From Burkholderia pyrrocinia (GTDB lineage Bacteria > Pseudomonadota > Gammaproteobacteria > Burkholderiales > Burkholderiaceae): a DNA stretch of 64,000 nucleotides. The stretch spans positions 1,860,001 to 1,924,000 of the forward strand of contig NZ_CP070978.1 of assembly GCF_018417535.1 (NCBI RefSeq). Direction: 5' to 3'. The notes beneath the pieces were generated by a model that had not been told where the DNA came from, did no database searches, and saw only the letters and a program-made list of their open reading frames with translations. The position numbers were made by a program, and so were the translations under genes. Below, one piece after another: positions 1 to 64,000 of the stretch (position 1 is the stretch's first letter; each line of letters starts with the position of its first letter).

Positions 1-968
1 TGCCGGACACCGCACCGCCGCCCGTCGCGCCGATCTTCGATCAGCCCGGCGTGCTGACGCCGAAGCACAAGTTCGTCGTCGAGCCGTCGTTCCAGTTCAA
101 CTATTCGTCGTCGAACCGCGTCGCACTCGTCGGCTACACGATCATCCCGGCGCTGCTGATCGGCCTGGTCGACGTGCGGGAAGTCAAGACGACCACGCTG
201 ACGGGCGCGGTCGCGGTGCGCTACGGGATCACCAACCGGATGGAAGTCGAAGTCCGCGTCCCCTATGTGTACTCGACGAACGACACGATCAGCCGCGAGA
301 TCTTCACCGGTACCGCCCAGGACAACGCGTTCAACAGCCACGGCAAAGGCCTCGGCGACGTCGAAATGACGCTGCGCTACCAGTTCAATACCGGCGGCCC
401 CGACAAGTTCTATTACATCGGCTGGCTGCGCTTCAAGACCGCCACCGGCAAGAGCCCGTTCGACGTCGTCACCGACTGCGTCACGCGCTGCGTCGGCAAT
501 GCCACCGGCACCGGCCTGCCGCTCGAGCAGCCGACGGGCTCCGGCTTCTATGCGGTCCAGCCGGGCCTCACGTGGCTGTTTCCGTCCGATCCGGTGGTGT
601 TCTTCGGCAACCTGAGCTATCTGCACAGCTTCAGCCGCGACAATCTCAGCCTCACGATTCGCGACGGACAAAAGGACTTCATCGGCAAAGTGCAGCCCGG
701 CGACATCTGGGGTTTCAATATCGGCATGGGCCTCGCGCTGAACGAGAAAGCGGCGGTGAGCCTCGGCTACGACCAGAGCATCGTGCTGCCCACGAAACAG
801 AACGGCCAGACGGTGCCCAGCTCGGTGCGCGTGATCCTCGGCTCGCTGCTCGTCGGTTACTCGTACCGGCTGTCGCCGAAGACCACGCTGAATCTTTCGA
901 TCGGCGCCGGCCTCACGCGCGACACCCCGGACGTGGTCATGACGCTGCGCGTGCCGTTTGCATTCTGA
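1..968 (+). CDS. Outer-membrane beta-barrel protein, FapF/phenol-MetA-like (5' partial)
   Basis: The frame is open from the window edge (first whole codon at base 3), so the N-terminus lies outside; a GTG at 51 is in frame but need not be the start because coding continues upstream of it (PDTAPPPVAPIFDQPG). The visible ~320 residues are alternating hydrophobic/polar strands with many aromatic residues and end in Phe (RVPFAF), the usual C-terminal signature of an outer-membrane barrel. The opening motif GVLTPKHKFVVEPSFQF is typical of the phenol_MetA_deg/FapF-like barrel group. It converges on a four-gene leftward locus containing a C39 peptidase, which suggests that it is the outer-membrane channel for those products. 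The family call is fairly firm; the FapF role is inference from context. Confidence 0.75.
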   Translation, partial: PDTAPPPVAPIFDQPGVLTPKHKFVVEPSFQFNYSSSNRVALVGYTIIPALLIGLVDVREVKTTTLTGAVAVRYGITNRMEVEVRVPYVYSTNDTISREIFTGTAQDNAFNSHGKGLGDVEMTLRYQFNTGGPDKFYYIGWLRFKTATGKSPFDVVTDCVTRCVGNATGTGLPLEQPTGSGFYAVQPGLTWLFPSDPVVFFGNLSYLHSFSRDNLSLTIRDGQKDFIGKVQPGDIWGFNIGMGLALNEKAAVSLGYDQSIVLPTKQNGQTVPSSVRVILGSLLVGYSYRLSPKTTLNLSIGAGLTRDTPDVVMTLRVPFAF

Positions 969-1073
969 TCGCCGGACGGCGCCGACGGCGGGCCGCGCGA
1001 CGCCCACCGGCCGGCGGGCCACTGCCCGCTCATCCGCCATTCATCGGTCGCTTACCGAGCCTTTATCGCCCCT

Positions 1074-1790
1074 TCATCGTCCCGGCAACGCGCCGATCAG
1101 CGCATTGTTCAGCGTCTGCATCACGTTCAGGTTCTTGAACGTCGACAGTGTGTTGACGGTCGTGTTGATCGTCGTCATCGCCTGGATTTGCTGGTTGTTC
1201 AACGTGTTCTGGATCACCGCGCCGGTCAGCGCCGGCAGCGCGGCGGGCTGCGCGGCGTTGGCGGCGCCAACCTGGATCAGTGCGCCCGCGTTCGCGGCCG
1301 CCAGTGCCTGCGCCTGTTGCGCAGTGATATGACTGATGTCCGGGATGTTGAAGCTGGTCGTCGTGACCAGATTGCCGTTCACGAACGCGACACGCGATAC
1401 CCCGAACGAAACCTTCAGGCCGCTCGGCAGATCGAAGCCGCCGCGCATCGCATCGAGGCGCGCGTCGCTGAGCGCGATCGCACCGGCTGCCGGCCAGTTC
1501 CGTTCGCGCTGCACGCCCCGCGGTTCCGAGGCCGGCGGCCCGGCCGCGCACTCCGCCATCGCGAGCGGCGCGGCACGCAGGATCGGTGCCACCCCGGCCC
1601 GCGACTCCGCGGGCGCCGTATCGGCGCCCGCGTTCGTGCCGGATGCCGGCGCGACGCCGCTGCTCGTCTGCGCGACAGGCTCGACGGTCGCGGCCGGCGC
1701 GCCGTCCTGCATCGCCGCCGCACTCACGGACGTCATCCCGCCGCACACCATCGCGGCGATGCCGGCGATCTTCCTGGTCTCGGATCTCAT
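1074..1790 (-). CDS. Sec-exported FapE-like protein with internal double-glycine site
   Basis: A 238-residue protein. The start at 1790 is preferred over an in-frame ATG 12 nt upstream because GAGGA lies just before it, 8 nt after the peptidase stop. Residues 1-25 form a Sec signal peptide; an Ala/Pro-rich linker follows. At 107-118 the sequence LSDARLDAMRGG matches the double-glycine consensus (LSxxxLxxxxGG) recognised by C39 peptidases. The ~120 residues after it are rich in Asn, Gln, Thr and Ala with a conserved-looking core (LPSGLKVSFGVSRVAFVNG), resembling FapE-type proteins as I recall them. It is the last gene of the leftward operon, directly after the C39 peptidase. Likely role: a surface or fibre component released by proteolysis. 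Export to the surface is not shown by sequence alone. Confidence 0.72.
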   Translation of the reverse strand: MRSETRKIAGIAAMVCGGMTSVSAAAMQDGAPAATVEPVAQTSSGVAPASGTNAGADTAPAESRAGVAPILRAAPLAMAECAAGPPASEPRGVQRERNWPAAGAIALSDARLDAMRGGFDLPSGLKVSFGVSRVAFVNGNLVTTTSFNIPDISHITAQQAQALAAANAGALIQVGAANAAQPAALPALTGAVIQNTLNNQQIQAMTTINTTVNTLSTFKNLNVMQTLNNALIGALPGR

Positions 1791-1798
1791 GACGGTCC

Positions 1799-2491
1799 TC
1801 AAAAGTCGCTCGGGCCGTGCTTCGGCATCACGACGTTGTACAGGCCGTCGCGGGCGATGCCGGTGTAGAGCGGTGCGCTGGGCGCGACGCGCCAGTCACG
1901 CGGGTCGTTGAACACCGCCAGCTCGGGCCGGTTGTGGATCACGAAAATCACATGGTCTTCCCACTTCTGCTCGAAACTCGCCAGCGACATCGGCCGCGTG
2001 CCGGTGGCCGGATCGCCGACGAGCACACGCCCGTCACGCAGCCCCTTCACGACCACGAAATGGTGATAGCCGTGCTCGGTGATCAACACGATCGCCGGCG
2101 TGTGCGTCTTGGCGAGCGTCTGCAACGGCAGCTCGAAGCCGTCCGCGACGAAGCCGTGCGCGTCGAGAAAACGCCGGATGTCGAGCAGCGAGAAGCCCTG
2201 CCGGCGGATCTTCTCCTGATTGCCGTTCTCCCACATCTGGGCGAAGGCGGTCTGCTCGGTCACCGGATAGTCATACTGATAAGTCAGCAGCGTCGCGACG
2301 GCAGCCGACCCGCAGCTGAAATCGAACTGCTGCTTGACGGTGCGCTTGAAGCGCGCTTCCTTGAGACTCGTGACGTGCATCGCATAGCCGGCGCCCGCCG
2401 GATCGACGACCGTCATCTCGTCCGCCTGTGCAGCCGGGCCGGATAGCGCGCACGCGAGCGCCGCGATGCACGCTGCGGCAACCTGTCTCAT
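1799..2491 (-). CDS. Periplasmic C39-family cysteine peptidase (FapD-like)
   Basis: A 230-residue protein with a Sec signal peptide (about residues 1-23, ending AQA) and a stand-alone C39 peptidase domain, without the ABC transporter parts found in bacteriocin exporters. The catalytic set is intact: Gln54, Cys60 (FDFSCGSAAV), His144 (GYHHFVVV) and Asp160 (VGDPATG). C39 enzymes cut after double-glycine motifs, and the two flanking genes both encode exported proteins with such a motif, so they are its probable substrates. In Pseudomonas the equivalent enzyme is FapD of the functional-amyloid operon. It starts 3 nt after the upstream gene's stop and ends 8 nt before the next start, so it sits in one operon with both. 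Family assignment is secure; substrates are inferred. Confidence 0.88.
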   Translation of the reverse strand: MRQVAAACIAALACALSGPAAQADEMTVVDPAGAGYAMHVTSLKEARFKRTVKQQFDFSCGSAAVATLLTYQYDYPVTEQTAFAQMWENGNQEKIRRQGFSLLDIRRFLDAHGFVADGFELPLQTLAKTHTPAIVLITEHGYHHFVVVKGLRDGRVLVGDPATGTRPMSLASFEQKWEDHVIFVIHNRPELAVFNDPRDWRVAPSAPLYTGIARDGLYNVVMPKHGPSDF

Positions 2492-2494
2492 CGC

Positions 2495-2983
2495 TCAGTT
2501 CCCGAAGCGCACGTTGAGCACCGTCGCGTTCTGAATCAGCACGTTCGCGCCGGTATTCTGGATGACCGTCGGCAGGCCGCTCGCATTGGCGAACGAGCCG
2601 TCGGCGATCGAATTCGAGCCGGTCGACACCCGGTTCGCCACGTTGTCGGTCACCGCGCCGGTCAGATAGTTCTGGCCGATCAGCGCATCGCCGCCCCGAT
2701 GCTCGTCGAGCTGGTCGGGCGACATCGCGACGCCGAAGCTGCCCGCTTGCGCGGTCGCGGCGCCGGTCGCAGGGGGTGTAGTTGTCGCAGGGGGTGCGAC
2801 GGCCGCGGCCGGATCGGCCTGATCCGCGCGTGCGGCGGGTAGGGAAGGGGCGGCTGCCGGCGCAACGCCGACGGTTGCCTCCACCGCAACGGTTTGCGAC
2901 CCGTCAGCCGTGGCATGGGCCGTCAGGCCCGGCAGCAGCGCCGCAGGCAATATCACCAGCGAAAGTGCCGTTCGGATTCGCAT
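2495..2983 (-). CDS. Sec-exported Asn-rich protein with internal double-glycine site
   Basis: A 162-residue protein. The start at 2983 is chosen because AAGGAGACAG precedes it and a signal peptide (LSLVILPAALLPGLTAHATA) follows at once; the frame extends 171 nt further upstream without coding signs. An Ala/Pro/Thr linker (30-80) precedes MSPDQLDEHRGG at 87-98, a second double-glycine motif with the same LDxxRGG core as the gene at 1074-1790. The last 64 residues are rich in Asn, Thr, Gly and Ile/Val (VIQNTGANVLIQNATVLNV), an amyloid-like composition. No known domain was recognised. It lies 3 nt upstream of the C39 peptidase gene. Probable role: a processed minor fibre subunit or nucleator, by analogy with Fap operons. 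Confidence 0.7.
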   Translation of the reverse strand: MRIRTALSLVILPAALLPGLTAHATADGSQTVAVEATVGVAPAAAPSLPAARADQADPAAAVAPPATTTPPATGAATAQAGSFGVAMSPDQLDEHRGGDALIGQNYLTGAVTDNVANRVSTGSNSIADGSFANASGLPTVIQNTGANVLIQNATVLNVRFGN

Positions 2984-3214
2984 GACTGTCTCCTTGGCCC
3001 CTGCGCGAGTTGGCTCGAACCCGGCGCACAGGGAGCGGAATCCGCGTGACCGTCGATCGACGGAAATCAGTCCGGCCCGCGCCAACGGGAGCGAGACGGC
3101 CGTTCGGCCATCCCGCCCTCGCCGGCAGTCCTGTCCATCGGCGATGGAACGCAAGCCGCGGGATCGCCTGCGCCCGCGTCAATGCATCCGGCTCGCCAGG
3201 ACCAGCCAGCCGTT

Positions 3215-4459
3215 CTAACGTCCTACGGTCAGGTTCGCCTGCACGGTCACAGCCTGCTGAACGAGCGACGCCATGCCGCTGTTCTGGTTGGCGACCATGA
3301 TGCCCGCCGCGGTCTGGCCGACGCTCGCCATCGCGTTGGACATGTTGAACGTCCCCGCGTTGACCGCATTGGCTCCGCCTGCGCCACCCGCACCGCCGAC
3401 CGCGCCGTTACCGACGCCGCCGTTGCCGGTGCCGCCTGCGCCGCCCGCGCCGCCCATCGCGCCTACCGCGCCGCTACCCGCGGTTGCGCTGCCGTTGCTG
3501 GCTGTCGTCGTCGCGCCGCCGTTCGTCGCGCTGCCGCCCGTGCCCGAGCCGCCGGCACCGCCGTTGCCCGCCGTGGCCGCCGCCGCGCCGCCGTTGCCGC
3601 CCGCCGCCGCACCCGAGCCGCCGGTGCCCGAGCCCGATCCGCCCGAAGCGGTCGACGTACCCGCCGACCCTGCGCCGCCGGTGCCGCTACCCGAGCCAGT
3701 GCCGGTACCCGTGCCGGTGCCGGTACCGCTGCCGGCCGATGCCGACGCGCTTCCGCTGCCATGATTCCTGGCCCACGCGGAACCGGGATCGGCTGTGCCG
3801 GTGCCGCCGCCCCAGCCTGTGCCGCTGCCCGTGCCGGCGCCGCCCACCCCGACCGAAGCCGCGATCGCGCCGCCGCCCTTGCCGGAGCCGTAGCCGCCGC
3901 TCGCAGTGGCATTGCCGCCACTCCCGCCGCTGGCGACAGGTGAACCGCCGGCTCCGCCGCCGCCGCCGTTGCCGGTGCCGGCCCTCGCGCTGCCATTGCT
4001 GGCGTTGCCCGCCGTGGCGCTGCCGTTATGCGCGCTGCCACCGCTGCCGCCGGCGCCGCCCGCGCCGCCGCCGCCGCCGTTACCGCCCGTGCCACCGTAG
4101 CCGTACCCGTTGCCGCCCTTGCCGCCGCTTCCGCCGGCCGCGCTGCCCGAGTTGGTCGCGTGGTTGCCGATGCCCCAGACCTGGACATTGCTCACGTACC
4201 CGTCGAGTTTGCTGATCGCGACGATCTTGGTGCTGTTGTACGAATCCTGATAGACGCTCGCGCCAGGCGAGACTTCATTTGCATTGGACCCGGTGCTGCT
4301 GGTCTGGCTTGAGCTGACTGCGTTGCTGAGAGTGTTCGATCCGTCATCGGCTTTCTGGCTGCATGTCGAACTGGTATCGCTGCTGCATGGATTCGCCATC
4401 GCGTAGCCGCTGCATCCCAAGGCGAGAAGCGCAGCGGACGCCAATAAAGTTTTACGCAT
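3215..4459 (-). CDS. Gly/Ala/Ser-rich secreted protein, candidate amyloid or adhesin major subunit
   Basis: A 414-residue protein starting at 4459 behind a perfect AGGAGG; the frame runs 381 nt further upstream but without a ribosome site. Residues 1-22 are a signal peptide ending AMA. Residues ~23-95 are polar, followed by about 260 residues of very low complexity (GGxGG, SGTG, NGSATAG) and a distinct last ~50 residues (NMSNAMASVGQTAAGIMVANQ, then a Gln/Val/Thr-rich end) that look folded. Charged residues are almost absent, as in structural surface proteins and amyloid subunits. It heads the leftward gene set, though 231 bases separate it from the next gene, so it may also have its own transcript. 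The central region contains a GT-dipeptide run encoded by hexanucleotide repeats. Fibre formation is inference from composition and neighbours. Confidence 0.75.
   Translation of the reverse strand: MRKTLLASAALLALGCSGYAMANPCSSDTSSTCSQKADDGSNTLSNAVSSSQTSSTGSNANEVSPGASVYQDSYNSTKIVAISKLDGYVSNVQVWGIGNHATNSGSAAGGSGGKGGNGYGYGGTGGNGGGGGAGGAGGSGGSAHNGSATAGNASNGSARAGTGNGGGGGAGGSPVASGGSGGNATASGGYGSGKGGGAIAASVGVGGAGTGSGTGWGGGTGTADPGSAWARNHGSGSASASAGSGTGTGTGTGTGSGSGTGGAGSAGTSTASGGSGSGTGGSGAAAGGNGGAAAATAGNGGAGGSGTGGSATNGGATTTASNGSATAGSGAVGAMGGAGGAGGTGNGGVGNGAVGGAGGAGGANAVNAGTFNMSNAMASVGQTAAGIMVANQNSGMASLVQQAVTVQANLTVGR
3696..3734. repeat. Imperfect hexanucleotide tandem repeat inside the Gly-rich gene
   Basis: Six-base units of the type CCGGTG/CCGGTA/CCCGTG follow one another for about 39 bases and encode a Gly-Thr run in the protein read on the minus strand. 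The period is a multiple of three, so slippage would change protein length without breaking the frame. Confidence 0.6.
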
Positions 4460-5147
4460 GAAATCCTCCTGAAGTAACGAGGAACGGTTGGCCGACCGCA
4501 CCAATCCGGACGACACCACGCATCGGCGATGCCAATCTCGCCAGCGGCATGACTGCAAAGAGACCGTTGGATGCTTCACACGACATGGCCCGACCCGCCC
4601 GATTCCGGCACGCGGTTTATGTTTCAAGTCTGAAACGTATTGATCGGCACGGTGCCGGGGCATCCGTGATGCGCGGATGGATTTCCCCTTTGTATTCAGA
4701 CGCTTGCCCGATCTTCCCAAGGCGGCCCCTGCAAGCGCGGCATGTTTCACTTTTGAGGCTGCCGTCCGGGCGCATCCGGGTATGCCTGCAGCGCCGGATA
4801 TTCGATCTCGATCGCAAACGCACGCCCGGCAAGGACGCACGCGAATTCATTCCGCCAAGTCGTTAAAAACCCGCATGAAGCGCCATTCAGAAATGTTTCG
4901 ACTGTGATAGGACGCTTTTTCTTCGGAACCTGTTAGCGGCGAGCGTTGGCGCGCGCGGGTCGGGTTATCGGCCGGAACGAGGATTCCGGCAGGCAGGCGC
5001 GATGGAATGGCGACGCAAATCCCGCTGCGGTGCACCGCACGGAACCCGTGGGCCGCCTGCGGTTCAATCGTGTGCGGGGTGCCCGCCGGCTGCCGCTCAA
5101 AACGCAGGCGGGGCACCCCGTGCTTCGTCGGCCGTTCTCGCGCCGGC
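4460..5147. other. Intergenic region upstream of the Gly-rich gene
   Basis: About 690 bases without a convincing gene. It must hold the promoter of the leftward Fap-like locus (nearest 4460) and the 3' end region of the betaine transporter operon (nearest 5147). A perfect dyad lies at 4621-4636. Open frames here have no good ribosome site and arginine/proline-heavy shadow composition. Confidence 0.6.
4621..4636. promoter_or_regulatory. Perfect dyad GTTTCA-N4-TGAAAC, candidate operator
   Basis: The sequence GTTTCAAGTCTGAAAC is a perfect 6-bp inverted repeat with a 4-base spacer. It lies about 165 bases upstream of the start of the Gly-rich gene in otherwise non-coding DNA, a suitable place for a regulator site. 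The cognate regulator is unknown. Confidence 0.4.
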
Positions 5148-5969
5148 TCAGTTCACGCTCGACCGCTTCTCGACGAACCGCCGCACATAATCGTCCGCCG
5201 GCCGCGACAGGATGTCGTCCGGCGTCCCGACCTGCACGAGCGTGCCGTCGCGCAGGATCGCGATCCGGTCGCCGATGCGCAGCGCCTCGTCGAGATCGTG
5301 CGTGATGAACACGATCGTCTTCGAAAGCGTCGCCTGCAGTTCGAGCAACTGATCCTGCATCTCGGTGCGGATCAGCGGATCGAGCGCAGAAAACGCCTCG
5401 TCCATCAGCAGCACGTCGGTGTCGGCCGCCAGCGCGCGCGCCAGCCCGACGCGCTGCCGCATCCCGCCCGACAACTCGTCAGGATAATGATCGCCGTAAC
5501 CGTCGAGCCCGACCTTCGTCAGCCAGTTGCGCGCCGCGTCGGCCGCGTCGTGCCGCTTTTCGCCGCGCGTGCGCAGCGCATACGCGGCGTTGTCGAGCAC
5601 GGTCTGGTGCGGCAGCAGCCCGAAGTTCTGGAACACCATGCTGACCTTGTAGCGGCGCAGCTCGCGCAGCCCGTGCGCGTCGAGCTTGATCACGTCGCTG
5701 CCGTCGATCACGATCTCGCCGGCCGTCGGCTCGATCAGCCGGTTGAAGTGCCGCACGAGCGTCGATTTCCCGGAGCCCGACAGCCCCATGATCACGAAGA
5801 TCTCGCCCGACTCGATGCCGAGACTCACGTCGTTGAGCCCGACGTTGCAGCCCGTTTCGGCCAGCACGTCGGCCTTGCGCTTGCCGGAACGCAGCAGGTC
5901 GAGCACGCGCGCATGCGCGGCCTGCGGCCCGAACAGCTTGTACACGTGTTTGACGTCGATGGTCGCCAT
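5148..5969 (-). CDS. proV: Quaternary-amine (betaine/choline) ABC transporter ATP-binding protein
   Basis: A 273-residue ABC ATPase. The start at 5969 follows GGAGG. Visible motifs are Walker [10 protein letters not shown], signature LSGGMRQR, Walker [13 protein letters not shown] and the switch His in FITHDLDEA. An N-terminal stretch (VYKLFGPQ, then a basic [15 protein letters not shown] segment) is characteristic of the OpuA/ProV subfamily. Full-length ProV ends in two CBS osmosensing domains of about 120 residues; here the protein stops soon after the ATPase domain, so ionic-strength gating by CBS domains is absent. It is the last gene of a leftward operon, 14 nt after the permease. Substrate is inferred from the subfamily: glycine betaine, choline or a related compound. 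Confidence 0.9.
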
Positions 5970-5983
5970 GTCTGCCTCCGTTC

Positions 5984-6949
5984 CTATGCGCGCGACGATT
6001 GCGTCGCCTGATTCGAATCGACGCCCGCCGACTGCGCCTTGCGCGGCAGCCGGTACGGCACGCGCGACGCGCCCTTCTGCCGGCGCTGCTGCGCGAGCCG
6101 GCGGCGCGCGCGCCGCTCCTGGCCGAAGCCCTGGCTGATCCGGTCGATCACGATCGCGAGGATCACGATGGCGAGGCCGGCCTGCGTGCCCTTGCCGACG
6201 TCGAGCGTCTGGATGCCCGCGAGCACGTCCTCGCCGAGCCCGCGCGAGCCGATCATCGACGCGATCACGACCATCGACAGCGCCATCATCGTCGTCTGAT
6301 TGATGCCGGCCATGATGCTCGGCCGTGCCAGCGGCAACTGCACGTTGACGAGCAGTTGCCAGCGCGTCGTGCCGAACGCGCGCGCGGCTTCCGTCACGTC
6401 CGGATCGACCTGGCGGATGCCGAGATCGGTCAGGCGGATCAGCGGCGGCAGCGCGTAGATGATCGTCGCGAGAATCGCGGGCACCTTGCCGAGGCCGAAC
6501 AACATCAGCACCGGAATCAGGTAGACGAAACTCGGCAGCGTCTGCATCACGTCGAGCACCGGCAGCAGCATCCGGCGCAGCCACGCGCTGCGCGACGCGA
6601 GGATGCCCAACGGCACGCCGAGCGCGACCGACAGCACCGTCGCGACGAGCATCAGCGCGAGCGTCTGCATCAGCTTGTCCCACAGGCCGAAGCAGCCGAT
6701 CGCGTAGAGCAGCAGCATGAAGAGCACGCCGAGGCCGATGCGGCGCGTCGCATTCCACGCGATCGCGCCGACGACCAGCAGCACGAGCCACGGCGGCGCC
6801 ACGCGCAGCACGCCTTCGAGCGGCACGAGCAGGTAGCGCAGCAGCATCGTGCTGAAGTGATGGAAGCTGTCGCCGTATTGCGCGACGAAAGTCTCGAGCG
6901 CGCTGTTCACCCAGTCGGCGATCGACAGGTGCAGAAAGAAGCCGTTCAT
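5984..6949 (-). CDS. proW: Quaternary-amine ABC transporter permease
   Basis: A 321-residue inner-membrane permease of the ProW/OpuAB type. There are at least six hydrophobic segments, beginning with [14 protein letters not shown], and the cytoplasmic coupling motif [20 protein letters not shown] that contacts the ATPase. The N-terminus carries an amphipathic segment before the first membrane span, as in ProW. The C-terminal ~45 residues are very basic ([15 protein letters not shown]) and probably cytoplasmic. It lies between the binding-protein gene (70 nt upstream) and the ATPase gene (14 nt downstream) in one operon. Confidence 0.9.
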
Positions 6950-7019
6950 GTTGAATCTCCGTCGCGCCGCGAAGGCGCGTGACGGCGACGGCAGGCGCGG
7001 GCCCGCCGCCGCGCGCAGG

Positions 7020-8057
7020 TTACGCGCCCTTCAGGCTGCCGGCGATCTTCTGTGCGACGTCGGCCGGCACCCACTGCTTCCACATGTCCTGGCGAGTTTT
7101 CAGGAACTGCGTGGCCATCGCCGCGCCGTCGATCTTCCTGGTCGTCATCTCGAGGATCGTCTGGTTCAGGAAGTCCATCGGAAAGCGCACCTTGCCGAAC
7201 ACGCCGACGAGATCGGGGTTCGCATCGGCGAACGGCTTCGACACGCCGACCGTCAGCCGCGACACCATGTACGACGACGCGCACTGGTGCGTGCTGCTCT
7301 CGTCGCGCAGCGTCTTCCAGCATGCTTCGTTATAGGCCGGCATCTTCAGTGCCGCGAACTTGTATTTCGCCATCAGCGCGGCCGGGCCCCAGTAATAGAA
7401 CACGATCGGCGCACCGCGCTGGTACGCGGACGCGATCGCCGCGTCGAGCGCCGCGCCCGTGCCCGGATGGAAGTTCGTGTACGTCTGGTCAAGCTTCAGC
7501 ACGCGCAACAGGCGCGTGTTCACGCGCTCGCAGTCCCAGCCCGTCGGGCAGTTCAGGAAGCGGCCCTTGTCCGGCTCCTCCTCGTCGGCGAACACCTGCT
7601 TGTACTTCGGCAGATCGTCGATCGACACGAGCCCCGGCGCGACCGGCTTGATGTTGCGCGCCGGATCGCCCTTCACCACGTATTCGGGCACGAACCAGCC
7701 TTCCGTCGTGCCGCCCGGCAGCGTGTCGCCGATCAGCTTCACGGCGCCCGACGCGACGGCCTTCGCGGTGATCTCGCTGCGGCCCGTCCACTGCTCGGCC
7801 CAGATCTGCAGGTCGTTGCGCGCGAGCGCCGTTTCCGTCGCGGCCGTGCTGCCCGGCACGACGTCGGTCTTGCAGCCGTAGCCCTTCTCCATGATCTGCC
7901 GCAACACCTCGGTCGCGAACGACCCGCTTTCCCACGTGATGCCCGCGAAATGGACCGTCTTGCCGTCGGCGCACGCGCCGCCGGCCGCGTGGGCCGCGGG
8001 CGCGGACAGGATCGCCGCGGCGGCGAGAAGGACCGTTTTCAGTCGTCGAATCTGCAT
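7020..8057 (-). CDS. proX: Periplasmic substrate-binding protein of the betaine/choline ABC transporter
   Basis: A 345-residue binding protein. The start at 8057 (MQIRRLKT) is preceded by GGAGA and followed by a signal peptide ending AHAAG; the frame extends 96 nt upstream but without coding signs. The OpuAC-type fold is suggested by FAGITWESGSFATEV near the mature N-terminus and by Trp/Tyr residues spread through the sequence (WAEQWTGR, FYYWGPAAL) that could form the aromatic cage for a trimethylammonium group. Four or more Cys residues are present (CADGK, GYGCKTD, LNCPTGWDCE), consistent with periplasmic disulfides. It is the first gene of the operon with permease and ATPase. The exact substrate cannot be read from sequence. 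Confidence 0.88.
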   Translation of the reverse strand: MQIRRLKTVLLAAAAILSAPAAHAAGGACADGKTVHFAGITWESGSFATEVLRQIMEKGYGCKTDVVPGSTAATETALARNDLQIWAEQWTGRSEITAKAVASGAVKLIGDTLPGGTTEGWFVPEYVVKGDPARNIKPVAPGLVSIDDLPKYKQVFADEEEPDKGRFLNCPTGWDCERVNTRLLRVLKLDQTYTNFHPGTGAALDAAIASAYQRGAPIVFYYWGPAALMAKYKFAALKMPAYNEACWKTLRDESSTHQCASSYMVSRLTVGVSKPFADANPDLVGVFGKVRFPMDFLNQTILEMTTRKIDGAAMATQFLKTRQDMWKQWVPADVAQKIAGSLKGA

Positions 8058-8629
8058 GGTGGGTCGTCTCCAAATCGAATCTGTTGTTTGTGCGTCGCGG
8101 CATGCGCGGCGACCGGCGAATCGCGTATCCCTCCACGTCCGGTCAGCCTGCATGTTTCAACCGCCAATTTGTTTAGGGAAACGAGTAATTCCGATCATTG
8201 CAATCGGCAGCGCCAATCGATCGCCGGACACCCCGTCAGGCCCGCCGGGCGGGCCTCGCGGCCGATTTTCCGAGACCGCGCACGGCCTGCAGCGGGCTGC
8301 GTCGCGCCCCCGTTCCGCCGTTGCCCGGCCGGCGTTGAACCGCGGCTGCGCGCACGCCGTTTCGGCTGTCGAAACCACCCGTCGCGCCCCCATCGGCGAT
8401 CCCGATCCCATCCATCGAAATTACTCGCTTTCGATTCCGTTTCGGCTTCGGAAGAATGCGCGGTGTCATCGGAGGAGACACGACCCGACACTGCCGGTCG
8501 CCGCGCCGCCGCGCATTGCGCGTTTCCGGCGCCGCGCGCGCTGCGCCGGGTCGCCCCGGATGACGGGACGCGCCTCGCCGGACGCGCTCACGACAACCGA
8601 TACAAGCTGGATACCCCGGAGATCTCTCA
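8058..8629. other. Divergent intergenic region, transporter operon / porin
   Basis: About 570 bases between two divergent starts. It should hold the promoters of the leftward transporter operon and the rightward porin gene. The section near 8150-8220 is AT-richer; the rest is GC-rich, and frames within it are arginine/proline-rich shadows. No RNA gene or clear dyad was recognised. Confidence 0.55.
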
Positions 8630-9781
8630 ATGAACAAGAAACTGACGGCGCTCGCCGTAACGGCCGCATTCGCGTCGCCCGCGTTCGCGCAAAGCAGCGT
8701 CACGCTGTACGGCGTGATCGACGAAGGCCTGAACTACACGAACAACGTCGGCACCGGCCACGTCTACGAGATGGCGAGCGGCTACGCGCAGGGCAGCCGC
8801 TGGGGCCTGAAGGGCAGCGAGGATCTCGGCGGCGGCATGAAGGCGATCTTCCAGCTCGAGAACGGCTTCGACGTGAACACCGGCCGGCTCAACCAGGGCG
8901 GCCGCATGTTCGGCCGCCAGGCGTACGTCGGCCTGAGCCAGGCACAGTACGGCACGCTGACGTTCGGCCGCCAGTACGACTCCGTCGTCGACTATCTCGC
9001 GCCGACCACCGCGAACGGCAACTGGGGCGGCTACCTGCTCGCGCACCCGTTCGACAACGACAACACCGACAACTCGTTCCGCCTCGACAACACGGTGAAG
9101 TACGCGAGCCCGAACTTCGGCGGCTTCCAGTTCGGCGGCGCGTACAGCTTCAGCAACAGCACGAGCTTCTCGGACAACCGCGCGTACAGCTTCGGCGCGC
9201 AATACCAGAACAACGGGCTGCTGATCGGCGCCGCGTACCTGCAGGCGAACCATCCGGGCAACGGTTCGGCCGGCGCGATCACCGCGAACGACGCGAGCTA
9301 CATCGCCGAGCGCATGCGCGTGTTCGGCGCGGGCATCAACTACACGTTCGGGCCCGCGACGGTCGGCTTCGCGTACACGAACTCGAACTACAAGAACCCG
9401 ACCGGCAACGGTTACCTCGGCACGCCGGGCGCGATCATCGCGCCGGGGGCGACGGTCAGCGCGATCAAGTACCAGAACTTCGAAGTGAACGGCTCGTACC
9501 AGATCACGCCGGCGTTCATGGTCGGCGCGCAGTACGTGCTGTCGCTCGAGAAGTACGACGCGTCGACCGGCGACGCGAAGCCGAAGATCCACTCGGTCGG
9601 GCTGATGGCCGACTACAACCTGTCGAAGCGCACCGACGTGTACGTGCAGGCCGCGTACCAGCACATCGCCGGCGACAAGACGAACTCGATCCTCGACCAG
9701 GCGTTCATCCCCGGCACCGACGCGCCGTCTTCGACGTCGAACCAGGTGGCCGTGCGTCTCGCGCTGCGCCACAAGTTCTGA
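8630..9781 (+). CDS. General porin, Gram-negative porin family 4
   Basis: A 383-residue outer-membrane porin. The signal peptide MNKKLTALAVTAAFASPAFA is followed by the family's standard mature start QSSVTLYGVIDEGLNY. Conserved porin stretches follow (SRWGLKGSEDLGGGMKAIFQ, FGRQAYVGLSQAQYGTLTFG), and the chain ends LALRHKF with a terminal Phe, the recognition signal for outer-membrane assembly. Length and features match the 16-stranded trimeric porins abundant in Burkholderia, which have many paralogues. It stands alone on the plus strand and is followed by a strong terminator. Function: passive diffusion of small solutes. Selectivity cannot be told from sequence. Confidence 0.95.
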   Translation: MNKKLTALAVTAAFASPAFAQSSVTLYGVIDEGLNYTNNVGTGHVYEMASGYAQGSRWGLKGSEDLGGGMKAIFQLENGFDVNTGRLNQGGRMFGRQAYVGLSQAQYGTLTFGRQYDSVVDYLAPTTANGNWGGYLLAHPFDNDNTDNSFRLDNTVKYASPNFGGFQFGGAYSFSNSTSFSDNRAYSFGAQYQNNGLLIGAAYLQANHPGNGSAGAITANDASYIAERMRVFGAGINYTFGPATVGFAYTNSNYKNPTGNGYLGTPGAIIAPGATVSAIKYQNFEVNGSYQITPAFMVGAQYVLSLEKYDASTGDAKPKIHSVGLMADYNLSKRTDVYVQAAYQHIAGDKTNSILDQAFIPGTDAPSSTSNQVAVRLALRHKF

Positions 9782-10149
9782 CGCGGCCGGGTTCTCCGTT
9801 CTTCACGCGACACCCGCGCGGATCCGCCGAGGTGTCTTTGCCCGCCGCCACGCGCCCAGCGCATGCCGGCGGGCTTTTTCGTCAGGGGGCGGCTCGACGC
9901 GCGCTGCCGCCCGCCTCGTCGTCACCATCGCCCTGCTCATCCTCACCGGTACCGCCGAAGACCACGCGTCCCGTCAACCATGACAGGTCGGCAACCGCCC
10001 CGCCTCCGATACACTGTGCGCGGCCTCGACAGCCGGCTCCGGCACTCGCCGCCGACCCGGCCCTGCCCCATTGAGCGCGTCCCCGGCGACACGATCCGCC
10101 GGCGGGCCCGCACGACGCACCTCCCGATCACGATCCGTTGGAGTCTCGC
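9782..10149. other. Intergenic region, porin / class D beta-lactamase
   Basis: About 370 bases. The first 100 contain the porin terminator (9840-9879). The remainder is the leader and presumed promoter region of the beta-lactamase gene; I could not find a convincing -35/-10 pair by eye. No ampR-like regulator is adjacent. Confidence 0.5.
9840..9879 (+). terminator. Rho-independent terminator after the porin gene
   Basis: GCCCGCCG (9840-9847) pairs perfectly with CGGCGGGC (9867-9874), giving an 8-bp GC stem followed directly by five T residues. It lies about 60 bases after the porin stop codon. Confidence 0.85.
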
Positions 10150-10959
10150 TTGAAAACCTGGCGCCGCACGCTGCTTGTCTTTGCCGCCGGCCTCCTGGCC
10201 GCCGCGACCACATCGGCCCATCCCGTCTGCACCGTGGTCGCCGATGCCGCCACCGGCCAGATGCTCATCCAGCGAGGCGATTGCGCGACCCGCGTCACAC
10301 CGGCGTCGACCTTCAAGGTGGCGATCAGCCTGATGGGCTTCGACGCCGGCTTCCTGAAGGACGAACACACGCCGACGCTCGACTTCCACGCCGGCTATCC
10401 CGATTGGGGCGGCGCCCCGTGGCGCGTGCCGGCCGACCCGGCGCGCTGGATCAAGCTGTCGCTCTTCTGGTACTCGGAACAGGTCGCGCAAGCACTCGGG
10501 CCGGCACGCTTCCAGCAGTACACGAACGCATTCGGTTACGGCAATACGGACGTGACCAGCAAGCAGGGCGAACTCAGCGGCGTGATGGGCGCATGGGTCA
10601 ATTCATCGCTGCGAATTTCGCCGCTCGAACAGGTCGCGTTCATGCGCAAGATCGTGCACCGGACGCTACCCGTCAGCGCGCATGCGTACGACATGACCGA
10701 GCGCATCACGCTGATCGACGCGCAGCTGGACGGCTGGACCGTGCATGGCAAGACGGGCACGGGCTCGCCGGGCTTCAGGTACGACAGCGCGCACGCGTAC
10801 GGCTGGTTCGTCGGCTGGGCGAAGAAGGGGTCGCGCACGCTCGTGTTCGCGAACCTGATTCAGGACGACAAGCGGCAGACGCCGAACGCCGGCCTGCGCT
10901 CACGCGATACGTTCCTGGCCGCGCTGCCGGCACTCGCCGAACCGGCCCGGCCGCAATGA
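10150..10959 (+). CDS. blaOXA: Class D beta-lactamase (OXA family)
   Basis: A 269-residue class D enzyme, hydrolysing the beta-lactam ring by a serine acyl-enzyme in the periplasm. The chosen start is TTG at 10150, which sits 9 nt after GGAG; another TTG at 10138 is in frame but upstream of that ribosome site. A signal peptide ends at about residue 23 (ATTSA). Class D motifs are STFK at 53-56 (Ser53 nucleophile, Lys56 base), YGN at 130-132 and KTG at 201-203. The SxV position reads SLF (104-106), so the usual Val is Phe. It resembles the resident OXA enzymes of Burkholderia (OXA-57 type), not a mobile cassette. Its stop overlaps the next gene's start. Confidence 0.92.
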   Translation: MKTWRRTLLVFAAGLLAAATTSAHPVCTVVADAATGQMLIQRGDCATRVTPASTFKVAISLMGFDAGFLKDEHTPTLDFHAGYPDWGGAPWRVPADPARWIKLSLFWYSEQVAQALGPARFQQYTNAFGYGNTDVTSKQGELSGVMGAWVNSSLRISPLEQVAFMRKIVHRTLPVSAHAYDMTERITLIDAQLDGWTVHGKTGTGSPGFRYDSAHAYGWFVGWAKKGSRTLVFANLIQDDKRQTPNAGLRSRDTFLAALPALAEPARPQ

Positions 10960-12095
10960 GCACCGCGCCGCGCAACGCGCGGATCGACCTGCTGCGCGGC
11001 GTGTCAATCCTGCTCGTCCTGCTGCACCACTTCAACATCGCGTATCCGCTGCGCGACACGGCGCTCGCGCGCATGCTCGGCTGGGACACGGTCCATGCGA
11101 TCGTGCGCAACGGCAACTACGGCGTGACGATATTCTTCGCGATCTCGGGCTACCTGATCACGTCGAATGCGCGCCGCCGCTGGGGCAGCCTCGGTGCGCT
11201 CGACGTGCGCGCGTTCTACATGTCGCGGGTCGCGCGCATCGTCCCGTGCCTGCTCCTGCTGCTCGCGCTCGTCAACGGCCTCGCGGCGGCCGGCGTGCCG
11301 ATCTTCACGAACCATGCGCCGCAGGGCATCGCCTTGTCGTTCTGGCTCGTGAATCTCGCGTCGCTCACGTTCTGGATGAACGTGCTGATCGGCGCGTACG
11401 GATGGGTCAACTACGCGCTCGGCGTGCTGTGGTCGCTGTCGGTCGAGGAGGTGTTCTACCTGTCGTTTCCGCTGCTGTGCATCGCGCTGCGCCGCGACAC
11501 GCGGCTGTTCGCGTTCTGGCTGCTGATTGCCGCGATCGGCCCCGTGTACCGCTTCACGCATCCTGGCGACGAAGGCGGATTCCTCTATGCGTACTTCGCG
11601 TGCTTCGACGGCATCGCGATCGGCTGCTGTACCGCGTTGCTCGCCGAACGCGCGCGCTGGCAGGTACTCGCGGCGGCGCCCGTGCAATGGCTCGCGGTAG
11701 CGGCGATGACAGCGCTCTATCTCGCGTGGCCGATCGCGGAAAGCCATGTGATCGGGATATCCGCGATGGCGCTCGGCACGGCCGTGCTGCTGATCGGCGC
11801 GCATGCGGAACGCGAACACGGGCACGGCCGCGTGCTCGCGCCGCTGCGCTGGAGCGGCCGGCTCAGTTACGAGCTGTATCTGTTCCACCTGATCGTGCTC
11901 GGCGCGCTGCGCACGTTCTGGCCGCCGTCGGGTACGCACGGCGACGGCAAGCTGGCGTTGCTCGTCGCGTATCTGGTGCTGTCGGCCGGCTTGAGCGCGG
12001 TCATCGCGCGCGGCTATGCGACGCCGCTCGACCGCTTCATCAAGCGGGTCGCGTCGCGGCCCGCGGCGCGCGTGCCGGACGGCGCGCGCTTCTAG
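10956..12095 (+). CDS. Membrane acyltransferase, OafA/YrhL (acyltransferase family 3)
   Basis: A 379-residue integral membrane protein beginning at the ATG of an ATGA overlap with the beta-lactamase stop, so translation is probably coupled. The N-terminal motif RIDLLRGVSILLVLLHHF contains the conserved Arg and His of the family. About ten hydrophobic segments follow, with typical patches such as FFAISGYLI, ALGVLWSLSVEEVFYL and LSYELYLFHLIV. Such proteins transfer acetyl or other acyl groups to surface sugars, peptidoglycan or small molecules; the acceptor cannot be read here. No C-terminal SGNH domain is present. A cell-envelope modifier coupled to a beta-lactamase is an uncommon pairing. Confidence 0.88.
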   Translation: MSTAPRNARIDLLRGVSILLVLLHHFNIAYPLRDTALARMLGWDTVHAIVRNGNYGVTIFFAISGYLITSNARRRWGSLGALDVRAFYMSRVARIVPCLLLLLALVNGLAAAGVPIFTNHAPQGIALSFWLVNLASLTFWMNVLIGAYGWVNYALGVLWSLSVEEVFYLSFPLLCIALRRDTRLFAFWLLIAAIGPVYRFTHPGDEGGFLYAYFACFDGIAIGCCTALLAERARWQVLAAAPVQWLAVAAMTALYLAWPIAESHVIGISAMALGTAVLLIGAHAEREHGHGRVLAPLRWSGRLSYELYLFHLIVLGALRTFWPPSGTHGDGKLALLVAYLVLSAGLSAVIARGYATPLDRFIKRVASRPAARVPDGARF

Positions 12096-12128
12096 CGCTT
12101 CGTCGGCGACCTGTTCCGGGCGGCGGCG

Positions 12129-12177
12129 GAAAAAAACCGGCCAGGGCCCGGCCGTATCGCGACGATACCGGCCGGCC
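12129..12177 (-). terminator. Probable terminator between acyltransferase and His-rich protein genes
   Basis: The stretch contains GTATCG-CGA-CGATAC (12153-12168) flanked by complementary GGCC runs with one bulge, and on the minus strand this is followed by further GC pairing and a seven-T run (12130-12136). It lies between two converging genes and most likely ends leftward transcription of the phosphatase operon. The stem and T run are separated by about 13 bases, which lowers confidence. Confidence 0.5.
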
Positions 12178-12242
12178 TGACCGCAAGCCCCGCTTGCGAA
12201 ACGTCGATCGACCGCGCAACCGCGTCATCGGTCGCGCGTCGG

Positions 12243-13004
12243 TCAATCCAGATAGTCCGCGTATTCCTTGTGCGCGTAGCCGGCGAGCGCCTGCCACGGC
12301 AACGGCTCGCGCCGCGCGGCAGGCACCTGCGTCAGCGTCAGCTTGCGCACCACGCGTCCGTCGGCACTGCGGTATTCGACCGACAGCGGCGCCTGCAACC
12401 GTTCGCTCCACAGAATCCGGTTCACGCCGCGCGCGCCGGGCGACTCGACCGCCTGCTCGTACCAGCGGGTGCCGGGCGCGTCGCCGCGCGTCGCCGCCGC
12501 GAGCCGCTTCAGTTGCGACGGCGGCGTGACGTAGTACGCGTTGTCCCACGAGCCGTCGAAGCCCGTGGTTTCGTACTCGGCCGGCGGCACGCTAACGACC
12601 GTCCGGGTCGCCGCGTCCACATACTCGATGCGCGCCGTCTTGCCGTCGTAGGTCACGTGCCGTGCGGCTGCCTGGAAGTTGAAGTGCTTGTGTCCGGCAT
12701 GGGCGGCGGCCGGCTGCACACCGGCACGCGGCGGGTCCTGGCGCACACGGCCCGCGTCGTGGTCATGGTCGTGATCGTGTTCGTCGCCATGACCGCCGCC
12801 CGCCGCCGCGACGGGCAGCACGCGCTCGACCCACACATGCCCGTCGCGCCGAACCATCCGTTCGCGGTACATCGTCGTGCGCGTCACGCCGTCGGCCGTC
12901 ACCGTGCGGCTTTCGTGCAGCAACACGGCGTCGAGATCCGCCGCCGCACCGGCGGGGAGCGCAGCCAGCCCGCAAGCGAGCGCGCAGAGAAGCTGGCGTT
13001 TCAT
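12243..13004 (-). CDS. Secreted protein with His/Asp-rich metal-binding stretch, phosphatase-associated
   Basis: A 253-residue protein of unknown family. Residues 1-21 are a signal peptide (ALPAGAAA). Residues ~72-108 contain a dense His/Asp cluster (HGDEHDHDHDHD, then HAGHKH), a typical zinc- or nickel-binding linker. The remainder (about 110-253) is mixed beta-like sequence with several Tyr/Trp residues. It lies 33 nt after the first alkaline phosphatase gene and in the same direction, so it is probably co-transcribed as the third gene. Because alkaline phosphatases need two Zn and one Mg, a metal-delivery or buffering role is attractive but is inference only. Confidence 0.75.
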   Translation of the reverse strand: MKRQLLCALACGLAALPAGAAADLDAVLLHESRTVTADGVTRTTMYRERMVRRDGHVWVERVLPVAAAGGGHGDEHDHDHDHDAGRVRQDPPRAGVQPAAAHAGHKHFNFQAAARHVTYDGKTARIEYVDAATRTVVSVPPAEYETTGFDGSWDNAYYVTPPSQLKRLAAATRGDAPGTRWYEQAVESPGARGVNRILWSERLQAPLSVEYRSADGRVVRKLTLTQVPAARREPLPWQALAGYAHKEYADYLD

Positions 13005-13037
13005 CGGAGGGTCCCGTTCGTCATGAAGTCGCCGGCC

Positions 13038-14429
13038 TCAGAAACCGAACGCCGAGCGCACGAGACCGAACACCTTCGTGTTGTCGATCGTGCCCTTGAA
13101 CGCCTTCGCGTCCGCGCCGTCGGCAAACAGCATCACGTCGCCGCCGCCGTGCGTCTCGGAGCCCGCACTGCCCATCCGCACGCCGACTTCCTGCAGGTAC
13201 GCCTCGTTCATCGCCGTGGCCGAATCGACCGACGCGCGCACGTTCGGCCGGTTCGCGCCATTGCCGAACACCAGCGTCGTGTAGGTATTGCCGTCGGCAT
13301 CCTTGCTCGGCTGGCCGTCGCGATAGTTGCGGCTGATGTCGAGAATCGGATTGCCGCGCTTCGAATAGCCGTTGATCGTCATCGTGTGGTCGTGGTCGGC
13401 CGTCACGACGATCAGCGTATTCGACAGGTCGACCTTCGACAGCGCGACGCGAATCGCTTCATCGAATGCCACCGTATCCTCGAGCGCGCGCTTCGCGTTG
13501 GTGCCGTGCAGCGCATGATCGATCCGGCCGCCTTCGACCATCAGGAAATAGCCGTTCGAGTTCTTCGACAGCACGTCGATCGCCTTCGACGTCATGTCCG
13601 CGAGGCTCGGCTGCGACGGCCCTTCGCCCTTGCCCGCGACGCGGTCCAGCTCGTACTCGAGATGGCTGGTCGAACTGAACAGGCCGACCAGCTTGCCGTT
13701 GCCGGCTTGAGCGAGCTGATCCTTCGTAGCCACGACCGTGTAGCCCTTCGCCTTCATCTCGTCGAGCAGGTTGCGCCCGTCCGCGCGGCCGCGCTTGTTC
13801 GCCACCGGATCGAACGGCGTCCAGTGATTGCGGCCGCCGCCCATCAGCACGTCGACGCCGTCGCCGAGCGCCGCGTTGTAGCCGGCACCGCCCGGCGCCG
13901 CCTGCGCGGCGATGTCGTACTGCGCGTCGCGGTGGCAAATGTGCGAATAGGTCGCGGCGGGCGTGGCGTGCGTGAGCTCGGTCGTCGTGATCGCACCAAC
14001 CGCCTTGCCGCGCGCCTTCGCCAGTTCCAGCAGCGTCGCGACCGGCTGGCCGTTGCCCGACGCGCAGTGGTTGACGGTCTTGTTGCCGTTGACGTCGCTG
14101 CCCGGCGCAACTGCGCGCGTGTCGGACGACATCGACAGCACTTCGTTGTTCATCTTCACGCCGGTCATGTACGCGGCCATCGACGGTGCGCTGTCGGTCG
14201 TCTGCGCGTCGTTCGAGAAGGTCTTGACGCGCGCGGTGCGGGCCAGCTTCTCCATCGTCAGTTGTCCCGACTCGCCGACCTTGTAGATCCGGCTCGCCGT
14301 CACGGTCGTCGGCCCCATGCCGTCGCCGAGAAAGAAAATCACGTTCTTCGCCTGGCCGGCGGCCTGCGCCGGGCCGCATGCGAAACCCACGACGGCCAAC
14401 GCAGCCGCGATGCACTTGATGGTCGACAT
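13038..14429 (-). CDS. Alkaline phosphatase, secreted
   Basis: A 463-residue PhoA-type alkaline phosphatase, releasing phosphate from monoesters in the periplasm or medium. Start at 14429 (MSTIKCIAAAL) is followed by a signal peptide ending AQAAG. Metal and catalytic motifs are IFFLGDGMG, the nucleophile motif DSAPSMAAYMTG, EGGRIDHALH, TADHDHT and SETHGGGDV. It is 32 nt downstream of a second, similar phosphatase gene; the two share most motifs, pointing to tandem duplication. Phosphate-starvation control would be expected, but no Pho box was identified by eye. Confidence 0.93.
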   Translation of the reverse strand: MSTIKCIAAALAVVGFACGPAQAAGQAKNVIFFLGDGMGPTTVTASRIYKVGESGQLTMEKLARTARVKTFSNDAQTTDSAPSMAAYMTGVKMNNEVLSMSSDTRAVAPGSDVNGNKTVNHCASGNGQPVATLLELAKARGKAVGAITTTELTHATPAATYSHICHRDAQYDIAAQAAPGGAGYNAALGDGVDVLMGGGRNHWTPFDPVANKRGRADGRNLLDEMKAKGYTVVATKDQLAQAGNGKLVGLFSSTSHLEYELDRVAGKGEGPSQPSLADMTSKAIDVLSKNSNGYFLMVEGGRIDHALHGTNAKRALEDTVAFDEAIRVALSKVDLSNTLIVVTADHDHTMTINGYSKRGNPILDISRNYRDGQPSKDADGNTYTTLVFGNGANRPNVRASVDSATAMNEAYLQEVGVRMGSAGSETHGGGDVMLFADGADAKAFKGTIDNTKVFGLVRSAFGF

Positions 14430-14461
14430 CCTGTATTCCCCTGTACCCGTGTTGTCGGCGC

Positions 14462-15895
14462 TCAAAGCTGCACCGCGTTGCGCACCAGCTCGAAGACCCT
14501 GTTGTTCTCGATCACGCCGTGGAAGGCATCCGCGCCGCGGCCGATCGCACCGAGGAACACATCCGTGCCGCCGTGCGTCTCGCTGCCCTTGTCCATCCGC
14601 ACGACCGCCTCCTGGCGATAGTCGTCGGCGCCCGTCACCGCGTCGGTGAGCGCGGTGCCCGCGCGGCTGCCCTGCACACGGTTCTCGCCGTTGCCGAAGC
14701 CGATGATCGTGTACGGCGCGCCGTCCGCGTCCTTCGCGACCGCGCCCGTCTGATAGCTGCGCAGCACGCCCAGCACGCCGGGCTTGCCCGCTTCGGTCTT
14801 GCCGGTGCGCGCCGCATAGCCGTTCAACACCAGCGTGTGATCGTGATCGGCGGTGACGACGATCAACGTGTTCTTCAGGTCGGGATCGGTCTTGCGCACC
14901 TTGTCGAGCGTCGCCTTGATCGCGTTGTCGAACGCAACCGTGTCCTGCAGCGCGCGCTTCGCATTGGTGTCGTGCAGCGCGTGATCGATCCGGCCGCCCT
15001 CGACCATCAGGAAATAGCCGTTCGGGTTGTTCTGCAGCACGTCGAGCGCGCGCGTCGCCATGTCGGACAGGCTCGGTTCCTTCGTCGCGCCGCGATCGAG
15101 GTCGTAGCTCATGTGGCTCGACGAAAACAGGCCGACCAGCTTGCCGCTCTTCGTCGCATCGGCGGCCAGCAGGTCGTCGCGGTTCTGCGCGAACGCGTAG
15201 CCCTTTGCCTTCAGCTCGTTGACGAGGTTGCGTCCGTCGGTGCGCTTGCCGCCGCCGTCCTTCGGCACGAAGAATTGCGTGCCGCCGCCGAGCACGACGT
15301 CGACGCCGTCGCCGAGCGCGCCGTTGTAGCCCGCGCCGCCCGGCACGAGCTGGGCCGCGATGTCGTTCTCGGCATCGCGATGACACACGTGCGCGTAGGT
15401 CGCGGCAGGCGTCGCGTGCGTGACGCGCGTGGTCGTCACGACACCGGTGGCCATCCCCTTCGCCTTCGCGATCTCGAGCAGCGTCGACACCGATTTGCCG
15501 TTGTTCGCGCCGCAGTTGCCGGTGAGGCCGGCGGTCGGGTCGACCGCCTTCGTGTCGGGCGACATCGAAATCACTTCGTTGTTGGTCTTGACGCCGGTCA
15601 TGTACGCCGACATCGACGGCGCGCTGTCCGTCACCTGCGCATCGTTGGAATAGGTCTTCACGAACGCGGATTCGGGCAGCGTGTCGATCGTGAGCGCGCC
15701 GTCTTCACCGACGGCGTAGATGCGTGCGGCCGTCAGCGTCGTCATCCCCATGCCGTCGCCGAGGAAAAAGATCACGTTGCGCGCCGCCGCCTGCACGGGC
15801 GCGGGCGTCGAGCTGGTCGGGCCATCGTCGCTGTTGCATCCGGCAAGCGCAAAGGCGCCGGCACACAGCAGCGCCGCCATTTTGATTCGATTCAT
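14462..15895 (-). CDS. Alkaline phosphatase, lipoprotein form
   Basis: A 477-residue alkaline phosphatase paralogous to its downstream neighbour, with the same motifs (IFFLGDGMG, DSAPSMSAYMTG, EGGRIDHALH, TADHDHT, SETHGGTDV). The N-terminus differs: MNRIKMAALLCAGAFALAGC is a type II signal peptide with the lipidated Cys at 20, so this copy should be anchored to the outer membrane while the other is soluble. The start at 15895 follows a GGGGGAA run; the frame is open for 147 nt upstream without a signal. It is the first gene of the three-gene leftward operon. The anchored/soluble split suggests division of labour between surface and periplasm. Confidence 0.93.
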   Translation of the reverse strand: MNRIKMAALLCAGAFALAGCNSDDGPTSSTPAPVQAAARNVIFFLGDGMGMTTLTAARIYAVGEDGALTIDTLPESAFVKTYSNDAQVTDSAPSMSAYMTGVKTNNEVISMSPDTKAVDPTAGLTGNCGANNGKSVSTLLEIAKAKGMATGVVTTTRVTHATPAATYAHVCHRDAENDIAAQLVPGGAGYNGALGDGVDVVLGGGTQFFVPKDGGGKRTDGRNLVNELKAKGYAFAQNRDDLLAADATKSGKLVGLFSSSHMSYDLDRGATKEPSLSDMATRALDVLQNNPNGYFLMVEGGRIDHALHDTNAKRALQDTVAFDNAIKATLDKVRKTDPDLKNTLIVVTADHDHTLVLNGYAARTGKTEAGKPGVLGVLRSYQTGAVAKDADGAPYTIIGFGNGENRVQGSRAGTALTDAVTGADDYRQEAVVRMDKGSETHGGTDVFLGAIGRGADAFHGVIENNRVFELVRNAVQL

Positions 15896-16049
15896 GTTGC
15901 CGGTTCCCCCCGGTGTTGATGCTTTCGAAATGAAAGGCGATGGTAGGAACCTGATGTGACGACAATATGAATGGAAATTGGAAGGATCGGTATGACTTAT
16001 GAAAGAAACCGGCGCGGCGCCGTGTTCGGGCGCCGTGCGCACGGCCGCG

Positions 16050-16640
16050 TCAACCGGCGTGTTCGGTGGCGACGCTGCGCACGGTCACGATTCGCGCAGG
16101 CGGAATATTTGCCCAGACGATACGGCTGCCGCAGGCAACAAATGCCGAATCGCCCAACGGATGACGGCCGGGCGAGCGCAGGTCGTACGTGAACTGGATC
16201 ATCACGCCGTCGGCCGACAGCACGCGGTGACATTGATCGACGATGGCCGTCACGTCCTGGCGCGGCAGCGTGCGCAACGGCAGGCACGACACGATCGCAT
16301 CGACCCGCGCGTCGGGCGGCAGCAGCCGTTCGAGCTGCCGCGCATCGCCCCACACGATCGAGACATCCGGAAAGCGTCGCCGCAGGTGCTGCACGAACGC
16401 CGGCGAGCGCTCGACCACGACGAGGCGCCGCGGCGCGACGCCGCGTTCGAGCAACGCCGCGGTGATCGCGCCGGTGCCGCCGCCGAGTTCGACGACCAGC
16501 CCGTCGCCGTCCGGCACCGCGTCGGCCATCTCGCGCGCCAGATGCCGCGAACTCGGGCACAACGCACCCACCGCGGCCGGACGGCCGACCCACTCGCGCA
16601 CGAACAGTGCCGAGACACGCCACGCGTTCGGCCAGATCAT
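16050..16640 (-). CDS. SAM-dependent methyltransferase, phospholipid N-methyltransferase-like
   Basis: A 196-residue class I methyltransferase. The start at 16640 overlaps the stop of a short upstream frame (ATGA). The SAM-binding glycine loop is VVELGGGTGAITAALLERG, followed by the acidic strand end VVVERSPAF and a post-I motif WGDARQLE. The combination FVREWVGRPAAVGALCPSSRHLAREM at the N-terminus is typical of the PmtA/rRNA-dimethylase-like phospholipid methyltransferases, which convert phosphatidylethanolamine towards phosphatidylcholine. It carries no membrane span, as expected for a peripheral enzyme. Substrate is inferred from family resemblance, not proven. Confidence 0.8.
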   Translation of the reverse strand: MIWPNAWRVSALFVREWVGRPAAVGALCPSSRHLAREMADAVPDGDGLVVELGGGTGAITAALLERGVAPRRLVVVERSPAFVQHLRRRFPDVSIVWGDARQLERLLPPDARVDAIVSCLPLRTLPRQDVTAIVDQCHRVLSADGVMIQFTYDLRSPGRHPLGDSAFVACGSRIVWANIPPARIVTVRSVATEHAG

Positions 16641-16726
16641 TGGCCGGCCTTGAGCGGTTGCGCCGTCGGTTTCGACGCGCCGATGACTTCGTGGAACGGG
16701 GCTACGGCAACACGGGGCTTTTTCAC
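16637..16726 (-). CDS. Tiny ORF (29 aa) translationally coupled to the methyltransferase
   Basis: GTG at 16726 sits 6 nt after a perfect AGGAGG (16733-16738) and opens a 29-codon frame (MKKPRVAVAPFHEV...) whose TGA overlaps the methyltransferase ATG by the pattern ATGA. An ATG at 16732 is in frame but touches the AGGAGG and is too close. The methyltransferase's own ribosome site is weak (AAGG), so the short frame may serve to load ribosomes by coupling. It could be a leader peptide or a genuine small protein; nothing in the peptide was recognised. Confidence 0.5.
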   Translation of the reverse strand: MKKPRVAVAPFHEVIGASKPTAQPLKAGQ

Positions 16727-16875
16727 GTGCATCCTCCTGGACGAATCGGTCCGTCGCAGGAAGAGCGACGATCAAATCGATTCTAGGAAACGCAATCTTA
16801 AGGCGACGTGAAGATTGTCCCTAATACGCGGCATCGCGCTCCTGTGCTGCGCGCCCGTGCCGTACCCGTCCCGGA

Positions 16876-17972
<1,097 letters not shown>

Positions 17973-17979
17973 CTCACAA

Positions 17980-18900
17980 ATGCAACGCACCGGCATCGGC
18001 GAACTGACGACCTTCATCACGATCGCGGAGCAGCGCAGCTTCAGCGGCGCGGCCCGCATCCTGGGCGTGTCGCCGTCGGCGCTGAGCCATGCGATCCGCC
18101 ACCTCGAAGCGCGGCTCGGCGTGCGGCTGTTCAACCGCACGACGCGCTCCGTCGCGCTGACGGAGGCTGGCGAACAACTGCTGCTGCGCGTGCGGCCCGC
18201 GGTGGCCGATCTCGAGGACGCGCTGAACGACGCCGCGACCGCCCGCAACCGGCCGTCCGGCCAGATCCGGATCAGCGCATCGGAGGCCGCATCGCGCCCG
18301 CTGATCCGGCAAGTGCTGCCGGCCTTCGCCGCCCGCTACCCCGATATTCACGTCGAATTCGTCGTCGATTCGCGGCTGATCGACATCGTCGAGCACGGTT
18401 TCGACGCCGGCATCCGCGTTCATGAAGACGTGCCGCGCGACATGATCGCCGTGCGCTTCGGCGACCCGGTGCGCTTCGTCGCGGTGGCGTCACCCGGCTA
18501 CCTGTCGCGGCACGCGCCGCCGGAGAACCCGCCGGACCTCATGCGTCACGCGTGCATCCGGTACCGGTTCGAAAGCGGCACGCTCTATCGCTGGGACCTG
18601 ATGCGCGACGGCAAGCGCGTGACCGTCGATGTCGACGGGCCGCTGACACTCGGCAACCAGAACCTGATGATCGACGCGGCGCTGGCCGAGATCGGAATCG
18701 CCTGGGTCACGGAATCGCGCGTCGTCGACCATCTGGCGTCCGGACGACTGGTACGTGTGCTGCCCGAGTGGAGCCAGACCTTCGACAGCCTGTGCCTCTA
18801 CTATCCGGCGAACCGGCATCCGCCGGCTGCGTTGCGGCTGTTCGTCGAGGCCGTGCGCGAGTGGGCGACGCAGCCCCGGCCGGTCGAGAACGAATCGTGA
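17980..18900 (+). CDS. LysR-family transcriptional regulator
   Basis: A 306-residue regulator. The N-terminal winged helix is clear: RSFSGAARILGVSPSALSHAIRHLEARLGVRLFNRTTRSV (residues ~20-60, helix-turn-helix AARILGVSPSALSHAI), followed by the substrate-binding domain of about 200 residues. Start at 17980 fits the usual family N-terminus. It is divergent from the aldo/keto reductase and has a perfect dyad just upstream of its own start. It converges with the pyruvate oxidase gene (39 bases apart). Inducer unknown. Confidence 0.93.
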   Translation: MQRTGIGELTTFITIAEQRSFSGAARILGVSPSALSHAIRHLEARLGVRLFNRTTRSVALTEAGEQLLLRVRPAVADLEDALNDAATARNRPSGQIRISASEAASRPLIRQVLPAFAARYPDIHVEFVVDSRLIDIVEHGFDAGIRVHEDVPRDMIAVRFGDPVRFVAVASPGYLSRHAPPENPPDLMRHACIRYRFESGTLYRWDLMRDGKRVTVDVDGPLTLGNQNLMIDAALAEIGIAWVTESRVVDHLASGRLVRVLPEWSQTFDSLCLYYPANRHPPAALRLFVEAVREWATQPRPVENES

Positions 18901-18939
18901 ACCGCACGCGATGCACGCCGCATCGCGCGCGGCACCGCG

Positions 18940-20661
18940 TCACCTCAGGTTGGTTCTCGCCAGTTCGACGATTTCGTCGCCGCGTCCGCTGAGGATCGCG
19001 CGCAGCATGAACAGGCTGAAGCCCTTCGCATGCGCGATCTCGATCTTCGGCGGCATCGCGAGTTCGTATTTCGACGTGACGACGTCGACCACCGCTGGCC
19101 CGTCGTGCGCGAACGCCATGCGCAGCGCCTCCTCGACGTTCTCCGAATGCTCGACCCGCACGCTGAAGATGCCCGCGCCCTTCGCGATCGCCGCGAAATC
19201 GGTCGGGCTCAGGTCGACGTTCGTGTCGAGATAGCCGGCCGCCTTCAACTCCATCGACACGAAGCCGAGCAGGCTGTTGTTGTACACGACGATCTTGATC
19301 GGCAACTTGAGCTGGCGCGCGCTCAGCAGATCGCCGAGCAGCATCGACAGCCCGCCGTCGCCGGACAGCGACACCACCTGCCGGCCCGGATGCGCGCCCT
19401 GCGCGCCGAGCGCCTGCGGCATCGCATTCGCCATCGAGCCGTGATTGAACGAACCGTGCAGTTGCCGCTTGCCGTTCATCGTCAGGTAGCGCGCGGCCCA
19501 CAGCGTCGGCGTGCCGACGTCGGCCGTGAAGATCGCGTCGTCGGCCGCGACTTCGTCGACGATCTTCGTCAGGTACTGCGGATGAATCGCGCGGCCCGGC
19601 GGCTCGGCCACCGCGAGATCGTCGAGCCCCTTGCGCGCGGCCGCGTAGTGCTTCAGCGCATTCTCGAGGAAGCGCCGCTGCGTCTTGCGCGTCAGGCGCG
19701 GCAGCAGCGCCGCGATCGTGCCCTTCACGGTGCCGACGAGGCCGAGCGCGAGCGGCGCGCGATGCCCGAGCTGCGAGCCCTTCCAGTCGATCTGCGCGAT
19801 CTTCGCGTTCGACGGATAGAACGGCCGGTACGGGAAATCCGTGCCGAGCATCAGCAGCGTGTCGCACGATTCCATCGCGTGATAACCCGAGCTGAAGCCG
19901 ATCAGCCCCGTCATCCCGACATCGAACGGGTTGTCCCATTCGACGAACTGCTTGCCGCGCAGCGCATGCACGACCGGCGCGCCGAGCGTGTCGGCCAGCG
20001 CGACCACTTCGTCGTGCGCGCCCTGCGTGCCGCTGCCGCACAGCAGCGTGACCGCGTCGGAGCCGTTCAGCAATGCCGCTAGCCGATCGAGGTCGGCATC
20101 GGCCGGCAGGATCGACGGCGGTGCCGATTCGCTCCACGCCGGCGCTTCTTCCGGGCCGTCGCCGAGCGCGATGTCGCCCGGCAGCACGATCACCGCGACG
20201 CCGCGTTCGTCGATCGCGGTGCGCATCGCGCGCGCGAGCACGCGCGGAAACTGCGACGCATTGGTCACGAGTTCCGCGAAGTGGCTGCACTCGCGGAACA
20301 GTTCCTGCGGATGGGTTTCCTGGAAGTAGCCGAGGCCGATCTCGGTCGACGGGATGTGCGCGGCGATCGCGAGCACCGGCTGGTGATTGCGGTGGCAGTC
20401 GTACAGCCCGTTGATCAGGTGCAGGTTGCCGGGGCCGCAACTGCCCGCGCACACCGCGAGCCGCCCGGTCGATGCGGCGTCCGCGCCGGCCGCGAACGCG
20501 GCGCTTTCCTCGTGCCGCGTATGCATCCAGCGGATCGAGCCGATCTGGGCCAGGCTGAACGACAGGCCGTTCAGGCTGTCGCCCGTCACGCCCCAGATGC
20601 GCTCGACGCCCGCCGCCGCGAGCGTCTTCGCCAGGTATTCCGCCATCGTCTGTCTTGCCAT
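18940..20661 (-). CDS. poxB: Thiamine-diphosphate-dependent pyruvate oxidase/dehydrogenase (quinone), PoxB
   Basis: A 573-residue ThDP enzyme that would oxidise pyruvate to acetate and CO2 with electrons passed to ubiquinone at the membrane. The start at 20661 ([10 protein letters not shown]) follows GAGGG. Domain order is the usual N-terminal Pyr domain (catalytic Glu in [11 protein letters not shown]), central FAD-binding domain, and C-terminal PP domain with the ThDP/Mg motif [12 protein letters not shown] ... VVYNNS. Length and motifs match E. coli PoxB (572 residues). A C-terminal amphipathic lipid-activated segment is plausible but cannot be judged by eye. It stands alone on its strand. 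Confidence 0.92.
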
Positions 20662-20897
20662 GATGCCCTCACTCGTTGATTGATCGAGACATGCATGAAC
20701 CGGCCGTACGTTCGCAGCCGGCACCGACCGGACGAGCATACGCGATTGACCCGCGCCGCGTCGTGACGACGCAGGCGCGCCGACTGCCGTATGAGGCGCC
20801 GGCGCGCGTTTCGTTCGATCCGGCGGGGCGTGCGTGGCGGGCGTCATGGTTCCGTCAGCGTGCCGTCAGCGAACGGACAGGCGGACAGATCGAGCGC

Positions 20898-21425
20898 TCA
20901 GCTCCAGTCGGACGCCGACTCGTCCGGATCGACGAGCGTGAGCCCCGCCGCCGGCAGCGGCAGCGCGGTCTTGTAGCGCACCTGTTTCAGCGCGAAGCTC
21001 GACCGGATGTTCGACACGCCCGGAATCGTCGTGAGCCGCTCGATGATGAAACGCTCGAGCGTGCGCATGTCGGGCATCACGACGCGCAGCAGATAGTCGG
21101 CGTCGCCCGACATCAGGTAGCACTCCATCACCTCGGGCCGCTGCGAGATCGCTTCCTCGAAACGCTGCAGCGCGTCCTCGACCTGCTTCTCGAGGCTGAC
21201 CTGGATGAACACGTTGATTCGCAGCCCGAGCGGCTCGGGATCGAGCAGCGTGACCTGCTGCCTGAACAGCCCGAGCTTCTCGAGCGCGCGCACGCGGTTG
21301 AAACACGGCGTCGTCGACAGGTTCACCGCGCGCGCCAGTTCCGCGTTCGTGATCCGCGCGTTCTGCTGAAGCTGGTTCAGGATGCCGATGTCGATGCGGT
21401 CGAGCCGCTTGGGGGAGGTGCTCAT
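20898..21425 (-). CDS. Lrp/AsnC-family regulator, divergent from the AceE-like gene
   Basis: A 175-residue Lrp-family protein. The N-terminal helix-turn-helix reads [42 protein letters not shown], followed by the RAM/effector domain ([23 protein letters not shown]). Its gene is divergent from a large pyruvate-dehydrogenase-E1-type gene 149 bases away, the same arrangement as mdeR/mdeB in Pseudomonas putida, where the regulator controls 2-ketobutyrate dehydrogenase. AT-rich half-sites in the intergenic region are likely targets. The effector amino acid is unknown. Confidence 0.92.
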
Positions 21426-21430
21426 GGCCT

Positions 21431-21510
21431 GAATATTCCTTTTCTCGCGACGATTCCGGAATATTTACACTATCCAGCGGCAAATTCCCAATGAAATCAG
21501 ACGCATATTC
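21431..21510. promoter_or_regulatory. AT-rich inverted half-sites between Lrp regulator and AceE-like gene
   Basis: GAATATTCC (21431-21439) and GGAATATT (21458-21465) form an inverted repeat across 18 bases, and a third related CATATTC lies at 21504-21510. Such AT-rich, roughly phased half-sites are typical for Lrp/AsnC proteins, and they fill the 149-base gap between the divergent starts. Confidence 0.55.
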
Positions 21511-21574
21511 TGGGGATCGGCGCGTAGCATGAGTCCCATTGATGCGTGCCGCCGCCGGCGCGCGGGAGACTCGC

Positions 21575-24313
21575 ATGACGGATCTGTCGAACGGTATCGA
21601 ACACACGCAGCGCGCGGCCCTCGCGCGCGTCGATGCGGACCCGGAAGAAACCGCCGAATGGCTCGACGCGCTCGACGCGGTGGTCGCGCACGTCGGCCGC
21701 GACCGCGCGCAATACCTGTTCGACCGGCTCGCCGAGCATGCGCGTGCGACCGGCCTCGCATCGCCGCGCACGCCCGTCACGCGCTACCTGAACACGATTC
21801 CGCTCGCCGAACAGCCGCCGTATCCGGGCGACCTCGACCTCGAGGAACGGCTGTCGGCCGCGCTGCGCTGGAACGCGCTCGCGATGGTCGTGCGCGCGAA
21901 CCGCGCATACGGCGAACTCGGCGGCCACATCGCAAGCTATGCGTCGGCGTCCGACCTGTTCGAAACCGGCTTCAACCATTTCTTCCGCGCCTCGTCGCCC
22001 GCGAGCGGCGACGCACCCGGCACGGCCGGCGGCGATCTCGTGTACTTCCAGCCGCATTCGTCGCCGGGCGTCTATGCGCGCGCGTATCTCGAAGGCTTCC
22101 TCACCGAGGATCACCTGAAGCATTACCGCCGCGAAATCGCCGGCCCGGGCCTGTGCTCGTATCCGCATCCGTGGCTGATGCCCGACTTCTGGCAATTCCC
22201 GACCGGCTCGATGGGCATCGGCCCGATCAACGCGATCTACCAGGCGCGCTTCATGCGGTACCTGCAGCATCGCGGCCTCGCGAACACCGCAGGCCGCACC
22301 GTGTGGGGCTTCTTCGGCGACGGCGAGATGGACGAACCCGAATCGCTCGGCGCGCTGTCGCTCGCCGCGCGCGAGGGGCTCGACAATCTCGTGTTCGTGA
22401 TCAACTGCAACCTGCAGCGGCTCGACGGCCCGGTGCGCGGCAACGGCCGCGTGATCGACGAGCTCGAGGCGCAGTTCGAGGGCGCCGGCTGGAACGTGAT
22501 CAAGGTGCTGTGGGGGTCCGATTGGGACCCGCTGTTCGCGCGCGATCATGCGGGCGCGCTCGCGCGCGCGTTCGCCGGCACCGTCGACGGACAATTCCAG
22601 ACCTTCTCCGCGAACGACGGCGCGTACAACCGCGCGCGCTTCTTCAGCCAGGACCCCGCGCTCGAAGCGCTCGCCGCGCAGCTCACCGATGCGGAGATCG
22701 ACCGCCTGCGCCGCGGCGGCCACGACGCGCGCAAGCTGCACGCCGCGTACGCGCGCGCGCTCGCGCACCGCGGCCAGCCGACCGTGATCCTCGCGAAGAC
22801 GATGAAGGGTTACGGGATGGGCGCGGCCGGCCAGGGCCGGATGACGACCCATCAGCAGAAAAAGCTCGACGTCGACGATCTGAAGGCGTTCCGCGACCGC
22901 TTCCGGTTGCCGCTGTCGGACAGCGACGTCGAACAGTTGAAGTTTTACAAGCCAGCGGAAGACAGCCCGGAGATGCGTTACCTGCATGCTCGCCGGGCTG
23001 CCCTGGGAGGCTGTCTGCCCAGAAGGCGGAGAGCGGCATCGAAGGGGCTGACCGTCCCTTCGATGCCGGCCTGGGGAGCGTTCGCGCTGGACGCGGCCGG
23101 CCGCGAGATGTCGACGACGATGGCGCTCGTGCGCATGCTCGCCGCATTGATCAAGGATCGCGACCTCGGTTCGCACGTCGTGCCGATCGTGGCCGACGAA
23201 GCGCGCACGTTCGGCATGGCCAGCCTGTTCCGGCAGGTCGGCATCTACTCGCCGCTCGGCCAGCGCTACGAGCCGGAAGACCTCGGTTCGATGCTCTATT
23301 ACCGCGAGGACACGCGCGGCCAGATCCTCGAGGAAGGCATTTCGGAAGCGGGCGCGATCTCGTCGTGGATCGCCGCCGCGACGTCGTACAGCGTGCACGA
23401 CCTGCCGATGCTGCCGTTCTACATCTACTACTCGATGTTCGGCTTCCAGCGCATCGGCGACCTGATCTGGGCCGCCGCCGACCAGCGCTCGCGCGGTTTC
23501 CTGATCGGCGCGACGTCCGGGCGCACGACGCTCGGCGGCGAGGGGTTGCAGCACCAGGACGGCAGCAGCCACCTCGCCGCGTCGACGATTCCGAACTGCC
23601 GTGCGTACGATCCGGCGTTCGCGTACGAAGTCGCGACGATCGTCGATGCGGGCATGCGCGAGATGGTCGAGCAGCAGCGCGACGTGTTCTATTACGTGAC
23701 GGTCATGAACGAGAACTACGCGCAGCCGTCAATGCCGGCCGGCGATCCGCACGCGCTGCGCGAAGGCATCCTGAAGGGCATCCATCCGCTGCCGTCGGAT
23801 GCGGATGCAAATGCGCTCGCGCGCGTGCAATTGCTCGGCTCGGGCGCGATCCTCGGCGAAGTGCTCGCCGCGCAGCGGATGCTGAAGGACGACTGGGGTA
23901 TCGATGCGGCCGTGTGGAGCGTCACGAGCTTCAGTGAACTGCAGCGTGACGGGATGGAGGCCGAGCGGCGCGCGCGGCTCGACGACGACGCGCACTCGAC
24001 ACCGTACGTCACCGCCGCGCTCGCCGCGACGCGCGGGCCCGTGATCGCCGCGACCGACTACGTGCGCGCGGTGCCCGAACTGATCCGCGCATACGTGCCG
24101 CGCCGCTACGTGACGCTGGGCACCGACGGGTTCGGGCGCAGCGATACGCGCGACGCGCTGCGCGCGTTCTTCGAGGTCGACCGCGCGAGCATCGTGCTCG
24201 CCGCGCTGAAGGCGCTGGCGGATGACGGAGCACTCGATGCGACTATCGTGCGCGACGCACGCGAGCGTCTCGGCAAGTCCGCGCAGCCAGGCGTCGCGCC
24301 GTGGCAGCGCTGA
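21575..24313 (+). CDS. Homodimeric 2-oxoacid (pyruvate-type) dehydrogenase E1, AceE/MdeB-like
   Basis: A 912-residue E1 component. Start at 21575 (MTDLSNGIEH) has GGGAG before it. The ThDP motif is GDGEMDEPESLGAL ... VINCNLQ, with QRLDGPVRGNG and the AceE-specific KTMKGYGMG after it; later blocks (DEARTFGMASLF, GISEAGAISSW, GLQHQDGSSHL) match AceE. No E2 or E3 gene follows, and the upstream divergent gene is an Lrp regulator, so this is probably a paralogue borrowing E2/E3 from the housekeeping complex. In Pseudomonas putida the equivalent MdeB acts on 2-ketobutyrate from methionine breakdown. Substrate here is therefore pyruvate or 2-ketobutyrate (inference). Confidence 0.9.
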   Translation: MTDLSNGIEHTQRAALARVDADPEETAEWLDALDAVVAHVGRDRAQYLFDRLAEHARATGLASPRTPVTRYLNTIPLAEQPPYPGDLDLEERLSAALRWNALAMVVRANRAYGELGGHIASYASASDLFETGFNHFFRASSPASGDAPGTAGGDLVYFQPHSSPGVYARAYLEGFLTEDHLKHYRREIAGPGLCSYPHPWLMPDFWQFPTGSMGIGPINAIYQARFMRYLQHRGLANTAGRTVWGFFGDGEMDEPESLGALSLAAREGLDNLVFVINCNLQRLDGPVRGNGRVIDELEAQFEGAGWNVIKVLWGSDWDPLFARDHAGALARAFAGTVDGQFQTFSANDGAYNRARFFSQDPALEALAAQLTDAEIDRLRRGGHDARKLHAAYARALAHRGQPTVILAKTMKGYGMGAAGQGRMTTHQQKKLDVDDLKAFRDRFRLPLSDSDVEQLKFYKPAEDSPEMRYLHARRAALGGCLPRRRRAASKGLTVPSMPAWGAFALDAAGREMSTTMALVRMLAALIKDRDLGSHVVPIVADEARTFGMASLFRQVGIYSPLGQRYEPEDLGSMLYYREDTRGQILEEGISEAGAISSWIAAATSYSVHDLPMLPFYIYYSMFGFQRIGDLIWAAADQRSRGFLIGATSGRTTLGGEGLQHQDGSSHLAASTIPNCRAYDPAFAYEVATIVDAGMREMVEQQRDVFYYVTVMNENYAQPSMPAGDPHALREGILKGIHPLPSDADANALARVQLLGSGAILGEVLAAQRMLKDDWGIDAAVWSVTSFSELQRDGMEAERRARLDDDAHSTPYVTAALAATRGPVIAATDYVRAVPELIRAYVPRRYVTLGTDGFGRSDTRDALRAFFEVDRASIVLAALKALADDGALDATIVRDARERLGKSAQPGVAPWQR

Positions 24314-24373
24314 TCGGGCGACGCGACTGCTCAGCAGCCGACGACTGTTCGTCGATCCGCGCAATACAACCGA

Positions 24374-24847
24374 TTAGCCGAAGAGGCGGGGATCCAGCAC
24401 GAACGCTTCTTTGCTAATCACTTTCACACTCGAAGCAAAATCCGCATGCAGAGGGTTCAGCAGCAAGTTGAAGTCGGTCGGGCAGACGACCGACGGTACG
24501 CGCATCGCCAACTGCTCGCCCGCTTCGAGCCAGACCTGCCCGATCCGGGCGGTCGACTCCGGATCCTGCGACAGTACCGCCCAATCGTCCGGCAGGTCCG
24601 GCTGGTACGCGTTGTCATGGACAGTGTCGGGCACTTCCAGCGTCACTAAAAAAAATCCGCCAGCGGGAAGCAAGCCGGACATATGGACGAGCGCCTCGAG
24701 CAACGACGTCGACGCATGGCAGCAGGTGTAAAGCACACGCATGCCGCGAGGATTCCAGCGGCCACCTGCGATCGCCGCGCCGTTCCCGCTCAGGTCGTCG
24801 GCGAGGTAGTGCCCCTTTCGTTCTTTCGCGAGACGATACAACTTCAC
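24374..24847 (-). CDS. RES-domain toxin of a type II toxin-antitoxin module
   Basis: A 157-residue RES protein. The start is GTG at 24847, whose bases overlap the antitoxin stop (GTGA); the frame is open 120 bases further upstream inside the antitoxin gene but that is shadow. RES-family residues are visible: Arg in VKLYRLAKER, GGRWNPRG, LYTCCHASTSLLEAL with the conserved Ser/Glu, and the C-terminal NPLHADF. RES toxins are ADP-ribosyltransferase-like enzymes that degrade or consume NAD (or modify a target, as in ParT). The gene follows its Xre/ParS-type antitoxin, the standard order. Intact catalytic residues suggest an active module. Confidence 0.88.
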   Translation of the reverse strand: MKLYRLAKERKGHYLADDLSGNGAAIAGGRWNPRGMRVLYTCCHASTSLLEALVHMSGLLPAGGFFLVTLEVPDTVHDNAYQPDLPDDWAVLSQDPESTARIGQVWLEAGEQLAMRVPSVVCPTDFNLLLNPLHADFASSVKVISKEAFVLDPRLFG

Positions 24848-25347
24848 GCCCCGACCCCGAACTGGGCACGGTTCAGAATGTCGCGCACCCGGTCGTAGCC
24901 AGGCTGTACATCGAGCACTTCGAGCGGCTTCAAACCGTCGAGCTCCGCGTTCGCCCGGCTCATCCACGCCGCTGCGCGCTCGCTGTCCTCGAACAGATCG
25001 GTGGCGAGATCCAGCACATAGAGCACGCGCGCAACGCGATCGGACTCGCCTTGCGACAACCGGTCGTGTTTGGCGATTTTCCGCAGAATGGTCGAGCTGG
25101 GAAGGCTCAGCGCGCTCAAGAGGGACTGAACCGGCACGCTAAGCAACTCGCGCGCGACGCGCTCGATGATGCCCGCGTCGAAACCGTCCGCGATCGCGCG
25201 TCGCTGCAACATCGGCGCCATGCGGCGAAAGGTGTCGAAATCGCCCTTGCCGGCGCCCAAACCGTTCGAGCCGCCTGCCGGCGTCGCGGCACGGGACGCG
25301 GCAGCCCGCTTGGCAGGTTGACGGGCCGCAGGTGTGGTTGCAGTCAT
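24844..25347 (-). CDS. Xre/ParS-type antitoxin (MbcA/ParS/Xre, DUF2384)
   Basis: A 167-residue antitoxin. An Ala/Lys/Arg-rich N-terminus (TPAARQPAKRAAASRAATPAGG) precedes a helix-turn-helix region (~45-95, SLPSSTILRKIAKHDRLSQGESDRVAR) and the C-terminal toxin-binding domain (DSERAAAWMSRANAELDGLKPLEVLD, then a helical end). The Pxx-LxxxxG pattern of the Xre/ParS family is present (GLKPLEVLD). The stop overlaps the RES toxin GTG. A near-consensus promoter and candidate operators lie just upstream, supporting autoregulation by the antitoxin-toxin complex. Confidence 0.88.
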   Translation of the reverse strand: MTATTPAARQPAKRAAASRAATPAGGSNGLGAGKGDFDTFRRMAPMLQRRAIADGFDAGIIERVARELLSVPVQSLLSALSLPSSTILRKIAKHDRLSQGESDRVARVLYVLDLATDLFEDSERAAAWMSRANAELDGLKPLEVLDVQPGYDRVRDILNRAQFGVGA

Positions 25348-25379
25348 GGCGACTCCCGAATGGGTTAATTTAAACTCTC

Positions 25380-25420
25380 ATTGTATACAACCAAACGGGA
25401 ATTTTCAATCGACCAAACGG
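25380..25420 (-). promoter_or_regulatory. Sigma-70 promoter and operator of the res-xre module
   Basis: On the minus strand TTGAAA (25403-25408) and TACAAT (25380-25385) are separated by exactly 17 bases, a near-consensus promoter 33 bases before the antitoxin start. The -10 lies inside a 10-bp palindrome TTGTATACAA (25381-25390). A direct repeat ACCAAACGG occurs at 25390-25398 and 25412-25420, 22 bases apart (two helical turns), bracketing the -35. These are good candidates for autoregulatory binding. Confidence 0.75.
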
Positions 25421-25457
25421 CATAGCCTTGACCAACGGGAATCGACGGCGCTCCGCG

Positions 25458-25958
25458 CTACACCGGCAACGCGTGCGTCGACAGGATCTCCTTGAGCACC
25501 ATGAACGAGCGCACCTGCCGTACGCCGGGCAGGTAGAGCAGTTGCTCCGCGTGCAGCCGGTTGAAGCTTTCGTTGTCGCGTGTGCGCACCAGCATGAAAT
25601 AGTCGAACTCGCCGGTCACGACGTGGCATTCGACGCATCCCGACACCTTCTGCGCGGCCTTCTCGAACGCGGCGAACGCTTCCGGCGTCGAGCGGTCGAG
25701 CACGAAGCCGATCACGACCAGCATGCCGGCCCCGAGCGGCTTCGGGTCGAGCAGCGCGACGATCCCGCGAATCATTCCCGTCTCCTTGAGCCGCTCGACG
25801 CGCCGCAGGCACGCCGGCGCGCTCAGCTTCACCTTCGCGGCGAGGCTCACGTTCGAGATCGACGCGTCCTGCTGAAGCTGCCTGAGGATCGCGCGATCGA
25901 TGCGATCGAGCGCGGGTGCGGCATCGGCCGGCGTCGCCGGTCTTCCACTTAATTTCAT
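25458..25958 (-). CDS. acdR: Lrp/AsnC-family regulator of ACC deaminase
   Basis: A 166-residue Lrp-family protein. The start at 25958 follows GAGGAAG and excludes 93 nt of in-frame upstream sequence. Helix-turn-helix: LDRIDRAILRQLQQDASISNVSLAAKVKLSAPACLRRVERLKE; effector domain with GEFDYFMLVRTRDN. It is divergent from the ACC deaminase gene (198 bases apart), the standard acdR-acdS arrangement in Burkholderia and Pseudomonas, where the regulator with its ligand activates acdS. Assignment rests on family plus position. Confidence 0.9.
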   Translation of the reverse strand: MKLSGRPATPADAAPALDRIDRAILRQLQQDASISNVSLAAKVKLSAPACLRRVERLKETGMIRGIVALLDPKPLGAGMLVVIGFVLDRSTPEAFAAFEKAAQKVSGCVECHVVTGEFDYFMLVRTRDNESFNRLHAEQLLYLPGVRQVRSFMVLKEILSTHALPV

Positions 25959-26156
25959 TGCGTCTTCCTCGATTTTTTTGAACTCGAATTGCTTGATTAA
26001 CGCTCGATTCGTTATCAACGTAGGCCGATGATATTTATTTCGCAAGCTCATTTCTCGCGTGCTTGCCTATCATTTTTCCATCGGTAGACGGCGTGCCGGC
26101 CGCTCCCGAGCGCACCGATGCCTGCGCCAACCCCGCCTTTCCGGAGACAAAAGTCG

Positions 26157-27173
26157 ATGAACCTGCAACGCTTCCCCCGTTATCCGCTGACGTTCGGCCC
26201 CACGCCCATCCAGCCGCTCAAGCGCCTGAGCGCGCACCTCGGCGGCAAGGTCGAGCTGTATGCGAAGCGCGAGGACTGCAACAGCGGCCTCGCGTTCGGC
26301 GGCAACAAGACCCGCAAGCTCGAATACCTGATCCCCGACGCGCTCGCGCAGGGTGCGGACACGCTCGTGTCGATCGGCGGCGTCCAGTCGAACCAGACGC
26401 GTCAGGTCGCGGCCGTCGCCGCGCATCTCGGGATGAAATGCGTGCTCGTGCAGGAGCACTGGGTCAACTATGAAGACCCCGTGTACGACCGGGTCGGCAA
26501 CATCCAGTTGTCGCGCATGATGGGTGCCGACGTCCGGCTCGTTGCCGACGGCTTCGACATCGGCATCCGCCGTAGTTGGGAAGAGGCGATGGAAAGCGTG
26601 CGGCAGGCGGGCGGCAAGCCGTATCCGATCCCGGCCGGCTGCTCCGAGCATCCGCTCGGCGGGCTCGGGTTCGTCGGCTTCGCCGAGGAGGTACGGCAGC
26701 AGGAAGCCGAACTCGGGTTCAAGTTCGACTACATCGTCGTGTGCTCGGTGACGGGCAGCACGCAGGCGGGCATGGTCGTCGGCTTCGCGGCAGACGGGCG
26801 CGCGGATCGCGTGATCGGGATCGACGCATCCGCGACGCCGGAGAAGACGCATGCGCAGATCACGCGCATCGCGCGGCACACGGCCGAGATCGTCGAACTC
26901 GGACGCCGCATCGACGAACAGGACGTCGTGCTCGACACGCGTTATGCGGGCCCCGAATATGGGCTGCCGAACGACGGCACGCTCGAGGCGATTCGGCTGT
27001 GCGCGCGGCTCGAAGGCGTGCTGACCGATCCCGTGTACGAAGGCAAATCGATGCACGGGATGATCGACAAGGTGCGGCGCGGGGAATTCGAGCCGGGGTC
27101 GAAGGTGCTGTATGCGCATCTCGGCGGGGTGCCGGCGTTGAGCGCATATGCGGAGATTTTCCGACAGGGGTGA
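26157..27173 (+). CDS. acdS: 1-aminocyclopropane-1-carboxylate (ACC) deaminase
   Basis: A 338-residue PLP enzyme that splits ACC, the plant ethylene precursor, into 2-oxobutyrate and ammonia in the cytosol. Start at 26157 ([19 protein letters not shown]) gives the exact family length. Lys51 (FGGNKTRK) is the PLP-binding residue; Ser78 (QSNQTRQ region), Tyr294 and the two residues that separate true ACC deaminases from D-cysteine desulfhydrases, Glu295 (VYEGKS) and Leu322 (AHLGG), are all present. It is divergent from acdR. This is a plant-associated trait and supports a rhizosphere-competent Burkholderia. Confidence 0.96.
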
Positions 27174-27254
27174 TGCGGGCCGGGCGGAGGCGCGGCGTGC
27201 ACCGGCGTCACGCCTCCGTCGAACCGGCACGGCATCCGCCCGGTTCGGCTCCGC

Positions 27255-28025
27255 TCATCGGGCCGTCTCACGCAGTGCCTTCATCTCGATGTCGCCGTAA
27301 TATAGCGTTCGCTCGGTCACATCGGACGGGCGGGTCTTCCACCACCATTTGTAGAGGCCGAGCTTGAAGTAAGCGTCGCGATCGTTCGGATACGCGTTCG
27401 GTACGCCCGGAACATGCACGACGCGTTCGCCGTTCCGGAAAACATCGGTCAGCGCGTCGACGCCTTGATCGTCCGGTCGATACCGCAGCACCCACCAGAC
27501 CCGTTTCCCGCGATCCGCCGACGGGTCGCCGAACGCAATGGATCGGCTCGGCATGCCCGGCGCGCCGCGCACATCGACTTCGTACTTCCCGTTACTCAGC
27601 AGCAACGCAAACGGCGGTGATCCATCGCTGCCGCCCTGATGCAACTGCGCGATGAGTTCCGGCTGTCTGGAATCGAACCGGTAGTCGGCGGGAATGACCG
27701 TCGACCAGCGCACCTCGTAGTCGCGACCGTTGACGAAGCGAAACACCGGAGAGAAGCCGATCTCGGAACGTGGCGTGCCGCTCGCCACGCTGCTGAAGTC
27801 CTGCGAGCGATTCATCGTCACCCTCAACAGCGTGCCGTGAATACCGGAAATTTCGGCGGTGGTGATGTTCTGCACCACCGGCTCCTGCAAACGAAGCCGC
27901 GAATCGATGCCGCGCGCCCAGTCCGACCGATAAAAGCGCGCATCGTCATGCTTGCCGCCTTCCGGGCCCGCGTGGCAAATCGATGCGACGAGCACGCATG
28001 CGGCAACGACGAATCTACCGCGCAT
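27255..28025 (-). CDS. Secreted polysaccharide lyase (heparin-lyase-I-like), last gene of EPS operon
   Basis: A 256-residue secreted protein. The start at 28025 lies inside the end of the WecG gene (11-base overlap) behind AAGGAG. Residues 1-19 are a signal peptide (ACVLVASICHA). The mature chain looks like the polysaccharide lyase fold related to heparin lyase I: RSEIGFSPVFRF, a central QLHQGG block with a likely catalytic His, and LGLYKWWWKTRP near the end with paired aromatic residues for sugar stacking. Lyases cleave next to uronic acids, and the operon encodes synthesis of an aminouronic acid (ManNAcA), so its own polymer is the likely substrate. Such enzymes trim chains or prevent periplasmic build-up. 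Confidence 0.75.
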   Translation of the reverse strand: MRGRFVVAACVLVASICHAGPEGGKHDDARFYRSDWARGIDSRLRLQEPVVQNITTAEISGIHGTLLRVTMNRSQDFSSVASGTPRSEIGFSPVFRFVNGRDYEVRWSTVIPADYRFDSRQPELIAQLHQGGSDGSPPFALLLSNGKYEVDVRGAPGMPSRSIAFGDPSADRGKRVWWVLRYRPDDQGVDALTDVFRNGERVVHVPGVPNAYPNDRDAYFKLGLYKWWWKTRPSDVTERTLYYGDIEMKALRETAR

Positions 28026-28779
28026 TCCGCTCTCCTTTGCGCCGAAACAACCGCGACACATACGCGCGCGCCAGCATCGCCAGGAAGCGGCTGTTGGTCG
28101 ACAGATAGCGTTTCCACATCCGCCCCGGCTCCTGGATCACGCGAAACGCCCACTCCAGCCCGCTGCGCTGCATCCACAGCGGCGCCCGCTTCACCTTCCC
28201 CGCCACCACGTCGAACGTCCCGCCCACACCCATCACGAAATCGACGCCCAACTGCGATTTCCAGCGATTGATGAAGTTTTCCTTGCGCGGCGACGTAATC
28301 GCGACGAACAGCAGCCGCGCACCCGACCGGCGGATGTCGTCCACGACCGCCTGTTCGTCGTCCCAGAAATAGCCGTGGTGATATCCGGCGACCGGCAGCC
28401 GCGGATAGCATGCCGCCGTCACCGCGACGACCCGCTCGACGACCTCCGGCGTCGCGCCGAGCAGATAGACCGGCAGCCCTTTCGCTTCGGCCAGCGCCAG
28501 CAGCCGATCGAACAGATCCACGCCCGCGACGCGCTCCGGCACCGGGATGCCGAGCATCCGCGCGCCCCAGACGACGCCCATGCCGTCGACGGTGACGATG
28601 TCGCATTCTCGGACCGACGCGGCGAGTTCCGGATCGCGCTGGAGATTGACGATCTTCGCGACGTTGACGACGACGTGCTGCGTGAATTGCCGTTTCTCGA
28701 CTCTCGCGCCGATCCAGTCCACCGTATCGTTCATCGACATCAGATGGATCGGGCATGAAAAGAATTCAACGCGGTTCAT
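28015..28779 (-). CDS. wecG: WecG/TagA/CpsF-family glycosyltransferase (GT26)
   Basis: A 254-residue GT26 enzyme. Conserved blocks: VVNVAKIVNLQRDPEL, CDIVTVDGMGVVWGARMLG (catalytic Asp in VDGMG), GVDLFDRLLALAEAKGLPVYLLG, and GVGGTFDVVAGKVKRAP. In E. coli WecG transfers ManNAcA from UDP-ManNAcA to the lipid carrier chain, and this operon carries wecB and wecC to make that donor, so a ManNAcA transferase role fits. It overlaps the GT4 gene stop (ATGA) and the lyase start. The C-terminal half is basic (GRMWKRYLSTNSR ... SRLFRRKGER), consistent with membrane association. Confidence 0.88.
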   Translation of the reverse strand: MNRVEFFSCPIHLMSMNDTVDWIGARVEKRQFTQHVVVNVAKIVNLQRDPELAASVRECDIVTVDGMGVVWGARMLGIPVPERVAGVDLFDRLLALAEAKGLPVYLLGATPEVVERVVAVTAACYPRLPVAGYHHGYFWDDEQAVVDDIRRSGARLLFVAITSPRKENFINRWKSQLGVDFVMGVGGTFDVVAGKVKRAPLWMQRSGLEWAFRVIQEPGRMWKRYLSTNSRFLAMLARAYVSRLFRRKGERNAR

Positions 28780-29792
28780 TGCATGGCCTCGCCATCATTT
28801 TTTTTGACATCCGGAATATCGTCGGCAAATCGCGACGACCGGTGCAGCAACGTGTACAGCTCCTTCAACTTCGCCGACACATCGGCGGAGAAGTAACCGA
28901 GCGCCGCAAGCTTCTCGCGCCCGTTGGATCGCGCGCCGGCCTTCAACACATCGGCTAGCTCGTTCGTGAGACGGCCGGCGTCGTGGTCGAACACCACCAT
29001 GCCCGGCGACACGCCGTCGAGCAGTTGCCGCACGTTGCCGACATCGACCGATACGACCGGCAGATTGAGCGCCATCGCTTCCTTGACCGATTGCGGCGAC
29101 CCTTCCCGGGTCGACGTCATCAGCAGGCACGCGGCACGCGCCAGCAGGTCGCGCACCTCGCCGCGATCGAGACCGTCGATATGCCGCTCCTGCACCCGGA
29201 TGCCGTGCTGTTCCGCAAGCTGTCGCAGCACCAGCGAAAACAGCGGATAGTTCTTCTCCGGACGCTTCGGCGACGACGGGAAGACAACGATCGGCACGGC
29301 GGATTTCATGAGCGCATCGTCGCGATCCTCGGCGAAGACCGTCTCATTGACAGCACACGGAATCGTCACGCAGCGGCGGCGCAGCCGGATCAGACACGAT
29401 GAAATTTCCGCACTCACGCCGATGCACGCATGCGCGAAGCACGCCATCGATTTCGACACCGCGCGCATCCAGAGCGGACCCAGGATGTCCGTACCGTGGA
29501 ACGTGACGACAACCCGCGCTTTCGTGAACAGCCGGACCAGCGGTGCGGAACACGCGCTCAGGCCGAAGTGGTAATGCACGACGTCGTACCGGCCCGCCCG
29601 AGCGGTCTTCCAGACCTGCCAGATCGAGCGCAGGTATTCGCGCTTGTCGCGATACCCCTCGATGACGAGCACATCGACCGTGCAGCCGCCGGAACGCCGC
29701 AGCGCCTCGACCTGCTCGGTCACGAACACGCCTTGCCAGGGGCTCGCGCGGTTGCTGCCGAGATACATGTTCGTAACGACGAGAATTTTCAT
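28776..29792 (-). CDS. Glycosyltransferase family 4
   Basis: A 338-residue GT-B enzyme. The start at 29792 is the ATG of an ATGA overlap with the polymerase gene stop. N-terminal Rossmann half: KILVVTNMYLGSNRASPWQGVFVTEQVEALRR, VVHYHFGLSA, VVVTFHGTDILG. C-terminal donor-binding half: FPSSPKRPEKNY, ASCLLMTSTREGSPQSVKEAMALNLPVVSVDVG, where the EGSPQSVKEAM block is the GT4 (EX7E) donor site. It is the only ordinary cytosolic glycosyltransferase in the operon besides the GT26 gene. Its donor sugar is unknown. Confidence 0.9.
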   Translation of the reverse strand: MKILVVTNMYLGSNRASPWQGVFVTEQVEALRRSGGCTVDVLVIEGYRDKREYLRSIWQVWKTARAGRYDVVHYHFGLSACSAPLVRLFTKARVVVTFHGTDILGPLWMRAVSKSMACFAHACIGVSAEISSCLIRLRRRCVTIPCAVNETVFAEDRDDALMKSAVPIVVFPSSPKRPEKNYPLFSLVLRQLAEQHGIRVQERHIDGLDRGEVRDLLARAACLLMTSTREGSPQSVKEAMALNLPVVSVDVGNVRQLLDGVSPGMVVFDHDAGRLTNELADVLKAGARSNGREKLAALGYFSADVSAKLKELYTLLHRSSRFADDIPDVKKNDGEAMQ

Positions 29793-31039
29793 GAGCGAAC
29801 CTCCACCGCCCCGCCGCGATGCGCCGGGCCGACGCGCGGCCGCCCCCACGAGAACGCATACATCGCCAGCAGCGCGGAAAATACGTAAGACGGCGACACA
29901 AATGCCATCGAGAAGATGTTGTCGAAGCAGAACGCGCCGACGATGTAGAACCAGACAGCCGGCTTGCGCCGCCCTTGCCCGTATCCCAGCACGAACACCA
30001 GCCACGCGAGCGCGCCGAACGCGCCCATCTCGACGAACAGGTGCGGGTAGAACGTGTCGGTGGTCTTCAACAGCCCGCCGAGTCCGTACCAGTCGAAGTG
30101 ATAGAGCGGGTAGAGCGGCGACGAGAACTTCACCGATGCCGGGCCGCCGAAGCTGCCCAGCCCTTCGCCGAGCAGATTGCCGTTGCGGATCGACTCGAAC
30201 ATCACGCGATAGGATTCGGCGCGCGCCGAATTGCCCGCGACGACGTAGAACAGGATCTTCGCCATGCCGACCTTCAACAGCGAATCCAGCACGCCCATCG
30301 CCATCAGCACGAGCATCGTGCCCGCGATGCCGGCGGCAGCCAGCCACGCGCGCACGTCCCTGACGTTCCTCACGAACGGATAGAGCGCCAGCGCCGCGAA
30401 CAGCTTGAACGAGAAGCCTAGCAACGCGAAGAACAGGAAACCCCACGACGCGATCGCCGCGCGACGGCCGGACCAGTACCAGCGGCACAGCAGAAACGCG
30501 CAGAGATTGATGAAGCTGAACTCCGAAAAGAATCCCATCCACCCCTGCGCACGCAGGAACAATCCCGAGTCGATCCTCACCGGCATGAACAGCGGCAGCC
30601 CGGTCGCATACGACACGTAGAAATACAGCTGGAACAGGTCGTTGCTCACGACCACGCCGATGAACGTCCTGACCAGCACGTCGAGCCGGTCGCGGTACGG
30701 GAAGATCGCCACCGTGATCGCGACCGGAAACAGGAAGCGGACGAGTTCCTCGATCCCCGCCTGGAGGTTGAACGACAGCAGCATCCCGATGCAGAGCGAC
30801 ACGGCGACGGGGAGCGCGACGACGGCCAGCCGGTGAAAGCGCGGGCGCAGCAGGATCGCCGCGAACACGAGGCCGAACGCGCCCATCTTGACGACCTGCG
30901 AACGATCGTCGTCGAGCGTGAGCAGCGTGTCGCTGACGCAGAAGACGAAGTAAGCGAGCGCCAGCAGTCCGGCGCCCAGGTCGGCTACGCGCGATCGACG
31001 ATGCGGCACGATCGCCGGGAATCGAGCGGCCGCATTCAT
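29789..31039 (-). CDS. wzy: O-antigen/EPS polymerase (Wzy-like)
   Basis: A 416-residue inner-membrane protein with about ten to twelve hydrophobic segments and a large periplasmic loop near the C-terminal half (from ~residue 240, SARAESYRVMFESIRNGNLLGEGLG), the topology of Wzy polymerases. The motif GNLLGEGLGSFG matches the Wzy_C loop pattern (hGxGxg). It starts at 31039 in an ATGA overlap with the Wzx gene stop and ends in one with the GT4 gene. Wzy proteins are poorly conserved, so this rests on topology, the loop motif and operon context. Confidence 0.8.
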   Translation of the reverse strand: MNAAARFPAIVPHRRSRVADLGAGLLALAYFVFCVSDTLLTLDDDRSQVVKMGAFGLVFAAILLRPRFHRLAVVALPVAVSLCIGMLLSFNLQAGIEELVRFLFPVAITVAIFPYRDRLDVLVRTFIGVVVSNDLFQLYFYVSYATGLPLFMPVRIDSGLFLRAQGWMGFFSEFSFINLCAFLLCRWYWSGRRAAIASWGFLFFALLGFSFKLFAALALYPFVRNVRDVRAWLAAAGIAGTMLVLMAMGVLDSLLKVGMAKILFYVVAGNSARAESYRVMFESIRNGNLLGEGLGSFGGPASVKFSSPLYPLYHFDWYGLGGLLKTTDTFYPHLFVEMGAFGALAWLVFVLGYGQGRRKPAVWFYIVGAFCFDNIFSMAFVSPSYVFSALLAMYAFSWGRPRVGPAHRGGAVEVRS

Positions 31040-32322
31040 GGACGCGCTCCCGACGCCGCCGACATCGCATTCATATCGACAACGTCCGACGCCCCGATCG
31101 ATTCCGCATAGGCCGCGCATACCCGCCGTGCATGCGTCACGACGATCGCGTTCCGGATCAGCGTCACGACCACCGCGGACGCCAGCATGCAGAAGAACCC
31201 GATTTCGCCGCCGATGGCGACGCAGCCGCCGAGCAATGCGACGAACAGCGCCGATGTAACGATGTTGATCCGCGCGGTGACCGCGCTCTGCTCGAACGCC
31301 ATCATCACGTTGCTGCCGACGACGCCAAGCACGCCGGCCGCGCACTGGATCGCCAGCAGCACGCCGCCCGCGAGCACCACGTACACGCCGTTGCCGTCGA
31401 ACCCGTAGCGCCAGGTCAGCCCCGCCACCATCGCCAGGTTCGCGACAAGTACGACCAGATTCGACAGGTCGATATTGCGCCGCATCGCGCCCAGCGTCGC
31501 ATCGAGCGGCGCCTTGTCCTTCTTCCGCTTCACGAGGTCCGGCAATTGCGCGATCGAAATGGCGCGCGGCAGCAGGTTGCCGATCGCGGTCACCGAAGAA
31601 AACAACGACAGCATCCCCGCGAACGACGCACCGCACATTGCCTTCGCCGCCGGTACGGTCACCAGCGCGATGCCGCCGGACAGGAAATTGGTCAGCCCGA
31701 ACTGCAGCCCCTTCACGTCGATGCGCATCGAGAACGCGCGACGATCGGGCGCGCCGATCGCGGCGAACATCGCGACGGCCACCACGACCAGCGCAACGGC
31801 CAGGCACAGCGACGCGGAATAGCCGTGGCGCGTGCCGATCCACAGCATCGCGCACGAGCCCGCGATCAGCAGGCAGTCGAACGCGATCGCGATCCGGTAG
31901 CGGCGATACGACACGAAGAAATGTCGCGCAAGCTGATACACGGTCCAGCCCCACATCAGCGCGACCACGCCGCCGAGATCGAACGCGACGAGGCCTGTCG
32001 CGGACACCAGCACGCATGCGAGCGTGGCGGCCACGGCGGTCCATCCCGCCATCGACACGAGCGAGTAAAACGCGCCACGCGCCGCCTGCTTCCCGTCGCT
32101 CGCCGGTACGCGTACCAGAATCAGCGTCGCCCAGCCGATGGCCGTGAAGAAACCCATCATCTGTGCAATCGCCAGGTTGGACGCCGCATGCCCGAGCTCG
32201 TCCAGCGAATAGATCCGCTGGACGACCCAGAACGTCAGCACGCGATAGAGGCCGGGCGCGCCGGTACAGACAAGCGCCTCAAGACGGCCCAGCAGCTTTT
32301 TGGCGTCGGCATTTCGCAGCAT
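31036..32322 (-). CDS. wzx: Polysaccharide repeat-unit flippase (Wzx-like)
   Basis: A 428-residue protein with roughly twelve hydrophobic segments and a lysine-rich cytoplasmic loop (PDLVKRKKDKAP), typical of the MOP/PST family. The N-terminus, LYRVLTFWVVQRIYSLDELGHAASNLAIAQMM, resembles the start of PST flippases. The start at 32322 lies 20 nt after the wecC stop; the frame extends upstream into wecC but without sense. Expected role: moving lipid-linked repeat units to the periplasmic face for Wzy. Family assignment is by topology and context. Confidence 0.8.
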   Translation of the reverse strand: MLRNADAKKLLGRLEALVCTGAPGLYRVLTFWVVQRIYSLDELGHAASNLAIAQMMGFFTAIGWATLILVRVPASDGKQAARGAFYSLVSMAGWTAVAATLACVLVSATGLVAFDLGGVVALMWGWTVYQLARHFFVSYRRYRIAIAFDCLLIAGSCAMLWIGTRHGYSASLCLAVALVVVAVAMFAAIGAPDRRAFSMRIDVKGLQFGLTNFLSGGIALVTVPAAKAMCGASFAGMLSLFSSVTAIGNLLPRAISIAQLPDLVKRKKDKAPLDATLGAMRRNIDLSNLVVLVANLAMVAGLTWRYGFDGNGVYVVLAGGVLLAIQCAAGVLGVVGSNVMMAFEQSAVTARINIVTSALFVALLGGCVAIGGEIGFFCMLASAVVVTLIRNAIVVTHARRVCAAYAESIGASDVVDMNAMSAASGARP

Positions 32323-32342
32323 GACTTTTGCGCGCCCGCCCG

Positions 32343-33587
32343 TTACCCGTGCGCCAGCACGCCGCGCGTGTCGATCACGACCTTGGTCTGCAGCCGCACC
32401 GGGTCCATGCGCCGGAACGGCGCGTGATCGACGAGGATCACGATCACGTCGGCTTCGGCCAGCGCGGTGTTCAGACCGCACAGCCGGGCCTTTGCTTCGA
32501 GCGATACCGGCAGCGCGGCGATGTTGGGTTCGACGACCAGCAGCGTCGCACCGGCGTTCTGCGCCAGCGCTTCGACGATCTCCATCGCCGGGCTCTCGCG
32601 CAGATCGTCGATATCCGCCTTGAACGCGAGCCCGAGACACGCGATCACCGGCTCGCGGAACCGGCTCGCCGCCTGCCGCACGCGCTCGTAGACGAAATGC
32701 GGCTTGTCGTCGTTCACGTTGCGCGCGGTGCGGATCAAACGCGCGTGCTCCGGCGCGGAATCGACGATGAACCAGGGATCGACCGCGATGCAATGGCCAC
32801 CCACGCCCGGCCCCGGCTGCAGCACGCTGACGCGCGGATGGCGGTTCGCCAGCCGGATCAGTTCCCACACGTTGATGTCCAGTTGGTCGCAAATCACCGA
32901 CAGCTCGTTCGCGAACGCGATGTTCACGTCGCGAAACGCGTTCTCGGTCAGCTTGCACATTTCGGCCGTGCGCGCATCGGTCAGGATGCACTCGCCGCGC
33001 ACGAACACCTCGTACAGCTCCTGCGCACGCGTGCCGCATCTGCGCGTCATTCCGCCGATCACGCGGTCGTTCTCCACCAGTTCGCGCACGACATGGCCCG
33101 GCAGCACGCGCTCGGGGCAATGCGCGATACGGATGTCCGAGCGCTCGCCGGCCTGTTGCGGAAAGGTCAGGTCCGGGCGTTGCGTCGCAAGCCACGCGGC
33201 AATTTTTTCGGTCGCGCCAACCGGCGAAGTCGACTCCAGCACCACCAGGTCGCCCTTCTTCAGCACCGGCGCGATCGACCGGCATGCGGCCTCGATATAG
33301 GTCAGGTCCGGCTTGTTGCCCTCGGCAAACGGTGTAGGCACCGCGATCAGGAACGCATCGGCCGGCTCGGGCGTTGCCGTCGCGCGCAGGTAGCCTTGCG
33401 TCACGGCGGCATGCACGAGCATGTCCAGTTCGGGCTCGACGATATGGATCTCGCCGCGATTGATCGTGTCGACCGCATGCTGCGACACGTCGACGCCGAC
33501 CACGCTTTTACGGCGCGCGGCAAAGGCCGCCGCGGTGGGCAGGCCGATATAGCCCAGCCCGATGACGGAAACGGTTTCGAATGACAT
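32343..33587 (-). CDS. wecC: UDP-N-acetyl-D-mannosamine dehydrogenase
   Basis: A 414-residue NAD-dependent nucleotide-sugar dehydrogenase that oxidises UDP-ManNAc to UDP-ManNAcA in two steps. N-terminal NAD motif VSVIGLGYIGLPTAAAFA; middle ESTSPVGATE and CKLTENAFRDVNIAFANEL; catalytic Cys in GPGVGGHCIAVDP; C-terminal GLAFKADIDDLRESPA. The pattern is of the WecC rather than the UDP-glucose dehydrogenase type, and the preceding gene is the epimerase WecB that makes its substrate. It lies 28 nt downstream of wecB in the EPS operon. Confidence 0.93.
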   Translation of the reverse strand: MSFETVSVIGLGYIGLPTAAAFAARRKSVVGVDVSQHAVDTINRGEIHIVEPELDMLVHAAVTQGYLRATATPEPADAFLIAVPTPFAEGNKPDLTYIEAACRSIAPVLKKGDLVVLESTSPVGATEKIAAWLATQRPDLTFPQQAGERSDIRIAHCPERVLPGHVVRELVENDRVIGGMTRRCGTRAQELYEVFVRGECILTDARTAEMCKLTENAFRDVNIAFANELSVICDQLDINVWELIRLANRHPRVSVLQPGPGVGGHCIAVDPWFIVDSAPEHARLIRTARNVNDDKPHFVYERVRQAASRFREPVIACLGLAFKADIDDLRESPAMEIVEALAQNAGATLLVVEPNIAALPVSLEAKARLCGLNTALAEADVIVILVDHAPFRRMDPVRLQTKVVIDTRGVLAHG

Positions 33588-33615
33588 GAATGAGGTTCTC
33601 CAGACTTCGGGGGAT

Positions 33616-34794
33616 TCAGCAGGGCGAGCCGGCCAGGTATGCCGGCCCCTGCGTCAAGATCGGCGGCGAGACCAGCAGATCCGCAATCCGAGCACTCGCA
33701 CGGCCGTCGCCATACGGGTTGTGCGCGCGGCTCATCGCGCGATAGGCGCCGCCGTCTTCCCACAGCTCGACCACCGCGCCGACCAGCCGCTCGACTTCGG
33801 TGCCGACCAGCCGGACCGTGCCGGCCGCGACGGCTTCCGGCCGCTCGGTGGTGTCGCGCATCACGAGCACCGGCTTGCCGAGCGACGGCGCCTCTTCCTG
33901 GATCCCGCCGGAGTCGGTCAGGATCAGCCACGCGCGGCTCATCAGATAGACGAACGGCAAGTACTCCTGCGGCTCGATCAGCACGACGTTGCCGATGTCG
34001 CCGAGCAGCCGCGTGACGGGTTCGCGCACGTTCGGATTCAGGTGCATCGGGTAGACGATGCGGCACGCCGGATAGCGCTTCGCGATGGTCGCGATCGCTT
34101 CGCAGATCTGCTCGAATCCGCGGCCGAAGTTCTCGCGGCGGTGGCCGGTCACGAGGATCATGCGCCGCGCGTCGTCGACGAACGGAAACCGCTCGCGCAT
34201 CTGCTGCACCAGCGCCCGGTCGTGCTCGAGGCGCGCGGTGATCGTCAGCAATGCGTCGATCACGGTGTTGCCGGTCACGTGCACGCGGTCGGCTTCGACG
34301 CCTTCGGCCAGCAGGTTCGCCCGTGACGTTTCGGTGGGTGCGAAGTGATGCAGCGCGAGCGCGCCCGTCACCTTCCGGTTCGCCTCTTCCGGCCACGGTG
34401 AATACAGGTTGCCGGTGCGCAGCCCGGCTTCCACGTGACCGACCGGAATGCGCCGGTAGTACGCCGCGAGCGTCGCGCCGAGCGTCGTGGTCGTATCGCC
34501 GTGCACGAGCACGAGATCGGGCCGGAACGATTCCAGCACCGGGTCGAGCGCATTGAGGATGTGCCCGGTCAGGCTGCCGAGCGTCTGCCCGGTGCGCATC
34601 AGGTCGAGATCGAAATCCGGCACGATGCCGAACAGGTCGAGCACCTGGTCGAGCATCTGGCGATGCTGGGCCGTCACGCAGACGCCGCAGCGCACGCCTT
34701 CGCGGGCCCGCAGCGCGCGGACGAGCGGCGCCATCTTGATGGCTTCCGGGCGGGTGCCGAACGTAACGAGGATGTTTTCGTGGTGATGGGTCAT
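33616..34794 (-). CDS. wecB: UDP-N-acetylglucosamine 2-epimerase (non-hydrolysing)
   Basis: A 392-residue epimerase converting UDP-GlcNAc to UDP-ManNAc. Start at 34794 ([21 protein letters not shown]) follows GGAGA. Family motifs: [58 protein letters not shown], and [28 protein letters not shown]. All are intact, so it should be active. Together with the next gene it supplies UDP-ManNAcA, the sugar that most likely defines this polymer. Confidence 0.95.
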
Positions 34795-34813
34795 CGGAAT
34801 CTCCGTCGGCGGA

Positions 34814-37063
34814 TCACGTGCGATCCGCAGCGGTTTGCGAATCGGCGTCGTCATACCCGTACGCGCCGTAGTTGCCGTACCGAGCGGAGCGCAGCCCCGG
34901 CCGGAAGCCGTTGAACACGACCGCGGTCGCGCGCGCGCCGGCGCGTTCGATCCGCTTCGCCGCTTCGAGCAGTTCGCCCGAGGTCGTCACGCCGGCACGC
35001 GCCGCGAGCAGGATCGTGTCCGCATGCGCGGCCAGGACGACGGCGTCCGTCACCGGCAACAGCGGCGGTGCGTCGAGCAGCACGACGTCGTAATCGCGTG
35101 CAACGTGCGTCAGCAACGCCGGCAGACGATCGGACGACAGCAGTTCGACGGGCCGGTCGGCATGCGGGCCGGCCGGCAGCAGGTCGACGTTCGGCGCGAC
35201 GTCGCGCACGATGGCGTCGGCGGCGGCCACGCCGCCGCGAAGGACGGTCGACAGGCCGATCTCCGGCCGCATGCCGAAGCGCCTGGCCAGCTCGCCACGA
35301 CGCAGGTCGCCGTCGATCAGCAACACACGCTGGTTCGACTGTCCGAGCAGCGCGGCCACGTTAACCGACACGAACGATTTCCCGACACCTGCGGACGGTC
35401 CCGTGATCAGCACGCGGTTGCCGTCGGGCCAGTCCGTCAACTGGAACCGCAGCGCCGTGCACAGGCTCCGCAGCGCCTCGACCGCGGGTTCGTTCGGTCG
35501 CGCCAGCGCCAGGACCGTCGCTCCGTCTACCGCAGCGGCGCGCTGCGCGAGCCGGCGTTGCGCAACGCTGTGCGGAATCGTCGCCATCACGTTCAGGTTC
35601 GTGTCGCGCTCGATCTCCGCAGGATCGGTCACGGCGCCGAACAGCACCGCGCGGCCGACGACGGCGCACGTGCCGAGCACGAGCCCCATCAGGGCGGCAA
35701 TCACCGTGACCAGCGCCTGCTTCGGCCGCACGGGCTCGTCCGGCACGATCGCGCGATCGATCACGCGCACGTTGCCGATCTTGCTCGCGGTCGCGAGGCG
35801 AAGCTGCTGGATGCTGTTCAGCAAGCCGACATAGATCTCCGTTTGCACGGTCACGTCGCGACGCAGGCGTACGACGTTCTGCTGCGCGTCGGGCAAGCGC
35901 CGGATCGTGTCGTTGATCGTCCCGATCCGGGCCTTGGCGGCGGCGATCTGCCGATCGACCGCCGCGCGCTCCGGGTGAGCCGGCGTCAGCGTCGACGCCA
36001 ACGCCAGCCGCTTCTGTTCGAGTTCGAACAGCGACATCTGCGCGGCAGTCGATTGCGCCAGCATCGCCTTCGCCTGCTCGCTCAGATCCACGATTTCATG
36101 GCGGGCCTGATAGGCATTGAGGCGATCTTCGGCCGCACGCAACTGACGCTCCACGGTCGGGACCTGGTCGCCCAGGAACGCCAGCGATTTCTCGGCGGTA
36201 GCCGCCTTGCGGCTCGCGTTCTGCCGCACGTAGTTGTCGGCGATCGCGTTCAGCACGGCGGCCGCGCGCTCCGGATCATGGCTTTCGTACGACACGCCGA
36301 TCACCCCGGACTGATCCTTGCCGCGGTTCGCTATCGTCAGTTTCTTCTGCAGTTCGGCGAGCACGACCTGCCTCGAATCCGCCTTCACGACGAACTGCGC
36401 GCCCGCTTCGGCTTCGATGCCGGCCACCTGCAGCGTCACGTCGCCGGCGGCCGTCTTCACGCGCAGCGGCTCGCCGATCGCGCCGTCCACATCGCGCTCG
36501 AGATCGCCGCCGGCCAGGCGATAGCGCCCGTCGCCCAGCGACGTGACGATGAATGTGTGTTTCTGGAAGCCGCGCGGCACGTCGAATGCCGGAACATCGA
36601 TGCGCTCGTTGCCCCAGACGAACCCGCCGATCCCGAACAGGCCGGGCGTCGACAGCCCGCGATTGAAGTGCGCGACGGCGGAGCCGATCACGGGCACGCG
36701 GCGCGGACGCGCTTCGATGTGCAGACGCTGACCGTCGACGACCGGTTCGGTCACGAGCCGCGAGCGCAGGATTTCCATCTCGCCGTCGTCGGTCGACTTC
36801 ACGTCGAACAGCGCGCCGAGGCCGCCGACCAGCCCGCCCTCCGCCATGCTGCGCAGGTCCGAGCCGCCGCTTTCCACCTGCACGGCAATGTCTGCCTTGT
36901 AGACCGGCTTCGCGACGAACGCATAGCCGGCGCCGAGCGCGGCACACGCCACCGTGACCGCGACGATGCGGCCTGCATGCCGGATCAGCACGTCGAGGAT
37001 GCCGCGCACGTCGAGTTCATCGGCGTCGCGTAAATGGGATTGGCGTGGATTCGATGCGTTCAT
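34814..37063 (-). CDS. wzc: Polysaccharide co-polymerase and tyrosine autokinase (Wzc, BY-kinase)
   Basis: A 749-residue inner-membrane protein. N-terminal Wzz domain with a membrane span at ~29-50, a large periplasmic part with coiled-coil helices (~270-420), a second span at ~440-460 (after the PDEPVRPKQ element) and a cytosolic BY-kinase domain. Walker A is GPSAGVGKS (~550), Walker A' is [12 protein letters not shown], Walker B is [14 protein letters not shown]. The C-terminus has a tyrosine cluster ([15 protein letters not shown]), the autophosphorylation tail that controls chain length. It starts 7 nt after the cognate phosphatase gene, the usual wza-wzb-wzc order. Confidence 0.94.
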
Positions 37064-37070
37064 TTGAGGC

Positions 37071-37562
37071 TCACTGCAAGTGTTCCGGCGCATCCGCGCC
37101 GGTATCCGGATGCTGCTGCAGGTTCGGTTCGAAGGTGGCGATCCGCGCGGCCCAATCGGCAACGCCGTGCTCGATCAGCTTCGTCGCGTAGTCGTAGGCG
37201 TAGCGGCTTCGGCGGTACGGATCAGGAACGTCGATCCGGTAGCGCTCGGTCAGCCGATACACACGGCCGCGCGTCATCGGGAAGGTCCGCTCGATCAGTT
37301 CGCGATGCGCGACCTCCATCACCAGAATCAGGTCGGCCCACCGGCAGGCCCGGTCATCGACGCGTCGTGCCCGGTGCGCCGACAGGTCGAAGCCGCGCTC
37401 GATCAACAGCGCATTCATCACAGGGTCGGCCGGCGTCCCGCCGATCGCCGCGACGCCGGCCGACTCCACCGTGCGACCGGGCAGCACGCGCGACAACAGC
37501 GCCTGCGCGGCCGGGCTGCGGCATACGTTGCCGGTACACACCACCAGGATCCGTTTCATCAT
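37071..37562 (-). CDS. wzb: Low-molecular-weight protein-tyrosine phosphatase (Wzb-like)
   Basis: A 163-residue phosphatase. The P-loop VCTGNVCRSP (Cys-x5-Arg) is at residues ~8-17 and the general acid Asp occurs in VPDPYRRS. It should dephosphorylate the Wzc tyrosine tail, allowing cycles of polymerisation and export. The gene opens with two ATG codons (37562 and 37559); the first overlaps the Wza stop as ATGA. The C-terminus is some 15 residues longer than the E. coli protein, with a Gln/His/Asp-rich end of no evident role. Confidence 0.92.
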   Translation of the reverse strand: MMKRILVVCTGNVCRSPAAQALLSRVLPGRTVESAGVAAIGGTPADPVMNALLIERGFDLSAHRARRVDDRACRWADLILVMEVAHRELIERTFPMTRGRVYRLTERYRIDVPDPYRRSRYAYDYATKLIEHGVADWAARIATFEPNLQQHPDTGADAPEHLQ

Positions 37563-38794
37563 TTCGTGACGATCGCGGCCGTCAGGCCCGCGTTGATGGC
37601 CGGAAGCAGTTGCGCGAGCACGCGGCCGAAGCGCGCCAGCTTCGTGCTGTCGACGTACACGACGTCGCGCGGCTGCAGCTCGAACGCGTTGGCGAGCACC
37701 ATCGACACCGGCGAGCTGCCATCCAGATGAAACACCTGCGCCTGCCGGTCCGCGCCGGCGCGAATCACGTAGGTTTGCTTCGGATCGGCCGTACCCTGGT
37801 TCACGCTGCCCGCTTGCGACAGCGCGTCGGCCAGCGTGAGCCGGCCGTTGCGCAGCGGCAGCGCCGTCGTCGGCTTGTTGACTTCACCCATCACGTACAC
37901 GCCGAACTGATCGCGCGCGCCGACTTGCAGCAGGTCGCCGTTGCGCAGCACGATGCGCGACGGATCGACGCGCTCGCGAATCAGCCCCGGCAGGTCGACC
38001 GGATAGGCGGCACCGTCGCGCACGAGCGTCATGCGGCTCTGATCGGCGTCGGCCGTGAAGCCGCCCGCGCGCGTGACGGCTTCGAGCAACGTCATCGGCG
38101 TGTCGTTGAGCGGTTGCGCGCCCGGCGCACGCACTTCGCCGTCGATGTAGACGCGATTCGCGCGATACGACGCGACGCGCACCGTCAACTGCGGCGCGAC
38201 GAACCACTTCGACAGCCGCGCGCGAAGCGCGGACTGGATCTCGCTCGTGCTCATGCCCGCGACATGCAGTTCGCCCACGTACGGAAAAGCCAGGTTGCCG
38301 GCCTGATCGACGACGAAGCCCGCCGGCGGATCGGCAGCGCGCACCTGTTGCGTGCCCGGGTTGCCCTGCGCCGCGGCCAGTTCGGGGTGATCCCACACGG
38401 AGATCTGCAGCACGTCGCCCGCGTCGATCGCGTATGGCGCCGGCGCCGCAAAGAGCGCCGCGCGCGTGCGTTCATCCTGTGTGCGCGCCTCGCGCCGCTG
38501 GGCCGCGATCAGCTCGCCGTCGATCGGCCCGATCGGCACAGGCGCCGCCGCTTCACGCGAAGCGGGCACGTTTTGCGGCTGGCCGGGCGATGCCGCAACG
38601 ATGCGCTGCATCGACACCGTCAAGCCGCCTTCGTATGTCTGCGTCGCGATGCCACCATCCTGCGGCGCATCGTGCGCGAGGTTCATATGCATGCCCGGTT
38701 CGACCGCGCAAGCGGACAGCAGCACGACGGACAAGACCTTCATCGCCGCTCGCAATCGTTGCGCCCGCGAGCCGGGCCGTTTTCCAGTTTCCAT
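37559..38794 (-). CDS. wza: Outer-membrane polysaccharide export lipoprotein (Wza-like)
   Basis: A 411-residue export protein. Start at 38794 is preferred because it gives a compact basic N-region and a type II signal peptide (MKVLSVVLLSACAVEPG, lipidated Cys29); earlier in-frame TTG and later ATG (38743) are possible. The Poly_export domain opens YAIDAGDVLQISVWDHPELA and is followed by SLBB repeats (VYIDGEVRAPGAQPLNDTPMTLLEAV, FGVYVMGEVNKPTTALPL), as in the Wza octameric channel. The Wza role is to carry polymer across the outer membrane. The operon position before wzb-wzc agrees. Confidence 0.93.
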   Translation of the reverse strand: METGKRPGSRAQRLRAAMKVLSVVLLSACAVEPGMHMNLAHDAPQDGGIATQTYEGGLTVSMQRIVAASPGQPQNVPASREAAAPVPIGPIDGELIAAQRREARTQDERTRAALFAAPAPYAIDAGDVLQISVWDHPELAAAQGNPGTQQVRAADPPAGFVVDQAGNLAFPYVGELHVAGMSTSEIQSALRARLSKWFVAPQLTVRVASYRANRVYIDGEVRAPGAQPLNDTPMTLLEAVTRAGGFTADADQSRMTLVRDGAAYPVDLPGLIRERVDPSRIVLRNGDLLQVGARDQFGVYVMGEVNKPTTALPLRNGRLTLADALSQAGSVNQGTADPKQTYVIRAGADRQAQVFHLDGSSPVSMVLANAFELQPRDVVYVDSTKLARFGRVLAQLLPAINAGLTAAIVTK

Positions 38795-38829
38795 TTCCGT
38801 TATCCAGACGACGTGCGTCGACGCGTCAT

Positions 38830-40236
38830 TCAATAGGCATTGCGATGCGTGAATCCATACAGAACGGTCGCCGCCACGATTCGCATGTCCATCGCAAACG
38901 ACCAGTTGTTCAGGTAGTAGAGATCGTGTTCGACCCGCTTCTGCATCTTCTCGATGCGATCCGTCTCGCCGCGATGCCCGTTCACCTGAGCCCAGCCGGT
39001 GATGCCCGGCTTGATCCGGTAGCGCTGGATATAGCCGTCGACAAGGTGCCGGTAGAAGCGGTCGTGCTCCACCGCATGCGGGCGTGGCCCGACCACCGAC
39101 ATGTCGCCTTTCAGCACGTTGAAGAACTGCGGGAGCTCGTCGAGGCTCGTGCGCCGCAGCAGCGCGCCGACCCGCGTGACGCGCGGGTCGCCTTGCGTCG
39201 CCTGCCGGACTTCGCCCGGCTCGCGCGTGTCACGCACGCGCATCGTCCGGAACTTGTAGATCGTGAAGATGCGCCCGTAAGCGCCCCTGCGTTGCTGCCG
39301 GAACAGCACCGGCCCCGGCGACGACAGCTTCACCGCCAGCGCAACGACAACCATCAGCGGTGCGATTCCGATCAACGCCAGGCCCGCGAACACGCGATCG
39401 AACATCGCCTTGCCCGCCAGCGCCCGCGCGGACAGCGGCGATGCGACGAGATCGAGCGCGTGACCACGAATCGCCCCGTTCGGATGAAGCGGCGTCATGC
39501 CGGTGAGGTCCGGCATGAAGCGGATGTCGACCAGATCCTCGGCGAACGCGCGGACGATCTCGCCGACACGATCGGCCTCGGACAACGGCAGCACGATCCA
39601 GATCTCCCCGACGTGTGCGCGACGCACGTACTCGACGAATTCGGCCAGGTCACGATGCACGGCCGGTTCTTCCGGCCCGATAGGCGACGAACCGGACATG
39701 TCGAAGATCGCGGCTATCTGGAACGGCCGCCCCGTTTCCAGCGCCTCACGACCAATGAGCGTCCGGCAACGTTCGCGATGCCCGACGAGCGCAACCGGTT
39801 TGCGCCGGGCATGCCGCGCCGCCGCGCAAACGCCGAGCCACCACCGCACGGCCTGCGACACGACGAGCGCGACCGCCGACAACGCGAACCAGCCGGCTAG
39901 CCAGTCGAGCGCGACCGGGAATTGCCGGTCGTGCGCCACGACGGAAATCGCGCCGACACACAACGCGACGGCCAGACAGGCCAGCGCGAGCCACACGCGA
40001 CGCCATGACAGGCGGCGCTCGGGATCGCCGTACAGACCGACTAACGGAAACAGGACCAGCGCGCACACGATCGAAACGGCAATCAGCACGGCATCCGATC
40101 CGGCAGACAGCGAGCCGCCCAGCCAGCTTCTCGCGGCCCATGCGGTGACGACAAGCAGCGCGGCATCCAGCAACCTGAACCGTGAAGCTTTTCCGCGAAC
40201 GGCGGGGGTGTATCTAGTTTGGTTGAACGATGGCAT
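38830..40236 (-). CDS. Undecaprenyl-phosphate sugar-phosphate transferase (priming enzyme, WcaJ/WbaP type)
   Basis: A 468-residue polyprenyl-phosphate hexose-1-phosphate transferase, probably first gene of the EPS operon. There are five predicted N-terminal spans (residues ~20-130), a Rossmann-like middle (CoA-binding-like, [10 protein letters not shown]), then the conserved catalytic part: [62 protein letters not shown] and [16 protein letters not shown]. It loads the first sugar phosphate (glucose or galactose in the WcaJ/WbaP group) on undecaprenyl phosphate. The specificity cannot be read. It has no neighbour upstream on this strand, so the operon promoter should lie beyond 40236. Confidence 0.93.
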
Positions 40237-40738
40237 AACCCTGGGCGATCACCCGTCGCGATCGATTGGCGATGGAACGGCGGCGCATCTTCACGCAATG
40301 CACGCCACGCCGGCACGGATCGATTCCCGGACCGATGACCTATTTCATCCGTTGTTTAGTAATGCGAATCTGAATCGATTGACATGGGCCTTCAATCAAA
40401 CATCACGGATCGTTAAATTTCGAACCCGGTTGACGTGGCCTAACAACTTCAACGAGACCGACGCCCTCCGCTTACCGCGGGCCCATCGCTTATCGAGACG
40501 ATGTAAGACTGGATACTGCCACTACGATCTGGCGTTTTAAATCGGTCAAGTCCTAAACAAATTGATATAGAGACTTTTCTTGTCCTATTTACCAATGAGG
40601 CCCCTGCCTACATGGCAGATTGGTTGATGTCAAGTGATCAAACAAGCGGCGTGATGTGCATCGGGTCAATTCGCGACGCAGTGTGGACACACCGCCATCC
40701 CGCGAACACGATGACCGACGACCGCGACGTGTGCCGGC
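40237..40738. other. AT-richer regulatory region upstream of the EPS operon
   Basis: About 500 bases without a convincing gene and visibly richer in A+T than the surroundings (especially 40300-40640). It must hold the leftward promoter of the eleven-gene EPS operon. A perfect dyad is at 40377-40397. Other short frames here lack ribosome sites. Confidence 0.6.
40377..40397. promoter_or_regulatory. Dyad GATTGA-N9-TCAATC upstream of EPS operon
   Basis: A perfect 6-bp inverted repeat with a 9-base spacer about 140 bases before the priming-transferase start, in AT-richer non-coding DNA. It is a candidate binding site for an activator or repressor of the EPS genes; the regulator is not identified. 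Confidence 0.4.
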
Positions 40739-41036
40739 GTTGCGCCACTGCGCATGGACGACCGGTTTTCGCTGCGCGTCCTGACGAGCAACGCGCCCCA
40801 GCGCTACTTCCGCGCGTCGTCTCAGCTGCCGGCCGAACCGGTGTCGACGCGCATCGGTGTCGCCCATTCCGACATGACGTACCGGCTCGGCGGTGAATTC
40901 GAGGATCTCGACTGCAGCAAAAAGGCGAGCGTGTGCCGCGCGCGTCACGCTGCCGCTCGTGCGCATCCGTCGCGGCAGCGCCAGCGCTCGGTTCACGTGC
41001 GAGAACAAGACAGTCTGCTTTGAACGTGATCGAAAT
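40739..41036 (+). pseudogene. Relic of a TpsB (FhaC/ShlB-type) transporter gene, frameshifted
   Basis: Translated on the plus strand, this segment gives APLRMDDRFSLRVLTSN, then QRYFRASSQLP, VSTRIGV and TYRLGGEFEDLD, which align position by position with the intact TpsB of this window (SPLRLGDRLSLRGLVSN, QRYYRTAYQLP, ASTRVGV, RYRLGGAFSDLD). After codon KKASV (ends 40933) the match continues in another frame ([24 protein letters not shown] against YVTQPLVRARNL ... YENKN), so a frameshift of about two bases occurred between 40933 and 40944. Only ~100 residues from the mid-barrel remain; N- and C-terminal parts are gone. No partner tpsA fragment was recognised. Confidence 0.8.
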
Positions 41037-41213
41037 TTTGCCGCGAGATCGCGTACGGGGCGCGACCCGGGCGTAAACGAAACGCCGCCGGCAAGCCGGC
41101 GGCAAAAGATGCGTCCACGGCGGACGTGGCGCACCTGAGGCACTCGATTCAGTGAGCGCAGGTCATTCAGCCGTGAATGACCCGCGCGACGCTGCTGCGC
41201 CAGTGGCGCCCGC

Positions 41214-42239
41214 TCAGTTCTGCGTGAGCGGATTCAGTGTCGTGCACAGGAAGCCCGTGCAGTTCGTGGGCTTGAGATAGAACGACGCCATCACCGGGGT
41301 CGTCGTGCCGAGCGCGAGATCGCCCAGATACGCGGAGCCCTGCGCGCCGTAATTGTTCGACTGCTGGACGAAGCCGGCGCCGGTCGACTGGATCGCGGCC
41401 GACTGGTACGTGAATGTCGGCGACTGCGTCTGGTCCTTCACGTAGACCCACGCGACATTGATGGCGCCAGTCGGATTGGCAGGGCCGAATGACATCCCGC
41501 CCTTCACGCGATAACCCTTCGCGCCCTCGCTGTTGGCCTGCGCGATGAAGTCGTTGACGCCCGTTGGCGGTATCAGTGCATCGTACGTATAGGTCGAACC
41601 CGACGCATTGTTCTTCATGTACAGGTTCGCTTGCGCCGATCCCACCATCATCGGGCCGACAAACCAGTAGCCCGACTGGCCCTGGCCGTTCGCCTGGGTG
41701 ACGAACGCGTCCTGGCTGGCCGGCAACGTCGCCGTCGCGTATGTGTACGTCGCCGACGAGCCGCCATCCTTGCGATACAGGTAGCCATACGCGAGCGGCC
41801 CTTCGTAGCGGTAACCGTTCGTCCCTTGCGTGCTGGCCTGGTTGAGGAAGGTCGCCCAGTCACCCGGCGCGGACTGCAGTTGATACGTGTAGGTCGGCGC
41901 GGTGCCGTCGTTCACGAAGATCGAGCGCGACCCGCCGTTCGACGCGTCATAGTAGTAGTCGCCCAGATAGCGGTAGCCCTTCGCGCCTTCGCTGTTGAGC
42001 AGCGTCAGGAAGCTCGGGCCGTCCGACGCCGGGGTCGTCGCCTCGTAGCGCCACGTCAGCGTGCTGCCGCCCGAACCGCCGCTACCGCCGCTGCCGTTGC
42101 CGCCGGAGCCCGTCGAGCCGGTGCCTCCGCTGCCGCCGTTGTTGCTCGAACCGGAGCCGCTGCCGGTCGACGGGTTGTCGTCGCCGCCACAGGCGGTCAG
42201 GGCCAGACAGGTCAGTGCGATCAATGCAACGGCTTTCAT
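41214..42239 (-). CDS. Lipoprotein with five tandem ~50-residue repeats
   Basis: A 341-residue protein. Start at 42239 follows GAGGTGA; the N-terminus is a lipoprotein signal (LTAC, lipidated Cys17). A Gly/Ser-rich linker (18-60) leads into five repeats of about 50 residues with the pattern YxY...F..xxNxxGxxGYxxxG...(L/F)Y.K, e.g. TYTYQLQSAPGDW with NGYRYEGPLAYG, and STYTYDALIPPT with KGYRVKGGMSFG. The repeat resembles short beta-alpha-beta modules such as DUF4177, but this is a weak resemblance. It lies 97 bases downstream of the CsgG-family gene on the same strand. Function unknown; a surface-exposed repeat protein is likely. Confidence 0.78.
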   Translation of the reverse strand: MKAVALIALTCLALTACGGDDNPSTGSGSGSSNNGGSGGTGSTGSGGNGSGGSGGSGGSTLTWRYEATTPASDGPSFLTLLNSEGAKGYRYLGDYYYDASNGGSRSIFVNDGTAPTYTYQLQSAPGDWATFLNQASTQGTNGYRYEGPLAYGYLYRKDGGSSATYTYATATLPASQDAFVTQANGQGQSGYWFVGPMMVGSAQANLYMKNNASGSTYTYDALIPPTGVNDFIAQANSEGAKGYRVKGGMSFGPANPTGAINVAWVYVKDQTQSPTFTYQSAAIQSTGAGFVQQSNNYGAQGSAYLGDLALGTTTPVMASFYLKPTNCTGFLCTTLNPLTQN

Positions 42240-42336
42240 CGGAGTCACCTCGAAACGAACAGGACGAGCGAAGCCGGCGCGCGGACATTCACATGTCAGG
42301 AGAATCGGCCGGCGGCGCGCCGCCGGCCCGTGAACG

Positions 42337-43164
42337 TCAGTTGACCTGGAGCTGGCCACCGCGGCCGAGGCCGCCCTTGACGTCCTGCGCCTTGTAGCTG
42401 CGCAGTGCGACGACCATCTTGTTGTACGCGTCGATGAATGCGACGACCGTCGCCTTGCCTTCCGGCGTCGACGAGAAACCGGCAAGCGCACCGCCCACGC
42501 CGCCGCCGAAACCGCCCAGCGCCGCGCCGTAGTTGGTCGCCGTCGAGCTGCCTTCCGACGCCGCGATCTGCACGGCCGAACGCACGTCGAACAGCGTCAG
42601 CGTCACGACCGATGCCTTCGTCTGCAGATGCCCGGCCACCGCCGCCACCGCGCTGTTGCCGATCAGCCCGCCGATCATGCTGCCGATGCCGCCGATCGGC
42701 GAATCGTTGATGACGATCTGCGGTTCCATGTAGTAGTCGGCCGCGACACGCTGGCCCTTCTGCTGCTTCGAGCCCGCGCGGTATTCGCCCGAGCCGCGCT
42801 GCAGTTGCGTGATGCGCGACAGGCGCGCGTCGCTCTTCTGGTTGCCGATCGACGTGATCACGAAGCAGTTCGACTGCTGGACCGCCAGCCGCAGCAGCGG
42901 GTCGATGGTCGTCATCTTGGTCGCGCTGCCGAACGGGCCCCACCAGTCGGCATTGCGGCCGTCGTCCACGGCAATCGTGCCGAGCGGCGATGCGCAGCGC
43001 TGCAGCCCCGAATCGGCGCCGGCGCTCGCGCCGCCTGCCGCGGCGCCCGTCACGCCGGCGTTCTGGCCGCCGGGCGTCACCATGCCGCCGCAGCCCGCGA
43101 CGGACGCGCCAAGCGCCGCGACCAGCGCACCTTGGGTAAGACGATGGGAAAGGATGGTCTTCAT
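42337..43164 (-). CDS. CsgG-family outer-membrane lipoprotein
   Basis: A 275-residue lipoprotein (lipobox SVAGC, Cys25). Features of the CsgG/HfaB group are the central segment RVAADYYMEPQIVINDSP and the glycine-rich hydrophobic stretch (IGGIGSMIGGLIGNSAVAAVAG), then SVVTLTLFDVRSAVQIAASEGSS and a second Gly-rich helix pair (GGFGGGVGGALAGFSSTPEGK). CsgG forms the curli secretion pore; related proteins serve in holdfast attachment or cell-wall regulation. No csgA/B/E/F genes are adjacent, so a curli role is not claimed. It lies between the five-repeat lipoprotein and a Sel1 lipoprotein, all transcribed leftward. Confidence 0.78.
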   Translation of the reverse strand: MKTILSHRLTQGALVAALGASVAGCGGMVTPGGQNAGVTGAAAGGASAGADSGLQRCASPLGTIAVDDGRNADWWGPFGSATKMTTIDPLLRLAVQQSNCFVITSIGNQKSDARLSRITQLQRGSGEYRAGSKQQKGQRVAADYYMEPQIVINDSPIGGIGSMIGGLIGNSAVAAVAGHLQTKASVVTLTLFDVRSAVQIAASEGSSTATNYGAALGGFGGGVGGALAGFSSTPEGKATVVAFIDAYNKMVVALRSYKAQDVKGGLGRGGQLQVN

Positions 43165-43283
43165 GTTGTTATCGATCGATAGAGTCGTTGTTCGGCTTAT
43201 GTGTTCGTGCGAACTTCGATAAGCCCCCCGGGCATGGCGCGATGGTGGTCTCCCCGCTGCCGCCCCCGTTGCTTCCGGCCCGG

Positions 43284-43871
43284 TCAGTAGTACCAGTACG
43301 TCTGATTCCAGACGCCGTAGTACGGATAGCCCGAGTACCAGTAGCCGTAATAGACGTCACGCCATTGCGTGCGCCATTTCCAGTCTTCTTCGTCTTCCTT
43401 TTTGGCCTTGCGCGCGAGCTCGAGCAGTTGCTTCGATTCCTTGTCGCCGCGGCCGGCCGCGATCGACAGCCACTTGTCCGCTTCGCGCGGATCGGAGCCC
43501 ATTTCCTCGAGGCCGAACAGGTAGAAGCTGCCGAGCGCCTTCTGCGCGTGCAGGTCGCCGCGCTCGGCGGCGTCGCGCATCCACTTGAGTGCCTGGTAGC
43601 TGTCCTGGCGCACGCCGTCGCCGCGGAAATAACGCAGGCCGAGGTCGTAGGCGGCCTTCGGCTGGGTCTTCGCGGCTTGCTTCAGCGCGACGATGCGCGG
43701 GTCTTCGCGATCTTCCGCATCGTCCTTTTTTTGGTAGGAGACCTGATCTTTAGGGCGATCGGAACAGCCGGTGTCGTCGCAGATCCGCACCGTGTTGCTG
43801 GTCACGGACGGATCCTGCGCGCACGCGGCCAACAGCAACAACAGCCCCGGTGCGAATAAACGGCGGTACAT
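43284..43871 (-). CDS. Sel1-repeat lipoprotein with Tyr/Trp-rich tail
   Basis: A 195-residue lipoprotein (LLLLAAC, lipidated Cys17). Residues ~70-160 hold Sel1-like TPR repeats (AAYDLGLRYFRGDGVRQDSYQALKWMRDAAERGDLHAQKALGSFYLFG...) used for protein-protein contact. The last 27 residues contain ten Tyr and four Trp (from QWRDVYYGYWYSG to the end, ...TYWYY), a rare composition suited to stacking on sugars or to beta aggregation. It is divergent from the HTH-receiver gene, 360 bases away, and is the first of three leftward lipoprotein genes. Confidence 0.82.
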   Translation of the reverse strand: MYRRLFAPGLLLLLAACAQDPSVTSNTVRICDDTGCSDRPKDQVSYQKKDDAEDREDPRIVALKQAAKTQPKAAYDLGLRYFRGDGVRQDSYQALKWMRDAAERGDLHAQKALGSFYLFGLEEMGSDPREADKWLSIAAGRGDKESKQLLELARKAKKEDEEDWKWRTQWRDVYYGYWYSGYPYYGVWNQTYWYY

Positions 43872-44231
43872 TTTGGTACTTTCCTCAAGTTTTATTTGCG
43901 CCGCAATTCTTCGAGCTTTTCACCCCCGTGAGCTCGCACCCGGCTGCGCGCGGCGCGGCGGATACCATCCGCCAACGCCGACACGCTATCCAAGGCTCTC
44001 TCAGGCTCTCTCTTCGAATCGTTCAGTCACTGCTTCATTGCCGACGCTTTTCGCTGTACCGACCGTGGCCGGCACCGATCTCCAAACATGACGCAACAAA
44101 CAATAGTGACGTGGTGAGCAATAATAATGAAGAAAAATGGCATGTCAAGGTGATTCGCTTTTTCAAAGTTTGCGTGTCACGTCAGTTTTGATATGCTCTT
44201 CCTCGCCAAAACCCCTGGAGACCCCATCGAG
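43872..44231. other. Divergent intergenic region, Sel1 lipoprotein / HTH-receiver operon
   Basis: 360 bases, AT-richer in the second half (44090-44200). It holds leftward and rightward promoters. A plausible rightward promoter is TTGCGT, 16 bases, TATGCT, near 44171-44198, just before the signalling operon. No other feature was seen. Confidence 0.45.
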
Positions 44232-45104
44232 ATGTCCAACAGCGAGCAGGCCAACGTCGATCTCATCACCGCCAACAAGGTGCGCGACCTACTGAACCGG
44301 AACGGCATCCCGCCGCGCAGTCACAACACGACGATCGCGAACGTGCTCGGCCTCAGTTTCTCGGTCGTGACGCGCAAGATGAAAGGCCTGATCCCGTGGA
44401 ACCTGTCGCAGTTGCAGGACATCGCGACGCACTTCGGCGTGCCGCCCGCGATCCTGCTCGACGACAAGGGCCCGCAGCCTGCCGCCGTCGAGATGATCGA
44501 CGCGACGCTCGTGATCGAATCGCGGCGCTTCCGCTGCCGCGCCGCGATCTCGGCGAAAGCCAGCAGCCAGAGCGAAACGGATTTCGTCGCGCTGCAGTGG
44601 CAAGGCGAATGGATCGTTACAGAACGTCAACATGCGCGCGAGGGGCGCACGTATCCGGTCGACGTCATCGAGCTGCGCTCGACCCAGCCGAACGTGTATG
44701 CGGCGCGGATCGCCGTGGTGGACGATTCGCGGGACGTCGCCGAAACGGTATGTGAATATTTCATCGAAAAAGGCGTGAACGCGATCCCGTATTTCGACGG
44801 CGCGACGTTCCGCAAGGCGCTGGAGGTCGAGGATTTCGACGGCTACATCCTCGACTGGATGCTCGGCGACCAGACCGCCGCCGAGCTCGTGCGCGGCATC
44901 CGTTCGAGCGAAAATAGCGGCGCGCCGATCTTCCTGCTGACCGGCAAGATCTCGACCGGGGAAGCCAGCGAGGACGAGATCGCGCACATCGTGTCGCACT
45001 ACAACGCGCGCTGCGAGGAAAAACCGGTGCGCCTGCCGATCCTGTTCGCCGAAGTGGCGCGCGAACTGAAGATCGCGCTGCCGGCCGCGGCCGCCGCGAG
45101 CTGA
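44232..45104 (+). CDS. Response regulator with N-terminal HTH and C-terminal receiver domain
   Basis: A 290-residue protein. Start at 44232 (MSNSEQANVDLI) follows GGAGACC; an ATG 39 nt upstream is in frame but lacks a ribosome site. Residues ~14-75 form a helix-turn-helix unit (VRDLLNRNGIPPRSHNTTIANVLGLSFSVVTRKMKG) of Xre-like type; a linker domain of ~90 residues follows; residues ~160-285 are a receiver domain (IAVVDDSRDVAET) with the phospho-acceptor Asp208 (YILDWMLGDQ) and a Lys in EEKPVRL. DNA-binding before receiver is the reverse of the usual order. It is first of a three-gene operon with a periplasmic protein and a hybrid kinase. Confidence 0.85.
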   Translation: MSNSEQANVDLITANKVRDLLNRNGIPPRSHNTTIANVLGLSFSVVTRKMKGLIPWNLSQLQDIATHFGVPPAILLDDKGPQPAAVEMIDATLVIESRRFRCRAAISAKASSQSETDFVALQWQGEWIVTERQHAREGRTYPVDVIELRSTQPNVYAARIAVVDDSRDVAETVCEYFIEKGVNAIPYFDGATFRKALEVEDFDGYILDWMLGDQTAAELVRGIRSSENSGAPIFLLTGKISTGEASEDEIAHIVSHYNARCEEKPVRLPILFAEVARELKIALPAAAAAS

Positions 45105-45146
45105 GAGCACAACGAAACACCACAACTGGACGACCGAGGGAAAGAC

Positions 45147-45650
45147 ATGCGAGTTTCGACCATCTGGGCCAAGAGCCTGCTGACGGCCTGCCTGCTCGGC
45201 ATGGCCGCCGCGGCATGGGCCGCTTCGTCGTTTACGTTCACCGTCGACGGCAAGATCGCCAAGAGCAACCAGACCGGTAAGACGGAATACGTCTTTTCCG
45301 AACAAGCGCTGATGGCGCTGCCGCAGCATACGATCGTCACGTCGACGAGCTGGACGCCGAAGGCGACCTTCACCGGCCCACGCCTCTCCGACGTGCTGAA
45401 GACCGTCGGCGCGCACGGTACGCAGATCGAATTCCGCTGCATCGACGAATACACGTTCACGATTCCGGTGTCGGATGCGGACAAATACGGCGTGATCCTC
45501 GCGCGAACGATGAACGGCAAGGTGCTCGGCAACGACAACTACGGCCCGCTGTGGATCATGTATCCGCGTGACCAGTATCCCAACGAGCTGAAGACGCCGC
45601 TCGGCGAAGCCAAGTTCGCGTGGCAGATCATCGGCCTGACCGTGAAGTGA
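45147..45650 (+). CDS. Periplasmic molybdopterin-oxidoreductase-fold protein
   Basis: A 167-residue exported protein (signal peptide to about residue 25, AAAWAA). The mature part, FTFTVDGKIAKSNQTG ... FSEQALMALPQHTIVTSTSWTPKATFTGPRLSDVLKTVGA, matches the sulfite-oxidase-like (oxidored_molyb) fold, but the chain is shorter than true enzymes and lacks the usual Cys-Gly cofactor-anchor motif; a single Cys occurs in EFRCIDEYTF. Being placed between a regulator and a membrane hybrid kinase, it may act as a ligand-binding or redox input partner. It lies 42 bases after the regulator and 1 base before the kinase start. Confidence 0.82.
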   Translation: MRVSTIWAKSLLTACLLGMAAAAWAASSFTFTVDGKIAKSNQTGKTEYVFSEQALMALPQHTIVTSTSWTPKATFTGPRLSDVLKTVGAHGTQIEFRCIDEYTFTIPVSDADKYGVILARTMNGKVLGNDNYGPLWIMYPRDQYPNELKTPLGEAKFAWQIIGLTVK

Positions 45651-45651
45651 A

Positions 45652-47460
45652 ATGACGCGGCGGCGATGGAAAAACAGAAAGATCATCCTGGTCCTCGGGT
45701 CGCTGTGGATCGCGGGATTCGCCGCATGGGCGTTCCTGCTGTGGGATCTCCTGGCGACATCGGTCAACGAGGGCGTGCTCGAAGGGCCGCGCGAAGGCGT
45801 GTTCTGGACCGCCGCGCAATACCGCAACGTCTTTACACGGTTCGACCGGCAACTGATCCTCTACGCGACGCACGAGGATGACGACTTCGATCGCGTGCAG
45901 ATGCAGCTCGACAGCCTGTCGGTGTCGTTCGGGTTCCTGCAGCGGCCGTCCGAGGTATCCGAATACTGGTTGCGCATCCCGCGCGCGCGCAACGAGATCG
46001 ACGCGCTCGGTGAATTCATGACGCGCCTGAAGCGCGACGTGCCGTTGCTGCGCGGTGCGCCGAAGAACGCGCAGCAGGTGATCGACGAGGTCAATGCGTA
46101 CTGGCCGAAGGTGAACGGCCTCGCGAACTACTTTCGCGCGATCGAAATGGCGCAGCGCGATTTCACGTTCCATCAGTTGAAGGAAAAGCAGCGCGCGATC
46201 CTGATTCTCGGCACCATTCTCGGTGTGATCCTGTGCGCGCTGTTCCTGCTGCTGTTCTATACGATGCGCACGCGCGACGACCTGCTCGAACGGCAGGACG
46301 CAGCGCTCGACGCGGAGCGCAAGGCGTCGGATCGCGCGTTCGAGATGATCGAGGCGAAGAATGCGTTCCTCGGAATGGTCAGCCACGAGTTGCGCACGCC
46401 GCTGCAGGCGATCTGCGGGTCGATCGAGATCCTGCTCGCGCGCCCGCAATCCGACGCGAACCTGAAGACGATCCGGCGGCTGCAGAATTCCGCGCTGTCG
46501 CTCGAAGCGCTCGTCAAGGACCTGACCGACTACATCAAGCTGCGCTCGACCAAGCGCCTCGCCGAACTGGAAACGGTCGGCATGGCATCGCTGCTCGCCG
46601 AAGTGATCGAGCCGCTGCGCGAGAAGATTGCGGCCAAGCGCATCGCGGTCGCGCGGCAGGTCGAGCCGCACGCTCTCGCGATCCGCTCGGACCGCAAGCT
46701 GTTGCGGCAGGTGCTGTCGAACCTGATCGAAAATTCCGTCAAATACACGCTCGGCGGATCGATCAAGGTATCGATCACGCTCGCCGACGCGCCGGCCGGC
46801 CAGCAACTGACGATCGCCGTGCGCGACACGGGCGCCGGCATCGGGAAGCAGCACCTGTCGAAGATCTTCGAGCCGTTCTACCGCGCGAACGACGCGGTCG
46901 GGCTGCATGTGGACGGGATCGGCATGGGGCTCGCCGTCGTGCGCGAAATCGTCACGACGCTGCGCGGACATGTGGATGTGCGCAGCGTGGTCGGCGAAGG
47001 TAGCGAATTTGTCGTGACGCTGCCCGTCGACGTGCCCAACTTCGTCGAGTCCGCCAGCGAAGCGCCCGCGTGGCCGGCCGCCGCCGCGCATCGCGACCGG
47101 CGCGCGCTGGTCGTCGACGACAACGACAATGCCCGCGAAACGCTTGGCGCGATGCTGTCGGCGCTCGGCATCGACGCCGATCTGTGCGGCACCGGCCAGG
47201 AAGGCGTCGCGCGCTTCGGCGCGGGCCGCTACGACATCGTGGTACTGGATCTCGAACTGCCGGACCTGAGCGGCTTCGAGGTCGCGCGGCGCATTCGCGC
47301 GGTCGCGCAACCCGACGACGGCCGCCATCCGGCGATCCTCGGCGTCAGCGCGTATGAATCGGCCGCGCTGCGCGAGAACAAGCAGGTGTTCGACGAATTC
47401 CTGCCGAAGCCCGTGCACCTGCGCGAACTCGGTGCCCTCGTCGAGAAGCTGCTCGGCTGA
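45652..47460 (+). CDS. Hybrid sensor histidine kinase (HisKA-HATPase-REC)
   Basis: A 602-residue membrane kinase. Membrane spans at ~11-31 and ~181-203 enclose a ~150-residue periplasmic sensor without a recognised domain. His245 (MVSHELRTPLQA) is the phospho-accepting residue; HATPase motifs are LIENSVKYTLGG (N box), DTGAGI (G1) and GIGMGLAVVRE (G2). A C-terminal receiver (RRALVVDDNDNARETLG) has Asp533 in VVLDLELPDLSG. No HPt domain is present, so phosphotransfer to the HTH-receiver protein would need a separate HPt. It begins 1 base after the periplasmic gene stop. Confidence 0.93.
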   Translation: MTRRRWKNRKIILVLGSLWIAGFAAWAFLLWDLLATSVNEGVLEGPREGVFWTAAQYRNVFTRFDRQLILYATHEDDDFDRVQMQLDSLSVSFGFLQRPSEVSEYWLRIPRARNEIDALGEFMTRLKRDVPLLRGAPKNAQQVIDEVNAYWPKVNGLANYFRAIEMAQRDFTFHQLKEKQRAILILGTILGVILCALFLLLFYTMRTRDDLLERQDAALDAERKASDRAFEMIEAKNAFLGMVSHELRTPLQAICGSIEILLARPQSDANLKTIRRLQNSALSLEALVKDLTDYIKLRSTKRLAELETVGMASLLAEVIEPLREKIAAKRIAVARQVEPHALAIRSDRKLLRQVLSNLIENSVKYTLGGSIKVSITLADAPAGQQLTIAVRDTGAGIGKQHLSKIFEPFYRANDAVGLHVDGIGMGLAVVREIVTTLRGHVDVRSVVGEGSEFVVTLPVDVPNFVESASEAPAWPAAAAHRDRRALVVDDNDNARETLGAMLSALGIDADLCGTGQEGVARFGAGRYDIVVLDLELPDLSGFEVARRIRAVAQPDDGRHPAILGVSAYESAALRENKQVFDEFLPKPVHLRELGALVEKLLG

Positions 47461-47535
47461 ATCGATATGCCGCGTGCAACCGCGCGCGGCATCGCGTGCC
47501 GGCGCTGCGTCACGCGTTCTCGCTCACCTTCCCGC

Positions 47536-47961
47536 TTACTCGCCGATCAGGTGCAGCACGATGTCGCGCCGGTGCGCCGCGCGGCGATGCTCGAACAGGT
47601 AGATCCCCTGCCAGGTGCCGAGCACCATGCGTCCATGCTCGACCGGAATCGACAGTTGCACCTGCGTAAGCGCCGTGCGCAAATGGGCCGGCATGTCGTC
47701 GGGGCCTTCGGTGTCGTGCTCGTAGCGGCTCTCGTCCTCCGGCGCGAGCGTCGCGAAGTAGCGTTCGAGATCGCGCCGCACCGATGGATCCGCATTCTCC
47801 TGGATCAGCAGCGACGCCGACGTATGCCGGCAGAACACGGTGAGCAGGCCTGTGCGGATCGACTGCTGGTCGACGAACGCGCGCACCTGCGGCGTGAATT
47901 CGACGAGGCCGCTGCCGCGCGCGTCGACGGCGACATGCGTGATGGCCTGTTGCATGGCCAT
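47536..47961 (-). CDS. YjbQ-family (UPF0047) protein
   Basis: A 141-residue UPF0047 protein. Start at 47961 (MAMQQAITHVAV); a second ATG at 47955 is possible. Family marks: FCRHTSASLLIQENADPSVRRDLERYF and HGRMVLGTWQGIYLFEHR with the conserved His/Cys. Members have thiamine-phosphate-synthase-like activity in vitro, with an uncertain role. It lies 4 nt after the thioredoxin-like gene stop, so the two are co-transcribed leftward. Confidence 0.9.
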   Translation of the reverse strand: MAMQQAITHVAVDARGSGLVEFTPQVRAFVDQQSIRTGLLTVFCRHTSASLLIQENADPSVRRDLERYFATLAPEDESRYEHDTEGPDDMPAHLRTALTQVQLSIPVEHGRMVLGTWQGIYLFEHRRAAHRRDIVLHLIGE

Positions 47962-47965
47962 GGCG

Positions 47966-48292
47966 TCAGGCCAGCGCGGCGAAGCCGTCGGCTTCGATCT
48001 GCCCGGCATCGGCGGGCCGCACGACGCGCGCGACCTCGACGCCGTCGCGCAGGAACACCAGCGTCGGCCACAGCTTGACGCGGAACGAGCGGCCGAGCGG
48101 GCGGCCCGGCCCGTCCTCGATCTTCAGGTGGCGCACGGCGGGATGCACGGCGAACGATTCGACGATCGCGGGCTGCGCGCCCGCGCAGATGCCGCACCAG
48201 TTCGCGCCGAATTCGATGACGGTCGCGCCGGCGAGTGCATCGACTTCAGCGCGCGTGGGCGCGTTGGCGGTATAGCGTTGCGGCGTGTCCAT
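47966..48292 (-). CDS. Thioredoxin-family protein
   Basis: A 108-residue cytosolic thioredoxin-like protein. Start at 48292 (MDTPQRY) follows GAGGG. The fold shows the strand ATVIEFGANWCGICAGAQPAIVE with the redox pair CGIC and the cis-Pro loop KLWPTLVFLRDG. There is no signal peptide. It is probably co-transcribed with the downstream YjbQ-family gene. The partner is unknown. Confidence 0.88.
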   Translation of the reverse strand: MDTPQRYTANAPTRAEVDALAGATVIEFGANWCGICAGAQPAIVESFAVHPAVRHLKIEDGPGRPLGRSFRVKLWPTLVFLRDGVEVARVVRPADAGQIEADGFAALA

Positions 48293-48580
48293 CGGGGCCC
48301 TCATATGCAATTCCGGAATGTGGTCGCGCGGCGCGGCGGCGCGCGGCCTGAGATTTCTTACTGTAGCGGAAAAGCCTGCGCGGCGCCGATACGCTCATGG
48401 CCGTTCGCGCGGCGCATGCTCGCGCCGTTGCCGCGGGTTGCAAGCGCTGCCTGGCGAGCAATTTCCGTGCGTCGCTGCAGCGCGCCGCCCTCCGGATGAC
48501 ACGACAAGAATCGGAGCGCCGCGCCGCCGCGACGGGGTCAGCATGCGGACTGATCCCTCAACGAAGCGAAGGCTCCGACC

Positions 48581-49285
48581 ATGAACGCTCCGCATCGCGT
48601 CACCGAACCGAACATCCTCTATTTCGGCACGCCCGTCGTGCTGGTCAGCACGCTGAACCCGGATGGCGCAGCAAATCTCGCGCCGATCTCGTCCGCGTTC
48701 TGGCTTGGCTGGCGCGGCGTGATCGGGATCGCCGCCAGCTCGCAGACCACCCGCAACCTGATGCGTACCGGCGAATGCGTGCTGAACCTGCCGTCGACCG
48801 GGCAAGCACACGCGGTCAACCGGATCGCACGGACGACAGGCACGCATCCGGTGCCCGAATCGAAGCGAGCAAAAGGCTACGTGTACGAGCCGGACAAGTT
48901 CGGCACGGCGGGGCTGACGGAGACGCCATCGCAAACCGTGTCGCCGCCGCGCGCGCTCGAGTGCCCGATTCACCTGGAAGCGATCGTCGCGGCCACGCAC
49001 GGCCTCGCCGATGAAACACCCGACCTGCGCGGCAAGATCACGCTGTTCGAGGTGTGCATCCAGCGCGTGCACGTGCATCCCGACCTGCTGATGGATAGTC
49101 ATCAAGACCGCATCGATCCGGACAAATGGTCGCCGCTGATAATGAGCTTCCAGAAGTTCTACGGCCTCGCGCCGCATCAGGTGCACGCGTCGCGGCTCGC
49201 CGAGATTCCCGAGCGCGCGTACCGCAGCCCCGACATCGAGCGCTCGCGCGATGCGGGTGTGCAGGCCGACGCCGGGCGGTGTTGA
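48581..49285 (+). CDS. Flavin reductase-like protein (FMN-binding split barrel)
   Basis: A 234-residue flavoprotein of the flavin-reductase-like family. Marks: YFGTPVVLVSTLNPDGAANLAPISSAFWLGWRGVIGIAASSQTTRNLMRTGECVLNLPS, the conserved split-barrel start, with the FMN-binding T/S residues. The second half (FEVCIQRVHVHPDLL ...) is the usual C-terminal extension. It would use FMN with NAD(P)H; substrate unknown. It stands alone on the plus strand. Confidence 0.88.
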   Translation: MNAPHRVTEPNILYFGTPVVLVSTLNPDGAANLAPISSAFWLGWRGVIGIAASSQTTRNLMRTGECVLNLPSTGQAHAVNRIARTTGTHPVPESKRAKGYVYEPDKFGTAGLTETPSQTVSPPRALECPIHLEAIVAATHGLADETPDLRGKITLFEVCIQRVHVHPDLLMDSHQDRIDPDKWSPLIMSFQKFYGLAPHQVHASRLAEIPERAYRSPDIERSRDAGVQADAGRC

Positions 49286-49389
49286 AACGCGATGTCGCGG
49301 GCCGCGCCGGCCGGTGCACCGAAACCGATCGGATAAAATATGGCCGGCCACGCTCATTGGCCCATGACCGAACCGACGGAGTGTTTTCA

Positions 49390-49722
49390 GTGATTCAAGC
49401 TACCCCAGTATTCAAGGACAACCTCGCGCAATTGCCGGCCATCGACGGCATCGCGCGCATCGATCTCGTCGGCGCGAGCGGCGACGTGGTCGCCAGCATC
49501 GAAAACCAGCCCGGCAAACAGGGTTCGCTCGCGGTCTACCACTACCTGAAGCAGGCATTCGGCGCGCTCGACGCGAAGGCTGCCGAGCATGGCCTCGCGG
49601 TGTTCGCAGAGCATACCGCCGACGCACGCAACCGCCCTGGCGCGCACCCGAACGTCGATCGCTTGCTCGCGATCGTCGCGGGCGGCGAAGCGCTGCGCAT
49701 CGACGTCGTCGCGAAGGGCTAA
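49390..49722 (+). CDS. DUF2322-family protein
   Basis: A 110-residue protein. Start GTG at 49390 with GGAG 8 nt upstream; another GTG at 49381 is in frame but lies on the ribosome site. It matches the DUF2322 group as I know it: FKDNLAQLPAIDGIARIDLVG, VASIENQPGKQGSLAVYHYL, LAVFAEHTADARNRPGAHPNVDRLL. Small, soluble, no cofactor motif. Function unknown. Confidence 0.85.
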   Translation: MIQATPVFKDNLAQLPAIDGIARIDLVGASGDVVASIENQPGKQGSLAVYHYLKQAFGALDAKAAEHGLAVFAEHTADARNRPGAHPNVDRLLAIVAGGEALRIDVVAKG

Positions 49723-49932
49723 GCGACAGGCGGGGCAATGAGGCCGTGTATCGATGCGTGGCGTGTTCACGCAACGGTATTCGCTGCGCGGCCGCTTGCG
49801 TTTTCGTGCGCAAGCGCGGCTGCTTTCAATAACAGAAACGCGTCGTAGTTTGCGCGGCGGTTGTCGGAATGTTCGAGCAGCGCCGCCCCGCACGTCAGCA
49901 GCCGGCTCCGAACCGATGATCCACACACCGGA

Positions 49933-53019
<3,087 letters not shown>

Positions 53020-53208
53020 GTTCTATCGATCTCGTCGCTCGCGGCGGGGAATACCGCATCATTCGCCGATACCGGCGCATCGGTGCCGTCGAAAACAGGC
53101 TAGTCGTGCACGTGACGTGGCGTGGCGTGCGTCCGCCACACGCAATGCATCACTTCGGCGGCATCTGCCCCGAAGCCGATCCGGAGCGACAACCGGCCCT
53201 CGCGATCG

Positions 53209-53877
53209 TCATGTCGGCGACGCATCGCCGTCGGACGCGCCCGCGAGCTTTTGCTCGTCGTTATAGCGGATCAGATCCGCGTCGCGAACGATCCCGAGTT
53301 TCTTCATCGCGCTCGACTTTTGCGAACTGATGGTCTGCTTGCTGCGATGAAGCTGCGCGGCGATCTCGCCCACCGTGTAGCCCGCGCCGAACAATCGGAC
53401 AACCTCGATCTCGCGCGTCGTCAGTGCGCGAGTGGCGGGCTCGGATTCGACGTCCTGCAGGAGCTGCTTGATGAATGGCGACATGTAGTTCGCACCGACG
53501 TACGCGGCATGCACGGCGCCGATCAGGTGCGAGATCGCGTCCGACTTGCTGAGGATGCAACTCACGCCCTGCCTGTGGATCGCGCGCAGCACGCTCGGAT
53601 TGTCGATCATCGTGATCGTCACGATATGCAGCGCCGGATAGCGGCGCTGCAGGAACGACAGCAGCACGAGCCCGTCGCCGTACTTGCCGCCCGGCATCAC
53701 ATAGTCGAGCACGAGCACGTCGCTCTGCTGCGCGTCGAGCGCCGCGACCAGGTCCGTCGAGTTCGAAACGGTACCCACGAGCTTGATCGTGCTGTTGCCT
53801 TGCATCGCCTGCGACATGCCGAGTGCTGACGCCGGATGATCGTCGGCCACCATCACGCGCACAAAGAATTCGTCCAT
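53209..53877 (-). CDS. LuxR-family (NarL/RcsB-type) response regulator
   Basis: A 222-residue regulator. N-terminal receiver VRVMVADDHPASALGMSQAM, acceptor Asp in DVLVLDYVMPGGKYGDG, then a LuxR helix-turn-helix at ~150-210 (TTREIEVVRLFGAGYTVGEIAAQLHRSKQTISSQKSSAMKKLGI). It resembles RcsB/BvgA-type partners of phosphorelay kinases and is encoded between two hybrid kinases, one with an HPt domain. It is the presumed final output of both. Confidence 0.92.
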   Translation of the reverse strand: MDEFFVRVMVADDHPASALGMSQAMQGNSTIKLVGTVSNSTDLVAALDAQQSDVLVLDYVMPGGKYGDGLVLLSFLQRRYPALHIVTITMIDNPSVLRAIHRQGVSCILSKSDAISHLIGAVHAAYVGANYMSPFIKQLLQDVESEPATRALTTREIEVVRLFGAGYTVGEIAAQLHRSKQTISSQKSSAMKKLGIVRDADLIRYNDEQKLAGASDGDASPT

Positions 53878-54197
53878 GTTCCTGTTTCCCCGAGGCTTTC
53901 AGTCACGCATCCGGTCCCCGCCGCGATGGGGAGCATGCTCGCGCCATCGTGTCGATGGCTGGCCGTATTCGGCACACCGGACAAATAGTGCCTCAATTTT
54001 AAGATAAATCCCGGTTTGCCCTGCAATCGGCGCGGGCCAAGCAGCGGACGATGCGCGCCAGCGTCGGCGCCGGCGGTGCGCACGACGTGTCCGCGCGACC
54101 GCATCGCGCAGATTTGCCGAGGCGCACGACGGCTCGGGGCCGTTACGGGATGCGGGCCGCGCTCTCGCGCAGCGCGGCCATGCCGCGACCCGGCGCG
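53878..54197. other. Intergenic region upstream of the LuxR-type regulator
   Basis: About 320 bases with no supported gene. It is less GC-rich near 53985-54020 (TCAATTTTAAGATAAAT) and probably contains the regulator's own promoter. No dyad like the one upstream of the second kinase was found. Confidence 0.5.
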
Positions 54198-54395
54198 CTA
54201 TTGGCGGCTCGAATCGCCGGGCAGGTCATGCGGGTTGCCATCCACCCTATTTTTCCACTCGACAAGGGTACGTCGCCTCTGACTCGGCGACATGACCAGA
54301 AACTCGTTCATCATCGTCAGGAATTCTCGACGAGACTTCTCAGAAAGTGCGGCGAAATCGAGTAACAGTGCGAATATCTTCCCTACATGGCGCAC
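54198..54395 (-). CDS. Small helical protein (65 aa) of unknown function
   Basis: A 65-codon frame beginning with GTG at 54395 and preceded by GGAGGGG at good spacing. The composition differs from shadow frames: hydrophobic and charged residues alternate in helical order (KIFALLLDFAALSEKSRREF, then MMNEFLVMSPSQRRR) and Arg/Pro excess is lacking. It lies between the second hybrid kinase gene and the LuxR regulator gene, same strand, 105 bases after the kinase stop. It may be a small adaptor or connector of the phosphorelay, or a separate hypothetical protein. No family recognised. Confidence 0.6.
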   Translation of the reverse strand: MRHVGKIFALLLDFAALSEKSRREFLTMMNEFLVMSPSQRRRTLVEWKNRVDGNPHDLPGDSSRQ

Positions 54396-54499
54396 GATGT
54401 TCCCCTCCAGTATTGATTTGAAATCTGCCGCGCGACGTGCGTCGGCACCCTGCCGTTGTTGTTATCTCGAATACGCGTCGATACGTTCGATGCTGTCGG

Positions 54500-57400
54500 T
54501 TACTTGTCATGCAATTCCGTTTCCTGATGAGTTGAGTCCACTGGGCAAGCGGCCACGCATGCGTCCTGCGCCGACGTCGCGGCACGTCGCTGCCACGCAT
54601 GCGCAAGCGCGCCGCGCAGGTGCCGGAGCGTCACGGGTTTTGTCAATATGCGCCGGACACCCGCTGTCGTGCAGCGGCGCATGCCTTCAGGCGTCAAATG
54701 CGACGTCACGACCAGTACGTCGCACGCGGCGTCAACGCCGCGTGCCGCCTCGGCCAGTTGGTGCGCGCGCATGTCGGGCAGATCGTCGCCGATCAGCAAC
54801 ACGTCCCAGTCGTTGCTGGCCAGTGATTCGAGCGCCGCGCGCCCCGATCCGACCTCGGCTGCCATGCACCCGAGCACGTACAGTTGCTCGCTGAAAATCG
54901 AGCCGTTGATGGTTTCGTCGTCTGCGACGAGCACGCGCAATGCGCGACTGCCGTGCGCGGCCGCGCCGGGCGGCGTTGCAGCCGTCGCCGAATCGCGAGC
55001 GTGCGAATCGTCACGATGCAGGGCCTCGCCCGATACGGCATCGATCCCGCGTTCATCGCCCATCGGGCCACCGAGCGCCAACGCGGCGCGCAAGCCGCGG
55101 AGCGAATAACTCGACACGCGTACCGTGTCGCCCGCGCGATATGGTTCGAGCGGGCCGTCGGGTATCGCGAGTATCAGCGGTGCGCAATCGCTCAGGCTGT
55201 TCAGATCCGCTCGCGACCACGTATCGGAATCGCCGAACAGCACGACCGCACCGCGTCGTGCAATGCCGGCCGGCAGACTCGACGGGCTGTCGTACACGCG
55301 GACGTCGAATCCCCATGCCCGTAGATGTGGCAACGCAAAATCGCGCCACCCGGGATGCGCAGCGATCAGCGCCAGCGCATGTGCGCGAGCCGCACGCGGC
55401 CGGTCGAGCGCGACGACGCCCATGCCGAGCGGCAGCAGCACCCTGAAACGGCTGCCGGCGCCCGGCTTGCTCTCCACCGCGATGCGGCCGCCCATCGCCG
55501 CGACGAGCCGGCTGCACAGCGCAAGCCCGAGGCCGGTACCGCCGTAACGCCGCGTGATCGACGTGTCGACCTGGGAAAATGCCTTGAACAACTTGTGCCG
55601 ATGTTCGGCGGCGATGCCGATGCCGGTATCCTCGACCTCGATCGACAGTTCGGGCGCGTCGTGCCCCCCGGCGACGACGGCAACGCGCACGGTCACGCGG
55701 CCCGCATCGGTAAACTTGAGCGCGTTGTTCACCAGATTGCGGAGCACCTGCGCGAGCCGCGTCGGATCGCCTCGCATTTGCTGCGTGCTGCACGCATGGA
55801 TCTCGCAGAACAGCTGCAAGCCCTTCGCCTTTGCGATCGTCGCGAACGCGTTCAGCTCGCGCTCGACCGTCTCGATCACGTCGAACTCGATCGATTCGAC
55901 CGACATCGCGCCGGCCTCGATCTTCGAGAAATCGAGAATGTCGCCGACGAGCGCGAGCAGGCTCGTCGCCGACGTCCGCAGCGTGTACACGCGATCATGC
56001 TGGACCGCGTCGAGCGCCGAGCGCTCGAGCAGTTCCAGGTTGCCGAGAATCACGTTCAGCGGCGTGCGGATCTCGTGGCTCATCGCCGTGAGGAACGACG
56101 ATTTCGCCGCATTGGCCGAATCGGCCGCGCGCACGGCCTCTTCCAGCTTTTGCACGAGCTGCCGCTTGGCGGTCACGTCGGCAACCGCGGCGATCAGCAC
56201 GTCCGTGCCCTGATAGCGTGCGCCGCACGCAATGAATTCGAGGTGCAGCGGCGCGGCCTGCACGTCGCCCAGCAGCAGGTCGTCGTGCTGCACGCCGCCG
56301 ACATCGCCGCGCGCCTGCCACGCGGCGATCACCTGGCTCGACAGCGCGTGATAGTCGCCGCCGATCCGCCCGACCATGTCCGTCAGTGCGGGGCTCACGA
56401 GCATGAAACGGCCGTCATCGCGCGCGATCAGCCCGAGCCCGATCGGCGCCATCTCGATCACGCTGCGGCACAGCGCTTCGCTGTCGAACACGCGTTGCGA
56501 GTGCGCGTAGAGCGGCACGAACTCTCGCCGATGAAAGCGCAGCAGCAACCCCCACATGACCACGAGCGCGAGTAGCGTCGCGGCGCCGAGCGTACCGGCC
56601 GAGCGCGCGACGCCGGCCGCGATGTCGGTCCACGACAGCGCATAGGCAAGCGTCCAGCCCGTCGATTCGAGCTTGCCGTGAAACAGCAGGAAGCCGTCCC
56701 GGAACACGGGCGCGCTCGACGACGACGCGCCGCCCCGCCACGGGCTCAGCTTCAGCAGGCTTTCCACGCGGCCGGATTCGCCCGCCGTGGGATCCATCGT
56801 GACGAGCTGGCCATCGGCCGTCGTGATGTAGAACATGCCTTCGGGGCGATAGTCGGCGAGCCAGGACAGCAGGTAATCGGTCGGATATTCGGTGACGAGC
56901 ACCGCGAACGGCTTGCCGTTGTCGCGCGCCTCGGCCGCGAGCCGGATGCGCGGCTGCCCCGACACGGGATCGGTGAACGGCGCCAGCCAGCGCACGTGCG
57001 GGCGCGCATCGACGATGCCCGGATACGGGCGCTCGAAATCGACGCGCAGCGCATCCAGCACGCGTGCGCGGCTTTCCGGAGAAACCAGCGCCGGATCGTC
57101 GCGGTTCCGATGGGGTATCAGCGCGAACAAACCCGTGCGCGTGCTGTAGTGGTAGCCCTCCAGCGTGCGCCCGCGATTGATCGAACTGGCCGCGCAGATG
57201 CGTGCCAACAGGACCGACAACGACAGATAGCGCGCGACTTCGGCCCGATCGCCGGTTTGCGCGGGCACGCCGATGACGAGCGACGGATGCGGACGGGTCG
57301 TGACGCGCTGGTCGTTGAGGAAGAATTCGTCGACGACCGCCGCCGGCGCGGCGCTGGCCTCCTGCCAGATCAACTGCGCGTTCGCGACGCCGTTGCGGAA

Positions 57401-57604
57401 CGAGGTTTCGCTCACCTGGATTTCGTTCAGCGTCTGCTCCAGGCCGTTCAGGTAGCTGCGCCGCGCCCCCTCGACATAGCCCGAGACGATCGATGCCATC
57501 CCGAGACCGCACGCGATCAGGACAAGGACGGTGACGACGATGCCGCCGCCGAACACCGAAATGCTCTGGTAACGACGAAGGGATTGAAGCGGGCTCTGCG
57601 ACAT
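54500..57604 (-). CDS. Hybrid sensor histidine kinase with degenerate receiver domain(s)
   Basis: A 1034-residue membrane kinase (start at 57604, MSQSPLQS; TTG at 57640 is an alternative). Spans at ~17-41 and ~338-355, large periplasmic sensor between, PAS-like part (~385-490), HisKA with His~509 ([12 protein letters not shown]) and intact HATPase (NLVNNALKFTDAGR, DTGIGIAAEH, GGTGLGLALC). A first receiver-like segment (~745-840) lacks the acidic pocket. The second (LRVLVADDETINGSIF, ~890-1010) keeps the acidic pair and Lys (ILTKPVTLRH), but the position four residues before the conserved Pro is Gly939 (LLIGDDLPDM), where the acceptor Asp should be. No HPt domain follows. Confidence 0.88.
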   Translation of the reverse strand: MSQSPLQSLRRYQSISVFGGGIVVTVLVLIACGLGMASIVSGYVEGARRSYLNGLEQTLNEIQVSETSFRNGVANAQLIWQEASAAPAAVVDEFFLNDQRVTTRPHPSLVIGVPAQTGDRAEVARYLSLSVLLARICAASSINRGRTLEGYHYSTRTGLFALIPHRNRDDPALVSPESRARVLDALRVDFERPYPGIVDARPHVRWLAPFTDPVSGQPRIRLAAEARDNGKPFAVLVTEYPTDYLLSWLADYRPEGMFYITTADGQLVTMDPTAGESGRVESLLKLSPWRGGASSSSAPVFRDGFLLFHGKLESTGWTLAYALSWTDIAAGVARSAGTLGAATLLALVVMWGLLLRFHRREFVPLYAHSQRVFDSEALCRSVIEMAPIGLGLIARDDGRFMLVSPALTDMVGRIGGDYHALSSQVIAAWQARGDVGGVQHDDLLLGDVQAAPLHLEFIACGARYQGTDVLIAAVADVTAKRQLVQKLEEAVRAADSANAAKSSFLTAMSHEIRTPLNVILGNLELLERSALDAVQHDRVYTLRTSATSLLALVGDILDFSKIEAGAMSVESIEFDVIETVERELNAFATIAKAKGLQLFCEIHACSTQQMRGDPTRLAQVLRNLVNNALKFTDAGRVTVRVAVVAGGHDAPELSIEVEDTGIGIAAEHRHKLFKAFSQVDTSITRRYGGTGLGLALCSRLVAAMGGRIAVESKPGAGSRFRVLLPLGMGVVALDRPRAARAHALALIAAHPGWRDFALPHLRAWGFDVRVYDSPSSLPAGIARRGAVVLFGDSDTWSRADLNSLSDCAPLILAIPDGPLEPYRAGDTVRVSSYSLRGLRAALALGGPMGDERGIDAVSGEALHRDDSHARDSATAATPPGAAAHGSRALRVLVADDETINGSIFSEQLYVLGCMAAEVGSGRAALESLASNDWDVLLIGDDLPDMRAHQLAEAARGVDAACDVLVVTSHLTPEGMRRCTTAGVRRILTKPVTLRHLRGALAHAWQRRAATSAQDACVAACPVDSTHQETELHDK

Positions 57605-57730
57605 GGCGCGCGGCGGCGATCGCGAACGCGGCCGGAACAACGCTGTTCCGACATCCGTGATCGTCTCGAAAACACCTGAAAAGAAGGGGGAGTTCCGATC
57701 ATGCCAAAGGCCTGCGGGAGTGTCCGTATC

Positions 57731-57748
57731 GTACGAACCATTTCGTAC
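57731..57748. promoter_or_regulatory. Perfect dyad GTACGAA-N4-TTCGTAC upstream of hybrid kinase
   Basis: A perfect 7-bp inverted repeat with spacer CCAT, 127 bases before the kinase start, in an AT-richer stretch. The LuxR-type regulator of this locus is an obvious candidate for binding here, but that is inference. Confidence 0.55.
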
Positions 57749-57980
57749 ACGTCAAATAGAATGGACTCGAACTTTCGGACTTGAACGAACTATGACGCGG
57801 TAAATGCGAGTCGTTTGTTTCGCATTGCGTTGACAGAGCGTTCGGCGGGTTAGCCGCTCAGGCAACACAATCGGCTGGAGCTTTTTTGGGATAGCCCGGC
57901 CGCGCGGCTACCTTGATGCGTAACGACGGCGCCGAATACCGACTGTCCCACGATGTTCCGGCCGTGCCCGGCTCGCCGCC

Positions 57981-58020
57981 AAAAGAAAGGGTTCTTCGCA
58001 GATCGACGTGAAGAACCCTT
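57981..58020 (-). terminator. Rho-independent terminator after tpsA
   Basis: AAGGGTTCTTC (57987-57997) and GAAGAACCCTT (58010-58020) pair perfectly over 11 bp with a 12-base loop. Read on the minus strand the stem is followed by a T-rich run (CTTTCTTTT). It lies about 180 bases after the tpsA stop. Confidence 0.8.
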
Positions 58021-58197
58021 GAAAAACATCGTTGCGACGAAGACCGGGCCGGCGATGGCACGCGTACGCCATCGCCGGTCGGCCAACCCGCCCGACACCT
58101 GTGCCGAACGGGCGTCGGATCGAAGTCGCGAAAACGCGACGCGCCCGGGAGGCGAGCATCACTGCAACCCCCCCCCCGTCTCCCGGAACGGGACCGA

Positions 58198-61100
58198 TCA
58201 GTTCCGGATTGCGCCGAAATTGAGGCCCGCGAGCGGCACCGCCGCCGCGTTTCCGCTCACGCCATTGCCGCGCATCCGGCCGAAGTTGACGCCGACCAGC
58301 CCGCCGTAGAACTGACCGTAGCCGGCCGTGTAGGCAACAAGGCTGCTCGAGCTCGAATAATCGACGTTGCCAAAGTTTTCGCCTGCCACGCCGCCCAGCC
58401 GTGCATTGCGCCCGCCGGACACCGCGCCTGACGACAACGACGACGCGATCGTGCCGTCGTTCTTGCCGACGAGACCGCCGACCGAACTGCCATCGCCGCC
58501 CTTCGCCGAACCGATGGCGTCGGACGCATCGATCGACGCAATCGTGAAGTTATGGCCGACCAGGCCGCCGACGTAGCTACCGGCGCCCGCAACGACGTCG
58601 CCCGACGCGCTCGACGACGACACGCTGCCCCAGTTGAGTCCGACCAGGCCGCCTGCCCTGCCCCTGCCGGCGACGTTCACGGCCCCGCTTGCGTGGGCGC
58701 TCGCCACCTTGCCGAGATTCATGCCGACGAGCCCCCCTGCGATGCTGTCATCGCCGGCCGATACGTTGCCGTCCGCCGAGGAGGCGGTCACGGTGCCGTG
58801 GTTTTCGCCGACGAGACCGCCCGCCTGGCTCTGCGCGCCGACCTTGACCGCGCCGTCGGCCGACGAACTGTCCACCTTGCCGAGGTTCGAACCGACGAGC
58901 CCGCCAGCCTTCACGTTGTTACGCCCGTCCACCTTGCCATGTGCGCTCGATGCGAGTATCTCTGCATCGCCCCTGTTACGGCCGACGAGACCGCCCAGCA
59001 GGCTGTCGGCGCCCGTCCAGACGTCGCCGTTCGCGGTGGATGCGCTGATCGTGGCTTCGTTCAACCCCACGAGGCCGCCCGCCACCGAGGCGTTGCCGGC
59101 CTGAACGCTGCCGTTCGCCGTCGACGCCGCGATCGTCGCACGGTTGACGCCAGCGAGCCCGCCAACCACGCCCGACGCACCCGCAACGACTTTGCCTCCC
59201 GCCGTCGACGCGGCGATCTTGCCGCGATTTTCCCCGACCAGGCCACCCGCCGTGCTGCTGTCGCCCACGGTCACGTCACCTGTCGCGTCGGACGCCTCGA
59301 TCAACGCGGCGTTGTAGCCGACGAGGCCGCCCGCCGTCGCGTCATGACCGCCTCGTACGCTCGCGGTCGACGAAGAGGCCTCGATGCGCCCCGCCTTGGC
59401 CCCGCCTTCGTTGAAGCCGACGAGGCCACCGACGCGCGCGCCGCGGGCCAGGGCGCTGACGCTGCCCGCTGCCGTCGACGCCGTGATGACGCCCCGGTTG
59501 ATCCCGACCAGACCGCCCGTATCGCCGCCCGACCCGATGACGCCGCTCGCCCCGCTGATGACCGTTACGTTGGCGTGGCTGTTGCTGATGGTCGCGTCGC
59601 GATAATCCGGCCAAAGGACCGTGCGGTTTTCGCCAGCCAGACCACCAACGTACAGCGCGTCCTTGCCGCCTTCGACACGGCCCGAAACAGAAGCGCGATC
59701 GATGCGTCCGCTGAGATTGCTGCCGACCAGGCCACCGAGGATCGCGCGGCCATAACCGGTCACCACGACGTCTTTCGCCTTGACGTTGGTGATGTCACCC
59801 GTGTTGTAGCCGGCCAATGCGCCGACGCTGACCGGCGACCTCGTGTACCCGACCGACCCGCGCGCCGTGATTTTCTCCAGCCCGAGGTTGGCGATGCGGC
59901 CGAGGTTGACCGCAAACAACCCGACGACCGCACTGTCGGGATTCGAGATCGACAGATTGCCGATGGTATTGCCCAGACCGTCGAACACGCCACTGAACGA
60001 CGCACGGTCGCCGCCGAGGCTGCGGAATTGCGCACCCTTGCCGTCGATCGCGTTACCCAGCACGTAACGGCCGTTCATGTTGCCGTCGACGGCGCGCAGC
60101 CCCGCGAGATCGTGAATCACGCGATACGCTTCACCGTTCGCCGAGAACGATGCATTGCGACCCGACAGCGTGACCACCGCATCGTTCGTCAGCGTATGGC
60201 CGCTGCCCGAGTTCAGCGCGAGGCTCGCGTTTTCGCCCGTCAGCGTCACCTTGTTGCCGACGCGGATCTGTTGCGTCGCGTTCACCGTCACGCCCGCGTT
60301 CGCGCCGCTCGCCGTCAGCGACTGCTTCAGGTCGACGTTGCCCTTTTTCGACGTCAGCGCCAGCGCGTTGTCGTTCGTCCAGTTCACCGCGTCGCCCACC
60401 GTCAGGTCGCCCGACGTGTTGGTCAGCGCCACGTTCGTCGTGCCCAGGTTGCGCGACAGCGTCTCGCCGTCGATCGCGACGCCAGCGTTACCGCCGACCC
60501 CGGCGTTGGCCGCCTCGATCGTCCACAGGCCCGTGCGGCCCGACGCCGCGCGCGTATCCACCTGCACGTCGCGCGACACCGCCACCCGCTCGCCGCGCGT
60601 CGTCACCGTGCCGCCCGCCGTCGATGCGTCCTGCGCGCTCGCGTCCAGCTTCCCGCCGACTTTAACGTCGCCGCCGTCCAGCGTGATCTTCCCGGCGCGG
60701 CTGCTCAGGCCCTTCGCCTCGATCGTGCCGCTGTTCCTGACCACCGAGCCCAGCAGATCGCCTGCCGCGCGCGCCGTCATCAGCACTTCCCCGCCGTCCG
60801 CCTTCAGCAACCCGCCGTTGTGCGCCTGCGCGTCCACCGCCCCGCCTTCGACCTGCAGGTTCAGCAGCCCGTTGCCGTCGAAGTTCACGTTGAACGCATT
60901 GCCCGCGCCCAACGCCACGCGGCCCATCTGCGCGCGGATCACACCCGTGTTCGACACTCGCGCGCCCAGCAGCGCCACACTGCCGCCGTCTGCCGCCGCG
61001 ATCGTCCCCGCGTTCTCCACCGACTGGCCCGACGTCCCCGCGAACCGGTAGCGACCGGCCAGGAAATCCGCGTCCGACAGGTTCTGCGTCGACGCCACCA

Positions 61101-61560
61101 GACCGCCCACGTTCACCTGCGCGCCCGCGCCGAACATCACGCCGTTCGGGTTCACCAGGAACACGCGCCCGTTCGCGTCCAGCTGGCCGTGAATCTGGCT
61201 GCCGTTCGCGCCGACCACCCGGTTCAGTGCGATCGACTGGCTCGTCGGCTGCCGGAACGACACCCGCTCGCCGCTGCCTACGCTGAAGTCCTGCCAGTTC
61301 GTGATCAGCTTGTCCGTGTGCTGGTTGACCGACATCGTCTTGTTGTCCGCCGACTTCGCGATGTCCGCCTGCCCCGACATGATCTCGCCGCCCGTCGGCA
61401 GTGCGTACGCGCCCGACGACGCCGCCAGCCCCAGCAGCGACACGCCCGCCGCAAGCAGGCGCTTGGCGCCGCCCGACTTGCCGCGACGGCGCGCCGTTTC
61501 CCCGACTGCGCACCAGCCACCCTGTGCTTCATTCCACACCAGTGAATAGGCCTTATTCAT
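58198..61560 (-). CDS. Two-partner-secreted adhesin (TpsA) with GLUG repeats
   Basis: A 1120-residue exoprotein. Start at 61560 follows AGAGGAT. It opens with an extended signal peptide region (MNKAYSLVWNEAQGGWCAVGE) and a Sec signal ending ASSGAYA. The TPS secretion domain (~55-180) has NQHTDKLITNWQDF and the NPNG-type motif FLVNPNGVMFG. A haemagglutinin-like beta-helix middle follows (to ~570). The rest carries about 17 GLUG-type repeats (GGLVGxNxGxIxxSxAxG, period ~22-25). There is no CDI-type C-terminal toxin, so it is an adhesin or biofilm matrix protein. The partner transporter gene is 63 bases upstream. Confidence 0.93.
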   Translation of the reverse strand: MNKAYSLVWNEAQGGWCAVGETARRRGKSGGAKRLLAAGVSLLGLAASSGAYALPTGGEIMSGQADIAKSADNKTMSVNQHTDKLITNWQDFSVGSGERVSFRQPTSQSIALNRVVGANGSQIHGQLDANGRVFLVNPNGVMFGAGAQVNVGGLVASTQNLSDADFLAGRYRFAGTSGQSVENAGTIAAADGGSVALLGARVSNTGVIRAQMGRVALGAGNAFNVNFDGNGLLNLQVEGGAVDAQAHNGGLLKADGGEVLMTARAAGDLLGSVVRNSGTIEAKGLSSRAGKITLDGGDVKVGGKLDASAQDASTAGGTVTTRGERVAVSRDVQVDTRAASGRTGLWTIEAANAGVGGNAGVAIDGETLSRNLGTTNVALTNTSGDLTVGDAVNWTNDNALALTSKKGNVDLKQSLTASGANAGVTVNATQQIRVGNKVTLTGENASLALNSGSGHTLTNDAVVTLSGRNASFSANGEAYRVIHDLAGLRAVDGNMNGRYVLGNAIDGKGAQFRSLGGDRASFSGVFDGLGNTIGNLSISNPDSAVVGLFAVNLGRIANLGLEKITARGSVGYTRSPVSVGALAGYNTGDITNVKAKDVVVTGYGRAILGGLVGSNLSGRIDRASVSGRVEGGKDALYVGGLAGENRTVLWPDYRDATISNSHANVTVISGASGVIGSGGDTGGLVGINRGVITASTAAGSVSALARGARVGGLVGFNEGGAKAGRIEASSSTASVRGGHDATAGGLVGYNAALIEASDATGDVTVGDSSTAGGLVGENRGKIAASTAGGKVVAGASGVVGGLAGVNRATIAASTANGSVQAGNASVAGGLVGLNEATISASTANGDVWTGADSLLGGLVGRNRGDAEILASSAHGKVDGRNNVKAGGLVGSNLGKVDSSSADGAVKVGAQSQAGGLVGENHGTVTASSADGNVSAGDDSIAGGLVGMNLGKVASAHASGAVNVAGRGRAGGLVGLNWGSVSSSSASGDVVAGAGSYVGGLVGHNFTIASIDASDAIGSAKGGDGSSVGGLVGKNDGTIASSLSSGAVSGGRNARLGGVAGENFGNVDYSSSSSLVAYTAGYGQFYGGLVGVNFGRMRGNGVSGNAAAVPLAGLNFGAIRN

Positions 61561-61623
61561 TTTGGTATCCTCTTCAATCTGCTTTATAGAACCCGTCCTG
61601 CCGGACGGACCGATCACACGCGC

Positions 61624-63405
61624 TCAGAAATACTGAGCGGCCTGAACCCATACGCTCGGCGCGCGGGTCGGCGAGCCGAACGCCGCGCCGAGCGGCCACG
61701 CGGCCGTCAGCGCCACCTGGCGCTTCGCGCCGAACCAGCTCGCGCCGATACCGCCGGCCTGCATGCGCTGCATGTTTCGCCCTTGCGCCCACGGATACTT
61801 GTCGGCCTGCACGCGCCCGGCGTCGACGAACGTACTGACCTGCCACCCCGGCGCGACGAGATAACGCACCTCCGCGCTGGCCTGCCAGCCCTGGTCGCCG
61901 CTACCGGCGCCGAGCGCATACGCGCGCACACCGTACGGGCCGCCGAGACTGAATTTCTCCGATTCGTCGAGATTCCGCGACGCGAGCTGCGCGCTGAATT
62001 GCGTGTACAACTCGAACCGGCGCCCCAGCGCCTGCACCCGCAGCGCGCTCACATTGAGCTTCGCGAAGCTGCCGATCGACTTTTTCAGCGCATCCGCCTT
62101 GAACGGATCGTTGCTGCGCAGCCGCCCGACGCCGAACATCACCGAGAACCCGTTGCGGCCGCCGCCCAGCCAGCCGTCCTGACTGTTGCCGCTGACGCCG
62201 AAGGTCCACAGGCCGATGTTCTTGTCGCGCCGAATGTCGAATACGCCATAGTCGTCGCGCAGGTTCTTGTTTTCGTACTGGATCTGCGCGGTGACGCTCA
62301 GGTTTCGCGCGCGCACGAGCGGCTGCGTCACGTACGCGGTCTGCACGCTCGCACGGCCGCTGGAATCGAGATCCGAGAACGCTCCGCCGAGCCGGTAGCG
62401 CAGCGACGAATACGCGACGCCGACCCGCGTCGACGCGGGGCCGACCGGTAGCTGGTAGGCGGTGCGGTAGTAGCGCTGCAGCTCGTTGCTGACGAGCCCG
62501 CGCAGGCTCAGGCGATCGCCGAGCCGCAGCGGCGAATTGACGTCGACGCTGCCGCCGACACGGTAGCGTCCGAGCGCTACGTCGCCAAAGTTGTCGAATT
62601 CGAGCGATCCGGACGCGAGCGGCCCTTTGTCGGCGTCGACGACGAGATCGGTGGTGCCGGGCATATCGCCCGGACGCAATGTGCCGCGCGCAGCGACGCC
62701 GGCCAGGTCGTCGAGCAGCAACAGGCTGCGCTCGAGACCGGACCCGCGCACGACATCGCCCGGATGCAGCGCAGAGAGCGGCTGGCGCAGCGCGGCACCG
62801 AGCACGCGCGAATGATTCTGGATCGTGATTGCGCCGTAGCGCCCTTCGGCGATTTCGATACGCACGACGCCGTCGTCGATGTCCTGGCGAGGCAGATAGG
62901 CGCGTGCAAGCACGTAGCCATGGCGGCGATAGTAGGCAGTGATGCGCGCGGCGGCGCGTTGCAGGTCGGCGAAACCCAGCGTGCTGCCGGCAAGATCGGC
63001 GACGAGCGGCTGCAACTCGTCGTTGCCGAACACGGTATTGCCGTCGAGCGCGAATGCGCGAACGAGCACGCGAGGCCCCGACTCGGGCGCGCGCTCGGCG
63101 GCCTCTTCCGACGGCGCGATCGTAAGCTCGGGCGCGGTTTCCGGCGGCAGATCCGGCCGTGGCGTCTCGATGTCGCGCATCGCTCGCCCCGCATCCGGCA
63201 CTTGCGCATGGACCGGCTCGAACAGGCTCGCGGCACCGCCACAGATCAGCGCAACGCACATTGCGTGGCGGACCCGCAAGACCACGCCGGCCTCGCGCGG
63301 TACCGCACGCAAACCAGCCCCGCGCGAACGCGTCGCTTCGACGCTACCGATGTCGGCCCGACGGCGGTCGACGACTTGCATATGATCTACCCACATGGAA
63401 TACAT
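61624..63405 (-). CDS. TpsB outer-membrane transporter (FhaC/ShlB/HlyB family)
   Basis: A 593-residue TPS transporter; the N-terminus is uncertain, with in-frame ATGs at 63405, 63396 and 63381. A signal peptide is likely around residues 45-70 (RHAMCVALICGGAASLFEPVHAQ), which suggests that an internal start might be used. Two POTRA-type units (ALDGNTVFGNDELQPLVADL ... HGYVLARAYLPRQDIDDGVVRIEI) precede the 16-stranded barrel; the family motif GGPYGVRAY (VRGY/F type) and terminal AAQYF Phe are present. It secretes the adhesin encoded 63 bases downstream. Confidence 0.92.
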   Translation of the reverse strand: MYSMWVDHMQVVDRRRADIGSVEATRSRGAGLRAVPREAGVVLRVRHAMCVALICGGAASLFEPVHAQVPDAGRAMRDIETPRPDLPPETAPELTIAPSEEAAERAPESGPRVLVRAFALDGNTVFGNDELQPLVADLAGSTLGFADLQRAAARITAYYRRHGYVLARAYLPRQDIDDGVVRIEIAEGRYGAITIQNHSRVLGAALRQPLSALHPGDVVRGSGLERSLLLLDDLAGVAARGTLRPGDMPGTTDLVVDADKGPLASGSLEFDNFGDVALGRYRVGGSVDVNSPLRLGDRLSLRGLVSNELQRYYRTAYQLPVGPASTRVGVAYSSLRYRLGGAFSDLDSSGRASVQTAYVTQPLVRARNLSVTAQIQYENKNLRDDYGVFDIRRDKNIGLWTFGVSGNSQDGWLGGGRNGFSVMFGVGRLRSNDPFKADALKKSIGSFAKLNVSALRVQALGRRFELYTQFSAQLASRNLDESEKFSLGGPYGVRAYALGAGSGDQGWQASAEVRYLVAPGWQVSTFVDAGRVQADKYPWAQGRNMQRMQAGGIGASWFGAKRQVALTAAWPLGAAFGSPTRAPSVWVQAAQYF

Positions 63406-63690
63406 TCGGACCTGGCCGGCAAGGCACTTGCCGGCTGTGACTCAATCGCCGAATGCTACAGACAGACATTCCGCATGTATTTAGATCACGTACGAAAATT
63501 CGTGACGTAATTGTTAATTGCTGGCGCAGCCGCGCGACATGCCCAAATCGTAGAAACGGCTTCCGCTTTATCGGAAGGATTGAAGCGAGTCGGCCGTCGG
63601 CCGGATCCCGGCGCGAGCACGGTTGACCACCTGAAGCGGCACGCCTAAAGTGGCATTCCTTTTTACGCCGCTCACGCAAGAAGGATTCCC

Positions 63691-64000
63691 ATGATCGACT
63701 TCTCCACGCTCGCGTTGTTCTCCGGCGCGTGTCTCGCGCTGACGGCCACGCCGGGCCCCGACATGCTGCTGATCGCATCCCGCAGCGTGAGCCAGGGCCG
63801 GCGCGCGGGCTTCGCGACGCTCGCCGGCATTCAGGCGGGCACCTACTGTCATGCGCTCGCCGCCGCGCTCGGGCTGTCGCAGCTCTTTCTCGCGGTGCCG
63901 ATCGCATACGACATCGTGCGTTTCGCCGGCGCCGCCTATCTGCTCTATCTCGCGTGGAAGACGTTTCGTTCGGACGCGACCGCACTATCGCCCGTCGCGT
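63691..64000 (+). CDS. LysE/RhtB-family exporter (3' partial)
   Basis: The frame starts at ATG 63691 behind AAGGATT and runs off the window after ~103 codons. The sequence MIDFSTLALFSGACLALTATPGPDMLLIASRSVSQGRRAGF has the family's TPGPD motif and first span, followed by GIQAGTYCHALAAALGLSQLF and a third span ending YLLYLAWKTF. LysE/RhtB proteins export amino acids or related metabolites. Substrate unknown. Confidence 0.92.
   Translation, partial: MIDFSTLALFSGACLALTATPGPDMLLIASRSVSQGRRAGFATLAGIQAGTYCHALAAALGLSQLFLAVPIAYDIVRFAGAAYLLYLAWKTFRSDATALSPVA

What the first reader, a model, noticed from the sequence alone, without database searches (positions are those of the whole stretch)
1..4459. 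Fap-like locus with a stand-alone C39 peptidase, a barrel and three exported low-complexity proteins
The sequence shows a periplasmic C39 peptidase with intact Cys60/His144/Asp160, two Sec-exported neighbours with double-glycine motifs, a Gly-rich exported protein and a converging outer-membrane barrel. Established knowledge: Pseudomonas Fap amyloid operons use a C39-type protein (FapD) and an outer-membrane channel (FapF). Here the Gly-rich 414-residue protein does not look like FapB or FapC, and the barrel is on the opposite strand, so this may be a divergent or new hybrid secretion/amyloid system.
Basis: partly seen in the sequence, partly recalled or inferred. Interest (0 to 1): 0.82.

Follow-up and report, generated by a model that had tools for sequence, protein, structure and literature searches.

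The report
Sister system of Fap amyloid secretion
Five neighbouring genes look like a complete relative of the Pseudomonas Fap system, which pushes amyloid proteins out of the cell to build biofilm, and they suggest where that system's protein-cutting enzyme may cut.

Summary
The locus encodes a FapF-like outer-membrane barrel (its first 400 bases lie outside the window), a FapD-like C39 peptidase and three exported proteins. They form one conserved unit, P5-P4-D-E-F. In 80 loci picked by the peptidase alone, P4 is present in 80, E in 80, F in 78 and P5 in 72. In most loci all genes share one strand, so the converging barrel here is a local rearrangement. The substrates are distant Fap relatives. 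E shares an N-terminal block with FapE. The P4 and P5 C-terminal motif resembles the FapB repeat, and two relatives carry subunits with four copies. E and P4 hold double-glycine C39 sites (RGG in 91 of 91 E rows spanning it). FapE has G-R/K at the same spacing (18 of 18), which suggests where FapD cuts, a point the Fap literature left open. No FapA or FapC match was found, the likely major subunit is glycine-rich, and the peptidase branches apart from FapD. Best reading: a divergent sister of Fap that secretes an amyloid-like biofilm fibre, probably under sigma-54 control. Secretion, cleavage and amyloid formation are inferred, not shown.

The parts
1..968 (+). F: FapF-like outer-membrane barrel. 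The gene begins 400 bases upstream of the window (L004 7601-8968, 455 aa): N-terminal helix about residues 31-83, low-confidence linker, barrel about 155-455
   Evidence: PDB FapF 5o67/5o65/5o68 best E 4.7e-28 over residues 141-455; NCBIfam FapF E 1.3e-41; AlphaFold model of the L056 homologue (97% identical to the window's barrel part) matches FapF first, Foldseek E 1.5e-20, TMt 0.82
1074..1790 (-). E (P2): FapE-like exported protein, 238 aa from the ATG at 1790 (TTG alternative at 1802)
   Evidence: profile hits FapE of L145 (E 0.001) and L146 (0.033), none in reversed or shuffled controls; hhalign to FapE score 34.3 against a permutation maximum of 19.4
1389..1472 (-). block shared by E and FapE, holding the predicted C39 site LSDARLDAMRGG|F (predicted cut after residue 118, about base 1437)
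   Evidence: RGG in 91 of 91 rows spanning the site; FapE has [RT]G[RK] at that spacing in 18 of 18
1799..2491 (-). D: exported C39 peptidase, FapD-like, 230 aa, catalytic Cys60/His144/Asp160
   Evidence: Pfam PF03412 72.6 bits; NCBIfam FapD E 8.8e-39; invariant residues; profile hits the double-glycine protease domain 6mpz E 1e-12
2495..2983 (-). P4: small exported protein, 162 aa, double-glycine site MSPDQLDEHRGG|D (predicted cut after residue 98, about base 2690)
   Evidence: profile found in 92 of 92 unit loci; G-2 90 of 93, G-1 88 of 93
2510..2617 (-). single Fap-like repeat of P4 (SNSIADGSFANASGLPTVIQNTGANVLIQNATVLNV)
   Evidence: unit-only P4 profile hits FapB of all 5 Burkholderia fap loci on hand, E 2.3e-7 to 1.3e-4, none in controls
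3215..4459 (-). P5: Gly-rich exported putative major subunit, 414 aa
   Evidence: signal-like N-terminus, Gly-rich middle and conserved C-terminal motif across relatives
3230..3343 (-). C-terminal repeat of P5 (MSNAMASVGQTAAGIMVANQNSGMASLVQQAVTVQANL), related to the P4 repeat
   Evidence: the P5 C-terminal profile also finds P4; hhalign to the Fap repeat 17.4, 1 of 100 permutations as high
4520..4534 (-). sigma-54-like -24/-12 element TGGCATCGCCGATGC, 8 of 10 consensus positions, upstream of P5
   Evidence: position; sites with 9 or more of 10 in 39 of 73 loci against a mean of 0.9 in shuffles

Best explanation
This is a divergent sister of the Fap functional-amyloid secretion system. All five products appear to carry Sec signals and reach the periplasm (by inspection). 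The FapF-like protein forms a barrel in the outer membrane with a coiled-coil-like N-terminus (homology and model). The periplasmic C39 peptidase cuts E and P4 after a double-glycine leader (inferred from an intact active site and conserved sites), freeing their C-terminal parts and probably switching on export, as proposed for FapD and FapE. The Gly-rich P5, capped by one repeat and lacking such a site, is the main fibre subunit; P4 is a FapB-like minor or nucleating subunit and E is the FapE counterpart (inferred). The secreted fibre most likely serves biofilm or attachment. Transcription in many relatives, and probably here, is sigma-54 dependent.
For: Barrel = FapF by sequence and fold. 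Peptidase = FapD-like with intact catalytic residues. The unit is conserved: of 80 loci picked by the peptidase, P4 80, E 80, F 78, P5 72. E shares the FapE block. The P4 profile hits FapB. Relatives L149 and L156 have subunits with four such repeats; a profile of those 12 repeats hits 6 of 490 ORFs, all FapB, E 1.5e-9 to 1.5e-4, with no hit in reversed or shuffled sets, and aligns to the Fap repeat with 0 of 100 permutations as high. Double-glycine sites in E and P4; the same pattern in 0 of 78 P5 ORFs. Sigma-54 sites. Fap secretion needs FapD Cys38, and no FapE peptides were seen in about its first 70 residues (PMC5557850, passages).
Against: No FapA, FapB, FapC or FapE family model hits P2, P4 or P5 even at E 1. 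The reverse search, a 30-column Fap repeat profile against 7,019 ORFs of the unit loci, found nothing, and it also missed the four-repeat subunits at E 1e-3. P2 shows no match to the Fap repeat (82 of 100 permutations as high); P4 and P5 against it are each equalled by 1 of 100. The model of E has mean pLDDT 47. No activator gene lies beside the window's locus. No experimental data.
Confidence: 0.7

Rival explanations
1. A barrel-dependent export system for a Gly-rich, non-amyloid surface protein (adhesin or matrix protein) that shares Fap's peptidase and channel; the terminal repeat is only a secretion or anchoring signal.
For: In the window and most relatives P5 has one repeat and a long Gly-rich middle. 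P4 and P5 share a terminal motif. FapD-FapF homologue pairs occur in five further phyla (PMC6173800, passage).
Against: Relatives L149 and L156 carry four-repeat subunits in the same gene setting, and that repeat relates to FapB, a minor subunit of Fap fibres (PMC5557850, passage).
Confidence: 0.22
2. A true but eroded fap operon of Burkholderia.
For: FapD-, FapE- and FapF-like genes lie together.
Against: Recognisable fap loci are a different place in five congeners (L043-L046 and the contig-end L048); G009 and G025 carry both. Peptidases of the unit and of fap fall on two sides of a branch with SH-aLRT 99, with one FilB on the unit side and one unassigned row on the fap side. The unit is conserved far outside Burkholderia.
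Confidence: 0.04
3. A microcin- or bacteriocin-like exporter in which the released C-terminal parts of P4 and E are peptide effectors.
For: Double-glycine sites and a peptidase related to bacteriocin-type C39 domains.
Against: No ABC transporter gene lies between the five genes; substrates appear to have Sec signals; P4 carries a FapB-type repeat; the channel is FapF-like.
Confidence: 0.04

Closest known systems
Fap system of Pseudomonas (fapABCDEF)
   Same: Exported C39 peptidase, FapF-type channel, FapE-like protein, repeats related to FapB, D-then-E gene order, enhancer-type regulation
   Different: No FapA, FapB, FapC or FapE model hit; Gly-rich likely major subunit with one repeat; GG sites in place of GR/GK; peptidase on a separate branch; barrel flipped in Burkholderia
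Acinetobacter Fil putative pilus system (FilB, FilC)
   Same: C39 peptidase (FilB E 2.1e-35) and barrel (FilC E 1.2e-15)
   Different: Weaker than the Fap matches; P4, P2 and P5 profiles gave no hit in the Acinetobacter locus L054
Double-glycine leader peptidases of ABC exporters (PCAT; recalled consensus L-12, S-11, L-7, M/I-4, G-2, G-1)
   Same: C39 family; the leader consensus is present in E and P4
   Different: The peptidase is stand-alone and apparently Sec-exported, with no ABC transporter gene among the five
Curli (type VIII)
   Same: Works alike in outline: Sec export, outer-membrane channel, N/Q-rich repeats (recalled)
   Different: The channel is FapF-like; curli components were not searched for

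Membership tests
Fap system | FapF: coiled coil plus barrel | tested here: met
   homologue, but below the NCBIfam equivalog cut-off (143 against 700 bits; the FapF of Burkholderia fap locus L043 also falls below it at 346). That the N-terminal helix trimerises as a coiled coil was not tested
Fap system | FapD: exported C39 peptidase with catalytic Cys/His/Asp | tested here: met
   133 bits against a cut-off of 330 (L043 FapD: 193); tree puts it on a separate branch
Fap system | FapC with three Fap repeats | tested here: not met
   no FapC model hit; P5 has one C-terminal repeat, weakly related to the Fap repeat
Fap system | FapB | tested here: inconclusive
   no model hit, but the P4 profile hits FapB
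Fap system | FapE | tested here: inconclusive
   no model hit; N-terminal block shared, 0 of 100 permutations as high
Fap system | FapA chaperone | tested here: not met
   no hit in the five proteins of the window; FapA was not sought elsewhere in the genome; it is absent in 6 of 16 fap genera (PMC3792158, passage)
Fap system | secreted cross-beta fibre | not testable with these tools
   needs expression
C39 double-glycine processing | intact catalytic residues and substrates with L-12, L-7, G-2, G-1 motif | tested here: met
   cleavage itself not tested
Fil system | FilA, FilD, FilE, FilF partners | tested here: inconclusive
   NCBIfam gave no Fil hit other than FilB and FilC at E 1; whether it holds models of the other Fil proteins was not checked

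The most novel reading that the evidence does not exclude
A distinct, widespread secretion pathway: Sec export, then double-glycine leader removal by a stand-alone periplasmic C39 peptidase, then exit through a FapF-type barrel, of which Pseudomonas Fap is one specialised branch whose site reads GR/GK instead of GG. Its main cargo is a Gly-rich, single-repeat fibre protein, a kind of functional amyloid not described in the papers that I could search.
Probability: 0.45. Interest if true: 0.78.

Novelty: new variant of a known kind. Interest (0 to 1): 0.62.

Why it matters
The target of FapD was reported as unclear, with FapE suspected because its N-terminus is missing in vivo (PMC5557850, passages). 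Here the FapE counterpart and a small partner keep a double-glycine site at the spot where FapE has [RT]G[RK], so the cut site becomes a direct prediction in both systems. The locus also puts a Fap-type export system in a Burkholderia whose nearest named relative is a B. cepacia record. One paper states that the B. cepacia complex has no fap genes (PMC3792158, passage), another lists B. cepacia among Fap carriers (PMC6173800, passage). Finally, it supplies natural subunits with one and with four repeats for asking how many repeats a fibre needs.

Tried and rejected
Rejected: chance neighbours; an eroded Burkholderia fap operon; barrel strand as a sign of a different system. Pfam and NCBIfam gave nothing for P2, P4 and P5 at E 1; PDB profile searches gave nothing for P4 and only a 0.79 match for P2. 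The reverse repeat search was empty. P2's model is too poor to interpret. Sigma-70 promoters and terminators: none above chance. The window's own row scored 6 of 10 because an over-long ORF start was used; the 8 of 10 site was placed. Literature listings and passages of four papers showed no description of this five-gene unit; only open PMC papers are searched, and supplements were not available.

Rows dropped before counts. The 92 unit loci are 101 loci less seven that I had judged fap, Fil or unassigned (L043-L048, L054) and two duplicates (L056, L057); L055 (Aeromonas) was never included. As those were set aside partly because they lack P4 and E, the fair co-occurrence count is the 80 loci. 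92 unit peptidases were thinned to 50 for the tree. 73 of the 92 loci had an identified P5 with enough upstream DNA. In one search only FapE rows above 130 bits were kept (18), several of them near-identical Burkholderia rows. The FapE site count used a pattern that itself demands G then R or K; all 18 rows matched it.
Full report
WHAT IS THERE. The window is G000:C2:1860001-1924000 of an 8.54 Mb, three-contig genome; the nearest named relative of the peptidase is in a Burkholderia cepacia record (98%). Minus-strand genes P5 (3215-4459), P4 (2495-2983), D (1799-2491) and E (1074-1790) face a plus-strand barrel ending at 968. The flank shows that the barrel gene starts outside the window and encodes about 455 aa. 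D follows P4 after 3 bases, the possible TTG start of E overlaps the end of D, and 231 bases separate P5 and P4.

CHANNEL AND PEPTIDASE. The barrel finds FapF in the PDB (5o67, 5o65, 5o68; best E 4.7e-28, residues 141-455) and in NCBIfam (E 1.3e-41; FilC 1.2e-15). An AlphaFold model of the L056 homologue (mean pLDDT 74; helix 31-83, strands from 158) has its 18 top Foldseek matches all in FapF entries (TMt 0.78-0.83), followed by the COG4313 channel 4rl8. The peptidase finds FapD (E 8.8e-39) and FilB (2.1e-35). Q54, C60, H144 and D160 are invariant in 10 rows. Both scores lie below NCBIfam's equivalog cut-offs; the FapF and FapD of Burkholderia locus L043 fall below them too (346 of 700; 193 of 330).

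ONE UNIT. A scan of named genomes with the peptidase alignment kept the 80 best loci of 581 confirmed. In those 80, P4 is found in 80, E in 80, the barrel in 78 and a P5-type C-terminus other than P4's in 72. In the wider set of 92 unit loci (fap, Fil and unassigned loci removed first, see Tried and rejected): peptidase 92, P4 92, E 91, barrel 89, P5 79. Several misses lie near contig ends. The order P4-D-E holds, with P5 ahead of P4 in nearly all loci where it was seen; exceptions are L052, with a further P5 between P4 and D, and L053, without E. The barrel is collinear downstream in 56 loci, downstream but inverted in 23 (including the window), upstream and divergent in 10, not found in 3. 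Hosts include Burkholderia, Paraburkholderia, Cupriavidus, Ralstonia, Massilia, Variovorax, Dyella, Luteibacter, Lysobacter and Pseudoxanthomonas, and replicons listed as plasmids in Polymorphobacter, Croceicoccus (both without a P5 profile hit) and Photobacterium. By the P4 profile it occurs in 11 of 65 genomes of the genus and 10 of 274 sampled genomes of the class, own genome included in both; a FapE model match occurs in 12 of 274 sampled genomes of the class. Recognisable fap loci are separate: L043-L046 and the contig-end L048 in five congeners, and G009 and G025 hold both. G072 has both a FapE match and the unit. The peptidase tree (50 unit, 16 fap and 2 other rows) splits them with SH-aLRT 99; the FilB row sits on the unit side on a very long branch, one unassigned row (L047) sits among fap, and two unit rows (L052, L053) are long.

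SUBSTRATES ARE DISTANT FAP RELATIVES. A P4 profile built from unit loci only was run on 490 ORFs of fap loci: it hit FapB of five Burkholderia fap loci (E 2.3e-7 to 1.3e-4), a sixth FapB (0.0079) and one FapE (0.009), and nothing in the reversed set or the five shuffled sets. The E profile hit two FapE proteins (0.001, 0.033), again with empty controls; the P5 profile hit the five FapB weakly (0.009-0.074), controls empty. The reverse search with a 30-column Fap repeat profile found nothing in 7,019 ORFs. Profile-profile scores against 100 column permutations: E against FapE 34.3 (probability 63%; permutation maximum 19.4, 0 of 100); P4 against the Fap repeat 21.0 (46%; 1 of 100 as high); P5 17.4 (32%; 1 of 100); E against the Fap repeat 7.5 (82 of 100, no match). 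P4 and P5 against FapE score just above every permutation (19.2 against 18.3; 15.9 against 13.7) but with probabilities under 3%, and the reversed FapE profile comes close (15.4; 15.1). Relatives G086 and G232 (L149, L156) carry subunits with four copies of the repeat in the same gene setting. A profile of their 12 repeats hits six FapB at 1.5e-9 to 1.5e-4 with empty controls, and aligns to the Fap repeat with score 25.5 (probability 86%; permutation maximum 16.2, 0 of 100). I therefore take this repeat to be homologous to that of FapB; for the P5 repeat on its own the evidence is modest.

CUT SITES. In E the motif L-S-D-x-x-L-D-x-M-R-G-G-F has R, G and G in 91 of 91 spanning rows and L at -7 in 90; 22 of the 113 rows have gaps there. 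In P4, G-2 is 90 of 93, G-1 88 of 93 (2 R, 1 K, 2 gaps), L-7 90 of 93. In FapE the same spacing, ending G-R or G-K, is present in 18 of 18. A stricter pattern is found in 87 of 91 E, 83 of 92 P4 and 0 of 78 P5 ORFs. The double-glycine consensus is recalled, not from a call. The Fap paper reports FapD's target as unclear, notes that Fap proteins lack canonical C39 sequences while FapE has GG and GA motifs, and finds no FapE peptides in about the first 70 residues; it also considers FapF as a target (PMC5557850, passages). In the 18 FapE ORFs the motif begins at about residue 35-80, apart from one apparently over-long ORF at 118, and the predicted cut lies 12 residues further on, which fits.

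REGULATION. Upstream of P5, GG-N10-GC sites with at least 9 of 10 consensus bases occur in 39 of 73 loci, against a mean of 0.9 (maximum 4) in 20 local shuffles; at least 8 in 58, against 7.4 (maximum 14). The window's site TGGCATCGCCGATGC, 61 to 75 bases before the P5 start codon, scores 8; four of seven congener loci also score 8, the other three 6 or 7. A sigma-54 activator gene lies within the stretch held for 23 of 114 loci: 17 unit loci, 5 fap loci, 1 unassigned; none beside the window; the stretches differ in length, and those of 13 fap loci reach only 1.5 kb. Pseudomonas fap is controlled by BrfA, a c-di-GMP-sensing enhancer-binding protein (PMC13101488, passages).

MECHANISM AND VERDICT. 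Shown by computation: the parts, their conservation and their kinship to FapD and FapF (strong), FapE and FapB (distant). Inferred: Sec export of all five, cutting at RGG, passage through the barrel, P5 as main fibre, amyloid nature, sigma-54 control. It works like Fap but is not filed as Fap, because the FapC and FapA criteria were tested and not met; it is best called a sister system.

Noticed in passing
L061, L063-L067 (Paraburkholderia): The Gly-rich P5 gene is duplicated in tandem in six loci.
   Followed up: partly
L149 3592-4503; L156 5257-6162 and 8657-9643: Subunits with four Fap-like repeats; L156 has two such genes, one of them beyond E.
   Followed up: partly
L043 12637-13038, minus strand: A 133-aa ORF upstream of FapA in a Burkholderia fap locus carries LDEDTLSRQRGR, the same spacing as the predicted C39 site.
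   Followed up: no
window 5148-8153: Next to the unit lie genes that look like a glycine betaine/proline-type ABC transporter (ATPase, permease, binding protein); by inspection of the translations only.
   Followed up: no
window 8630-9781: A porin-like ORF of 383 aa on the plus strand, by inspection only.
   Followed up: no
L126: A record labelled Candidatus Eremiobacteraeota groups with Rhodanobacteraceae in the peptidase tree; possibly a mis-binned contig.
   Followed up: no
L047 9484-13337: A C39 and FapF-like pair with no P4, E or P5 match and a sigma-54 activator nearby; possibly another branch of FapD-FapF systems.
   Followed up: no
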